This document shows, in pieces, positions 1 to 44,342 of a DNA stretch of 44,342 nt; the first letter of the stretch is position 1, and every line of letters starts with the position of its first letter. The DNA is from Candidatus Yonathbacteria bacterium RIFCSPHIGHO2_02_FULL_44_14 (GTDB lineage Bacteria; Patescibacteriota; Minisyncoccia; Phycocordibacterales; UBA1550). Under the pieces are notes generated by a model. The model had not been told where the DNA came from. It worked only from the letters and a program-made list of their open reading frames with translations, and made no database searches. The DNA lies in the NCBI GenBank assembly GCA_001823535.1, contig MHUT01000022.1, positions 1 to 44,342 of the forward strand, given 5' to 3'. The position numbers and the translations under genes are program-made.

Positions 1-103
1 ATATCTGTTGTTTTGTATCCATATTCATATGGAAATACGGTAACCCATTTGTGGCCTATCCGGGGGAATTACGGTAACAGTTTTAATGGCATATAACGAA
101 TGC

Positions 104-132
104 TTGACTTTTATATAATATGGTGGTACACT
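104..132 (+). promoter_or_regulatory. Predicted sigma70-type promoter for the first small gene
   Basis: TTGACT at 104-109 and TACACT at 127-132 are separated by exactly 17 bases. Transcription would start near 139, giving a leader of about 37 bases that carries the SD of the gene at 177. The upstream bases 1-103 show only a short AT-rich inverted repeat around 18-38 and two copies of an ACGGTAAC octamer; I see no gene there. Confidence 0.6.
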
Positions 133-176
133 TGTTTAGGTTTGTCCACATTAATGAATAAGTGAGGAGAATGAAA

Positions 177-323
177 ATGGAAGGGGATCATGGACATAAA
201 TTTACACCACCAACTGCGATAGTTGTTGAGGCATCACCGGAACGCTGGAAGGTGTTGTTATTAATACCGGCGATATTAGTAATTTGTTGGGCTGTTATTT
301 CATTTTTATTTTCATTCAGCTAG
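177..323 (+). CDS. Small single-span membrane protein, 48 aa, unknown function
   Basis: This ORF encodes 48 residues: a polar N-terminal half followed by a hydrophobic C-terminal segment (about residues 24-46, rich in Leu, Ile, Val and Trp), so it should be a tail-anchored or single-span membrane protein. The start at 177 is preferred over the in-frame ATG at 171 because an AGGAG at 165-169 lies 7 bases before 177 but only 1 base before 171. It has a consensus promoter upstream (104-132) and a hairpin terminator downstream (343-376), so it looks like a complete single-gene transcription unit. I recognise no family. The main doubt is its short length; the signals on both sides are the best evidence that it is real. 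Confidence 0.55.
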   Translation: MEGDHGHKFTPPTAIVVEASPERWKVLLLIPAILVICWAVISFLFSFS

Positions 324-342
324 CAGGAAGTCTAGCAATATG

Positions 343-376
343 CGACCGAATCTATGTTCGGTCGTCTTCTTTTTAA
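343..376 (+). terminator. Rho-independent terminator
   Basis: CGACCGAA at 343-350 pairs perfectly with TTCGGTCG at 357-364 around a 6-base loop and is followed by a T-rich tract. It ends the unit of the gene at 177-323. Confidence 0.75.
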
Positions 377-385
377 CTGTTTTTG

Positions 386-414
386 TTGCTATTTGTCATA
401 CAGTGTATTACACT
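386..414 (+). promoter_or_regulatory. Predicted promoter for the 66-aa gene
   Basis: TTGCTA at 386-391 and TACACT at 409-414 are 17 bases apart. The -10 box is identical to that of the preceding small gene, and the start would lie near 421, about 23 bases before the TTG codon at 444. Confidence 0.5.
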
Positions 415-443
415 GGAAAAGTTCAATTACTTAGGAGTTCGTC

Positions 444-644
444 TTGAAAGTAGAAAAAATTTTTCCGGTCATCGTTGTTCTTTTTAGTTTAGGTTTTTTA
501 ACTCTTTGTGGATTTCTTGATCGTCCAACGGTTGAGGTATCCACTCGTACGCAGAGGTGTGTACGTGCGTATGATCCTCACGGATTATTGCCGTGCAGTG
601 AAGCGATGAAGAGATTGCCTAAAAAGGTACTTGTTGATCTTTAG
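444..644 (+). CDS. Small membrane-anchored or exported protein, 66 aa, unknown function
   Basis: The ORF begins with TTG and has an AGGAG SD at 433-437, six bases upstream, which decides the start. The N-terminus has two positive residues followed by a hydrophobic stretch at about residues 7-24, typical of a signal anchor. The rest is polar with two cysteines about 12 residues apart that could form a disulfide outside the membrane. The segment before the first cysteine does not match a good lipobox. A promoter (386-414) and a hairpin (678-704) bracket it. No family is recognised. Confidence 0.5.
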   Translation: MKVEKIFPVIVVLFSLGFLTLCGFLDRPTVEVSTRTQRCVRAYDPHGLLPCSEAMKRLPKKVLVDL

Positions 645-677
645 TGTAAACAAAATATCAACAAGTCAAAATATAAG

Positions 678-704
678 AGGCCAGACTTTTTTAGAGTCTG
701 GCCT
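678..704. terminator. Bidirectional hairpin between converging small genes
   Basis: AGGCCAGACT at 678-687 pairs perfectly with AGTCTGGCCT at 695-704. It lies downstream of the + strand gene ending at 644 and of the - strand ORF ending at 737. Weak T/AT-rich stretches follow on both strands, so it could end transcription from either side. Confidence 0.65.
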
Positions 705-736
705 TTATCATTGTGGTTGTTTGTCATTAGTGCGCT

Positions 737-946
737 TCAAGCTGGCGCCCTGAGGAGTCGTTTCTTTTCAAAGGATTTCATTCGTGGCGTGTTTGCCCGT
801 AAAATGTTGGACCGACGAATATCATCTCTTATCCAGCAGGGCAGGCGGTTGAGCCTTTTCCTGTCTATCTCGTCCTTGTTGGCGCGCATAGGTGAGTCTC
901 TGTGAGAGCGACTCTCGCGGTTGCGTGGCCGACCTATTTTTTTCAT
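737..946 (-). CDS. Small Arg/Lys-rich protein, 69 aa, unknown function
   Basis: This - strand ORF encodes a very basic, hydrophilic protein without a membrane segment; Arg and Lys are spread along its whole length. A purine-rich AAAAGGG lies about 8 bases before the ATG, a weak SD. Upstream on the same strand is a TTGGAC-17-TAGGAT promoter-like pair (986-1014), and the leader contains a short AAGGCAA/TTGCCTT hairpin. The hairpin at 678-704 lies downstream. A + strand ORF overlaps it (711-905) but has no comparable signals. The composition would suit nucleic-acid binding, but that is only inference. Confidence 0.4.
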   Translation of the reverse strand: MKKIGRPRNRESRSHRDSPMRANKDEIDRKRLNRLPCWIRDDIRRSNILRANTPRMKSFEKKRLLRAPA

Positions 947-985
947 ATATTCACCCTTTTGTACAAGGCAACTTTGCCTTTTCTT

Positions 986-1014
986 ATCCTACTCTTTTTT
1001 TAAAACCTGTCCAA
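986..1014 (-). promoter_or_regulatory. Predicted - strand promoter for the 69-aa basic protein
   Basis: Read on the - strand, TTGGAC (1014-1009) and TAGGAT (991-986) are 17 bases apart. This is the only reasonable promoter upstream of the ORF starting at 946. Confidence 0.4.
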
Positions 1015-1026
1015 TTTACCTGCATG

Positions 1027-1061
1027 AAAAAAGCCGACCCAATGAGATTCATTGTGCCAGC
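1027..1061 (-). terminator. Rho-independent terminator on the - strand
   Basis: On the - strand a 13-base arm (1061-1049) pairs with a second arm (1045-1033) across a 3-base loop with one mismatch and two wobbles, and six T residues follow (1032-1027). It lies just downstream of the ORF at 1090-1266 and supports that ORF being real. Confidence 0.7.
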
Positions 1062-1089
1062 TATTTGTCTTGGGTTAAGATTGGTTGGA

Positions 1090-1266
1090 TCACCCCAGAT
1101 TGTTTTTTTGTTCCAACAAAGCGCTCTTTTTCCTGCGTGCTTCAAGTTCAAGCAGGCACCCAAAGTTGCTTAATTTGCGCCGAGGTTCCTGCTGAAGTCG
1201 CTTCCTTTTCATTGTTCGAGAAAAAAGTTTGCTGAATGAGGATCCTATTATTTTAACTAAATTCAT
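1090..1266 (-). CDS. Small basic protein, 58 aa, unknown function
   Basis: The - strand ORF starts at 1266 and ends with TGA at 1090. It encodes 58 residues with a slightly hydrophobic start and a Lys/Arg-rich body containing runs such as KRKR and ARRKK. The SD is good: AGGGAGAG directly before ATT-ATG. A TTGCAC-17-TATCTT promoter (1320-1348) lies upstream and a strong terminator (1027-1061) downstream, giving a complete single-gene unit. The two + strand ORFs across it lack such signals. No family is recognised. Confidence 0.5.
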   Translation of the reverse strand: MNLVKIIGSSFSKLFSRTMKRKRLQQEPRRKLSNFGCLLELEARRKKSALLEQKNNLG

Positions 1267-1319
1267 AATCTCTCCCTAAAAAAGAACAGTTTAAAAGTTG
1301 TTTTCCGGTGACCTTCCCG

Positions 1320-1348
1320 AAGATACCACATTGTTTTGTTTGGTGCAA
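1320..1348 (-). promoter_or_regulatory. Predicted - strand promoter for the 58-aa protein
   Basis: On the - strand TTGCAC (1348-1343) and TATCTT (1325-1320) are 17 bases apart, with a TG just before the -10 box (extended -10). The leader to the ATG at 1266 would be about 47 bases. Confidence 0.5.
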
Positions 1349-1376
1349 ATTTTGATGGATTTTGAGATAAAATTTA

Positions 1377-1402
1377 GCCGGACACCCATCAAGGTGCCCG
1401 GC
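1377..1402 (-). terminator. Hairpin terminator on the - strand
   Basis: GCCGGACACC (1377-1386) pairs with GGTGCCCGGC (1393-1402) with one mismatch. On the - strand it is followed by TAAATTTTAT. It sits 15 bases beyond the stop of the ORF at 1418-1621. Confidence 0.6.
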
Positions 1403-1417
1403 AGTTTGTGTGCGTTT

Positions 1418-1621
1418 TTACTTACCCCTACATCCGCGTCTTATACGTGAAGCACGGTTTGATGTTTGCTTATCCCGTAGGTCATTCTGGTGAATGAGGT
1501 GCGGTGATGCTTTTTTGCGCGGGTGTTTATGGAACGGTAGGCGCCGAGATGGCTCGATTAAGCCAATAGGTATAGGCGGGATGGTTTCCAAAAGGAACAA
1601 AATGACATTTCGAGTGAACAT
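1418..1621 (-). CDS. Small protein with hydrophobic N-terminus and basic tail, 67 aa
   Basis: The protein has a hydrophobic, proline-containing N-terminal 20 residues and a strongly basic C-terminal half rich in His, Lys and Arg. The ATG at 1621 has a clear AGGAG SD with an 8-base gap. A terminator (1377-1402) follows on the same strand. It lies only 17 bases behind the ORF at 1639, so the two may be co-transcribed. The hydrophobic part is short for a membrane span and contains PPIPIG, so membrane association is uncertain. No known family. Confidence 0.5.
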   Translation of the reverse strand: MFTRNVILFLLETIPPIPIGLIEPSRRLPFHKHPRKKASPHLIHQNDLRDKQTSNRASRIRRGCRGK

Positions 1622-1638
1622 TAAGTGCTCTCCTTATT

Positions 1639-1848
1639 TTAGAAAAAATTTGTGAAATCAAGAAGCGCGCCCTTTTTTGTGTTATCACTGATGCAAGCGA
1701 GAATCTTCGATACGTGTTTTTTTGTGGGCTCGCTCCTCTTTGGTCTGTCGGTTATTCGCAGTAATTGGCGTTTCTCTGCCTTCCTTTTGTTGTCACGAGC
1801 GTCTTCGTGAGCCCCGCGGTCCATTGTTCTTGATGGATGAGTTTGCAT
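1639..1848 (-). CDS. Small charged protein, 69 aa, unknown function
   Basis: The ORF is open from 1932, but the ATG at 1848 is preferred: it follows an AAAAGGG (weak SD) by five bases, and the longer form would begin inside a palindromic element (1881-2021). The 69-aa product is highly charged (many Arg, Lys, Asp, Glu) with a less polar C-terminal 20 residues. It precedes the better-supported ORF at 1418-1621 by 17 bases. An overlapping 149-aa ORF in another - strand frame is judged to be a shadow of the palindrome. This is the least certain of the small genes. Confidence 0.35.
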   Translation of the reverse strand: MQTHPSRTMDRGAHEDARDNKRKAEKRQLLRITDRPKRSEPTKKHVSKILACISDNTKKGALLDFTNFF

Positions 1849-1880
1849 AAATGCCCTTTTTTGTGAGGTACTAATACCAT

Positions 1881-2021
1881 CTCCAAATAACCTATCCACA
1901 ATAATCCAAAAATTTTGGCTGCGCCTTCGCAAAAATCCTTCGAAATATCTCGATATTCCTCAGTATTTTTACTTCGGCTCGCTCGAAATTTTTGAATTCT
2001 TTGTGAAAGAGTTATTTGGAG
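1881..2021. repeat. 141-nt imperfect palindrome (MITE-like or structured RNA)
   Basis: The ends CTCCAAATAAC (1881-1891) and GTTATTTGGAG (2011-2021) are perfect inverted repeats. Further symmetric blocks occur inwards, including CAAAAATTT paired with AAATTTTTG and AAAAAT paired with ATTTTT, down to an AATAT-CTCG-ATATT tip. All are centred on position 1951. The stretch between the small genes and the tRNA promoter (1849-2094) holds this element and nothing else I can support. The sequence does not show whether it is a transposon-derived repeat, a cruciform or an RNA. Confidence 0.6.
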
Positions 2022-2094
2022 GTGATATAAAAATCCCGAGTTATCTCGAGTCCTTTGGCATAGTACCACATGAATTGTATTCGCGCAAATTCCG

Positions 2095-2123
2095 TTGCGG
2101 AATAGTGCGTTTTCTGGTATATT
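2095..2123 (+). promoter_or_regulatory. Predicted promoter of the tRNA-Ile transcript
   Basis: TTGCGG (2095-2100) and TATATT (2118-2123) are 17 bases apart, with TG two bases before the -10 box. The start would be near 2130, upstream of both the tRNA-like segment (2141-2216) and the tRNA (2234-2307). There is no other good promoter between those two. Confidence 0.55.
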
Positions 2124-2140
2124 CTGGGAGTTCCCAAAAA

Positions 2141-2216
2141 GCGCGTGTAGCGGAGGCTGGTGGTCAGCCCGTAGGTGACTCTGCTGAGTCAAGCACGCCA
2201 CTGATAATGACGAGGT
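2141..2216 (+). other. tRNA-Ile-like segment: partial copy with altered D-arm
   Basis: The first 11 bases (2141-2151) repeat the 5' end of the tRNA-Ile at 2234-2244, and 18 bases (2199-2216) repeat its anticodon loop region at 2264-2281, including the GAT anticodon. Between them the normal D-arm is replaced by a longer stretch that can form two perfect hairpins: GGCTG/CAGCC at 2155-2169 and TGACTC/GAGTCA at 2176-2191. These are enclosed by GCGTG (2143-2147) pairing with CACGC (2194-2198). No T-arm or 3' acceptor strand follows. It may be a decayed duplicate, a recombination scar or a structured leader of the tRNA transcript. Confidence 0.5.
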
Positions 2217-2233
2217 AACGTAGGAAGTATTAT

Positions 2234-2307
2234 GCGCGTGTAGCTCAGGTGGTTAGAGCGCGTCACTGATAATGACGAGGTCCCAAGTTCGAGTCTTGGC
2301 ATGCGCA
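2234..2307 (+). tRNA. tRNA-Ile (anticodon GAU)
   Basis: The 74-nt sequence folds as a standard cloverleaf: acceptor GCGCGTG with CATGCGC (one G-T wobble), D-stem GCTC/GAGC, anticodon stem CGTCA/TGACG with loop CTGATAA (anticodon GAT), 5-base variable loop, T-stem CCAAG/CTTGG with loop TTCGAGT, and discriminator A. The 3' CCA is not fully encoded (the bases after the discriminator are CCG), so it must be added enzymatically. A strong terminator follows at 2313. Confidence 0.95.
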
Positions 2308-2312
2308 CCGAT

Positions 2313-2365
2313 AATGAAAACGAAAAGATCAGGGTCAAACCCTGATCTTTTCGTTTTCATTTTGT
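2313..2365 (+). terminator. Strong terminator after tRNA-Ile
   Basis: A perfect 22-bp inverted repeat (2313-2334 with 2340-2361) with a 5-base loop is followed by T residues. The A-rich 5' arm and T-rich 3' arm flank a GATCAGGG/CCCTGATC core. It separates the tRNA unit from murD, whose -10 box lies at 2376. Confidence 0.85.
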
Positions 2366-2387
2366 GGGCTTCTGTTATGATGTGTAT

Positions 2388-3749
2388 ATGAACGAAACGA
2401 GCTACGAAACCTTTTTCAAGGGCAAAAAGATTACCATGCTTGGCTTAGGGCTTTTGGGGCGTGGGGTCAATGTGGCGAAGTTCCTTGCAGAGCTTGATGC
2501 AGAGCTCATAATCACCGACTTGAAGGACTCCACAGCACTCGCGCCATCATTGAAACAGCTTACGAAGTTTAAGAATATTCGTTACGTTTTTGGCGAGCAC
2601 CGTTTCGAGGATTTCAAAAATTGCGATATGGTCATCAAGGCTGCGGGGGTACCGCTCGACTCTCCTTATATCGCCGAGGCAAACAAAAATAAAATTCCTG
2701 TAGAGATGGATGCGTCACTCTTTGCAAAATTTACGCCAGCAACTATTGTAGGTGTTACGGGAACAAGGGGCAAATCGACGGTTACGCATCTTATTGCACA
2801 CATACTCGAACGCGCATATCCGAAACATGTTTTTGTGGGTGGCAATGTTCGTGGTATAGCGACACTACCGCTTCTCAGGAAAACGAAGGTCGGTGATATT
2901 GTTGTATTGGAACTCGATTCGTGGCAATTGCAGGGTTTTGGTGAGGCAAAACTTTCCCCCAATATTGCGGTGTTTACCAATTTTTTACCTGATCACTTGA
3001 ATTACTACAAGGGTGATATGAGAAAATATTTTGACGATAAGGCAAACATTTTTAAGCACCAAAAGGAAGATGAGGTACTAGTGCTCGGGGAACAACTTTT
3101 GAAAACCCAAGAAGGGCGGTCCTTCCTGGACGCAAAAAGGAAGGGCGGTCCTTCCTGGGTTGTGGCGCGTAAAAGCATTGTGCCAAAGTCGTGGAAGATA
3201 AAGATTCCCGGCGAGCATAATCTTGCCAATATCGCTTGTGCTATTTTGGCTTGCAAGGAGTTGGATGTTCCGAAAGATGCAATTAAAAAAGGAGTGGAAA
3301 GTTTTGTGGGAGTTCCTGGGCGTCTGGAACTCGTATGCACTATAGGTGGGGTGAAATACTACAACGACACTACAGCAACAACCCCCGACGGCAACCGTGC
3401 CGCACTCGAGGCTCTTGGCGCTAAAAACAAAAAAAACATAATACTCATAGCTGGTGGTGCTGATAAGAATCTCGACTATACCGATATGGCTAAGTTTGTA
3501 CATAAGACCGTGAAAGGGCTCGTGCTCATTGAAGGTGTCGCAACAGAAAAACTTCTGGCAAAAATCCCAAAGAAAACTTCATACCCCGTATATATAGTGG
3601 ATAGCATGAGGGATGCGGTTGAAGCAGCGCGTGACTTTGCACGATATGGCGACACCATTCTGCTTTCGCCCGGTGCGGCAAGTTTTGGCGTTTTTAAAAA
3701 TGAATTCGACCGCGGGGACCAGTTTGTGAAGCTGGTGAAAAATATATAA
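2388..3749 (+). CDS. murD: UDP-N-acetylmuramoylalanine--D-glutamate ligase MurD
   Basis: MurD adds D-glutamate to UDP-MurNAc-L-Ala in the cytoplasm. The 453-aa protein has the Mur-ligase order: an N-terminal Rossmann-like domain, the ATP loop GTRGKST at residues 125-131 (commonly GTNGKST), DHLNYY at 202-207, the linker motif GRLELV near 311, NDTTATTPD at 326-334, and a C-terminal SPGAASFGVF plus DRGDQF. The ATG at 2388 is chosen over the upstream in-frame start because TATGAT ends six bases before it, indicating a leaderless message; there is no SD. Residues 242-257 are encoded by two copies of a palindromic repeat read in two frames (see findings). murC lies two genes downstream, as expected for a wall-synthesis block. 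Confidence 0.95.
   Translation: MNETSYETFFKGKKITMLGLGLLGRGVNVAKFLAELDAELIITDLKDSTALAPSLKQLTKFKNIRYVFGEHRFEDFKNCDMVIKAAGVPLDSPYIAEANKNKIPVEMDASLFAKFTPATIVGVTGTRGKSTVTHLIAHILERAYPKHVFVGGNVRGIATLPLLRKTKVGDIVVLELDSWQLQGFGEAKLSPNIAVFTNFLPDHLNYYKGDMRKYFDDKANIFKHQKEDEVLVLGEQLLKTQEGRSFLDAKRKGGPSWVVARKSIVPKSWKIKIPGEHNLANIACAILACKELDVPKDAIKKGVESFVGVPGRLELVCTIGGVKYYNDTTATTPDGNRAALEALGAKNKKNIILIAGGADKNLDYTDMAKFVHKTVKGLVLIEGVATEKLLAKIPKKTSYPVYIVDSMRDAVEAARDFARYGDTILLSPGAASFGVFKNEFDRGDQFVKLVKNI
3111..3158. repeat. Two copies of a 19-nt palindromic repeat inside murD
   Basis: GAAGGGCGGTCCTTCCTGG occurs at 3111-3129 and again at 3140-3158. Its core GGAAGGGCGGTCCTTCC is a hairpin-forming inverted repeat. The copies are 29 bases apart, so murD reads them in different frames (EGRSFL and KGGPSW). 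A third partial copy lies at 42495-42509. Confidence 0.8.
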
Positions 3750-3764
3750 TAATACTCTGTCTTG

Positions 3765-3796
3765 TACCTATTTGCATCTATAGATGCAAATAGGTA
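3765..3796. terminator. Perfect 32-nt palindrome after murD
   Basis: TACCTATTTGCATCTA (3765-3780) is followed directly by its exact reverse complement (3781-3796). It may act as a terminator for murD, but no T-tract follows immediately. A protein-binding operator for the gene at 3849 is the alternative. Confidence 0.5.
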
Positions 3797-3848
3797 AGAG
3801 GTGAAAACTTTTGGTTTGGTATTTTTTTTGATATAGTTTCAAACATAT

Positions 3849-4547
3849 ATGAAAGCTGTGATTTTTGCTGCAGGGGAGGGGAAGCGTTTGCTACCGCTTA
3901 CTCTCGAGTGTCCAAAACCTCTTGTTTTCGTGCTTGGCAAGCCTCTCATTCAGCATATATGGGAAGCCCTTCCCGATACGATTGATGAGGTGGTGATTGT
4001 CGTTGGGTATAAAAGTGGAATGATGCGAGATTTTCTCAAGGATGAGTTTATGGGGAAGTGCGTGACGTATGTCGAACAAAAAGAACCGCTCGGTACTGCT
4101 CATGCTCTAAAAATTTGCAGGCCCCATCTTGAAAACGAGAAAAAGTTTTTGCTCATGTATGCTGATGATCTCCATGGGGCGAGCGCCATTAAGCAATGCA
4201 CTGAGCATGAGTCTGCACTCCTTGTGCATTTTGTCGATGACCCGAGGCGTTTTGGTGTAGTTGTGACGAACGAAGATGGAACCATTAAAAATATTGAGGA
4301 GAAACCAGAACATCCAAAATCGAACCTTGCAGTAACCGGTGTGTATGTTCTGACTCCCAAAATTTTTGAATATGAATCAACACACGCTCAAAATGGCGAA
4401 TATTTTTTGACTGGCATGATAGAGGGATATATTAGACACAACCCAATGTTGGTTATCGAGAGTGATTTTTGGATACCTATTGCGTATCCGTACGACATTG
4501 TACACGCAGAGGAGATACTACTAGGGTTACCACACGCTGATGAATGA
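3849..4547 (+). CDS. Sugar-1-phosphate nucleotidyltransferase (NTP_transferase family)
   Basis: The 232-aa protein begins with the diagnostic nucleotide-binding motif of RmlA/GlmU-type enzymes, AAGEGKRLLPLT at about residues 7-18 followed by PKPL at 22-25, and it has VGYKSG and LLMYADD further on, where the metal-binding Asp lies. These enzymes join a sugar-1-phosphate to an NTP to give an NDP-sugar. There is no left-handed beta-helix, so it is not a full GlmU. It overlaps murC by 8 bases and is probably co-transcribed with it, so a role in UDP-GlcNAc or another wall-precursor supply is possible; the exact sugar cannot be read. TATAGT lies 11 bases before the ATG; there is no SD. Confidence 0.85.
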   Translation: MKAVIFAAGEGKRLLPLTLECPKPLVFVLGKPLIQHIWEALPDTIDEVVIVVGYKSGMMRDFLKDEFMGKCVTYVEQKEPLGTAHALKICRPHLENEKKFLLMYADDLHGASAIKQCTEHESALLVHFVDDPRRFGVVVTNEDGTIKNIEEKPEHPKSNLAVTGVYVLTPKIFEYESTHAQNGEYFLTGMIEGYIRHNPMLVIESDFWIPIAYPYDIVHAEEILLGLPHADE

Positions 4548-5838
4548 GGATTTCCTAAAAAATATTCACGCCGTGCATTTTGTTGGTATTGGCGGGATCG
4601 GCGTTTCCGCCGTTGCGAGACTCATGCTTGCACGTGGAGTTTCTGTGGTAGGATCCGATCGCGACCACTCACTCATTACTGAAAAACTCATGGCGGATGG
4701 TGCAATGATTTTTATCGGGCATGATGCTGTTCAAGTGTCGGCGCAATGCGACCTTCTTGTGTATTCGCCAGCAATATCGAGAGACAATCCCGAGCTTCTT
4801 ATCGCAAGGGAAAAAGGAGTGCAGGTGCTCTCATACCCAGAGGCGCTCGGTATGATCTCTCGTGGAATGCGCACTGTCGCTGTTGCGGGGACACATGGAA
4901 AGACCACAACAACAGCGATGATTGCAGAGGTTCTTGTGGGTGCCAGCAAGAACCCAACCGTCATCGTGGGCAGCCTCCTCAAATCTGGCACCAATTTTAT
5001 CGCAGGTACAAGCGATATTTTTATTGTTGAGGCGTGCGAGTACAAACGCTCATTTTTGAATCTTTCGCCAGAAATTCTCGTCATTACCAATATCGACAAT
5101 GATCATCTCGACTACTATGGAAGTATTGAAGGTGTACAAAAAGCATTTGCGGAGTTGGTAGAAAAAATTCCTGCGCACGGCGCTATCGTGTGCGACCCGA
5201 GCGACCCTCGTGTGGCACCCGTACTCACGAAAGCAGTCGCGCGGATTGTCGACTACACACTTGGAAACCCGACGTCCAAGTTAGAGCTTGCAGTCTCAGG
5301 GGAGCATAATAAAAAGAATGCCAGAGCTGCTCTAGCAGTCGCGCGTATTCTTGATGTCGACGAAATAGAGGCCTGCACACTCCTCGCAGAGTTTCAAGGA
5401 ACATGGCGGCGCATGGAATACAAAGGTAAAATAGAAAATGGTGGGCTCGTGTATGATGACTATGCACACCACCCAACAGAGGTAAAAGCAACACTGCAGG
5501 GGTTTCGCGCAAAGTACCCGGACCACCGCATCCGCGTCGTTTTTCAGCCGCACCTTTACTCACGCACGAAACTTCTCCTTAATGATTTTGCACAAAGTTT
5601 TAGCGATGCCGACGAGGTCATCGTTGCACCTATCTATGCCGCACGCGAGAAACCAGATTCAGAAATCAACGCAGGAATTCTTGCTGGAGAGATTACAAAA
5701 AATCATCTCAATACGCGCACCTTTGGTGATTTCCTTGCCATTGAAAAATATGTACGTAGTACTACCACATCGAATGATGTCATTATTACGATGGGAGCCG
5801 GAGATATATACAGAATAGGAGATAGTGTGGTAGTGTAA
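4540..5838 (+). CDS. murC: UDP-N-acetylmuramate--L-alanine ligase MurC
   Basis: MurC attaches L-alanine to UDP-MurNAc, the first peptide step of peptidoglycan synthesis. The 432-aa protein shows the MurC-specific N-terminal GIGGIGVSAVA (residues 17-27), the ATP loop GTHGKTTTT (117-125), CEYKRSFL near 167, NDHLDYY (187-193), the linker GTWRRMEYKG, and YDDYAHHPTEVKA near residue 305, which is typical of MurC. The start overlaps the nucleotidyltransferase stop by 8 bases, implying translational coupling. rsmI begins 11 bases after the stop. Confidence 0.96.
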   Translation: MNEDFLKNIHAVHFVGIGGIGVSAVARLMLARGVSVVGSDRDHSLITEKLMADGAMIFIGHDAVQVSAQCDLLVYSPAISRDNPELLIAREKGVQVLSYPEALGMISRGMRTVAVAGTHGKTTTTAMIAEVLVGASKNPTVIVGSLLKSGTNFIAGTSDIFIVEACEYKRSFLNLSPEILVITNIDNDHLDYYGSIEGVQKAFAELVEKIPAHGAIVCDPSDPRVAPVLTKAVARIVDYTLGNPTSKLELAVSGEHNKKNARAALAVARILDVDEIEACTLLAEFQGTWRRMEYKGKIENGGLVYDDYAHHPTEVKATLQGFRAKYPDHRIRVVFQPHLYSRTKLLLNDFAQSFSDADEVIVAPIYAAREKPDSEINAGILAGEITKNHLNTRTFGDFLAIEKYVRSTTTSNDVIITMGAGDIYRIGDSVVV

Positions 5839-5849
5839 CATTTAAATCT

Positions 5850-6551
5850 ATGGCAACACTATTTATCGTCGGTACCCCAATAGGTAACCTTGAGGATATT
5901 ACGCTCCGCGCCCTGCGTGTGCTCAAGGAAGTTGATTTGGTTTTGTGTGAGGATACGCGTGTTACGAAGCGGCTCCTTTCAAAATACGAGATCAATACAC
6001 CGACGATGAGCTACCATGCGCAATCGAAACTCGCGAAGGCAGACAAAATTTTAGCGCTTCTCGAAGAGGGGAAAAACCTAGCACTCGTGTCGGACGCGGG
6101 AACGCCGTGTATTTCGGACCCCGGAATGCTCCTTGTTTCACAAGTTCGAGAAAAGTTTGGTGATACTATTTCTATAGTACCGATTCCCGGTCCGTCGGCA
6201 CTTATTACCGCGCTTTCGGCTGCTGGCGTCTCTGTCGCCGAATTCACTTTCCTGGGATTTCTTCCTCATAAAAAGGGGAGAGAAACCCTGTTTAAAGAAA
6301 TTGCCGAATCAAAGCGCGTTATGTCTTTTTATGAATCCCCTCACCGTATTGAAAAAACACTTGAGTCTCTTGAAAAATTTTGTGGAGCTTCTCGCAATAT
6401 CATTTTAGCCCGTGAGCTTACAAAGATATATGAAGAATTTGTGCGAGGGACAGTCGAGGAAGTTCGTGCTCATTTCGCTCAAAACCCAGACCGCGTGAGG
6501 GGCGAATTTGTGGTAATAGTGGAGGGCAACTTCCATATTCTGCCAAAATAA
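5850..6551 (+). CDS. rsmI: 16S rRNA (cytidine1402-2'-O)-methyltransferase RsmI
   Basis: RsmI 2'-O-methylates C1402 in the decoding centre of 16S rRNA, using SAM. The tetrapyrrole-methylase fold is clear: VGTPIGNLEDITLRAL at the N-terminus, CEDTRVTKRLL (33-43), SDAGTPCISDPG (81-92), IPGPSAL (112-118) and YESPHRI further on. At 233 aa it is shorter than the usual 270-290 aa and lacks the extra C-terminal domain found in many homologues. It follows murC by 11 bases. A TAACAT lies 8 bases before the ATG, so it may also have its own leaderless start. Confidence 0.93.
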   Translation: MATLFIVGTPIGNLEDITLRALRVLKEVDLVLCEDTRVTKRLLSKYEINTPTMSYHAQSKLAKADKILALLEEGKNLALVSDAGTPCISDPGMLLVSQVREKFGDTISIVPIPGPSALITALSAAGVSVAEFTFLGFLPHKKGRETLFKEIAESKRVMSFYESPHRIEKTLESLEKFCGASRNIILARELTKIYEEFVRGTVEEVRAHFAQNPDRVRGEFVVIVEGNFHILPK

Positions 6552-6564
6552 GTATACTAACAGT

Positions 6565-6801
6565 ATGACAAAACATACTGCAATGGTTTTTTTGGGAATT
6601 TTGGTCGCGGCGCTTCCATTGCTCGGTTTTCCTGGATGGCTGCGCACAACACTAATTGTTTCAAGCGGTCTCGGTATCGCGGTTCTCGCATATCTTTCCT
6701 CGGTTGCTTACTGCAGTAATTGCAAAAAACTTATTAAGGACGCCGAACAGGCTCTTCCTGCGAGCAAAGATGACGAAGATTTAATCCCTCCACAGGCATA
6801 A
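6565..6801 (+). CDS. Small two-span membrane protein with CxxC, 78 aa
   Basis: The protein has two hydrophobic segments (about residues 6-24 and 28-49), then YCSNCKK with a CxxC pair, and an acidic polar tail. TATACT at 6553-6558 ends exactly six bases before the ATG, so it is predicted to be leaderless. Its stop overlaps the start of the next gene (TAATG at 6799-6803), which suggests translational coupling with the DUF4015-like protein. The CxxC could bind a metal or act in redox chemistry at the membrane face. No family is recognised. Confidence 0.6.
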   Translation: MTKHTAMVFLGILVAALPLLGFPGWLRTTLIVSSGLGIAVLAYLSSVAYCSNCKKLIKDAEQALPASKDDEDLIPPQA

Positions 6802-8051
6802 TGAAGCGAACGCACAAGCACATATTTTTAGGGACTACAATCACGGTCGGATCATTTTCCGTCTTTTATTTTTTTATCCCAACTTTGTTCTCTGTAAATT
6901 ATGATTCCAAAAAAATAGCGGGGGAGGCAGTGGCGACAAGCACGCTTGAAATGGCATCAATTACGCAACCAGTCGAGCCCGAGTTTGTTGTTACGCATAT
7001 TTCAACCCCAAGTGCTGTAAAGGCAATCTATATGACTGCGTGTGTTGCGACAATGCCGTCGTTTCGTGAAAAGCTTGTGCGCATTGCCGACACAACTGAG
7101 GTGAACAGTATCATTATTGATGTAAAAGATTTCAGTGGTACAATCGCGTTCTCTGCTCTACACCCGCTTTTGAAGGATAATATGGGAACTGGGTGCCGTA
7201 CTAAGGACCTTCGTGAATTCATTGAAGAGCTTCACAAAAAGGGAATTTACACGATTGCGCGCATCACTGTTTTTCAAGATCCCTACTACACAAAAGCTTA
7301 TCCTGAGCTTGCGGTGCATAAAAAAAGCGATGGCAGGGTTTGGAAGGATAGAAAAGGTTTGAGTTTTGTGGATGTGAGTGCGAAGCCTTACTGGGAATAT
7401 GTCGTAGCACTTGGAAAAGAATCATACGCGATGGGGTTTGATGAACTCAATTTTGATTACATTCGTTTCCCTTCGGACGGTGACATGAAAGACATTGATT
7501 TTACGTGGAGCAAAGGGATGAGCAAAGCTGAAGCTCTTGAACATTTTTTTGCGTACCTTCATGATTCATTTAAAAACACTGGCGCAAAAACATCTGCCGA
7601 TCTATTTGGCATGACGACAACAAACACTGACGATCTCAATATCGGGCAGGTTCTTGAGCGCACAATGCCGTACTTTGATTATGTCGCACCAATGGTGTAC
7701 CCATCACATTACCCGCCGAGTTTTAATGGATGGAAAAACCCCAACAATCACCCTTATGACCTCATTAAATTTGTAATGACACGGGGGGGAGATCGCGCTG
7801 AGGCAAGTACGACAACGGTGCCTCATTTTGGTGGCGAGCGCGTAGGGACATCGACGCCTGCAGTTTATACAAAAGATATATACGACAGAAACAAGCTCCG
7901 TCCATGGCTTCAGGATTTTGATTATGGTGGTGATTATGGATCAGCAGAAGTACGCGCACAAATTCAAGCAACTTACGACTCCGGACTTAACTCATGGTTT
8001 CTCTGGGATCCAAAGAATTTGTACACGAAAGAAGCATTGAAAGCAGAGTAA
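6801..8051 (+). CDS. Membrane-anchored DUF4015-like putative glycoside hydrolase
   Basis: After an uncleaved-looking hydrophobic anchor (about residues 8-28), the protein has a TIM-barrel-like domain of about 330 residues. KAIYMTACVATMPSF near residue 74, SIIIDVKDFSG, ARITVFQDPYY, FDELNFDYIRFPSDG and APMVYPSHYP match my memory of the DUF4015 'putative glycosyl hydrolase' family (PF13200). The Asp residues in IDVKD and FDYIRFP are in positions expected for a sugar-cleaving or sugar-binding site. It would act outside the membrane on wall or surface glycans. It is coupled to the small membrane protein upstream and ends at a terminator. The substrate is unknown. Confidence 0.75.
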   Translation: MKRTHKHIFLGTTITVGSFSVFYFFIPTLFSVNYDSKKIAGEAVATSTLEMASITQPVEPEFVVTHISTPSAVKAIYMTACVATMPSFREKLVRIADTTEVNSIIIDVKDFSGTIAFSALHPLLKDNMGTGCRTKDLREFIEELHKKGIYTIARITVFQDPYYTKAYPELAVHKKSDGRVWKDRKGLSFVDVSAKPYWEYVVALGKESYAMGFDELNFDYIRFPSDGDMKDIDFTWSKGMSKAEALEHFFAYLHDSFKNTGAKTSADLFGMTTTNTDDLNIGQVLERTMPYFDYVAPMVYPSHYPPSFNGWKNPNNHPYDLIKFVMTRGGDRAEASTTTVPHFGGERVGTSTPAVYTKDIYDRNKLRPWLQDFDYGGDYGSAEVRAQIQATYDSGLNSWFLWDPKNLYTKEALKAE

Positions 8052-8064
8052 GCGTGGGTATGAA

Positions 8065-8100
8065 AAAGAAAAATTGCGCGAGTGTGCAATTTTTCTTTTT
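8065..8100 (+). terminator. Terminator after the DUF4015-like gene
   Basis: A 14-bp stem, 8065-8078 with 8087-8100 (A-rich arm, ATTGC/GCAAT core, T-rich arm), ends five bases before the TATAAT box of the next gene at 8105-8110. Confidence 0.75.
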
Positions 8101-8117
8101 CGCGTATAATGAAAGTA

Positions 8118-9983
8118 ATGTATCTTTACGATAAAAATCGCATCACTTATTTTGCGGAAACTGATCGCCGTAACAAACGTATCCCATTTGGCATTAAGGC
8201 TGATGATCGTACGCGCCATATGTACATTATCGGAAAGACCGGTATGGGAAAGTCCACACTCATCGAAAACATGGTGGTGCAGGATATTAAAAATGGGGAA
8301 GGGTTTGCATTCATGGATCCGCACGGCAAATCCGCGGCACTCATTCTCGACTATATTCCGCCAGAGCGCCTAAAGGACGTTGTGTATTTTGCGCCGTTCG
8401 ATGTGGAAAACCCAATTTCTTTCAACGTGATGGAGGACGTGGGTCCTGACAAGAGGCATCTCGTAGCCAATGGGCTTATGAGTGCGTTTAAAAAAATCTG
8501 GGGTCCCGAGACATGGTCCGCGCGTATGGAATACATTCTGATGAATGCACTCTTGGCACTTTTGGAATATCCTGACTCGACACTCCTTGGCGTGAGTCGT
8601 ATGCTTACTGATAAAGTATACCGAAAGAAGGTTGTCGACAATGTGAAAGACCCGTCAGTTAAAGCATATTGGGTTGATGAATTCGCAAAATACAGCGAAC
8701 AGTATGCAAAAGAGGCGGTTCCCGGCATCCAAAATAAGCTTGGTCAATTTACTTCAAACCCGCTCATTCGAAATATTATCGGGCAACCACACTCAAGCTT
8801 CAATCTTCGTGAGATGATGGATGAGAGAAAGATTCTCATTGTAAATCTCTCAAAAGGGCAGCTTGGTGAAGGCAACGCGAACCTTCTGGGCGGTATGATT
8901 ATTACCAAGATTTATCTTGCAGCGATGTCACGGGCAGATCTGACAGAGGGTGAGCTCAAAAAACTCCCCAATTTTTACATGTATGTGGACGAATTTCAGT
9001 CGTTTGCAAACGAGTCTTTTGCAGACATTTTGTCCGAGGCGCGCAAGTACAGGCTTGCCCTTGTTGTTGCGCATCAATACATCAAACAAATGGACGAGAA
9101 GGTCGCCGATGCGGTGTTTGGCAACGTGGGCACACAGATTATGTTTCGTGTCGGTGCGCCAGACGCAGAGGTTCTTGAAAAAGAATATGCGCCGGTTTTC
9201 ACCGCGGAAGACATGGTGAGTCTTGGATTCACTCAAATATATTTGAAGCTTATGATTGACGGCGTCGCCTCACATCCATTTTCTGCGGTGACATTGCCGC
9301 CAATTTTGCCCCCTGCAAAATCGCTCCGAGAGGAGGTGCTCACTTATTCGCGCACTCTTTATGGGCATCCGCGCACGGATGTGGAAAAAGAAATTGCCGA
9401 ATGGTATGGAAGCGCAAATGACACAATCTCCAAGAGTGAGTCAGGCAATTCATCCGTAGACACCAATCGTGCGTCATCTCGCGAGGCGCGGCCCGAAGCT
9501 CCTCGTGCCGATGTTTCACCACGCGCCCCCACTGTGCTTCGCGATGGAAATGCAATGTTTGAGCGACCGAAGCGGATAGAAAGATCAGAACAAAGACGAG
9601 AAGAAACACCGCACCCAGAGAAATTTGAGAAACCATTTGCGCAGGCATTCAAGGAATTTCAAAAACCAGAGACTAATGCAATACCTGAGAGAGCCAGTCT
9701 TTCAACGCTTACGCAAGGTCGACCAAGAACAGGAGGTGTTATCTCCCCAATAAAGAGCAAGGGTCCCACCACAGAAGGTTTGAGTGGTTTAAAAGCCGCA
9801 CTCGCTGATGTTTTAGGGGAGGCAAAGAATATCGCTCCAGAAGCGCAAAAAATGACGGATGCAACAGTCGCACCAAAAGATACGCCACCCGCGCCACTTC
9901 GCGAGCGCGACATGAAGCAGCCACCAAAGCCCCAAGAGGTACCCGAGGATGTGCTTACCGCGATTCTCCGCGGGGATGATTAA
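8118..9983 (+). CDS. VirD4/TraG-like DNA-pump ATPase with long disordered tail
   Basis: The 621-aa protein has an N-terminal P-loop GKTGMGKST (residues 39-47) and a Walker B FYMYVDEFQ (286-294) followed by a sensor HQ (319-320), the layout of the VirD4/TraG/TraD coupling-protein superfamily (HerA/FtsK-type motors). From about residue 425 to the end it is Pro/Glu/Lys/Arg-rich and looks disordered. There is no obvious N-terminal membrane segment, unlike classical VirD4. The ATG at 8118 is chosen because TATAAT (8105-8110) ends seven bases upstream; the in-frame ATG at 8109 overlaps that box. No other conjugation or secretion genes are nearby, so its role (DNA transfer, DNA uptake or translocation of another substrate) is open. 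Confidence 0.8.
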   Translation: MYLYDKNRITYFAETDRRNKRIPFGIKADDRTRHMYIIGKTGMGKSTLIENMVVQDIKNGEGFAFMDPHGKSAALILDYIPPERLKDVVYFAPFDVENPISFNVMEDVGPDKRHLVANGLMSAFKKIWGPETWSARMEYILMNALLALLEYPDSTLLGVSRMLTDKVYRKKVVDNVKDPSVKAYWVDEFAKYSEQYAKEAVPGIQNKLGQFTSNPLIRNIIGQPHSSFNLREMMDERKILIVNLSKGQLGEGNANLLGGMIITKIYLAAMSRADLTEGELKKLPNFYMYVDEFQSFANESFADILSEARKYRLALVVAHQYIKQMDEKVADAVFGNVGTQIMFRVGAPDAEVLEKEYAPVFTAEDMVSLGFTQIYLKLMIDGVASHPFSAVTLPPILPPAKSLREEVLTYSRTLYGHPRTDVEKEIAEWYGSANDTISKSESGNSSVDTNRASSREARPEAPRADVSPRAPTVLRDGNAMFERPKRIERSEQRREETPHPEKFEKPFAQAFKEFQKPETNAIPERASLSTLTQGRPRTGGVISPIKSKGPTTEGLSGLKAALADVLGEAKNIAPEAQKMTDATVAPKDTPPAPLRERDMKQPPKPQEVPEDVLTAILRGDD

Positions 9984-9987
9984 TAGA

Positions 9988-10110
9988 GTAGCCCCCCAAA
10001 CGCCCGTATACTACGTTGTAAACAAATCGTTTTTTTCACCGTAGTAATAAGTACGGCTCAAAAAAACGATATGCTTACGCCTTGTATACGGGGCGTTTGA
10101 GGGATACTAC
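9988..10110. repeat. 123-nt nested imperfect palindrome
   Basis: The outer arms (9988-10010 and 10086-10110, including CAAACGCCC with GGGCGTTTG and GTATAC ends) are inverted repeats with a few indels. Inside, ATCGTTTTTTT (10026-10036) pairs with AAAAAAACGAT (10060-10070), and CCGTA (10039-10043) with TACGG (10052-10056). All are centred near 10048. It fills the gap between the ATPase and the next gene. It could be a terminator, a MITE-like repeat or an RNA. Confidence 0.6.
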
Positions 10111-10120
10111 TTACTTAAGT

Positions 10121-11476
10121 ATGAAAAAAATTATTTTTATTTTTATGCTGTTTTTTGCGCAGACGGTTTCCGCGCAGGTTTTCATTTCTGAAATTAAATA
10201 CACGGGAAATGAATGGATTGAGATTTCTAACATAGGGGCGCCTGTCGATCTTTCGCTTTGGAAATTTTTTGAAGGAGGAACAAATCATAAATTAAAATTT
10301 GTGCAGGGTGGAATTACGCTAGCTTCCGGCGAATATGCAATCATTGTAAATGATGCCACCGCGTTTCTAAGTGAACATAGCGGATTTTCGGGAATGCTTT
10401 TGGATAGTTCATTTTCGCTTCTTGATGCAGGTGAAACAATAAGCATTAAGTCATCCGACATAAAGACAGTTGATACGGTCTCGTATGTGGGTATAAAGGG
10501 AAGCAAGAATTCCATTCAGAACATCGATGGTGTGTGGCGTGAAGCAGGACCAACGCCTGGCGCATCAAATACTGTTGTGTTGAGTACGCCTGCTGTGAAT
10601 ATGGATAAACGACCTTTGGTAAACAGTAATAATGAGACATCTCCAATTTCGAAACCACAGGTTGTTGTGGGTGTAGTGCCACAGGTCCGGGTAGCTCTTG
10701 CGGGATTGCCAATTATTTTTGAAGGGAGAACTTCTGGAAAAGAAAATAATTCTGGAGGAGCTCCCAGTGGAGTTTGGTCATTCGGAGACGGCGCATCCTT
10801 TGAAGGCATGACCGCGTCGCATACCTATTATTATCCCGGGGAATACACGGTGGTTTTTGATGTCGTAATAGGGAACGATACCGCAACAGATCGTATGCTC
10901 GTGCGTGTCGTATCACCCAACCTTTCCCTGCTTGCTGGAGGAGATGCAAGTCGTTCGTTTTTTACCATAGAAAATCACAGCGGAGATGATATAGATCTGT
11001 CAGAGTGGCAGGCAATGAGTGGAGAAAAAACTTTTACATTTCCCAAAAATACTATTCTTGCTGCGAGAAAGAGTGCTACGTTTGCGAGCGAGGTAACCAG
11101 TCTCGCGACGCCAACAGGGAGTATTCCAGAGATTTGGTCTCCAAACGGTATGCGTGTTGAGGTTAAAACTGAAGCACATACTTCTTCTGAGTCTTCTCCC
11201 CAAATACCCCAAAATACTTCTGTAAAAAATGTCGTTACGGCGCGTGCGACATCTCCTGTGTTGCAAAACCAAGAAGCCACGGTAGCAAATGCTTTTAATG
11301 ATTCGCTAATACTACCACAGGAACGCGAGGAATCTAGTCTGTGGCCATGGTATGTTGGTGCGTCGTTTATCGCAGCTTTTGCTCTTCTTGGACTTCGACT
11401 TGTTCGGAAGAATGAAACAAATAGCGACCTCTGCGCGGAGGATTTTGAAATCATTGAAGACGAGGAGCCGTACTAG
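10121..11476 (+). CDS. Secreted lamin-tail/PKD-domain surface protein with C-terminal anchor
   Basis: The 451-aa protein has a signal peptide (residues 1-18, cleavage likely after VSA). An LTD (lamin-tail) domain covers about 20-130, with ISEIKYTGNEWIEISN and VDLSLWKF typical of LTDs. After a linker comes a PKD-like domain (VWSFGDGASFEG and YYYPGEYTVVFDV), then a second LTD-like segment (FTIENHSGDDIDLSEW), a Ser/Thr-rich stretch, and a transmembrane helix near residues 415-435 with a basic and acidic cytoplasmic tail. It would sit on the cell surface, probably in adhesion or envelope structure. The upstream in-frame start at 10082 lies in a palindrome and is rejected. Confidence 0.8.
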   Translation: MKKIIFIFMLFFAQTVSAQVFISEIKYTGNEWIEISNIGAPVDLSLWKFFEGGTNHKLKFVQGGITLASGEYAIIVNDATAFLSEHSGFSGMLLDSSFSLLDAGETISIKSSDIKTVDTVSYVGIKGSKNSIQNIDGVWREAGPTPGASNTVVLSTPAVNMDKRPLVNSNNETSPISKPQVVVGVVPQVRVALAGLPIIFEGRTSGKENNSGGAPSGVWSFGDGASFEGMTASHTYYYPGEYTVVFDVVIGNDTATDRMLVRVVSPNLSLLAGGDASRSFFTIENHSGDDIDLSEWQAMSGEKTFTFPKNTILAARKSATFASEVTSLATPTGSIPEIWSPNGMRVEVKTEAHTSSESSPQIPQNTSVKNVVTARATSPVLQNQEATVANAFNDSLILPQEREESSLWPWYVGASFIAAFALLGLRLVRKNETNSDLCAEDFEIIEDEEPY

Positions 11477-11543
11477 ATTTTTTGTCGTAAGTATGGTTCA
11501 ATTTGGTTTGGTTCTTTCTAACTCAATGGAAAGGTGGTGTGCA

Positions 11544-12110
11544 ATGTTTGCGATAAATCTTAAAGTAGCACTTGCTTCTCATCGTGTCAAATGCTTTACA
11601 AAGAAATTTCGTGATCTCGAGGGTTTGAGGCGAGTCTCCCCGTTCTTCCTGTATGACATAATCCTGTTGCCCTATGTCACCATACGTTTATGTTTGGCGA
11701 AGCGGGAGCTGTTTGCATTGCTGCGTACCGTATCTGTTCTAAAGTGTACCGACCTATCGTTACTCCTGTGGGTGGGTGAGCTTTTGTATGGCACTGGTGA
11801 GTATAAGTATTCCATAGTGTGTTTTAATCGTGTCATTGAAGGACTTGATCATGATGATCAAGATATCCGTCTCAAGGCACTCACAGGAAGACTCGAAAGT
11901 GAGCTCGCGACCAAATTGCAAAACATCATTAATGGTCGCGCAGACCCTAAGGGCTATGCAGAAGCGAAACATTCTTATGGGATCATTGTGCGCGACCTTT
12001 ATGCGCTAAACCCTGAAGCGCAATTAAGTCTTAAAAAGCGTCTCGAGCAGATTACAAAGAGTATGGGGATACTCGCGATAGGCAACTCGTACTACAGAGG
12101 ATTTTCATAA
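11544..12110 (+). CDS. Helical TPR-like protein, unknown function, 188 aa
   Basis: The ATG at 11544 has an AAAGGTGG SD seven bases upstream. Earlier in-frame ATGs at 11493 and 11526 are possible, and the frame stays open back into the preceding gene, but those starts have no SD. The protein is predicted mostly helical; the segment LLLWVGELLYGTGEYKYSIV followed by a second helix pair resembles a TPR unit, and there is an amphipathic, basic N-terminus. A strong terminator follows at 12130. It stands alone between the surface protein and the glycan locus. No family is assigned. Confidence 0.6.
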   Translation: MFAINLKVALASHRVKCFTKKFRDLEGLRRVSPFFLYDIILLPYVTIRLCLAKRELFALLRTVSVLKCTDLSLLLWVGELLYGTGEYKYSIVCFNRVIEGLDHDDQDIRLKALTGRLESELATKLQNIINGRADPKGYAEAKHSYGIIVRDLYALNPEAQLSLKKRLEQITKSMGILAIGNSYYRGFS

Positions 12111-12129
12111 TTATATCATTTTCAATTTT

Positions 12130-12159
12130 ACCGCCGGCTTCACTTCCGGCGGTTTTTTT
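12130..12159 (+). terminator. Rho-independent terminator
   Basis: CCGCCGG (12131-12137) pairs with CCGGCGG (12146-12152), followed by seven T residues. It separates the TPR-like gene from the glycan locus. Confidence 0.9.
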
Positions 12160-12166
12160 ATTTAAC

Positions 12167-12199
12167 CCACCATAGTACATTATAGGTACATAGTGGTGG
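12167..12199. promoter_or_regulatory. Inverted repeat just upstream of the glycan-locus promoter
   Basis: CCACCA (12167-12172) and TGGTGG (12194-12199) plus an inner GTAC pair (12175-12178, 12186-12189) form a near-symmetric element ending 8 bases before the -35 box at 12207. It is placed like a regulator-binding site, but it could equally be a second hairpin. Confidence 0.35.
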
Positions 12200-12206
12200 T
12201 GACCTT

Positions 12207-12235
12207 TTGTTTTAGCCTTGAATGGGTGGTATACT
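12207..12235 (+). promoter_or_regulatory. Predicted promoter of the first glycan-locus operon
   Basis: TTGTTT (12207-12212) and TATACT (12230-12235) are 17 bases apart. The ATG lies nine bases after the -10 box, so the message has almost no leader. Confidence 0.55.
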
Positions 12236-12244
12236 GTTGAAATT

Positions 12245-13141
12245 ATGGCTGAAACTGCTAAAAAAACCATTCTCGTCACCGGCGGCGCAGGGTTTATTGG
12301 ATCAAATCTCATAGAGCGTTTGGTGAGGGACCCTGCGAACAGAGTTGTCTCGCTTGATAACTATTTTACGGGCTCTCGAGAAAACCACATTGCAGGTGCC
12401 GAGTACATAGAAGGGCATACAAAAGATATTGCGAAACTAATCAATTTTGTTCCCGATCTCGTTTTTCACCTAGGCGAATATTCCCGCGTTGCACAGAGCA
12501 TGAACGAGCCGGATGTTGTGTGGGATCTTAATATGAATGGCACATGCGCAGTTCTTGAATTTTGGAGAACGCATAAATTCAAGTTTGTGTACGCGGGGTC
12601 ATCAACAAAGTTTTCTCTACCACGTGTTGATGGAGTAGAGGGGAAGGATTTATCACCGTATACATGGATAAAATCTGCAAACACAGACCTTGTAAAAAAT
12701 TACGGTACCTGGTACGGGCTCCCGTACGCCATTGTATATTTTTACAATGTATTTGGACCGCGCGAGCTCGAAGGTGCTTACGGCACCGTTATTGAAATAT
12801 TCAAACAGAAATATCTGCACAATGAGCCGCTCCCCGTGCGCTCGCCAGGAACCCAAAAGCGAAGTTATACGCATGTCGATGACACCGTAGATGCACTCAT
12901 TTTGGTTGCGGGAAAAGGGGAGGGAGATAGTTACGGTATCAGCTCTGCAAAAGAATATTCCATTATGGAGGTCGCACAAATGTTTAAAACTGAGATCGAG
13001 ATGTTGCCGGCGCGCAGCACCAGCAGGCCTTCCTCTGCCGTTGATACCACCCGCATGAGCGAGCTTGGATGGGAAGCAACGCGTACCCTCGAGGACTATA
13101 TTAACGATTTCATCAAAAAAAATCCGAGAACTGCGCAGTAA
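12245..13141 (+). CDS. NAD-dependent sugar-nucleotide epimerase/dehydratase (extended SDR)
   Basis: The 298-aa protein has the NAD-binding GGAGFIGSNLIERL motif (from residue 13) and the SDR catalytic pair in YTWIK. A GSSTKFS segment stands at the usual catalytic Ser/Thr position. It converts an NDP-sugar, as GalE- or GDP-mannose-dehydratase-like enzymes do, but the exact sugar is not readable. The HLGEYSRVAQS stretch replaces the commoner HLAA motif. It is the first gene of the glycan locus, preceded by its own promoter, and the glycosyltransferase at 13150 follows by 8 bases. The ATG at 12245 is chosen over an in-frame ATG at 12218, which lies before the -10 box. Confidence 0.85.
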   Translation: MAETAKKTILVTGGAGFIGSNLIERLVRDPANRVVSLDNYFTGSRENHIAGAEYIEGHTKDIAKLINFVPDLVFHLGEYSRVAQSMNEPDVVWDLNMNGTCAVLEFWRTHKFKFVYAGSSTKFSLPRVDGVEGKDLSPYTWIKSANTDLVKNYGTWYGLPYAIVYFYNVFGPRELEGAYGTVIEIFKQKYLHNEPLPVRSPGTQKRSYTHVDDTVDALILVAGKGEGDSYGISSAKEYSIMEVAQMFKTEIEMLPARSTSRPSSAVDTTRMSELGWEATRTLEDYINDFIKKNPRTAQ

Positions 13142-13149
13142 TTAAAAAT

Positions 13150-14373
13150 ATGAAAAAGATTCTTGTTTTTTCACTCACGTACTATCCAAATCCTGTGGGC
13201 GGTGCGGAAGTGGCGATCAAGGAGATCACTGACCGCATTGGTTCAACAGATATTGAATTTCATATGGTTTGTCTGCGATTTGACCGTACTTTACCAAAGG
13301 TGGAAAAAATTGGGAATGTGCTTGTGCACCGAATTGGATTTTCAAAATTAAATCCAACAACAGATGATCATAAGAAATTCCCCCTCCATCTCAATAAGTA
13401 TTTTTTTCAATTCACCGCAGCACTTAAGGCAATAAATTTGCATCGCATATATCATTATGATGGCATTTGGGCAATGATGGCACATTCAACAGGCGTACCC
13501 GCTGTAATTTTTAAAATTTTTTATCCAAATGTTGGGTACACGCTCACTCTCCAAGAAGGAGACCCAATTTCTTATATTGAAAAAACGGTTCGCCCTTTGT
13601 GGCCGTTATTCATTCGCGCTTTCGCTCGCGCTGATGTTGTGCAAGCAATATCGAGCTTTCTTGGAGTGTGGGCGCGCACGCGTGGATTCAAAGGTCCACT
13701 TGAAATAATTCCTAACGGCGCTTCGTTGCCCGCATCTGATAATTATTCCGCGACAGAAATAAAAGAACTCAAAGAAAAGTATGGTAAAAAAGAAGGAGAT
13801 ATTTACATAGTAACTGTTTCGCGCTTAGTGGAGAAAAATGCAGTCGATGATATTATTCGTGCGCTTCCGCTTCTGCCTCAAAATATCAAAGCACTCATCG
13901 TCGGCGGCGGACCTGACGAAGAAATGCTTAAACAGCTTGCGCAGGAACTTGGGGTTTCAGACCGCGTGAGATTTACTGGACAAGTTGACCGAAAACAGAC
14001 AGCAGAATGTCGAATGATATCAGATATTTTTGCACGTCCAAGCCGCTCAGAGGGGATGGGAAACTCATTTGCTTCTGCGATGGCGTCGCGTATTCCTATT
14101 ATTGCAACACAGGAGGGCGGACTTGCTGATTTTATTTTTGACGCAAAGAGGAATCCCGACAAGGAAACAACGGCATGGGTGGTAGACAAGGACAACCCAG
14201 CGCAAATTGCCGAGGCGGTAAAAGATATTCTCGCTCACCCTGAGCAAGTAAAGAAAGTTGTTGCAACAGCCTATAAGCTTGTTTCAGAAAAATATAATTG
14301 GGACTTCATTGCGCGTGACATGCGTTCAAAAGTGTTCAATCAATCGTTTGCAATTAGTCATGCGAGCCAGTAG
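13150..14373 (+). CDS. GT4-type glycosyltransferase, tandem paralogue 1
   Basis: The 407-aa protein has a GT-B fold: an N-terminal acceptor domain starting MKKILVFSLTYYPNPVGGAE and a C-terminal GT4 domain with PNGASLP, VSRLVEKNAVDDIIRALPLL and RSEGMGNSF. It would transfer a sugar from an NDP-donor to a lipid-linked glycan at the inner face of the membrane. It is clearly paralogous to the next gene. In the EX7E donor-site motif Glu301 is present, but the second Glu is Ser309 (FASAMA), whereas the paralogue has Glu310 (FLEAMA). Activity may therefore be reduced or altered. It lies 8 bases behind the epimerase and 10 bases before its paralogue. Confidence 0.87.
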   Translation: MKKILVFSLTYYPNPVGGAEVAIKEITDRIGSTDIEFHMVCLRFDRTLPKVEKIGNVLVHRIGFSKLNPTTDDHKKFPLHLNKYFFQFTAALKAINLHRIYHYDGIWAMMAHSTGVPAVIFKIFYPNVGYTLTLQEGDPISYIEKTVRPLWPLFIRAFARADVVQAISSFLGVWARTRGFKGPLEIIPNGASLPASDNYSATEIKELKEKYGKKEGDIYIVTVSRLVEKNAVDDIIRALPLLPQNIKALIVGGGPDEEMLKQLAQELGVSDRVRFTGQVDRKQTAECRMISDIFARPSRSEGMGNSFASAMASRIPIIATQEGGLADFIFDAKRNPDKETTAWVVDKDNPAQIAEAVKDILAHPEQVKKVVATAYKLVSEKYNWDFIARDMRSKVFNQSFAISHASQ

Positions 14374-14383
14374 TATAAAGTCA

Positions 14384-15589
14384 ATGAAGCGCATCCTTAT
14401 TTTCTCTCTTGCATACTATCCCGATGTTGTCGCTGGAGCAGAGGTGGCAATCAAGGAGATCACCAATCGCGTCGATTCAAATGATATTGTTTTTGACATG
14501 GTGACACTTCGTTTTAATTCTGCACTTCCAGAGTTTGAAAAAATAGGGAATGTGAATGTTTATCGTATTGGTTTCACTCGTAGAAATCCTACTATCGGGG
14601 ATTTGGGGAGGTTTCCCCTCGCGCTCAATAAATATCTATTCCCGTATCTTGGGTACTTGAAAGCATCCTCGCTCCATCGCAAGAATCACTACGACGGTAT
14701 CTGGGCGATGATGGCAAACTATGCCAGTTTCGCTGCGCTCTTTTTCAAGATCCACTATCCGCACGTGAAGTTTCTCATGACTCTTCAGGAAGGGGATCCT
14801 ATGGAGTACGTTAAACACCAAGTACGCTTTGCATACCCTCTTTTTCGTCGGGTTTTCACCCATGCAAATTTTGTACAGACAATCTCAAATTACCTTGCAG
14901 GTTTTGCACGCAATATGGGGTATACAGGACCTCTCGAAGTTGTGCCAAATGCGGTAAATGTGGCGCACTTCGCACAAGAATATCCCGAAAACGAACTTTT
15001 AGTTTTAAAACATCGGCTCGGCAAAAAAAATGGCGATTTTTTTCTTATTACAACATCGCGCATGGTGACCAAAAATGCAGTGGATGAGGTGATTCGTGCG
15101 TTACCGCTCTTGCCTCCAACAATAAAATTTTTGATTCTTGGCATAGGGCCTGATGAAGCGATGCTTCGCAAGCTTGCGTATGAAATGGGTGTCGCTGATC
15201 GCGTGCAGTTTCTCGGACAAGTTCTCCACAACGAAATGCCTAAATATCTTAAAGTGTCGGATGTGTTTATTCGCCCATCACGTTCTGAGGGGCTTGGTAA
15301 TTCATTCCTCGAGGCAATGGCGGCGGGGATTCCTGTTATTGCAACGCCAGTAGGAGGCATACCAGATTTTCTTTTTGATCCCGATCAAAATCCTGGACAC
15401 CCCGCAACAGGGCTTTTTGCGAACATTAATGACCCGACAAGTATTGCGCGTCAGGTGAAGCGCCTCATTTCTGATCCGGCGCTCCGCGCATGGCTCTTTA
15501 TAAACGGTCGTACGATGGTTGCTGAAAAGTATGACTGGTCGCTTATCGCCCGCGCAATGAAAGAGAAGGTGTTTGACAAGTTACTATAA
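14384..15589 (+). CDS. GT4-type glycosyltransferase, tandem paralogue 2
   Basis: The 401-aa GT-B protein matches the preceding gene along its whole length (LTLQEGDP there and MTLQEGDP here; similar GAEVAIKEIT and KNAVDEVIRALPLLP). It keeps the intact EX7E motif, Glu302 to Glu310 (EGLGNSFLE). The start is the ATG at 14384; upstream open frame overlaps the paralogue and has no homology to it. TATAAA lies four bases before the start. The last codons contain the -35 box of the next gene's promoter. Role: chain elongation in the surface glycan. Confidence 0.88.
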   Translation: MKRILIFSLAYYPDVVAGAEVAIKEITNRVDSNDIVFDMVTLRFNSALPEFEKIGNVNVYRIGFTRRNPTIGDLGRFPLALNKYLFPYLGYLKASSLHRKNHYDGIWAMMANYASFAALFFKIHYPHVKFLMTLQEGDPMEYVKHQVRFAYPLFRRVFTHANFVQTISNYLAGFARNMGYTGPLEVVPNAVNVAHFAQEYPENELLVLKHRLGKKNGDFFLITTSRMVTKNAVDEVIRALPLLPPTIKFLILGIGPDEAMLRKLAYEMGVADRVQFLGQVLHNEMPKYLKVSDVFIRPSRSEGLGNSFLEAMAAGIPVIATPVGGIPDFLFDPDQNPGHPATGLFANINDPTSIARQVKRLISDPALRAWLFINGRTMVAEKYDWSLIARAMKEKVFDKLL

Positions 15590-15601
15590 AAATGCTATAC
15601 T
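15573..15601 (+). promoter_or_regulatory. Consensus sigma70 promoter, the best in the window
   Basis: A perfect TTGACA (15573-15578), 17 bases, then TATACT (15596-15601) with TG before the -10 box. It overlaps the 3' end of the upstream glycosyltransferase gene. The leader (about 15608-15668) contains a GGCTTA-GCAA-TAAGCC hairpin with a GNRA loop (15620-15635). Confidence 0.8.
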
Positions 15602-15668
15602 TTATAGAGTATAAAAAGTGGCTTAGCAATAAGCCTTTATGTTGTTTTACAAAGAGTGGAGGTGAAAA

Positions 15669-16433
15669 TTGAGCAAAAAAATAGGACTCCTTTTGAGGAG
15701 CTATGCAAAGACGACAGAGGATGTTCCCGGTGTCGTGTCTCGCGCACTGAAAAGTATCGAGCACGCCTGCAGCTTGCGCGACAAGAATGGCGAACGAATA
15801 TTCAGCCGTGTTGCTGTTATCGTTCCCCGTGATCATGATTGCGGGCACACGAGGTGGGAGATCGTTCGTGCACTCCCCATATCCGAATTGTTTCAACCTG
15901 CGCTCATACGAGACGTTCCTGGACATCATTCCTGCGGAGCGCTCAATGAGGGAATTGTTATACTCGATAGTTTCAATATCGACTACGCAGTGATTATCTC
16001 TAATAAGGCAATCAAAGCACTGACGGTTCCTGTGGTTGAGGCAATAATCGAAGCATTCGCAAAAGGTGCAAAAGTTGTCGGCGTCGCAGTTGATGAGCTT
16101 CAAGAGTTCGTGCTCGAAGGGCGTATTCAAAACACGTTTGCGGGGTGGGATGTTAGAGCACTTCGCGAAGTAGGTGGTTTTGATTCTCTGGCGGGTGTGG
16201 AGGAAGTCACGCCGACGGTCCGACTACTTTGGACATACGACAAATGCATTGCCACACTCGTTCCAAAAGAAGTGCCCACGCTGGATATTCGTAAGACCAA
16301 TGACGGCAAGGCACGACACGAGGAAGTGATGAAGACAAAACTCGATCGTCAGCAGGAAGAAGTCGAGAAAGTTGGCGTTGACTTTAACTTCATCAAGAAC
16401 GGTATGATGGCCGGCTATCCAAAATCAGTTTAG
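15669..16433 (+). CDS. Unknown protein with GT-A-like features, strongly expressed by prediction
   Basis: The start is TTG, fixed by a GGAGGTGA SD at 15658-15665. The 254-aa soluble protein has alternating beta/alpha character. WDVRALREVGGFDSLAGVEEV near residues 158-178 resembles the acceptor side of GT2/GT-A glycosyltransferases, but I see no DxD metal motif (the NIDYAVIISN stretch stands where it would be). The C-terminal 45 residues are charged and helical. It has its own consensus promoter, a structured leader and its own terminator, unlike the neighbouring glycosyltransferases. It may be a sugar-nucleotide-binding or regulatory GT-like protein; function unknown. Confidence 0.7.
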   Translation: MSKKIGLLLRSYAKTTEDVPGVVSRALKSIEHACSLRDKNGERIFSRVAVIVPRDHDCGHTRWEIVRALPISELFQPALIRDVPGHHSCGALNEGIVILDSFNIDYAVIISNKAIKALTVPVVEAIIEAFAKGAKVVGVAVDELQEFVLEGRIQNTFAGWDVRALREVGGFDSLAGVEEVTPTVRLLWTYDKCIATLVPKEVPTLDIRKTNDGKARHEEVMKTKLDRQQEEVEKVGVDFNFIKNGMMAGYPKSV

Positions 16434-16454
16434 GCTTTCAAAGTCGGCTATAAA

Positions 16455-16491
16455 AACTCCCCACAAGTTACATCGTGGGGAGTTATTTTTT
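16455..16491 (+). terminator. Rho-independent terminator
   Basis: AACTCCCCAC (16455-16464) pairs with GTGGGGAGTT (16475-16484), followed by ATTTTTT. It closes the single-gene unit that starts at the promoter at 15573. Confidence 0.9.
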
Positions 16492-16524
16492 GCCTATTAT
16501 TCGGTAAGTCGGTATGATGAGACA

Positions 16525-17298
16525 ATGGAACCCTATGATTTTGTAATTAATCTTGTTAAAGATGCCGGGGAGCTTCTCTTAAAGCAATCAAGAGAAGCTT
16601 TTGAGGTGACGATGAAAAATAACGACCCAAGGGATATTGTAACCGCGGTTGATATCGCAGTGAACGATTTTTTAGTAAGTGCGCTTAAAAAAGAATTTCC
16701 AACATACGGCATTTACTCCGAAGAAGGCTCGGGGCAAACAGAAGAAGGGGAATACGTGTGGACCATTGACCCCATTGATGGGTCATCAAATTTTGCACGG
16801 CATATTCCTCATTTCGCAATTTGTATTGGACTTATCCATAATGCAGCCCCTATCTTAGGCGTTGTGTATAATCCTGTCACGCGTGAACTTTTTAGTTTTA
16901 AGAAAGGTATGGGTGCGTATTTGAATGGTGAACGTATTACCGTTTCAAGTGAGACAGACATAAAGAATGCATCGGTTCTTTTTCACGCTGGAAGAAAGCC
17001 AGAGCTTTGGCAATGGGGAGGGGAAGGCTATTCAAAACTTCTCGAGCATGCAAAGAAGACCACAAATCTTGCTGGCTCGGCTCTTGATGCATGTTTTGTC
17101 GCAGCTGGGCGTGTTGAAGCGAACATATATGGCAGATTATCCACAATGGATATTGCGAGTGCCATAGGGATCCTTATTGAAGCAGGTGGGCGGGTCGTTG
17201 ATAAAGAAGGCATCCCTGTTACTTTTTCAAAAGAACCGCAGAAAGTTTTTATGTCCAACAATGAGAGTATAGAAAAATCGATACTTTCGATTCTTTAA
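16525..17298 (+). CDS. Inositol-monophosphatase-family phosphatase
   Basis: The 257-aa protein shows the IMPase metal-site motifs: Glu66-Glu67 in YSEEGSG, DPIDGSSNF (Asp82, Asp85), and MDIASA with Asp209 before IEAGGRV. The usual Trp before that last Asp is Met here. Family members dephosphorylate inositol-1-phosphate, histidinol phosphate, PAP or sugar phosphates; in this locus a sugar-phosphate or cyclitol-phosphate substrate is most likely. TATGAT ends six bases before the ATG, so it is leaderless. The stop overlaps that of the converging kinase-like gene by four bases. Confidence 0.88.
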   Translation: MEPYDFVINLVKDAGELLLKQSREAFEVTMKNNDPRDIVTAVDIAVNDFLVSALKKEFPTYGIYSEEGSGQTEEGEYVWTIDPIDGSSNFARHIPHFAICIGLIHNAAPILGVVYNPVTRELFSFKKGMGAYLNGERITVSSETDIKNASVLFHAGRKPELWQWGGEGYSKLLEHAKKTTNLAGSALDACFVAAGRVEANIYGRLSTMDIASAIGILIEAGGRVVDKEGIPVTFSKEPQKVFMSNNESIEKSILSIL

Positions 17299-18389
17299 AC
17301 TGCCGCAAATTCTTTTTGTCGCTCTTTTTCATCTGGCGAACGAAGAGCATCTCTCTTTGAAATATATTCATCGCGAATAGTGTCGGGGAGCGGTTTATCG
17401 GCAAGGATCATCTCAAGAGCCTGTTGCCAAAATTTTATGCGCGCTTCGGTGAGCGTGCGCAAATCCCCTGTAGTTTTTTCAAGTGAACGAGTGTAGTATT
17501 CGAGAAGCTCGCTGATCTTGAGTACGCGCATAAGTCTTAAGCTTAGATACTCTTCGTCCCCGCGATTTTCGAGTATATATTTAGCAAGCAGTTTTTCAAG
17601 TTCAGGATTGTGAATAAGCATATAATTTAAAAATCTCGCCCAGCCTTCATATTTGTTCGAAAAATATACCGCGGAGCAATCAAGCATATATACTTCATTG
17701 TTTTTTATCCTAAAATTATGCGGTACAAAATCCTGATGAACAAGATATCTTGAATAACGATCTATTGTTTGTTTGTTGGATCTCAAAAATTCTTCTGCTG
17801 TTGAAAGCGTTGCGCTGAGACATTTCTCGTGATTGTTCGCAAGAATCTTTTTTTTGAAGTATTCGAATTTTTTTATGTTTTCCTCAGCATTAAAAACAGG
17901 AAATGTGTTCTTGATCGTTTTGAGGTGCTCAAATGTTGTTGCATGAAAAGCTTCCTGTGCTTCAAATGCGCGAAGTGCTAAAAAAAATTGTTCTTCCAAT
18001 GTATGTGCCACAAAAATTTTTTCTTGTGGCACATACGAGGTGATCCAAACAAGAGAACCATCTTGCTCTCCAAAATAAAGTTCAGCAGGAAAAATAATCT
18101 CCTTTTTTGTGAAAGCGATGGTCTTTAAGAGGTCACGCGAGCGCTTCTCCATCTCGATCTCCTTTTTCCCTTCTAGGTGTTTACTTACCTTGATGATCAC
18201 GCGCTCGTTAGTTTTTGAATGTTTACCCGCTATAACAAGCTTGTCTTTCGTCATGAGGTAGCGCTCACCGCTCATGTGAGGTTGGTGTTCATCAGTGGAG
18301 TAACCAAGAAATTGTAATTTTTTAGAAATTTCCTCGAGTTCGTGTATTTTCTTTGCTTGCCAGGATATTTCAGTTTTCGTTGATTTCAC
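17295..18389 (-). CDS. APH/choline-kinase-like phosphotransferase
   Basis: The 364-aa protein has a protein-kinase-like fold: an N-lobe Lys in VIIKVSK (Lys67), the catalytic loop HQDFVPHNF (His218, Asp220, Asn225) and a metal-binding Asp237 in YMLDCSA. These fit the aminoglycoside-phosphotransferase/choline-kinase superfamily, which phosphorylates small hydroxylated molecules. The start is GTG at 18389, with TACAAT a few bases upstream. It converges with the IMPase-like gene and diverges from the epimerase at 18432. A kinase beside a phosphatase in a glycan locus suggests sugar or cyclitol phosphate turnover. That is inference; no resistance role is implied. Confidence 0.75.
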   Translation of the reverse strand: MKSTKTEISWQAKKIHELEEISKKLQFLGYSTDEHQPHMSGERYLMTKDKLVIAGKHSKTNERVIIKVSKHLEGKKEIEMEKRSRDLLKTIAFTKKEIIFPAELYFGEQDGSLVWITSYVPQEKIFVAHTLEEQFFLALRAFEAQEAFHATTFEHLKTIKNTFPVFNAEENIKKFEYFKKKILANNHEKCLSATLSTAEEFLRSNKQTIDRYSRYLVHQDFVPHNFRIKNNEVYMLDCSAVYFSNKYEGWARFLNYMLIHNPELEKLLAKYILENRGDEEYLSLRLMRVLKISELLEYYTRSLEKTTGDLRTLTEARIKFWQQALEMILADKPLPDTIRDEYISKRDALRSPDEKERQKEFAAV

Positions 18390-18408
18390 GGTAATTGTAT
18401 CCTATAAT
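18380..18408 (+). promoter_or_regulatory. Predicted promoter for the epimerase at 18432
   Basis: TTGATT (18380-18385) and TATAAT (18403-18408) are 17 bases apart. It overlaps the start region of the divergent kinase-like gene, so the two may compete. Confidence 0.6.
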
Positions 18409-18431
18409 GACAGCACCTTTTTTACAACTCC

Positions 18432-19403
18432 ATGCAAACCGTCCTTGTTACGGGAGGTGCCGGATTTATCGGCTCCAACCTTATAGAATCGCTATTAAAA
18501 CACCGTTCAGTGGGGCGCATTGTGTGTGTGGATAACCTAGACCCTTTTTATAACCCTGCGTTCAAAAAGGAGAACATCAAGCCATTTTTGAAAAACGAGA
18601 AGTTCAAGTTTTACAAAACAGACATTCGTAATCGCGCGGCACTCGCAAAGATCTTTGAAAATGAAAAACCAACATTTGTCGTACACTTGGCCGCAAAGGC
18701 AAACACCCGACTTTCAGTGAATGAGCCAGATGAATACCAGGCGGTAAATATTGTAGGGACGTTGAATTTGCTCGAACTCTCCAAAGATCACAAGGTCAAG
18801 AATTTTATTTTTATTTCCTCATCGTCAGTATACGGGAACAGCGCGGTTGCGCCTTTTGCGGAATCTGGTTTTACAGATCAGCCACTTGCTCCCTATGGTG
18901 CTAGCAAAAAAGCGGGGGAAGTTCTTGCGTATACTTATTTTCATAACTTCAAACTCCCCGTCACGTGTCTTCGTCTCTTCAATGCGTACGGTGAGCGTCA
19001 GCGCCCTGACCTCGTGATCTATAAATGGGTAGAAAATATTTTGAAAGAACAACCCATCGAGATGTCAGGTGCCGGGAAACGAGCGCGTGATTTCACCTAT
19101 GTTGGGGACATTGTACGCGCGATCGAACTTGCGATGAAGCACGGCAAGGGCTATGAGATATTGAATATCGGGAATTCGAAACCGGTGTCGCTGATCACAC
19201 TTCTTGCGCTCACGGAAAAAGCATTGGGCAAAAAAGCAGTAGTGAAAACTCGTCCGAGCCACCATGCAAGTGTGGAATCAACCTCTGCTGATATTCGTAA
19301 GGCTAAAAAGGTATTGGGGTGGGAACCAGAAGTTTCTCTAGAAGAGGGAATCGTGCGTTTTGTGAAGTGGTTACGTGACAACCGATTCAAGGATCTCATT
19401 TAG
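18432..19403 (+). CDS. NAD-dependent UDP-sugar epimerase (UDP-glucuronate/GalE type)
   Basis: The 323-aa extended SDR has TGGAGFIGSNLIESL at the N-terminus, SSSSVYGN with the catalytic Ser, and YGASKKAGE giving the YxxxK pair. The segment LRLFNAYGERQRPDLVIYKW resembles UDP-glucuronate 4-epimerases and related C4 epimerases. It would supply an epimerised NDP-sugar to the locus. The 3' end overlaps the converging glycosyltransferase gene by 33 bases. Confidence 0.88.
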   Translation: MQTVLVTGGAGFIGSNLIESLLKHRSVGRIVCVDNLDPFYNPAFKKENIKPFLKNEKFKFYKTDIRNRAALAKIFENEKPTFVVHLAAKANTRLSVNEPDEYQAVNIVGTLNLLELSKDHKVKNFIFISSSSVYGNSAVAPFAESGFTDQPLAPYGASKKAGEVLAYTYFHNFKLPVTCLRLFNAYGERQRPDLVIYKWVENILKEQPIEMSGAGKRARDFTYVGDIVRAIELAMKHGKGYEILNIGNSKPVSLITLLALTEKALGKKAVVKTRPSHHASVESTSADIRKAKKVLGWEPEVSLEEGIVRFVKWLRDNRFKDLI

Positions 19404-20519
19404 TGTTTTTATATGGGTTGCCCATGAGAACTTTTCCTTGAGAAGTTTTGTACCGCCGATAACGAGGTTCTCGGCGAGTTTTTTATCAGACAATAGTCGC
19501 TCGATTGCAGTTGCAAGCTCAGTGTCGTCGCCGGGTTTAACAAGGAGCCCTGTTTTTTCGTGATAAACAGCCTCGTTGGTCCCAGGGATGTTGGTTGCGA
19601 TCATGGGGATTTCTGCGGCAAAGCTCGTGAGTACGGTGTGCGGAAGACCTTCGTATGTTGAATTCAAAACATACACTTCGGAATTTTTTCGAAGATGCCA
19701 TGTTTCAGCACGAGATACCTTTCCGAGAAAGGTTACGCTATCAGAAACATTGGACTCCTTAGCAATTTTTTGTAGATTTTCGAGCTCTGGGCCGTCGCCA
19801 GCAATAACAAGAGATGCGTCGGGGAACTTTTTCTTTACTTTCGCAAGTGTACGGATAATACCATCGATGCCTTTCCATGCGACAAGGCGCGCCGTGGTCG
19901 CAATTTGGCGCGGAATGCGGGTAGTTGAGAAGGGTATGATCTCGGGATTTTCTGCTGCATTATAATTCACCACCGCATTTTCTCTTTTTACGCCATAGGT
20001 GCGAACAAGCGCTTCGCTTAGGTATACTGACGGGGTGGTTACGATCTGTGCGCAGCGAAGAACAAAACCCTGAATCATCATCATCAAATGGGTCTTAATG
20101 CCTCCGTCCGGTTTTTTCATAAACTCCTCGAGATTTTTTGTTGTGCGCCTGTGTTGGCTTGCGCGCTCCCATGCCTCATCTCCAACAAATTTTAAAACAA
20201 ACGGCACTCCAGTAATCATATGGACGAGCGCCACAGGCAGACCCGCTGCCATTGCATTTTGGACATAGATAACATCTGTCGTTCTTGCTGCACGAAGTAG
20301 CTTTACAAAAAACACAGCAAGGCGAACAGGGAGAGGGCGACCTTTCCCCACAGGGATGAGTCGTGTCCCCGGGAATACATCCACGGTTTCCGATGAATTG
20401 GTGTAGGCGATAACAGTAATATCATGTGTTTTTGAAAGACGTTCACAGAGCGCCTTCGTGTAGGTTGCCGGGCCCCCAATTTCTGGAGGGTAAATGGGTG
20501 TCGCGATGATGATTTTCAT
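19371..20519 (-). CDS. GT4-type glycosyltransferase
   Basis: The 382-aa GT-B protein starts with MKIIIATPIYPPEIGGPATY and has TARLVAWKGIDGIIRTLAKV, VIAGDGPELENLQ and YEGLPHTVLTSF. In the EX7E motif Glu290 is kept but the second position is Thr298, a departure shared in kind with the gene at 13150. A TAGAAT nine bases and a GAGGGA four bases before the ATG serve as possible -10 box and weak SD. It is divergent from the gene at 20569 and its 3' end overlaps the epimerase gene by 33 bases on the other strand. Confidence 0.87.
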   Translation of the reverse strand: MKIIIATPIYPPEIGGPATYTKALCERLSKTHDITVIAYTNSSETVDVFPGTRLIPVGKGRPLPVRLAVFFVKLLRAARTTDVIYVQNAMAAGLPVALVHMITGVPFVLKFVGDEAWERASQHRRTTKNLEEFMKKPDGGIKTHLMMMIQGFVLRCAQIVTTPSVYLSEALVRTYGVKRENAVVNYNAAENPEIIPFSTTRIPRQIATTARLVAWKGIDGIIRTLAKVKKKFPDASLVIAGDGPELENLQKIAKESNVSDSVTFLGKVSRAETWHLRKNSEVYVLNSTYEGLPHTVLTSFAAEIPMIATNIPGTNEAVYHEKTGLLVKPGDDTELATAIERLLSDKKLAENLVIGGTKLLKEKFSWATHIKTLNEILESVVT

Positions 20520-20568
20520 GATTCCCTCATTCTACCATAGGGGTATTCCTTTATGATACTATGGATGG

Positions 20569-21672
20569 ATGAAGGTTTTAATAATCTCTACTGACCGAAA
20601 AGTATTTGAAGAGGGAAGCGCAGTTCGCTCGCGCCTACTTGAGTACGGACGACTTGTCAACGAACTCCACGTTATTGTGTTCGCAAAGCGCACATCTGAT
20701 TTTCGTAATGAAACGATACCACCCAACATTTTTCTTTATCCAACAAATTCTCTTGGAAGGTTTTTTCATGTCCCGTATGCAATCATTCGCGCGCTCAAGC
20801 TGAAACGGCGCGGAGTATCGATTGATGTGGTGACGACTCAAGATCCCTTTGAGGCAGGGTTCGCAGGGTTCATTATCTCGCACCTCTTGAATGCAGGTCT
20901 CCATATCCAAATTCATACTGATGTTATGAGTTCATATTTTGCACGCGAATCAATACTCAATCAAGCGCGCGTGGTTCTCGCAAAATTTTTACTTTCGCAC
21001 GCAGATGCAATACGCGTTGTGTCCGAGCGAATCAAGAATTCTCTGTCACAGGTCAATTGTCAAAAGTCAAAAGTTTCCATACTCCCTATCTTTGTCGAAA
21101 TAAAAAATGCGACTGATCTACAAGAAAGAGATCTCAAGAAAAAATATCCACAATTTGATTTCCACATACTTGTTGCGTCTCGCCTTACACGTGAAAAAAA
21201 TATCAAAAGCGCTATTGAGGCTATGCGTTCTGTGGTGTCGAATCATCTAAAAATAGGACTTATTATCGTCGGTAGTGGTCCTGAAGAAGTGAAACTAAAG
21301 GAACTTGTTGCGTGCCTTAGTTTGGGGAAAAATGTGATATTTGAGGGCTGGCGAAATGACCTTTCCGACTACTATAAAACTGCGAATGTTTTGATATTGC
21401 CATCGTACTACGAAGGGTATGGCATGGTTGCTGTCGAGGCGCTTTCTCAAGGGTGCCCTGTTGTGATGACCGATGTGGGGTGCGCGGGCGAGGTTGTAAA
21501 AGATGGTGAAAATGGGCTTGTAGTGCCCGTAGGGGACACGGGAGCTCTTGCGGGAGCAATAGAGGGTCTCGTGTCAGGAAAGCTCAATTTAAAGGTTGAG
21601 CCGCCCAAACTTCCCACCAAGGAAGAATATCTAGTTGCCTACAAAAAGTCGTGGGATGACGCGCTCATTTAG
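20569..21672 (+). CDS. GT4-type glycosyltransferase
   Basis: The 367-aa GT-B protein has ASRLTREKNIKSAIEAMRSV, GSGPEEVKLKELV and YYEGYGMVAVEALSQGCPVV with an intact EX7E motif, followed by GENGLVVPVGD, which is typical of GT4. TACTAT (20557-20562) ends six bases before the ATG, so it is predicted leaderless. Base composition is still like the upstream flank; the more AT-rich genes begin with the next one. Confidence 0.88.
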   Translation: MKVLIISTDRKVFEEGSAVRSRLLEYGRLVNELHVIVFAKRTSDFRNETIPPNIFLYPTNSLGRFFHVPYAIIRALKLKRRGVSIDVVTTQDPFEAGFAGFIISHLLNAGLHIQIHTDVMSSYFARESILNQARVVLAKFLLSHADAIRVVSERIKNSLSQVNCQKSKVSILPIFVEIKNATDLQERDLKKKYPQFDFHILVASRLTREKNIKSAIEAMRSVVSNHLKIGLIIVGSGPEEVKLKELVACLSLGKNVIFEGWRNDLSDYYKTANVLILPSYYEGYGMVAVEALSQGCPVVMTDVGCAGEVVKDGENGLVVPVGDTGALAGAIEGLVSGKLNLKVEPPKLPTKEEYLVAYKKSWDDALI

Positions 21673-21730
21673 GCGTCTAATCTGGAGCATATTATCGAAC
21701 GCGCCAATGTGGTAATATATCGTTAATTGT

Positions 21731-22738
21731 ATGCGACTACTTTTTATTACCCAGAAAATTAACGAGAATGATGACGACCTTGCATTTGTTGCATTGTGGG
21801 TTAAGGAATTCATCAATCAAGGTGCTTCGGTCAAGGTTATATGCCTTGAAAAGGGAGATTTTGACGACTCGTTCCCCGTATTTTCTTTGGGGAAAGAAAA
21901 GGGTTTTGGAAAAATAAAAAGAATATTTATTTTTTTAAAGTTAATCTTTTCTCTTAAATACGACAGAGTCTTTGTGCATATGAATCCAGAATATGTCACT
22001 CTTGGCGGATGGTACTGGTTCACTATGCGTAAGCCAATCTATCTTTGGTACACCCACTACACTACGCACATACATTTGAGGATATCTGGCATTCTCTGTA
22101 AGAGAATGTTTGCAGCAACACCGCAGAGTTTGCCGCAGTACGAAGGAAATCCAAAAAAGACTATAGTAGGACATGGTATAGACATGAATTTTTGGAAAGA
22201 CGGTATTCCCAAAGAAATTACTGCATCTCCGTTTAATCTTGTTTCTGTACACCGGATTTGTCGATCAAAACGACTAGAGTTGGGGATTCTTGCATTGAAG
22301 CATTTACCTGAAGAGTACACGCTTACTGTATACGGTAGGGACGTAGAGAAGGATTACTACGCTGAACTCAATGATTTAGTCAAAAAAGAAGGTCTAGAGA
22401 AAAGAGTAATTTTTAAAGGACCCGTTCCTATGGGTAAATTAAAAAGTATTTATCCGTTATATCGCGTGATGATTAACATGGCTCAAGAGACGATAGATAA
22501 AACAATGCTTGAGGCAATGATTTTCGGTATATATCCGGTTACCACTCCAAGGAATTCAGAAGCTATTGGACTTCCTATATGCCCCGATAGTGAGGAGCCC
22601 AAAGAGATTGCAAGGTTCGTTCTTTCAGGGAAGTGGTCACAGTACGGAGCAGATCAATTAAGAAATATCGTTGAGGAGAGGCACAGTCTCAAGTCTCTTG
22701 TGAGCAAAATGAGCAAATTAATTGCAGAAGGTAATTAA
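21731..22738 (+). CDS. GT4-like glycosyltransferase
   Basis: The 335-aa protein begins MRLLFITQKINENDDDLAF and ends with a GT4-type donor domain: VSVHRICRSKRLELGILALK, YTLTVYGRDVEKD and ETIDKTMLEAMIFG (intact EX7E). It lacks a clear N-terminal GG acceptor-loop motif but is of normal length. An AT-rich stretch with TATATC nine bases before the ATG may be its -10 box. It opens the AT-rich part of the locus. Confidence 0.8.
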   Translation: MRLLFITQKINENDDDLAFVALWVKEFINQGASVKVICLEKGDFDDSFPVFSLGKEKGFGKIKRIFIFLKLIFSLKYDRVFVHMNPEYVTLGGWYWFTMRKPIYLWYTHYTTHIHLRISGILCKRMFAATPQSLPQYEGNPKKTIVGHGIDMNFWKDGIPKEITASPFNLVSVHRICRSKRLELGILALKHLPEEYTLTVYGRDVEKDYYAELNDLVKKEGLEKRVIFKGPVPMGKLKSIYPLYRVMINMAQETIDKTMLEAMIFGIYPVTTPRNSEAIGLPICPDSEEPKEIARFVLSGKWSQYGADQLRNIVEERHSLKSLVSKMSKLIAEGN

Positions 22739-22747
22739 TGTCGCACC

Positions 22748-23803
22748 ATGAAAACTAAAGGCAACATTATGATAATAGCGGGAGCAAGGCCAAATTTTAT
22801 GAAAGTTGCACCACTTTGCCATGAATTGAAAAGATTGAAAATCCCGTATTCACTGGTGAATACGGGACAACATTTTACAAGAGAGATGTCAGATGATCTG
22901 CTAAAGGAATTTGGTGTTAAGCCGCATTATACTATTAACCCTCCCCATACGTCTGCCGTAGCGCAGTTTTCTGTAATTGTTGCAGAGCTTGGTAAGATTT
23001 TTGAAAAAGAAAAACCTTCTTTTGTTTTAGTGGTGGGTGATGTTAATTCAACGCTCGCAGGTGCGATCGTGGCAAACAAGATGGGAATTCCACTTGCGCA
23101 CATAGAGGCTGGTCTCCGATCATTCAATCGAAAAATGCCAGAGGAGATCAACAGAATTATTGTTGATCAAATCTCAGACATACTTTTTGTTACTGAAGAA
23201 AATGGAGTGGAAAATCTAATGAAAGAAAAAGTGAATGGCAAAGTTTATTTTGTAGGAAATATCATGATAGATACGCTTAAAATGTTTTTGCCTGAAGTGC
23301 AAAAAACAAACGAAGAATTTTATTTCTGCACGCTTCATCGCGCGGAAAATGTGGATGACAAAGAAAGATTTATGGGAATACTTGATGCACTTGAAATCAT
23401 TGCAAAGGACAACCAGATATATTTGCCGCTTCATCCACGAACAGAAAAAATGGCAAAGAGATTTATGCTAATGACCCGAATGAAGAAGATTTTTTCTTTA
23501 CTCCCGCCACTTTCCTACAAAGAATCGCTTTTTTATCAAAAAAATGCGAAACTTGTTCTTACCGACTCCGGCGGGGTACAGGAGGAAACAAGCTTTCTTG
23601 GAACTCCCTGTATTACGCTTCGCGAGGAAACAGAAAGACCAATCACTGTAACGCACGGTACAAATGTTGTTGCTGGGGCGCGAAAAGCAGGCATCCTTAA
23701 AGTCTATGCAAAATGCAAATTAAGTAAACAAAAAACAGCGCTACCTCTATGGGATGGCAAGACTGCCAAGAGAATCTTGAGAATTATAACTAACTTTAAG
23801 TAA
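22748..23803 (+). CDS. UDP-N-acetylglucosamine 2-epimerase (non-hydrolysing), copy 1
   Basis: The 351-aa protein has GARPNFMKVAPL at the N-terminus, NTGQHFTREM, VGDVNSTLAGAIVANK, HIEAGLRSFNRKMPEE and TDSGGVQEE near the C-terminus, all hallmarks of the WecB/MnaA family. It interconverts UDP-GlcNAc and UDP-ManNAc (or a modified UDP-HexNAc) in the cytoplasm. A second, divergent copy lies at 29964. It begins 9 bases after the preceding glycosyltransferase and the next gene starts 6 bases after its stop. Confidence 0.92.
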   Translation: MKTKGNIMIIAGARPNFMKVAPLCHELKRLKIPYSLVNTGQHFTREMSDDLLKEFGVKPHYTINPPHTSAVAQFSVIVAELGKIFEKEKPSFVLVVGDVNSTLAGAIVANKMGIPLAHIEAGLRSFNRKMPEEINRIIVDQISDILFVTEENGVENLMKEKVNGKVYFVGNIMIDTLKMFLPEVQKTNEEFYFCTLHRAENVDDKERFMGILDALEIIAKDNQIYLPLHPRTEKMAKRFMLMTRMKKIFSLLPPLSYKESLFYQKNAKLVLTDSGGVQEETSFLGTPCITLREETERPITVTHGTNVVAGARKAGILKVYAKCKLSKQKTALPLWDGKTAKRILRIITNFK

Positions 23804-23809
23804 TATTTT

Positions 23810-24679
23810 ATGGGAAAATTATTTGCCGAAGAGAAGACAAGTCAGGAAATGACGAAAAAGGTCAAGGAGTGGTGGAATGCAAACCCGTTCACCTATCTTA
23901 TGGATAATAAGGAAATTGTTCCAGATTGGGCATTTTTTCGCAATATTGATCGTAAAATAATTAAATGGATGCCTTGGGCGCAAAAAGGATACCCGCTTCT
24001 TTCGAATGTAATAGATTATTCTCAGCTTAAAGGGAAAAAAGTGCTTGACATTGCGGTTGGTACTGGGTGGACAACTGAAAATCTAGTAAGAGCTGGTGCC
24101 CACGTGACTGCAATAGATTTGACCCCTCAGGCTGTTGAATTAACTAAAAAGCGTTTGGAATTGAATCATGTTACAGCAGAACAGGTTATGGTTGCCGATG
24201 CACAAGAGCTACCATTTGCAGATGCAACATTTGATTATGTTTTGGCGTTTGGTTGTCTCATGCACATGCCAAACACACAAAAGGCGATTGATGAAATATA
24301 TCGCGTACTAAAACCAGGAGGGCGATCTGCGGCAATGATGTACTACAAGCACTCGCTTCATTGGTGGTATTACATTTATTTAGGTAAAGGTATTTTGCGT
24401 GGAAAATTATTGTCCATGACACCCCAAGAACTTTCCAATCGCTACACGGATGGAGCGTACGAGAAAGGGAATCAGTTGACTAAATTTTATAGCAAAAAAG
24501 AGATTCATGAGTTATTCAAAAAATTCTCAGATTGTCACATTGAGATTTATGACACCACTACACCTGTTGATACATTTCCACATCGGTACTTGCCATTAGG
24601 AAGTTTTCTGCCAAAACAAATAAAACAGTGGATTGTTTGCTATCTTGGTCAGACCATCTGGGTTGATGTTAGGAAATAA
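23810..24679 (+). CDS. Class I SAM-dependent methyltransferase
   Basis: The 289-aa protein has the Rossmann SAM motif VLDIAVGTGWTTENL near residue 75, the acidic residue in VTAIDLTPQAVEL, the motif ADAQELPFADATFDYV, and IYRVLKPGGRSAAMM. The N-terminal 60 residues, rich in Trp and Lys, are extra. It probably O- or N-methylates a sugar or the chain end of the surface glycan, or a lipid-linked intermediate. It lies 6 bases behind the 2-epimerase. Confidence 0.82.
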   Translation: MGKLFAEEKTSQEMTKKVKEWWNANPFTYLMDNKEIVPDWAFFRNIDRKIIKWMPWAQKGYPLLSNVIDYSQLKGKKVLDIAVGTGWTTENLVRAGAHVTAIDLTPQAVELTKKRLELNHVTAEQVMVADAQELPFADATFDYVLAFGCLMHMPNTQKAIDEIYRVLKPGGRSAAMMYYKHSLHWWYYIYLGKGILRGKLLSMTPQELSNRYTDGAYEKGNQLTKFYSKKEIHELFKKFSDCHIEIYDTTTPVDTFPHRYLPLGSFLPKQIKQWIVCYLGQTIWVDVRK

Positions 24680-24707
24680 AAATATATCAGAGAAAACATC
24701 ATTATCA

Positions 24708-24735
24708 TTAAGAGTCTTTTCGTTTATAGTACAAT
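24708..24735 (+). promoter_or_regulatory. Possible internal promoter in the AT-rich cassette
   Basis: TTAAGA (24708-24713) and TACAAT (24730-24735) are 16 bases apart; the ATG of the next gene is nine bases further on. This 65-base gap is one of the few in the cassette. Confidence 0.4.
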
Positions 24736-24744
24736 GTATTTGGT

Positions 24745-25524
24745 ATGAATAAATATAAAAAAATTTTTAAAGAAGTGTACAGTGATTTAGGGAAGTTCTC
24801 TCTTCCTTATACTGTTGACATAAAGAGATTTTGTTATTCATTAAAGCTTCTTGATTGTAACGGTCTGATTGAAGGAAAGTGCATTTTGGACTTGGGTAGT
24901 GGTGTTGGGATTATGGCTATTGCATTTTCACGCCTGGGCGCACGAGTGACAGGGATTGATAAGTTTATTTTCCCCTCAGTAGGTGAAAACCCGTATCGTG
25001 TTTCTGATTTTAAAAAACTTGAGCAAATATGGCAAGACAGTGGTGTTCAGATTATTGAAGGAGATATCATTGATAAGCCACTACCGTTCGCAGATCAGTC
25101 GTTTGACGTGGTGAACTTCGACGCAACAATTGAGCACCTCGTAGAGTCGCCAAAGCAACTCTTTGGTGAAGTGCATCGCGTACTCAAACCAGGTGGTATA
25201 TTTCTTGTAACGACACCAAATTTGGCGAATTTATTGCGCCGAATTCGGTTTGTTTTCGGGCTCACTCCTTATTGGGATATAAAAGATTATTTTGAAAGCT
25301 ACCCTCACTTTACTGGGCATCGTCGCGAATTTACTGTTTATGAACTACGGAGCATGCTTGAGTGGTCGTCATTCAAGGTCACCGAAGTAAAAACAGCGAA
25401 CATTTTTTTTGAAGTGAAGCGTTTTGTCGTTCCGCGGAAATTTATTGGGCAGTTGTGCAATACTCTTTCTCTCCCTTTTCCAGATATGAGAGAAATGATT
25501 TATATGTTGGCAAAAAAAACATAA
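24745..25524 (+). CDS. Class I SAM-dependent methyltransferase
   Basis: The 259-aa protein has ILDLGSGVGIMAIAFSRLGA (motif I), VTGIDKF (acidic residue), DQSFDVVNFDATIEHL and HRVLKPGGIFLVTTPN, a typical Ubie/COQ5-like methyltransferase core. The C-terminal part (HFTGHRREFTVYELRSML) is typical of enzymes from glycan loci. It may methylate a sugar hydroxyl. The asparagine-synthetase-like gene starts two bases after its stop, so the two are probably co-translated. Confidence 0.83.
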   Translation: MNKYKKIFKEVYSDLGKFSLPYTVDIKRFCYSLKLLDCNGLIEGKCILDLGSGVGIMAIAFSRLGARVTGIDKFIFPSVGENPYRVSDFKKLEQIWQDSGVQIIEGDIIDKPLPFADQSFDVVNFDATIEHLVESPKQLFGEVHRVLKPGGIFLVTTPNLANLLRRIRFVFGLTPYWDIKDYFESYPHFTGHRREFTVYELRSMLEWSSFKVTEVKTANIFFEVKRFVVPRKFIGQLCNTLSLPFPDMREMIYMLAKKT

Positions 25525-25525
25525 T

Positions 25526-27403
25526 ATGTGTGGCATAAATGGCTTCAATTTCATAGATAAAGGTTTGATTCACGAAATGAATGAAACAACGAAGCATCGT
25601 GGCCCAGACGATACAGGTGTTTTTTTGTCTAAAAATTATTCTCTCGGACACAATCGCTTGTCCATTATTGATTTAAGCCAGGCTGGTCATCAGCCAATGC
25701 ATAGCGAGGATAAACGCTACACCATTGTTTATAATGGAGAGGTTTATAATTTTTTGGACATTAAAAAAGAGCTTATTGCGAAAGGGTATAAATTTGTATC
25801 TCATACTGATACAGAAGTAATTTTATGTGCGTACGAAGAATGGGGAAGTGGTTGTCTGGAGAAACTTAATGGAATGTTTGCGCTTGCCATATTGGACAAT
25901 CAAACCGGGCAATTGTTTTTGGCGCGCGACAGGGTAGGGATAAAACCGCTTTATTATTATTGTAAGGATGGAATATTTATCTTTTCCTCAGAAGCGAAAG
26001 CTATTTTCAAGCACAAGATAGATAAAACTATAAATAAAGACGCTTTAAATATTTATTTTCGCCTTTTATATATTCCAGCTCCGCTCACCATATGGGAAAA
26101 TATTTACAAACTTGAGCCAGGACATTACGCTTTTGTTGAAGGAGGAAATATAAAAATTGAGCGTTACTGGGGAATAGATGAAAAACCCCTTATCTACGAC
26201 AAGAAGTATATAGAGTCTGAAATTTCAAATTTGCTGACTGACTCAATTAAAATGCAGTTGGTGTCTGATCGGTCCGTGGGAGTATTTTTGTCTGGTGGAA
26301 TAGATTCGACGATTATCGCGGGCGTAACTAGTTCATTCTCAAAAAATATAAAAACATTTTCTGTTGGGTTTGAGGAAACAGCGCAGGCGGAGAAATATAA
26401 CAATGATGCAAAAGTTGCACGAAGGACAGCTGAGTACTTTAACACAACTCATACTGAGCTCACTTTGTCTGCAAACGATGTTAAGAGTAGTTTAGAAGAT
26501 GCTATTTATCATATGGATGAGCCGATATCAAACCACGTGCAGGCTGTTAATCTTTTGCTTGCTCGTGAAGCTTCAAAGCAGGTGGCGGTTGTTTTGGGCG
26601 GGGATGGTGGAGATGAATTATTTGGGGGATATGAACGCTATTATTATAATTATTTGATAGATCGTTTCCAAAAAATACCAAAGTTTTTAAGAAAAAATAT
26701 AATAACAGAAACTATCTTTAGGACGGCGAGCAAAAGTAGTCTTTATGAAAAGATAAATACTCCACCAGGGGTTTCTCGGTACCTAAACTTCCTCGCTCAA
26801 AAAGAAGATCAGATAGGATTGTTTCTTCGAAAAGAATACAATAATCCTGACGCAATAAAGGAATGGTATGAAAAATTATATTTCTCTACTGTCGACGAAA
26901 AGAACTTTACGAGGCAATTTATGAGAACAGATTTATTTTCATGGTTGCCAAGCGAGTCGCTTGTGAGGTCTGACAAAATGTCTATGGCATCGGGGCTTGA
27001 GCAACGTGTTCCTTTTTTGGATCATCGGTTAGTTGAATTAGCGGATCGTATCCCCCTTGAATATAAAATAGGCGGGAAAGGAATGCATATAGGGAAAGCA
27101 GGTACTGGATACAAAGGAAAAGATATTCTTAAAAAGGCGATGTCGAAATATTTGCCGGATTTTGTGCTGGACCAGCCCAAGTGGGGATGGTTTTCCCCCG
27201 CAGCGAAATGGATACGAGGAGACCTGAAGGGTTATTTTGAAGAAGTTTTGTCTCCGTCCTATTGCGAGGGTACAAAAGATATGTTTGATTTCGACGCAAT
27301 TCAAAAAATCTTGAAAGACCATCAATCAGGACAGAAGTACGCCCTAAACACCCTGTGGTCAATTTTTACTTTCCAGATTTGGTATAAGCGTTTTATGGAA
27401 TAA
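25526..27403 (+). CDS. asnB: Asparagine synthetase-like glutamine amidotransferase (AsnB)
   Basis: The 625-aa protein starts MCGINGF, so Cys2 is the glutaminase nucleophile. RGPDDTGVF, GHNRLSIIDLS, YNGEVYNF and DRVGIKPLYYY complete the N-terminal Ntn domain. The C-terminal ATP-binding domain has the PP-loop SGGIDS at residues 256-261 and VVLGGDGGDELFGGY. It makes an amide from an acid with glutamine and ATP. AsnB-type proteins in glycan loci often amidate uronic acids, so either asparagine synthesis or sugar amidation is possible. It sits between a methyltransferase and a GT2. Confidence 0.9.
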   Translation: MCGINGFNFIDKGLIHEMNETTKHRGPDDTGVFLSKNYSLGHNRLSIIDLSQAGHQPMHSEDKRYTIVYNGEVYNFLDIKKELIAKGYKFVSHTDTEVILCAYEEWGSGCLEKLNGMFALAILDNQTGQLFLARDRVGIKPLYYYCKDGIFIFSSEAKAIFKHKIDKTINKDALNIYFRLLYIPAPLTIWENIYKLEPGHYAFVEGGNIKIERYWGIDEKPLIYDKKYIESEISNLLTDSIKMQLVSDRSVGVFLSGGIDSTIIAGVTSSFSKNIKTFSVGFEETAQAEKYNNDAKVARRTAEYFNTTHTELTLSANDVKSSLEDAIYHMDEPISNHVQAVNLLLAREASKQVAVVLGGDGGDELFGGYERYYYNYLIDRFQKIPKFLRKNIITETIFRTASKSSLYEKINTPPGVSRYLNFLAQKEDQIGLFLRKEYNNPDAIKEWYEKLYFSTVDEKNFTRQFMRTDLFSWLPSESLVRSDKMSMASGLEQRVPFLDHRLVELADRIPLEYKIGGKGMHIGKAGTGYKGKDILKKAMSKYLPDFVLDQPKWGWFSPAAKWIRGDLKGYFEEVLSPSYCEGTKDMFDFDAIQKILKDHQSGQKYALNTLWSIFTFQIWYKRFME

Positions 27404-27407
27404 GTTT

Positions 27408-28205
27408 ATGAAAATACCTTGCAGTGTAGAAATTTTGACCCTAAACTCTGAAAAGACATTGGAACGTTGCCTTAAAAGTGTCCTCGATTTTGAGGATATA
27501 ATTGTTCTTGACGGTAATAGCACCGATGGGACAGTTGAACTGGCCAAAAAATATGGCGCACGCGTCATTTCTCAAACTGATGTACAAGAGAAAGAGGTGA
27601 AGATTAGCGATTTTTCAGCAGTCCGCAATAAAGGGATTCAGCAAGCGAGATACCAGTGGTTTCTTTTTATCGACAGCGACGAATACCTTTCTCCCGAGGC
27701 AGTGGCTGAGATACGAAAGATCGTTGCTCAAGGAGACCGCAATGCATATTATGTGTATAGATTACCAAGAAAGTGTGTTGTGAAAGGTGAGATAGTGGAG
27801 CGTTCATCAACATACCCAAATTATCAGACGCGTTTTTTCTACATTCCAGCAACTTCTGGCTTTATAAAAAAAATTCACGAAAGAATCAGTGTGAAAGAAG
27901 GGTACGAAATAGGGACATTGAAAAACCCTGAGTATGTTCCCATGGACGACATCAGTATCTTAAAGGAAAAGTGGCGCAACTACGCCAAAATGCAAATTCG
28001 CGTGATAAAAATAACACCTAAAACATTTCTCAATCTTCTTTTTAGTAATTCTCTCATTTTTGTGAAATACTTAATAAAATACGCGCTGACATTCATGAGC
28101 GGGGCAGGGAAGAGGATGCCATTTTTGCATGAATGGTATAATGCCTATTATCATGTATGGTTGGTACAAGAAGCATTTATTAGTTTAATAAAATGCAAAA
28201 AATAA
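27408..28205 (+). CDS. GT2-family glycosyltransferase
   Basis: The 265-aa GT-A protein begins with CSVEILTLNSEKTLERCLKS and has DIIVLDGNSTDGTVELAKKY and the metal-binding FIDSDEYLS, typical of GT2. The extra C-terminal third contains hydrophobic helices that may touch the membrane. It would add a sugar to the lipid-linked chain. It follows the AsnB-like gene by four bases, and its end overlaps an alternative start of the next gene. Confidence 0.88.
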   Translation: MKIPCSVEILTLNSEKTLERCLKSVLDFEDIIVLDGNSTDGTVELAKKYGARVISQTDVQEKEVKISDFSAVRNKGIQQARYQWFLFIDSDEYLSPEAVAEIRKIVAQGDRNAYYVYRLPRKCVVKGEIVERSSTYPNYQTRFFYIPATSGFIKKIHERISVKEGYEIGTLKNPEYVPMDDISILKEKWRNYAKMQIRVIKITPKTFLNLLFSNSLIFVKYLIKYALTFMSGAGKRMPFLHEWYNAYYHVWLVQEAFISLIKCKK

Positions 28206-28207
28206 AT

Positions 28208-28822
28208 ATGAAACCATGGGAATTATTTTTTAAAAATAGGATAAGTAAGCTTTTTTTAGAAAAAAAAAGCGTTATTGATATTGGTGGAGGGCTTAGAATA
28301 AGTTCTAAAAAAGGCAATCGCTATGACGAGAGTCGCCAATGGCTGTTGCCGTTAGTTGAAAAAGTTGATTATAAAATATTAGATCCAGTTCCCGATTACG
28401 AACCGGATATTGTCGGCGACATACACGCATTGCCATTTGCAGATAATTCGGTTGATGCGATTATTTGTCTGGCAGTTTTGGAGCATGTGGAGGACCCAGT
28501 AAAAGCTTGTCGGGAGATTTATAGAACTTTAAAACCCAGAGGGTATGCTTTTGTGTATGTTCCTTTTTTATATTATTATCACGCAGAAAAGGCGTACTAT
28601 AAAGATTATTGGAGATTTACAGAGGATTCAGTCAGAATGATATTCAAGGATTTTTCGCAGTTGGAAATTTGCTCAGTCCGCGGTGCTCTGGGGACATGGA
28701 TCAGAATCAGTCCCTTGGGGCGGTTTAAATTTGTTGAAAATTTATTTTATTTTTTTGATAAAATTTTTGACAAAATAAATTCAAAACAAGTCAGCGGGTA
28801 CAATATATTTTTAGTTAAATGA
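28208..28822 (+). CDS. Class I SAM-dependent methyltransferase (short)
   Basis: The 204-aa protein has VIDIGGGLRISS (a variant of motif I), DIVGDIHALPFADNSVDAII and ICLAVLEHVEDPVKACREIYRTLKPRG in two adjoining pieces, which define a methyltransferase of the Methyltransf_11 type. An ATG at 28193 in the same frame would overlap the previous gene by 13 bases; 28208, just after that stop, is preferred. The frame contains a run of nine A residues around 28260-28268, a possible slippage site. The next gene overlaps its stop (ATGA). Confidence 0.78.
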   Translation: MKPWELFFKNRISKLFLEKKSVIDIGGGLRISSKKGNRYDESRQWLLPLVEKVDYKILDPVPDYEPDIVGDIHALPFADNSVDAIICLAVLEHVEDPVKACREIYRTLKPRGYAFVYVPFLYYYHAEKAYYKDYWRFTEDSVRMIFKDFSQLEICSVRGALGTWIRISPLGRFKFVENLFYFFDKIFDKINSKQVSGYNIFLVK

Positions 28823-29964
28823 AATTAATTTATCTCGCAAATATCCGACTCCCTACAGAAAAAGCACATGGAATTCAGATTATGAAGATGTGCGAGGCTT
28901 TTGCGAATACACAAGATATGGAAGTGGAACTGGTTATTCCACAGCGTCTTAACCCAATCAAGGAGAACCCTTTTGTCTATTATGGAGTGAGAGAAAATTT
29001 CACCATTACAAAAATCCCAACCCTCGACCTTGTTTCTTATGGAAAGATAGGTTTCTTTTTACAAGTATTATCTTTTTCCTTTTTTGCGCTCTTCTACACA
29101 CTTTTTTCTGGAAAAGCCCATGTGATTTATTCTCGTGACGAATTGCCTCTGTACATCCTCAGTTTTTTTAAAAAGAATATTTTTTGGGAAACACACGCGA
29201 AAAAGGATAATTTTTTCGCTGTTCGCGTGTTGCATTCCGCGCGCGGGATTATCTCTGTCACTCAGGGTCTAAAGGATTTTTATGTTACAAAAGGTGTGAA
29301 TAAGGAAAAGATTCTTGTGGCATCTGACGGTGTGGATATTCGACAATTTGATACAAAGAAAAACAATACGGAGTCAAGAGAAGGTTTTGGACTCCCAAAG
29401 GACAAAAAAATCATCGGCTATGTCGGTAAATATAAGACTATGGGAGAGCCGAAAGGGGTAGATGATTTGATTACGAGTTTTACTCAAGTCCTAGTATCTG
29501 CACTGGATGCATTCCTGCTACTTGTCGGAATAAATGAGAATGAGGTCACGGAGGTGAAAAAAGTATTTCAGCGTGCAGGAGTCGGTGAGGAGCATTATAA
29601 AATCGTTGCTCATCTCCCCCAGCAAGAAGCATTCATGTATATGAAAGCGTCTGACGTGTTGGTGATGAATTATCCCAATACTCCACATTATGCACACTAC
29701 ATGTCACCACTCAAGCTTTTTGAATACATGGCGAGCGGTGTGCCGATTATTACTACAGACCTGCCATCCGTGAGAGAAATATTGAATGAAAGCAACGCCC
29801 TTATTGTCAAAAATGAAAATGTTGACGGTTTATCAAAGGGTCTGTGCTTTCTCTTGGAAAATGCCGAATTTTCGGCTAAGATTGCTGAACAGGCGCATAG
29901 AGATGTGCAGAATTATACGTGGAAAAAGCGGGCTGCTGCGATATCGTTGTTTATGGGAATATAA
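28819..29964 (+). CDS. GT4-type glycosyltransferase
   Basis: The 381-aa GT-B protein has ANIRLPTEKAHGIQIMKMCE (acceptor domain), VASDGVDIRQFD, IGYVGKYKTMGEPKGVDDLI and MSPLKLFEYMASGVPIITTD, the variant GT4 donor motif with a single conserved Glu. Hydrophobic residues 75-100 may allow membrane association. The start overlaps the methyltransferase stop (ATGA), and the stop overlaps the next start (TAATG), so it is translationally coupled on both sides. Confidence 0.87.
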   Translation: MKLIYLANIRLPTEKAHGIQIMKMCEAFANTQDMEVELVIPQRLNPIKENPFVYYGVRENFTITKIPTLDLVSYGKIGFFLQVLSFSFFALFYTLFSGKAHVIYSRDELPLYILSFFKKNIFWETHAKKDNFFAVRVLHSARGIISVTQGLKDFYVTKGVNKEKILVASDGVDIRQFDTKKNNTESREGFGLPKDKKIIGYVGKYKTMGEPKGVDDLITSFTQVLVSALDAFLLLVGINENEVTEVKKVFQRAGVGEEHYKIVAHLPQQEAFMYMKASDVLVMNYPNTPHYAHYMSPLKLFEYMASGVPIITTDLPSVREILNESNALIVKNENVDGLSKGLCFLLENAEFSAKIAEQAHRDVQNYTWKKRAAAISLFMGI

Positions 29965-31064
29965 TGAAAAACATTAAATACAAAAGGATTTGTTTTATTT
30001 TTGGCACAAGGCCTGAAATAATCAAAATGGCACCCGTGATCCACGAGTGCATCAAGCGAAAGGTGCCTTTTTTTGTATTGCATACTCATCAGCATTACTC
30101 TGAAAATCTCGATAAAGTTTTTTTTAAGGATTTGAACTTACCATTTCCTAAATATAATCTCGAGATTGGTTCGGGGTCTCATGGGGCTCAAACGGGGAAA
30201 ATGCTCATAGAGATTGAAGGAATTTTGATAAATGAAAAACCAAACATTGTGCTTGTTCAAGGAGATACGAATACTGTTTTAGCGGGAGCGATTACAGCGA
30301 CAAAACTTCATATCCCTGTTGGGCATATAGAAGCAGGGTTACGGTCTTATGACCGTCAGATGCCTGAGGAATTGAATAGGGTAATGGTTGATCATATTTC
30401 TGATTTTTTATTCACTCCAACCAGAGAATCAAAAAATATTTTACTTAAAGAAGGGATCGATGCTAAAAAAATATTTTTTGTTGGCAATACTGTCGTTGAT
30501 GCTGTTAAGCAGAATATAAAAATTTCTGATTCATCTCGTGTACTAAAAACAATGGGCTTGTCGCCTAAAAAATATTTTCTAGTGACAGCACATCGCCAAG
30601 AAAATGTTGACAACAAAGAGCGTCTTGAGTCTCTTTTAAAAAGTCTTATGCTTGTCAGTAAAAAATATAACATGCCCATCGTTTTTCCAGTTCACCCGCG
30701 AGCAAGTAAAATGATCAAACATTTTGGAATTCAAGTTGATGATACTGTTCGATTTGTAGAGCCAGTTGGGTACCTTGATTTTCTTCAACTAAGTAGTAAT
30801 GCCCGGTTACTCCTTACTGATTCTGGAGGACTGCAAGAAGAAGCGTCGATTCTAAAGGTCCCTTGTGTCACCTTGCGTGATAATACTGAGCGCCCAGAGA
30901 CACTTATTGGGGGCGGAAATCGTATTGCTGGAGTTTCGCAAAAGCGTATTTTGAAATGTGTTCAAGAGATAATGGATAATAAACAATCAATCAAATGGGG
31001 GACGCCATTTGGAAAAGGTGACGCTTCTCAAAAAATGCTTAATATTATTTTGAAACATATATGA
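29964..31064 (+). CDS. wecB: UDP-N-acetylglucosamine 2-epimerase (non-hydrolysing), copy 2
   Basis: The 366-aa protein has FGTRPEIIKMAPVIHE, VQGDTNTVLAGAITATK, HIEAGLRSYDRQMPEELNR and DSGGLQEEASIL, the standard WecB/MnaA set; it is closer to that consensus than copy 1 at 22748. It makes UDP-ManNAc from UDP-GlcNAc. The ATG at 29964 overlaps the previous stop (TAATG); the longer frame from 29919 is rejected because it lies inside the preceding gene. The next gene overlaps its stop (ATGA). Confidence 0.92.
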   Translation: MKNIKYKRICFIFGTRPEIIKMAPVIHECIKRKVPFFVLHTHQHYSENLDKVFFKDLNLPFPKYNLEIGSGSHGAQTGKMLIEIEGILINEKPNIVLVQGDTNTVLAGAITATKLHIPVGHIEAGLRSYDRQMPEELNRVMVDHISDFLFTPTRESKNILLKEGIDAKKIFFVGNTVVDAVKQNIKISDSSRVLKTMGLSPKKYFLVTAHRQENVDNKERLESLLKSLMLVSKKYNMPIVFPVHPRASKMIKHFGIQVDDTVRFVEPVGYLDFLQLSSNARLLLTDSGGLQEEASILKVPCVTLRDNTERPETLIGGGNRIAGVSQKRILKCVQEIMDNKQSIKWGTPFGKGDASQKMLNIILKHI

Positions 31065-32224
31065 AAATATTAATGACCAGTGATACCTTCTTGCCCTTGA
31101 TTGGTGGGGCGGAAATTCATGTTCAAAATTTAATTGAAGAGCTTGAAAAAGATGGAAATAGTATTGTGTTGGTGACCAACGAAACGAGGGTGAGCGATTT
31201 CGATAAAAGTCATTCAGTAATAAGAACACCTTGGAATAGAAAAGGAATCTTGCCTCTTTTTTTGTTGCTCTGGCATGAGTCAAAAGAAGCTGATATTATC
31301 CATTGTCATTATTCTTACCGTCTTTCTGCTGTTGCGTGTATTGTTGGTAGATTGCGCAATATACCTGTGGTGGTAGTTTTGCATGGCTTAGGTACTCTGA
31401 ATATTCCTCATGCTGAATTTATTTATCGCACTATTCATTCGATTTACAGATATATCTCCCTTGTTTTTTCAACACATATTATTTCTACATCTGATGACCT
31501 TGCGCAGGTCGCTCGAAAGTATGTTTCAAATAAAAAGATTAGCATTATCTTAAATGGCTATGATAAAGAAAAGTTCAATACCAATGTTTCTATTTCCGAT
31601 AGTCTCAGGAAACAATATGAAAACAACCACGTTATTTTAACCGTGCGTCGTTTGGTTCCTAAAAATGGAATTCATTTTTTAGTCGAAGCAATCCCGTATA
31701 TTGTTGCAAAAATCCCAAACATTAAATATGTCATGATTGGTGATGGTAGAATGAGGGAATATATTGAAGAACGAATTAATAAACTAGGTATTCAGAAATA
31801 TATCGATATGCTTGGGTCGGTCGAAAATGATCAAATTCCTGCGTATTTGAAGCTTGCTGAGGTGGTAGTGTTCCCGTCGACGGCAGAGTCGTCGAGTATC
31901 GCGTGTGCAGAGGCGATGGGGATGGGGAAGGGTATTGTTGCAAGCAGGGTCGGGGGTCTTCCGGAGCTTCTTGGTAAAAACGAGGAAAGGGGGAGACTTG
32001 TGCGCCTTGTGTCATGGGAGGGGTCCAATTATGACGCACCGCTCTCGCTCGGAAAAGAACGATATCAAGAATTGGCGGATGTTATTAGCGAAAGTATCTT
32101 GACTCCCGATATTACGAGAGCTACAGCTGCCCTGCAATATGCAGAAAAAGAATTAAGCTGGGAAGCTATTGGCAAAAAGACATTAGCTGTATACTCTAGT
32201 CTAATAAACAGAAATGAAAAGTAA
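31061..32224 (+). CDS. GT4-type glycosyltransferase
   Basis: The 387-aa GT-B protein starts MKILMTSDTFLPLIGGAEIH, with the GG acceptor loop, and has ILNGYDKEKFN, VRRLVPKNGIHFLVEAIPYI, MIGDGRMREYIEERI and STAESSSIACAEAMGMG with an intact EX7E motif. The last third (about 31858-32060) is locally richer in G and C than the rest. It overlaps both neighbours, by 4 and 11 bases. Confidence 0.9.
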   Translation: MKILMTSDTFLPLIGGAEIHVQNLIEELEKDGNSIVLVTNETRVSDFDKSHSVIRTPWNRKGILPLFLLLWHESKEADIIHCHYSYRLSAVACIVGRLRNIPVVVVLHGLGTLNIPHAEFIYRTIHSIYRYISLVFSTHIISTSDDLAQVARKYVSNKKISIILNGYDKEKFNTNVSISDSLRKQYENNHVILTVRRLVPKNGIHFLVEAIPYIVAKIPNIKYVMIGDGRMREYIEERINKLGIQKYIDMLGSVENDQIPAYLKLAEVVVFPSTAESSSIACAEAMGMGKGIVASRVGGLPELLGKNEERGRLVRLVSWEGSNYDAPLSLGKERYQELADVISESILTPDITRATAALQYAEKELSWEAIGKKTLAVYSSLINRNEK

Positions 32225-33026
32225 TGATATAAAAAATTTTTACAGCGATTATGCTGATGAAATCATAGAAAAAAGATTGCGCTCGCCATATCGTTTACGT
32301 CAATACGCGCACATTAAACAATATGAAAGCATATTGAATTTTGTTGCCCCCGGCATGAAAGTACTCGACGCAGGGTGTGGGGAGGGGGTACTCTCTGTTA
32401 TGATGGCTAAAAAAGGTGCGATAGTTACAGGTTGCGATTTGTCTAAACCAAATGTAGATAAATCCAAAATGTATGCAATTGAAAGTAGAGTAGGAGACAA
32501 TACGAATTTTTTAGTTGGCGATGCAGAAGAATTGCCATTCCCAGATAATACATTCGATCTCGTGGTTAGTTCACACGTACTTGAGCATCTCCCAGACTTT
32601 GATCAGGGATTAAGAGAGATAATGAGGGTCACCAAAAAACGCGCTGTTATTGCGATACCAACAGTTTTAAATCTATGTTCACTTGTTCAAGTAGGACATG
32701 GATGGTTTTATTTGAAGGGTCCAAAATCTTTTTTTGCACTACCTTTTGGTTTCCTAAAAACATTTATCGCATTTCTTTTTAATAAAGAGGGTGTCAATGA
32801 ATCATATGCTGGAAATGATGCGGTACCACATGTTTTTCGTTTTCCATCGGTGATGAAGGAAAAAATAAAAAAGAATGGTTTTAAACTCATTTCGTATGAA
32901 GCATCAAGTATTTGTTTGCCTTATTTTGAATTCTTGTTACCATTAATAAAAATTCTAGATAAACACAAAAGCAAAATGATATTGAGGGGGCTTGGTTATG
33001 GGACTACGTTTGTGGTTGAAAAGTAG
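32214..33026 (+). CDS. Class I SAM-dependent methyltransferase
   Basis: The 270-aa protein has VLDAGCGEGVLSVMMAKKGA (motif I), VTGCDLSKPNVDKSK, VGDAEELPFPDNTFDLVVSS and HVLEHLPDFDQGLREIMRV, a classic Methyltransf_11 core. The C-terminal part is hydrophobic in places and may help bind a lipid-linked substrate. Its start overlaps the previous gene by 11 bases. The promoter of the HAD gene overlaps its 3' end. Confidence 0.85.
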   Translation: MKSNDIKNFYSDYADEIIEKRLRSPYRLRQYAHIKQYESILNFVAPGMKVLDAGCGEGVLSVMMAKKGAIVTGCDLSKPNVDKSKMYAIESRVGDNTNFLVGDAEELPFPDNTFDLVVSSHVLEHLPDFDQGLREIMRVTKKRAVIAIPTVLNLCSLVQVGHGWFYLKGPKSFFALPFGFLKTFIAFLFNKEGVNESYAGNDAVPHVFRFPSVMKEKIKKNGFKLISYEASSICLPYFEFLLPLIKILDKHKSKMILRGLGYGTTFVVEK

Positions 33027-33044
33027 CTGGTATTCTGTTAAACT
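33016..33044 (+). promoter_or_regulatory. Predicted internal promoter before the HAD gene
   Basis: TTGAAA (33016-33021) and TAAACT (33039-33044) are 17 bases apart, with TG before the -10 box. It overlaps the end of the methyltransferase gene and would give a leader of about 13 bases. Confidence 0.5.
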
Positions 33045-33063
33045 GTCGCTAAATATAGTCATT

Positions 33064-33696
33064 ATGAATGATACTAATTTGAGAAAAATTAAGGCAATCC
33101 TGTTTGATTTGGATGGTGTTCTCGTAAATATGCCAGACGGGCACTACGTGGCACTCAATAAAGCACTTGACCTCTTTGGTGTGTGTATTAACGAGGATGA
33201 ACACTATGCTCATTTTAATGGGTTACCAACAAAAAAGAAGCTAGAGGAACTTGAGGAACAAAAGCGTCTACCAGTTGGTCTGAGAGAATTTATTAATGGA
33301 ATAAAACAGAAGTACACAAAAGAAATTATTCCCAATTATTGTGTTCCAGATTATTCAAAAATTATTCTTCTGCGCCATCTTAAAGAACAAGGATTCAAAC
33401 TTGGGTGTTGCTCAAATTCCACAAAAGAAACACTTCACTTAATGTTGAAATCTGCTCAACTTTTTGAATTCTTTGATGTAATCATTGGAAATGATGAAGT
33501 TACAAACCCGAAACCAAGCCCAGAGATATATCAGGTGGCGTTTGAGAAACTCCGTGTTTCGCCAGAAGAGTGTATCATCATCGAAGATTCCCCTCACGGC
33601 ATTGCATCGGCTAAAGCGAGCGGTGCGACAGTTTACGAGGTTCGAGATGTCGATGACGTAACCCTGTCCTTGTTTGAAAAAGTTTTATCAAAATAA
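33064..33696 (+). CDS. HAD-superfamily phosphatase/phosphomutase
   Basis: The 210-aa protein has the HAD nucleophile motif FDLDGVLV (Asp15, Asp17), CCSNSTKET (motif II) and IIEDSPHGIASAKASGA (motifs III/IV), with a helical cap between. It is of the beta-phosphoglucomutase/phosphatase subfamily and would act on a small sugar- or polyol-phosphate. The ATG at 33064 lies after an internal promoter; the longer frame from 32992 overlaps the methyltransferase. A nucleotidyltransferase follows by 12 bases, suggesting that both act on one activated building block. Confidence 0.87.
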   Translation: MNDTNLRKIKAILFDLDGVLVNMPDGHYVALNKALDLFGVCINEDEHYAHFNGLPTKKKLEELEEQKRLPVGLREFINGIKQKYTKEIIPNYCVPDYSKIILLRHLKEQGFKLGCCSNSTKETLHLMLKSAQLFEFFDVIIGNDEVTNPKPSPEIYQVAFEKLRVSPEECIIIEDSPHGIASAKASGATVYEVRDVDDVTLSLFEKVLSK

Positions 33697-33708
33697 ATAA
33701 ACTATACT

Positions 33709-34455
33709 ATGCTTAATATTGTAATCCCCATGGCTGGGAAAGGTTCTCGTTTCCAAGATGCTGGCTACGCATTTCCTAAGCCACTTATTGATATCAATGG
33801 TGAAACGATGATCGAAGTCGTTATCAGAAATCTGAAACCTAAATGTGAGCATAAATTTATTTTTATCTGTCAAAGGGAGCATTATGAAAAATATGATCTT
33901 CATAATGTCTTAAAGAATGCGACTGATAATAATTTCGAGGTTATTCTGTTGAATGGCATTACGCAAGGAGCCGCTTGCACAGTTTTGGCTGCTGCACAAT
34001 ATCTTAACAACAATGACGATTTAATTATTGCCAATTCTGACCAATATGTTGAGTTTGATATCAATGACTTCATAGAGAATTCCCGCAAAGATAACAAAGA
34101 CGGACTCATCATGACATTCAAAGCAAGTCACCCAAAGTGGAGCTATGTTCGCATCGATGACACAGGAAAGGTCCTCGAGGTTGCAGAAAAGAAAGTGATC
34201 TCTGACAAGGCAACTGTAGGCATCTATTATTACAAAAAAGGCAGCGATTTTGTGGAAGGGGCACAGGCGATGATTCATAAAGATATTCGCCACAATAATG
34301 AATTCTATGTATGTCCTGTATACAATGAGCTTATTCTTAGTGGGAAAAAAATTTATATCTATAACATTGACGCAGGAGAAATGCATGGGCTCGGGACACC
34401 AGAAGATCTGGATGCATTTCTGAAGAAAATAGAGGAAGGAAAAATAGAAATATAA
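33709..34455 (+). CDS. Nucleotidyltransferase (NTP_transferase-like)
   Basis: The 248-aa protein begins IVIPMAGKGSRFQDAGYAFPKPLIDINGETMI in two adjoining motifs, the nucleotide-binding loop and PKPL of sugar- or alditol-phosphate nucleotidyltransferases. Metal-binding residues are likely in IIANSDQYVEFD. It ends with GTPEDLDAFLKKI, typical of this family. It would activate a sugar-1-phosphate or a related phosphate with an NTP. Its neighbours (HAD, GT2, GDPD) suggest a phospho-linked decoration; the substrate is unknown. The GT2 start overlaps its stop (TAATG). Confidence 0.82.
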   Translation: MLNIVIPMAGKGSRFQDAGYAFPKPLIDINGETMIEVVIRNLKPKCEHKFIFICQREHYEKYDLHNVLKNATDNNFEVILLNGITQGAACTVLAAAQYLNNNDDLIIANSDQYVEFDINDFIENSRKDNKDGLIMTFKASHPKWSYVRIDDTGKVLEVAEKKVISDKATVGIYYYKKGSDFVEGAQAMIHKDIRHNNEFYVCPVYNELILSGKKIYIYNIDAGEMHGLGTPEDLDAFLKKIEEGKIEI

Positions 34456-35384
34456 TGCATATTGCGGGTAATAAAAAAGAAGGGAAAGAAGACAGGATAC
34501 TTGTGTGTGTTCCTTCTTACAACGCAGAAGAGTCTATCGTTGCAACCATAGAAAGTGCGCTCAACCAGTCAATAAAAAACTTTAAAATTTTGGTTGTTGA
34601 TAACTGCTCAACCGATAATACTGCTGAAGTTGTTGAAAGGATGCGTCACGTCACTGATAATTCTAAAAAAATAGAATTCATTGCAAATCCCTTAAATCTT
34701 GGGCGGATTCAAAACTGGAATAAATGCATCGAATTGTTTTTGTCGAGCGACTTTGATTACCTTAAATTTCTGTTTACTGGCGATACGCTACAGAAAAATG
34801 GCCTCGAGATGTTGCTAAATGGCTTCAAGAAGTATGACGGTAAACTCGGGATTGTTGTTGCTGGATATAGTGCCACTGAAAAAGATTTAGTGAAAAAAGC
34901 TCAGATGTTCAGTGGGGAAAAATATTTAACTCCTAAGGACGGGCTGATGTTTTTTGTAAAAAATGGGAATTGGGTTGGAGCCCCGCTTTCGTGCATGTTC
35001 TCCAAAAATGCAGTACGCGAAATTAGCTTTAACGAGAGTTTTGATTTTACTTCTGACTATATGTTTTATATAAATTTAGTTTCCAAGTATAATGCTTTGT
35101 GTATTGATAAAAACATCGGCAATTTTTCTTTGCTACAAAGGAAGCATTTACAAAAATATAAGGCTAGTTTATTTGCTAAAATTGAGGAAATACATGCAAG
35201 ATATTTTGCGCTAGCAAGATTAAAGAAATACATTTCAGATCCAGAAGAAAAAGCATTAACAAGCTACTTAAATAAAGAAAGTGCAAAAATTATTATATTT
35301 CATACATCATTTTTAGATTCATTAGATATATTTTTATATAAAATAAAAATGTCACTCAGCAGTGTGTGGCATAGGGTTCGGTAG
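34455..35384 (+). CDS. GT2-family glycosyltransferase
   Basis: The 309-aa GT-A protein has VCVPSYNAEESIVATIESAL, LVVDNCSTDNTAEVVERM, NPLNLGRIQNWNKCIE and FLFTGDTL at the expected metal-site position. The C-terminal 90 residues form a helical extension. It overlaps the nucleotidyltransferase by one base, so it may transfer the product of that enzyme. Confidence 0.87.
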   Translation: MHIAGNKKEGKEDRILVCVPSYNAEESIVATIESALNQSIKNFKILVVDNCSTDNTAEVVERMRHVTDNSKKIEFIANPLNLGRIQNWNKCIELFLSSDFDYLKFLFTGDTLQKNGLEMLLNGFKKYDGKLGIVVAGYSATEKDLVKKAQMFSGEKYLTPKDGLMFFVKNGNWVGAPLSCMFSKNAVREISFNESFDFTSDYMFYINLVSKYNALCIDKNIGNFSLLQRKHLQKYKASLFAKIEEIHARYFALARLKKYISDPEEKALTSYLNKESAKIIIFHTSFLDSLDIFLYKIKMSLSSVWHRVR

Positions 35385-35404
35385 GTTAAAATAAGTCTTT
35401 ACTC

Positions 35405-36223
35405 ATGATTATTTTTGCTCACCGCGGAATGAAGAACGAGATGCCAGAGAACACTATGCCAGCGTTCAAAAAAGCTTTTTCCTATGGTTTTGGTATCGAG
35501 TTTGACGTAAGGATGACTTTGGATAAAAATGTCGTTGTTATTCATGACAGGGACCTGTGGAGAATAACAGGGGAACACATTGATGTATCCTCCGTGTCTT
35601 TGGTAGAATTGCGTAAACTGAAGATTGGTAGTCATCTTAATCCGCAGTTTGTGGATACCATGATACCGACACTTGATGAAGTTTGTAAACTAATAATAAG
35701 TAATTTACCTGTTGGTCAAAAAGCTGCTATTCATTTAAAACAAGAAGAACAGACAGAAGAAATGTTGCAATCACTGTCTCGAGTTTTTAAAAACTTTGAT
35801 TTGTATCAAAAAGCTTTTATTTTTGACATGACTCTTGAAAATGCAAAAAAACTTAGAAGAATAAACAATAAAATCCCAATAGCTTTATCTGTCGGAGAGT
35901 GCAATTATAGTCCAACAGTGTATCTTTGGGATGAAATAGCTTCTAGTCTCGATAATTTTGATTACGTATGGCTTGATGAATGGAAATCACAAGGTGAAAT
36001 CCTAAACAAGGTTTTAGTCGACAAAATCAATAATACCAGAAAAGAAATTTATGCAATTTCCCCAGAGCTACACAAAGAACACGGACATCCGCAATCAGAA
36101 GAGGGATATGAAAATGTCTGGAAAAATTTGAATAAATGGGGAATTAGTGGTATATGTACTGCATATCCTGATAAATTAAAAACGATTCTAACTTCAGAAG
36201 CTCAACTGGTTTATAAAGACTAG
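35405..36223 (+). CDS. Glycerophosphodiester phosphodiesterase-family protein
   Basis: The 272-aa protein starts IIFAHRGMKNEMPENT with His6-Arg7-Gly8 and PENT (14-17), then EFDVRMT (Glu32, Asp34) and HDRD (His47, Asp48), the metal and catalytic residues of the GDPD TIM-barrel. GDPDs cleave glycerophosphodiesters to glycerol-3-phosphate and an alcohol. There is no signal peptide, so it acts in the cytoplasm. Within a glycan operon it may make or trim a glycerol-phosphate or related phosphodiester used as a decoration. Confidence 0.88.
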   Translation: MIIFAHRGMKNEMPENTMPAFKKAFSYGFGIEFDVRMTLDKNVVVIHDRDLWRITGEHIDVSSVSLVELRKLKIGSHLNPQFVDTMIPTLDEVCKLIISNLPVGQKAAIHLKQEEQTEEMLQSLSRVFKNFDLYQKAFIFDMTLENAKKLRRINNKIPIALSVGECNYSPTVYLWDEIASSLDNFDYVWLDEWKSQGEILNKVLVDKINNTRKEIYAISPELHKEHGHPQSEEGYENVWKNLNKWGISGICTAYPDKLKTILTSEAQLVYKD

Positions 36224-36234
36224 TTTTATAAAAT

Positions 36235-37149
36235 ATGGAAAAACAATTTAGTAACAAGGAGGTGGTAGACATGGTGCACAAAGCGAATGCCAAAGCTCAC
36301 GATTATCATTCAGAAATGCATGATAGGAATGTGCCCTACATACATCGGCCTAGTACGCGTGCGTACTACTGGCAGTTATTAAAGGATGCATGTAATAACA
36401 GTGGTAAAGATTTTAAGAATGCCTCTGTTCTTGAAGTTGGGTGTGGAACTGGAACTTTCACAGACTTAGTGTTATTAAATGGCGCTTCAAAATTTTATGG
36501 CATAGATTTAAGCCCAAAAATGATCAATGTGGCTCGTTTGAAAACAAAAGACAGCAGAGCTGTTTATGAGGTTGCTGCGTTGGAATTTTTTGCCGATAAA
36601 CATAAAAATGAATTTGATATAATTTTTAGTGCGTCTTTTCTGCATCACTTGGTTGATATTGAGCAGGGGGTTCAGTTGATAAAATCGATGCTAAAACCGG
36701 GCGGTGTTTATGTTGGCTTGCATGAACCCACGACTTCAAGACGATTCACTGTAATAGAAAGAGTTGATAATGATCTTCAGTATTTGTTCGGTTATTCTGG
36801 TTCAATATATACACCTTTGCACACAAGAATCAAAAATTTACTGAAAAATGTAGTTATAAGCATCTCCATGAGAGTAAAAGCACTCAATTTCTTATTGGAC
36901 GGTTACATAAAGACAAAAAAGTACATTAAACATAAACTTGGAATAAGTGGCAGCCTAACAGGAGAAGATATTCAGACTGAATCGAGAGTTAATTATGTTG
37001 ATTACCAGTTAAATAATGAATTTTCTCTGATAAAAAAAATAGGTTCTTTCGGCAAGGTGGTCCCGTATTGTTACTTAGGTTTTGTGGAATTGATGAAAAT
37101 TTCAAAACCATTAAATCACGAGATGTTTATAATGGTAAATAAAAAATAA
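36235..37149 (+). CDS. Class I SAM-dependent methyltransferase
   Basis: The 304-aa protein has VLEVGCGTGTFTDLVLLNGA (motif I), FYGIDLSPKMINVARLK and LIKSMLKPGGVYVGLHEP, with SFLHHLVDIEQG between. The C-terminal half is larger than in the other methyltransferases here and has several basic and hydrophobic stretches, so it may bind a lipid-linked substrate. It lies 11 bases behind the GDPD gene and is among the more AT-rich genes. Confidence 0.82.
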   Translation: MEKQFSNKEVVDMVHKANAKAHDYHSEMHDRNVPYIHRPSTRAYYWQLLKDACNNSGKDFKNASVLEVGCGTGTFTDLVLLNGASKFYGIDLSPKMINVARLKTKDSRAVYEVAALEFFADKHKNEFDIIFSASFLHHLVDIEQGVQLIKSMLKPGGVYVGLHEPTTSRRFTVIERVDNDLQYLFGYSGSIYTPLHTRIKNLLKNVVISISMRVKALNFLLDGYIKTKKYIKHKLGISGSLTGEDIQTESRVNYVDYQLNNEFSLIKKIGSFGKVVPYCYLGFVELMKISKPLNHEMFIMVNKK

Positions 37150-37173
37150 GGTGCTTATACAAATAGGAGCATT

Positions 37174-38274
37174 ATGGAGCATAAAATAAAAATTGCTATA
37201 CAAAATCCGATGTTCTGTGACTTAACAAATGTCAACGGATGGACTCTGAATTTTATAAAGATGTACAAACCCGTCATCTTTGTCTCAAATATAAAGTATA
37301 TAAGATATTTACCGAAGTTTTTTTATAAACACAAATTAAACCCATTTTCTTTTAGGGTTGTTTTTTCTCAAAATAAACTAAATACCTTGGCGGACGCGCT
37401 AGTTTGTTTTAACGGTAATTCATATCTCGAGGAAAATTGGCCAATAAAAGGATTTAAAAAGTTAAAAGTGAATCACCTTATGGATTACACATTTTACCCT
37501 TCACTTAGTCATGAAATTTTAAAAGCAAATGGGGTTGATTATGTGTTTGGGTATAATGAACATGATAAATATTGCAACTTTTTTAAAGAGAAATACCCAT
37601 CTTTTATAGGCAGAGTTATTCCAGTGCCGTTTGGCTTTGGTGAAAGATTTAAAAACATAAAACTTTTTGAAGAAAGAAAAAACAAGTGTCTTGCGCTTGG
37701 TTCAGTTAATTCGTTTGATGATCCTGTTCATAATATAGATGCGCTCAAGGAGACAAATGATTTTTTCTTGAAACGAGGGGAAAAATTTATGCATAAATTT
37801 AGACGAATGCTTAAGGAAAATGAAGAGAAATTAAAAGATATAATGGATAGCAAGCTACCAGATTACCCACAGACAAAAAACTTTAAGTACGATATCGTTA
37901 AAACACTCAACGATTACAAGATGTTTGTTAATTGCGAAAGTTTGCAATATTTCCCTTCAGGCAAGACTTTTGAGGGTCCTGCAAGCGGTTCTGTTTTAAT
38001 TTGCTCGGATCATCAGTGTTTTTCTGATTTAGGTTTTATCGACGGCGTTAATTGTATCAAGCATAGGGAGTTTGATATTGACGATTTCAAAAAAAAGGTT
38101 ACTTATTATTTAAATAATCCTGACGAGCTGAAGAAAATACAACAAGAGGGAACACGAATGGTGAGGGATAATTTCAGCCATAAAAAAATTGCACAGTATG
38201 TGCATGAAAAAATAATCCAACTGATTTTGAAAACTAAAGGCGAGAAATCAAAATCCAGGATTATCGGACAGTAA
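37174..38274 (+). CDS. CgeB-like (GT1-type) glycosyltransferase
   Basis: The 366-aa protein lacks the usual GT4 signatures but has VIPVPFGFGERF, CLALGSVNSFDDPVHNID and a C-terminal FPSGKTFEGPASGSVLICSD followed by LNNPDELKKIQQEG and MVRDNFSHKKIAQYV, which resemble the CgeB/Glyco_trans_1_2 C-terminal domain. A GT-B enzyme is therefore likely. The ATG has a good AGGAG SD a few bases upstream, unusual in this locus. A sample block inside it (37261-37320) has only 17 G+C of 60. Confidence 0.7.
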   Translation: MEHKIKIAIQNPMFCDLTNVNGWTLNFIKMYKPVIFVSNIKYIRYLPKFFYKHKLNPFSFRVVFSQNKLNTLADALVCFNGNSYLEENWPIKGFKKLKVNHLMDYTFYPSLSHEILKANGVDYVFGYNEHDKYCNFFKEKYPSFIGRVIPVPFGFGERFKNIKLFEERKNKCLALGSVNSFDDPVHNIDALKETNDFFLKRGEKFMHKFRRMLKENEEKLKDIMDSKLPDYPQTKNFKYDIVKTLNDYKMFVNCESLQYFPSGKTFEGPASGSVLICSDHQCFSDLGFIDGVNCIKHREFDIDDFKKKVTYYLNNPDELKKIQQEGTRMVRDNFSHKKIAQYVHEKIIQLILKTKGEKSKSRIIGQ

Positions 38275-38279
38275 TTATT

Positions 38280-39092
38280 ATGAAACAAACTCCAACTATT
38301 TCAGTTTGCACGATTGTTAAGAACGAGCGCGATCGTATCGATGATTTTCTTGCCTCTCTTGTTGATTTTGCTGATGAGATTGTTGTTGTCGATACTGGTT
38401 CAACGGATGACACATGCGCATGTATAGAGAATTTTATTTCTGTACATAAATCGGCAAATATACGATTCTTCAAATATACGGCTACCGGAGGATTTCATTA
38501 TGGTGTCGCAAAGAACTTTTCCATAGATAAGGCAACAAAAAACTACGTTATTGTTCTTGATGCAGACGAAAGGCTGAGTGATGAATTTAAGCAAACCGTG
38601 CACAGTTTTCTTTCGGACCAAAACCCCAACGTGGCGAACGTTGTCAGGAAAGATGAATTGCTACCGCACCTCATTGATTTTCCTGAGCGGATTATAAGGC
38701 GCGATTCGGGGATACGGTATGGTGTAGATGATTTGGCTAAGGTTCATGAACAGCTCGTACATACAGCCACCGTAAAGAGCTTCCCCGGGGTTGTTTGGCA
38801 TGAACAGCGTTGGAACCATTATATTATGCGTCCTCAGCGGATTTTTTTTCAACTTGAACTCCAGATTGACCGTATTCCAAAGACAAAAAGTTTCTTCGGG
38901 CATTTTTTGCGCGGGATTTGGTATTTTTTCTATCGTTTTAAGAAAATATATTTTACCCGCAAGCTTTACAAAGATGGTGTTCTCGGATTTAAATACGCTT
39001 TCATGCGAGCATTTGATGCGTTTCTTGTTGAATTGTTTGTTGGACTCAAACCATCTGATGGGGGACAGTACTGGAGTATAATTAAAAAGTAA
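38280..39092 (+). CDS. GT2-family glycosyltransferase (WaaE/KdtX-like)
   Basis: The 270-aa GT-A protein has ISVCTIVKNERDRIDDFLAS, EIVVVDTGSTDDTCACIE and IVLDADERLSDEF, the metal-binding motif. These match the branch of GT2 that includes lipopolysaccharide-core glucosyltransferases of the WaaE type. The C-terminal part has a KRILRDSG-like basic patch and hydrophobic helices. It is the last + strand gene of the cassette and ends at a bidirectional hairpin facing the flippase gene. Confidence 0.87.
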   Translation: MKQTPTISVCTIVKNERDRIDDFLASLVDFADEIVVVDTGSTDDTCACIENFISVHKSANIRFFKYTATGGFHYGVAKNFSIDKATKNYVIVLDADERLSDEFKQTVHSFLSDQNPNVANVVRKDELLPHLIDFPERIIRRDSGIRYGVDDLAKVHEQLVHTATVKSFPGVVWHEQRWNHYIMRPQRIFFQLELQIDRIPKTKSFFGHFLRGIWYFFYRFKKIYFTRKLYKDGVLGFKYAFMRAFDAFLVELFVGLKPSDGGQYWSIIKK

Positions 39093-39107
39093 CAACGAGG
39101 TAACTGT

Positions 39108-39147
39108 CAAAAATTTACTGTCGATTTAAATCGATAGTAGATTTTTG
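39108..39147. terminator. Bidirectional terminator between GT2 and flippase genes
   Basis: Two 20-base arms (39108-39127 and 39128-39147) pair along their length with two G-T wobbles. The A-rich and T-rich ends suit termination in either direction. The stop codon of the - strand flippase gene (39126-39128) lies at its centre. Confidence 0.7.
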
Positions 39148-40427
39148 GTTTCATTTTGTTTTATTTTCCCCCACATAATGTAGTTGATAACAAACCCAGA
39201 GGTAACCGAAAGTAGTCTGCTGAAAATAACGCCATTAATACCAAATGTTCCTACAAAGAGAAGGACAGAAGTTATGAATATGATCCCCGGTACATTCCAT
39301 AGATAGAGCATCTTTTTTGGTATAAATGTAATCTTTGATCCTATTGCTGCACCGAAAATTACTTGTGGTAATGATAATGCAATTACGAGGGAGAATAATT
39401 GTGAAGAAAATACAGAATCAAGGTATTTGGGAAAAAATATTTGATAAATATATGGCGCAATAAGAATATATGCAAAAGAAATAAAAGCCCCAAGTACAAA
39501 CAATATGAAAATTCTTTTTTTTAGAACCCCTTCGATTTCAAGTGAGGACCGAGTTGATAATTTTGGTATTGCGAGTGTGGGAATATTATTTAAAAGACCT
39601 CTTATTTGCGCGACTGGCGCAAGTGCAAAAGAGTATAGTGCAAGATTGACTGGACCAAGATAGTGAAAAACAAGTAATCCATCTATAGAGCCGATAAGGG
39701 CATCGAATATGTTGATCATACTTGAGTGTTTCCCGTAAGGAATGGTTTCTGGGTCAATTTTGTTGTTCGGAGGGAATTTTTTAATGGTGACTATAAAAAA
39801 AACAAAACGAAACAATGTCCATGATGCAAAATATACAAAGAGGATTATGAATAAATTTTTTGTAAAAAATAAACTTCCAGCCATCGCAATAGCACTACCA
39901 ATTTGGCTGAGCGCCGCATAAGTGGATGACAGATGGAACAGTTTCTTGCCATTTAAAAGGGCATTATAGATTCCAAATGAATCCATAAAAGGTGAAAATC
40001 CCGACGCAATCAAAAAGGATATAGCGAGGGTGTTATTCCCGTTGATGTAGTAATAGATTGCTATGCCTATACCGCTGACGGCGCTGAGAATACCCCATTT
40101 TATTTTTGTTTTTAGAGCAGGAATGAGTACCCCTTCAAAATTGCGGGCTACTGATTGAAGTACTGCAGAGTCCATTCCCCTCAATGTTAGTATGGTGAGG
40201 AGTCCTGTTATTGATAGAACATATTTGTACGTTCCGTATGTCTCTTTAGGTATAAGGTTCGCAAAAGCGATTGCTAGCGAAAAGATAACTACAGAAGAAG
40301 TGATTTGCCCTGAACCAAGCCAAAAACTGCCTCTTGCCAGATACACCATATCCGTTTTGAAGTATTTTTCGCTTTTGCGCAGGAGGCGATGGATATACAT
40401 TTTCACATGGTCGATGAGTTTTTTCAT
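39126..40427 (-). CDS. Wzx-type polysaccharide flippase (MOP/MATE superfamily)
   Basis: The 433-aa integral membrane protein has about 12 hydrophobic helices and the N-terminal layout of Wzx/MVF transporters (GSFWLGSGQITSSVVIFSLA, then ETYGTYKYVLS). It would move lipid-linked oligosaccharides from the inner to the outer face of the membrane. It is the only member of the glycan locus that runs against the cassette at this end, and it diverges from the ligase gene at 40505. CATACT ends six bases before its ATG on the - strand, fitting the leaderless pattern. Confidence 0.88.
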   Translation of the reverse strand: MKKLIDHVKMYIHRLLRKSEKYFKTDMVYLARGSFWLGSGQITSSVVIFSLAIAFANLIPKETYGTYKYVLSITGLLTILTLRGMDSAVLQSVARNFEGVLIPALKTKIKWGILSAVSGIGIAIYYYINGNNTLAISFLIASGFSPFMDSFGIYNALLNGKKLFHLSSTYAALSQIGSAIAMAGSLFFTKNLFIILFVYFASWTLFRFVFFIVTIKKFPPNNKIDPETIPYGKHSSMINIFDALIGSIDGLLVFHYLGPVNLALYSFALAPVAQIRGLLNNIPTLAIPKLSTRSSLEIEGVLKKRIFILFVLGAFISFAYILIAPYIYQIFFPKYLDSVFSSQLFSLVIALSLPQVIFGAAIGSKITFIPKKMLYLWNVPGIIFITSVLLFVGTFGINGVIFSRLLSVTSGFVINYIMWGKIKQNETKNLLSI

Positions 40428-40504
40428 ATATTAAGTATGCTACAACATTCCTGCATTGTTGGGTAGTTTGGCGCAGGGCAGCGACATGGTATTATATTGA
40501 CGCT

Positions 40505-42448
40505 ATGAATATTCATAAGATTTTGGCGAATGCGGTCGTAATCGTGGGCTTCGCCCTAGTGCCGTTTATTCCGTTTGTCGTGCTCGGGGGAAACACATTT
40601 TTCCCTTATATCGTTGGTAAAAATTTCGCCTTCCGCATAATTGTTGAGATTATGTTTTCTGCGTGGATCGTTCTTGCGTACATCAATCCTGCGTATCGTC
40701 CAAAGAAAAGCTATTTGCTTGGCGCGTTTGTGGCGCTCCTTGGTATCATCACAATCTCTGCCATTTTTGGTGAAAATCCTGCGAAGAGCTTCTGGTCCAA
40801 TTTTGAACGAATGGAGGGTGTTGTGACTTATTTTCACTTATTCGCATATTTTATTATTGCGTCTACTGTTCTTACGGTGCGCAATCTATGGCGACCATAT
40901 CTTAACCTTCATCTCGCCACGGGTGTTGCAATGGCGATTTATGGCGTGTTCCAATGGGCTGGCGATCTAGAAATCGTGCAGGATGGCATGCGTGTGAATG
41001 GGACACTCGGCAATGCGGCGTACCTCGGCACTTATGCACTTTTCAATGTTTTTCTTGCAGCATTTTTTATGGTGCGCGAAAGTTTTACCACCACAGAGGA
41101 GAAAGTGCGCGTGGCGATGTATGGCGCAGTCGTCGTTCTTCAAACATTTGTGCTGTACCATACGGCCACGCGTGGCGCAATGCTCGGGCTCCTTGCAGGA
41201 GCTGGACTCGCAACGCTTCTCATTGCGCTGTTCGAGCGTGAAAAAAAGATTATCCGCAACGGCGCGATAGGAGTTCTTGTGGCGCTCACTATTTTTGTCG
41301 CTGGGTTTATTGCAATGCGTGACGCATCGTTTGTGCATGAAAGTCCTGTGCTCTCGCGCTTCGCAGCGATATCGCTCACCGAGCAAACCACGAAATCGCG
41401 CTTTATGATCTGGAATATGGCGTACCAAGGTTTCAAGGAGCATCCAGTGCTTGGGTGGGGGATGGAGAATTTTAATTATGTCTTCAATAAGTACTATGAC
41501 CCAAAGATGTATGGACAGGAGCAGTGGTTCGACCGCGCGCACAACGTGTTTTTTGATTGGCTTATTGCAGGCGGGTTGCCCGCACTCCTTGCATACCTCG
41601 CACTCTTTGCGTGTGCGGTGTATTGTATTTGGCGCCGCGCCGATGAACTTTCAGTCGTTGAAAAAAGTGTTCTTACCGGTCTCCTTGGCGGATATTTTTT
41701 TCAGAACCTTTTTGTGTTCGATAATATTACAAGCCTTATTTATTTTGGAACGATCCTTGCGTATGTTGAAGGTGTGAGTTACAAAACTCCCGCCTTTGTA
41801 AAGGAAAAAAATATAAAGAAACCAATGGCAGGCGAGGAAGATCTAACATTTATGGTTTCTGGCGGCGCTCTCATCCTCGCGCTCATGCTCGTCTATACAG
41901 TGAATTACAATGGCTTTATGCAGAATACGACGCTTATGCGCGCAATGAGCGAGCGCACAAAGGAGGGGCCGATGCATAATCTCGCGCTTTTTAGGGAAAC
42001 TCTTGCATATGGCTCGTTTGGAACATCGGAGGGGCGCGAACAGCTTGGGCAACTTTCAATGGGCGCATTTGATACCTCAAAGGGTGTTTCAGATATACAG
42101 AAGGCATTCCTCATTCTTGCTGATGAAGAGCTTCAAAAACAGGCGGCAGAACTCCCGCTTGATGCGCGGTATCAGCTTTTTGCAGGAAGTTTCCTTGCGC
42201 GTGTGGGACAGCTTGATAAAGCAATCGAATACCTTGAGAAAGCACATGCACTTTCACCAAAGAAGCAGACAATTTTATTTGATCTGGGAAGCGCATATTA
42301 CAACAAGAAAGACATGGTGAAGGCTGAAGCGACATTCAAGAAAGCGTACGAGCTTGCTCCAGAATACGGAGAAGCAAAAAAACTATATATTCAGATATTG
42401 GAAGCGAACGGTAAAAATGCCGAAGCCAAAAAGATTTCAAATCAGTAG
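40505..42448 (+). CDS. O-antigen ligase/polymerase-like membrane protein with C-terminal TPRs
   Basis: The 647-aa protein has about 11 membrane helices in residues 10-475 and the Wzy_C/WaaL signature: RFMIWNMAYQGFKEHPVLGW, then RAHNVFFDWLIAGGLPALL with His346 in the large outer loop. A soluble C-terminal region with at least two TPRs follows (LDKAIEYLEKAHALSPK and FDLGSAYYNKKDMVKAEATF, about residues 570-640). It would join flipped glycan units to each other or to a lipid or protein acceptor. TATATT ends six bases before the ATG. Its codons are G+C-rich (34 of 60 in 41521-41580), like the outer flank. Confidence 0.9.
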   Translation: MNIHKILANAVVIVGFALVPFIPFVVLGGNTFFPYIVGKNFAFRIIVEIMFSAWIVLAYINPAYRPKKSYLLGAFVALLGIITISAIFGENPAKSFWSNFERMEGVVTYFHLFAYFIIASTVLTVRNLWRPYLNLHLATGVAMAIYGVFQWAGDLEIVQDGMRVNGTLGNAAYLGTYALFNVFLAAFFMVRESFTTTEEKVRVAMYGAVVVLQTFVLYHTATRGAMLGLLAGAGLATLLIALFEREKKIIRNGAIGVLVALTIFVAGFIAMRDASFVHESPVLSRFAAISLTEQTTKSRFMIWNMAYQGFKEHPVLGWGMENFNYVFNKYYDPKMYGQEQWFDRAHNVFFDWLIAGGLPALLAYLALFACAVYCIWRRADELSVVEKSVLTGLLGGYFFQNLFVFDNITSLIYFGTILAYVEGVSYKTPAFVKEKNIKKPMAGEEDLTFMVSGGALILALMLVYTVNYNGFMQNTTLMRAMSERTKEGPMHNLALFRETLAYGSFGTSEGREQLGQLSMGAFDTSKGVSDIQKAFLILADEELQKQAAELPLDARYQLFAGSFLARVGQLDKAIEYLEKAHALSPKKQTILFDLGSAYYNKKDMVKAEATFKKAYELAPEYGEAKKLYIQILEANGKNAEAKKISNQ

Positions 42449-42495
42449 AAGACCTCGACGCATTCATCGAAGATTGGATGTCTTATGGTGATTAG
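42448..42495 (+). pseudogene. Possible remnant of a nucleotidyltransferase C-terminus
   Basis: Read from 42448, the frame encodes EDLDAFIEDWMSYGD and a stop. EDLDAF is identical to the C-terminal EDLDAF of the nucleotidyltransferase at 33709. No start or further homology lies upstream, where the ligase gene ends in another frame. It is suggestive but very short. Confidence 0.3.
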
Positions 42496-42509
42496 GAAGG
42501 GCGGTCCTT
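42495..42509. repeat. Third copy of the palindromic repeat found in murD
   Basis: GGAAGGGCGGTCCTT matches the core of the two murD copies at 3111-3158. This copy is intergenic, between the ligase gene and the gene at 42577. Confidence 0.65.
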
Positions 42510-42576
42510 AGTAAAAAGTTATCCACAGATGAATGAGTAAAAATTATGGGTTTTTATAGGGACTTGGTAGAATTAA

Positions 42577-43215
42577 GTGAATTATATGAATATGGATGAG
42601 AACACAAAAATGAAGATTAAGAAGACGTGGACAGTGTTATGGAAGGGGGTTGTGGTTCTTGTTGCTATCTTTGTTACAGTGACTCTGTTGCGTGTTTTGT
42701 ATGTCTCAAAGAATACGCCAGCGCAGGTCACAAAAATACATGCGACGAAGCTCACGATGGATGATGTGATGGGGGTGAATCTACCGACTGATCCGGGTGC
42801 GGAAGCTGACAAAACCGTGGCAGGTATTGATGCGAATAAAAATGGTATTCGCGATGATGTGGAACTTGCTATTTTTAAAGAATATCCGGACTCTACAAAG
42901 ACGAGAGCGGTACTTTTGCAGTATGCGCTGGTGCTTCAGATGGAGATGACTTTGCCGATTTTGAATAGGGAAACAGCCACAGCTGTTGTGGAGGATAATG
43001 AAAGTAGGGCAGATATATGCTTATGGAGCCTCAGTTCTCGTGCAGATATGGATAAATTTATGAGGGAAACTGAAAAAAATGAAAACTTTGTTAAAGACCG
43101 TCAACTCAACACGGAAGAAAGAAAAAACTACCTGCATAATTTTTATAAATATGTGGGTAGCTATAGTGCATCAAATGATGGCTGTGACATAGATGTTTCT
43201 GAATTGCGAAACTAA
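42577..43215 (+). CDS. Membrane-anchored protein with possible Ca-binding motif
   Basis: The 212-aa protein has a basic N-terminus and one membrane helix (about residues 20-42), so most of it should lie outside the cytoplasm. IDANKNGIRDDVELAIF near residue 85 resembles the Asp/Asn-rich calcium loops of thrombospondin type 3 or dockerin-like repeats. The C-terminal half is helical and contains two cysteines. The start may be GTG at 42577 or the in-frame ATG at 42586; TAGAAT lies just upstream and there is no SD. The hydrolase gene begins two bases after its stop, so they form an operon. No family is recognised. Confidence 0.65.
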   Translation: MNYMNMDENTKMKIKKTWTVLWKGVVVLVAIFVTVTLLRVLYVSKNTPAQVTKIHATKLTMDDVMGVNLPTDPGAEADKTVAGIDANKNGIRDDVELAIFKEYPDSTKTRAVLLQYALVLQMEMTLPILNRETATAVVEDNESRADICLWSLSSRADMDKFMRETEKNENFVKDRQLNTEERKNYLHNFYKYVGSYSASNDGCDIDVSELRN

Positions 43216-43217
43216 AA

Positions 43218-44342
43218 ATGAAATTTAGTAAACAAAAACAACATACAAAATATGCAACTTATTTTTTAAGTGTGTTTACTTTTCTGACCCCGAATCTGTC
43301 ATACGCAGAATTTTTTCCTGGGCAGTGTTCACCTGTAGGCTACACGGTTGCTACAATAAATGGGGTGCTTACAGACGAAGAAGATGCAAAAGGGAATATG
43401 AGAGCGCTAAGGAAGACTTTTGGTCCGACACATAACAATCAAGAAATCGACTACCAGTACCTCCTCAACCCAATCCACTCTGGTGGTTTTGGTGATCTCG
43501 CCAATGTGCTCGTCCAAAAGGCCTTTGAAACTGAGACCGTCGCAGACTATGACCTAGTCGAAATGCTCAATGACGCTAGTCAGAAAGTTAAAACTCAAAA
43601 ACTCCTCCTCGTTGCCCATTCCCAGGGCAATTTTTATGCAAATAGTTTTTATGACGTTGTAACTACATATGATGGTGGCGTGCCTCCCCAATCAATCGGT
43701 GTATACGGCGTTGCAAACCCCGCAAGCCGTGTTGCTGGCGACGGAAAATGGCTCACTTCTGATACAGACAAAGTAATTGCCTGGGTCGTTGGGAATGTTC
43801 CGTTTAGAAAAATAAAGACTCCAAATACGCATATTCCCCTACAGTCCGGCGATGATTTTTCTGGCCACGGCTTCAGCGAAATATATTTGAAATATCGTTC
43901 TAAGGAAATCGTTGAAGACATACAGGCCTCGCTCGGCGGACTTTCAAAAAATACAACACAAAATGAAGGTGTACCATGCATCTCGCCTCCAAAAATTACT
44001 CTTGCGCATAAACAACAAAGGATAATCTACGCAGTTACTGACCCTATTTTAAATCCCGTTGGCGCTGGTACCTTGTGGACACTTGGCAAAGGAGTAAAGG
44101 GAACTGTTTTAGCGTACAACACAACAGAAGCTTTTGCAAAATGGGCAAGCCACATGGAAGCAATTGCCATTGTCTGGACATACAGCACCTCTGTCGCCGT
44201 CGCTGTCTGGACATACGATACAACGGTGGCGGTAGGAAAGGCCGTTGGCAGTGTAGTAGTTGCTGTTTCTTCCGCTGTGTATAACGCTATTGCATCGGGA
44301 TTGTCTAGTAGTGGGTCGGTTGCAAGTAGCAATAGTGCATCA
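43218..44342 (+). CDS. Secreted alpha/beta-hydrolase-like protein, partial (3' end beyond window)
   Basis: The frame is open from ATG 43218 to the window edge (375 codons, no stop). Residues 1-32 form a signal peptide ending in NLSYA. The nucleophile elbow VAHSQGNFYAN (Ser135 in AHSQG) and a likely catalytic His217 in FSGHGFSE mark an alpha/beta-hydrolase of lipase/esterase type. From about residue 295 the protein changes to a Val/Ala/Thr/Ser-rich stretch with a repeated VWTY motif and hydrophobic segments, then a Ser-rich region. It would act on the cell surface or outside, possibly on lipids or esterified glycans. The missing end prevents a full call. Confidence 0.75.
   Translation, partial: MKFSKQKQHTKYATYFLSVFTFLTPNLSYAEFFPGQCSPVGYTVATINGVLTDEEDAKGNMRALRKTFGPTHNNQEIDYQYLLNPIHSGGFGDLANVLVQKAFETETVADYDLVEMLNDASQKVKTQKLLLVAHSQGNFYANSFYDVVTTYDGGVPPQSIGVYGVANPASRVAGDGKWLTSDTDKVIAWVVGNVPFRKIKTPNTHIPLQSGDDFSGHGFSEIYLKYRSKEIVEDIQASLGGLSKNTTQNEGVPCISPPKITLAHKQQRIIYAVTDPILNPVGAGTLWTLGKGVKGTVLAYNTTEAFAKWASHMEAIAIVWTYSTSVAVAVWTYDTTVAVGKAVGSVVVAVSSAVYNAIASGLSSSGSVASSNSAS

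What the first reader, a model, noticed from the sequence alone, without database searches (positions are those of the whole stretch)
3111..3158. Palindromic repeat inserted twice inside murD and read in two frames
A 19-nt hairpin-forming sequence occurs twice in murD, 29 bases apart, so the same DNA encodes EGRSFL and then KGGPSW. A third copy is intergenic at 42495-42509. Dispersed palindromes that insert into essential genes without breaking the frame recall the protein-inserted RPE repeats of Rickettsia. Here the insert lies in a loop between the MurD central and C-terminal motifs.
Basis: partly seen in the sequence, partly recalled or inferred. Interest (0 to 1): 0.6.

Follow-up and report, generated by a model that had tools for sequence, protein, structure and literature searches.

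The report
Mobile hairpin repeat inside murD
Two copies of a short mobile hairpin sequence sit inside an essential cell-wall gene of an uncultured ultra-small bacterium and are translated as part of the enzyme; this repeat belongs to a transposase-linked family, the remains of whose transposase gene survive 39 kb away in the same window.

Summary
A 19-nt palindrome occurs twice in murD (3111-3129, 3140-3158). Its 13-nt core occurs 8 times in the 757-kb genome, against 0 for the reversed control. The genome is Candidatus Yonathbacteria (Patescibacteria).

The two murD copies form one 22-bp hairpin (3104-3161), the architecture of a REPIN (REP doublet). Ten close MurD relatives lack it; the net gain is only 4 residues, because it replaced about 14 ancestral codons. 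In a sister species the same MurD loop holds a different palindromic element.

The family is RAYT-linked. In another family of the class, the exact core brackets a REP-associated tyrosine transposase gene and also lies inside its ORF, encoding the same EGRSF peptide as murD. The third window copy (42495-42509) is the 3' REP of a dead RAYT locus: a 22-codon RAYT C-terminus, the REP, then a gene found beside ten other RAYTs.

Other palindrome families in this genome insert 8-11 residues in frame into cysS, tig, rpsA, dprA, uvrA, comEC and pheT.

The Rickettsia RPE comparison is right as a phenomenon and wrong as a family. Intragenic REPs are already published. Less expected: many of these RAYT ORFs carry their own REP at a fixed codon, with compensatory base changes.

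The parts
3104..3161 (+). REP doublet (REPIN-like hairpin): 22 bp stem with 3 single mismatches and a 10-nt loop, inside murD
   Evidence: strand folding DNA -17.8 kcal/mol (z -4.1) and RNA -38.4 kcal/mol (z -5.7), 0 of 200 shuffles as stable
3111..3129 (+). REP copy 1 (GAAGGGCGGTCCTTCCTGG), read as QEGRSFLD, the same frame as the REP inside the RAYT ORFs of G107 and G129
3140..3158 (+). REP copy 2 (GAAGGGCGGTCCTTCCTGG), read as RKGGPSW in another frame
2388..3749 (+). murD, UDP-N-acetylmuramoyl-L-alanine--D-glutamate ligase, host gene of the doublet
   Evidence: TIGR01087 355 bits; Pfam Mur_ligase_M and Mur_ligase_C
42427..42495 (+). remnant of a RAYT C-terminus (QKDFKSVEDLDAFIEDWMSYGD, then stop TAG 42493-42495)
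   Evidence: best non-RAYT fragment of 22,821 in the genome against a RAYT profile, E 0.85 genome-wide; tblastn 67% identity to the G011 RAYT C-terminus, E 3e-4; stop/REP/TTATCCACA layout as at intact RAYT loci
42495..42509 (+). third REP copy (GGAAGGGCGGTCCTT), the 3' REP of the dead RAYT locus
42577..43215 (+). RAYT companion gene (212 aa, no Pfam or NCBIfam match); homologues sit directly downstream of ten other RAYT loci
   Evidence: tblastn E 1e-51 to 1e-67 in L193-L195, L197-L199, L203, L212, L254 and others; no family match
5257..5279 (-). another palindrome family (F3, ACTTGGACGTCGGGTTTCCAAGT) inside murC (ORF 4540-5838), read as LGNPTSK; F3 brackets and lies inside an own-genome RAYT on C1
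   Evidence: TIGR01082 murC 434 bits

Best explanation
The feature is a REP doublet (REPIN) of a RAYT system, the IS200/IS605-like HUH tyrosine transposases, in a Candidatus Yonathbacteria genome. Inferred mechanism: while a RAYT of this family was active, it recognised the single-stranded REP hairpin and moved or copied doublets to new sites. One landed in a surface segment of murD. It was tolerated because the palindrome has stop-free frames on this strand and because flanking bases were lost until the frame fitted, leaving a net +12 nt. Shown: the repeat family, the hairpin, absence from relatives, translation in frame, linkage of the exact core to a RAYT in another family, and the RAYT remnant with companion gene at the third window copy. 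Inferred: that the RAYT mobilised the doublet, that the family is now inactive in this genome for lack of its RAYT, and that the murD product still works.
For: Core 8 times in the genome, control 0, and present in 9 of 16 genus members. The murD pair folds into one hairpin, and doublets spaced 18-28 nt recur in other genomes. Ten close MurD relatives lack it. Y1 transposases were found in 14 of 16 genus genomes. RAYT clades match REP types, AAGG-n5-CCTT for most of the main clade. The exact core flanks and lies inside RAYT ORFs in G107 and G129 (Pfam Y1_Tnp above cut-off). The same doublet occurs in frame in MurC of G129 and LepA of G107. RAYT remnant, REP, GTTATCCACAG and companion gene lie together at 42427-43215. 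In-frame inserts of other palindrome families occur in core genes.
Against: No intact RAYT of this genome is flanked by the exact core. The two murD copies are in direct orientation by their asymmetric centre (GCGGT), whereas the other doublets seen are inverted, although both copies are near-palindromic and pair well. There is no conserved GTAG foot. The remnant is short and alone scores only E 0.85 genome-wide; synteny carries it. The nearest relatives are about 83% identical in MurD, so the insertion event itself cannot be reconstructed. The genome is a draft assembly without expression data.
Confidence: 0.9

Rival explanations
1. Protein-inserted selfish palindrome of the Rickettsia RPE kind, unrelated to any transposase.
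For: Behaviour is the same: in-frame insertion in essential genes, translated in more than one frame, probably a surface segment. The co-resident F2/F4 elements have no RAYT beside them in the loci examined and so resemble RPEs more.
Against: This core is the REP of a RAYT in G107 and G129, and its third window copy abuts a RAYT remnant. RPEs are described as 100-150 bp (PMC3767692); this doublet is 58 nt.
Confidence: 0.05
2. The hairpins are transcription terminators or RNA-level elements whose apex is conserved by selection, and the murD copies are a by-product.
For: Most copies are intergenic; one relative's copy lies just after what looks like a tRNA 3' end, with a T-rich stem (L042).
Against: Several copies lack T-runs (L036, L041); copies lie inside RAYT, murD, murC and lepA ORFs; RAYT loci carry them on both sides.
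Confidence: 0.03
3. Chance or protein-level selection: MurD happens to encode two similar segments.
For: The loop varies in length across distant MurD proteins.
Against: 19 identical nt read in two frames; 0 of 100 shuffles reach the window count; genome excess 8 against 0.
Confidence: 0.01

Closest known systems
REPINs / RAYT-associated REPs (Pseudomonas fluorescens SBW25, E. coli, Stenotrophomonas; PMC3116915, PMC2817692, PMC8266576)
   Same: Short palindromes, often as doublets forming one hairpin; RAYT genes bracketed by their own REP; several REP types per genome, each matching a RAYT lineage.
   Different: Patescibacteria; low copy number (8); no GTAG foot; doublets inside essential genes; many RAYT ORFs hold their own REP at a fixed codon, for which word searches of PMC2817692 (inside, internal, within the coding) and PMC6006769 gave no mention.
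Intragenic REPs of Opitutus terrae, Thauera, Rickettsia conorii and others (PMC3733652)
   Same: REP singles and dimers inside ORFs, translated, often in DNA repair genes (uvrA also here).
   Different: Different sequences and phylum; the RAYT link is shown here by locus anatomy; the same MurD loop was hit by two unrelated elements in two species.
Rickettsia palindromic elements (RPE-1 to RPE-7; PMC3767692)
   Same: In-frame protein-inserted palindromes in solvent-exposed segments.
   Different: Longer (100-150 bp); not linked to a RAYT. RPE-4 and RPE-6 are classed as CGTC-type REPs by PMC3733652, which also found CGTC REPs not associated with transposases.

Membership tests
RAYT-associated REP | Short palindrome dispersed in the genome above chance | tested here: met
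   8 copies against 0 in control
RAYT-associated REP | Same palindrome flanks a RAYT (Y1 HUH transposase) gene on both sides | tested here: met
   Exact core on both sides of RAYT in G107:C4 and G129:C36; in the window's own genome only a C-terminal RAYT remnant with the 3' REP is left
RAYT-associated REP | The flanked gene is a RAYT | tested here: met
   Pfam Y1_Tnp above cut-off; the only NCBIfam hit is NF047646 REP_Tyr_transpos, but below its curated cut-off, 49.5 and 37.6 against 80 bits
RAYT-associated REP | RAYT cleaves and joins the single-stranded REP | not testable with these tools
   needs purified protein
GTAG REP superfamily (PMC3733652) | Conserved GTAG at the hairpin foot | tested here: not met
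   No common GTAG beside the copies; some G107 and G129 copies have a CTAG/TTAG-like motif some 10 nt away instead
REPIN | Two REPs form one long hairpin | tested here: met
   3104-3161, 22 bp
REPIN | REPs in inverted orientation | tested here: inconclusive
   Direct by the central GCGGT; near-palindromic, so also pairs as inverted; other doublets of the core are inverted
Rickettsia RPE | In-frame insertion in protein genes | tested here: met
Rickettsia RPE | Length of 100-150 bp | tested here: not met
   The unit is 58 nt; length of RPEs from PMC3767692
Rickettsia RPE | Sequence kinship to an RPE family | not tested
   No RPE sequence was compared directly

The most novel reading that the evidence does not exclude
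In these Patescibacteria the RAYT coding sequence itself carries a working copy of its own REP at a fixed codon (YYH motif +47). It is maintained as nucleic-acid structure through compensatory changes that alter the protein. The RAYT would therefore recognise its own gene or mRNA (self-limitation or self-copying), and translated REPs such as those in murD and murC would be a normal, tolerated outcome of this system rather than accidents.
Probability: 0.3. Interest if true: 0.7.

Novelty: new variant of a known kind. Interest (0 to 1): 0.52.

Why it matters
REPs are named extragenic, and how they spread is unsolved (PMC8266576). Here is a small-genome lineage in which REP-type palindromes enter essential genes (murD, murC, lepA) and other palindrome families add peptides to cysS, rpsA, uvrA, dprA and others. 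RAYT loci can be compared intact and dead, and a REP inside the RAYT ORF gives a testable handle on recognition. It also supplies a case, outside Rickettsia, of mobile palindromes generating new protein segments, including two unrelated elements at the same MurD loop.

Tried and rejected
DNA-uptake-sequence idea: rejected, 8 copies is far too few. Terminator idea: rejected as the main account, since several hairpins lack T-runs and copies lie inside ORFs. Own RAYT with an exact-core flank: not found in G000; explained by the remnant at 42427. Literature searches for palindromic repeats in Patescibacteria and for Yonathbacteria gave nothing on this. Permutation test of internal against flanking REPs is partly circular because internal copies were picked by similarity; the homologous-block test is not, and is weaker (mean mismatches 2.0 own, 3.7 other). 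The internal REP is not universal: 3 of 20 RAYTs of other families of the order. E. coli rayT has no such hairpin, but the scan also missed its known bulged flanking REPs, so that control is weak. Pattern CGTCCNNGACGNGAA outside the genus is near background. A few rows are antisense or weak frames and were not counted. Two family scans failed on bad references and were rerun.

Full report
What is there. The window is contig C22 of a 757,440-base, 99% complete genome. Its MurD relatives at about 80% identity are named Candidatus Yonathbacteria, with some records titled Nomurabacteria or Parcubacteria. GAAGGGCGGTCCTTCCTGG stands at 3111-3129 and 3140-3158 in murD, and the core again at 42495-42509. 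The core is found 8 times in the genome against 0 for the reversed control, and in 9 of 16 genus members, again with control 0.

The unit. The two murD copies with their flanks fold as one hairpin, 3104-3161, 22 pairs with three mismatches and a 10-nt loop, in DNA and in RNA, better than all 200 shuffles. Pairs of the core 18-28 nt apart recur in other genomes, always inverted there. The murD pair is direct by its centre, but each copy is nearly its own reverse complement. I therefore read it as one REP doublet.

Insertion test. In close relatives without an element here the stretch between GEQ and AKKS is 18-19 residues, with no palindrome; in the window it is 23. At the DNA level about 42-45 ancestral bases are replaced by 54-57. 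It is not a clean in-frame insertion but an insertion with loss. In L090 (G011) the same loop holds another element, ATGGCCGAGCTTGCGTCCGGGACGTGAACCTGCTGGTTCAGAATCAGCTGATTCG, a net +18 residues over the usual length. That element is a variant of the F2/F4 family dispersed in this genus. AlphaFold2 (mean pLDDT 88.9) puts residues 241-250 in a helix followed by a turn, with block confidence 70-75 where most of the model is near 90.

RAYT linkage. Y1 transposases (PF01797) occur in 14 of 16 genus genomes and in 74 of 118 sampled genomes of the order. Most RAYTs outside the IS200-like branch are bracketed by a hairpin family of their own. The main clade mostly has AAGG-n5-CCTT, a second clade CTTGGAGG-CCTCCAAG, a third CCNAGGACSGTCCTNGG. 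The G006 RAYT has CCCCAGGAAGGCCGGGCCTTCCTGGGG, close to the window's composite CCCAGGAAGGGCGGTCCTTCCTGGG. In another family of the class, G107 has 29 copies of the exact core and G129 has 9. In both, the core flanks a RAYT on either side and lies in its ORF as EGRSF, the peptide of the first murD copy. Doublets of the core lie in frame in G129 MurC and G107 LepA.

The dead RAYT locus in the window. At 42427-42495 the + strand reads QKDFKSVEDLDAFIEDWMSYGD-stop, which aligns to the end of the RAYT profile (positions 207-226). It is the best non-RAYT fragment among 22,821 in the genome, though only E 0.85 alone, and 67% identical to the G011 RAYT (E 3e-4). The REP follows at once, then GTTATCCACAG at 42518, as at intact RAYT loci. 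ORF 42577-43215 is homologous to the gene beside ten other RAYTs. The third copy is thus the 3' end of a decayed RAYT locus. This explains the absence of an intact RAYT with this REP in the genome and, by inference, the low copy number.

Wider setting. The genome has further palindrome families. Against the G008 orthologues they make in-frame net insertions in CysS (+9 residues), trigger factor (+8), ribosomal protein S1 (+9), DprA (+9), UvrA (+11), a ComEC-like protein (+9) and PheT (+8). G008 shows the same in the other direction. The F2/F4 elements have no RAYT beside them in the loci seen, so their mobiliser is unknown.

REP inside the RAYT gene. In the main clade a REP matching the flanks lies 47 codons after the YYH motif in seven RAYTs and within a few codons of that in others. 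Across 11 internal sites 93% of arm cells pair, with 25 compensatory cells; 0 of 500 shuffles reach this and slid controls are far lower. The homologous-block test supports it. Outside this set it is seen in 3 of 20 RAYTs.

Status of the claims. Shown: the repeat, hairpin, absence in relatives, frame, RAYT linkage and remnant. Inferred: mobilisation by the RAYT, present inactivity, and that the altered MurD works. Known before: REPs, REPINs, RAYTs, intragenic REPs and RPEs (PMC3116915, PMC2817692, PMC8266576, PMC3733652, PMC3767692). Not found in what I searched: RAYT/REP systems of this kind in Patescibacteria, and REPs inside RAYT ORFs; the search was limited to an open-access library.

Noticed in passing
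RAYT ORFs in L194, L195, L203, L212, L216, L227, L228 and others; for example L212:1758-1774: RAYT coding sequences carry a copy of their own flanking REP at a fixed codon (YYH +47) with compensatory changes; a second RAYT clade has two internal copies (about +53 and +147).
   Followed up: partly
window 5257-5279 in murC (ORF 4540-5838): A second, unrelated palindrome family (F3) lies in the neighbouring Mur ligase gene, read as LGNPTSK, net +2 residues against G008.
   Followed up: partly
G000 C6:53892, C8:23108, C11:11058, C18:11136, C6:95610, C6:63420, C18:131263, C1:6625: F2/F4 palindromes insert peptides such as ESADSRLGRE or RPRRESADSE into core proteins; no mobiliser was found beside them.
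   Followed up: partly
G000 C6:66940-66958 and G008 C5:94481-94499: The F3 palindrome is identical at the same place of a probable tgt gene in two species (HLETRRPSG), so either an old shared insertion or a source of the family.
   Followed up: no
window 42518-42528; 3' sides of RAYTs in L194, L195, L197-L199, L203, L212: GTTATCCACAG or a near variant (containing TTATCCACA, a DnaA-box-like 9-mer) follows the 3' REP of RAYT loci; GTTATCCACAG occurs 10 times and TTATCCACA 31 times in the genome.
   Followed up: no
window 42577-43215: Companion gene of RAYTs with no Pfam or NCBIfam match and a hydrophobic segment near its N-terminus, conserved beside ten RAYT loci.
   Followed up: partly
G000 C3:9048-10092 and C13:58-70: Two contigs share the flanks of the core (AAAAAGCGTCTATTCCC on one side, TGCGCCTTACCAAACAAC on the other), with 1 kb between two core copies on C3: possible recombination or insertion at REPs, or an assembly break.
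   Followed up: no
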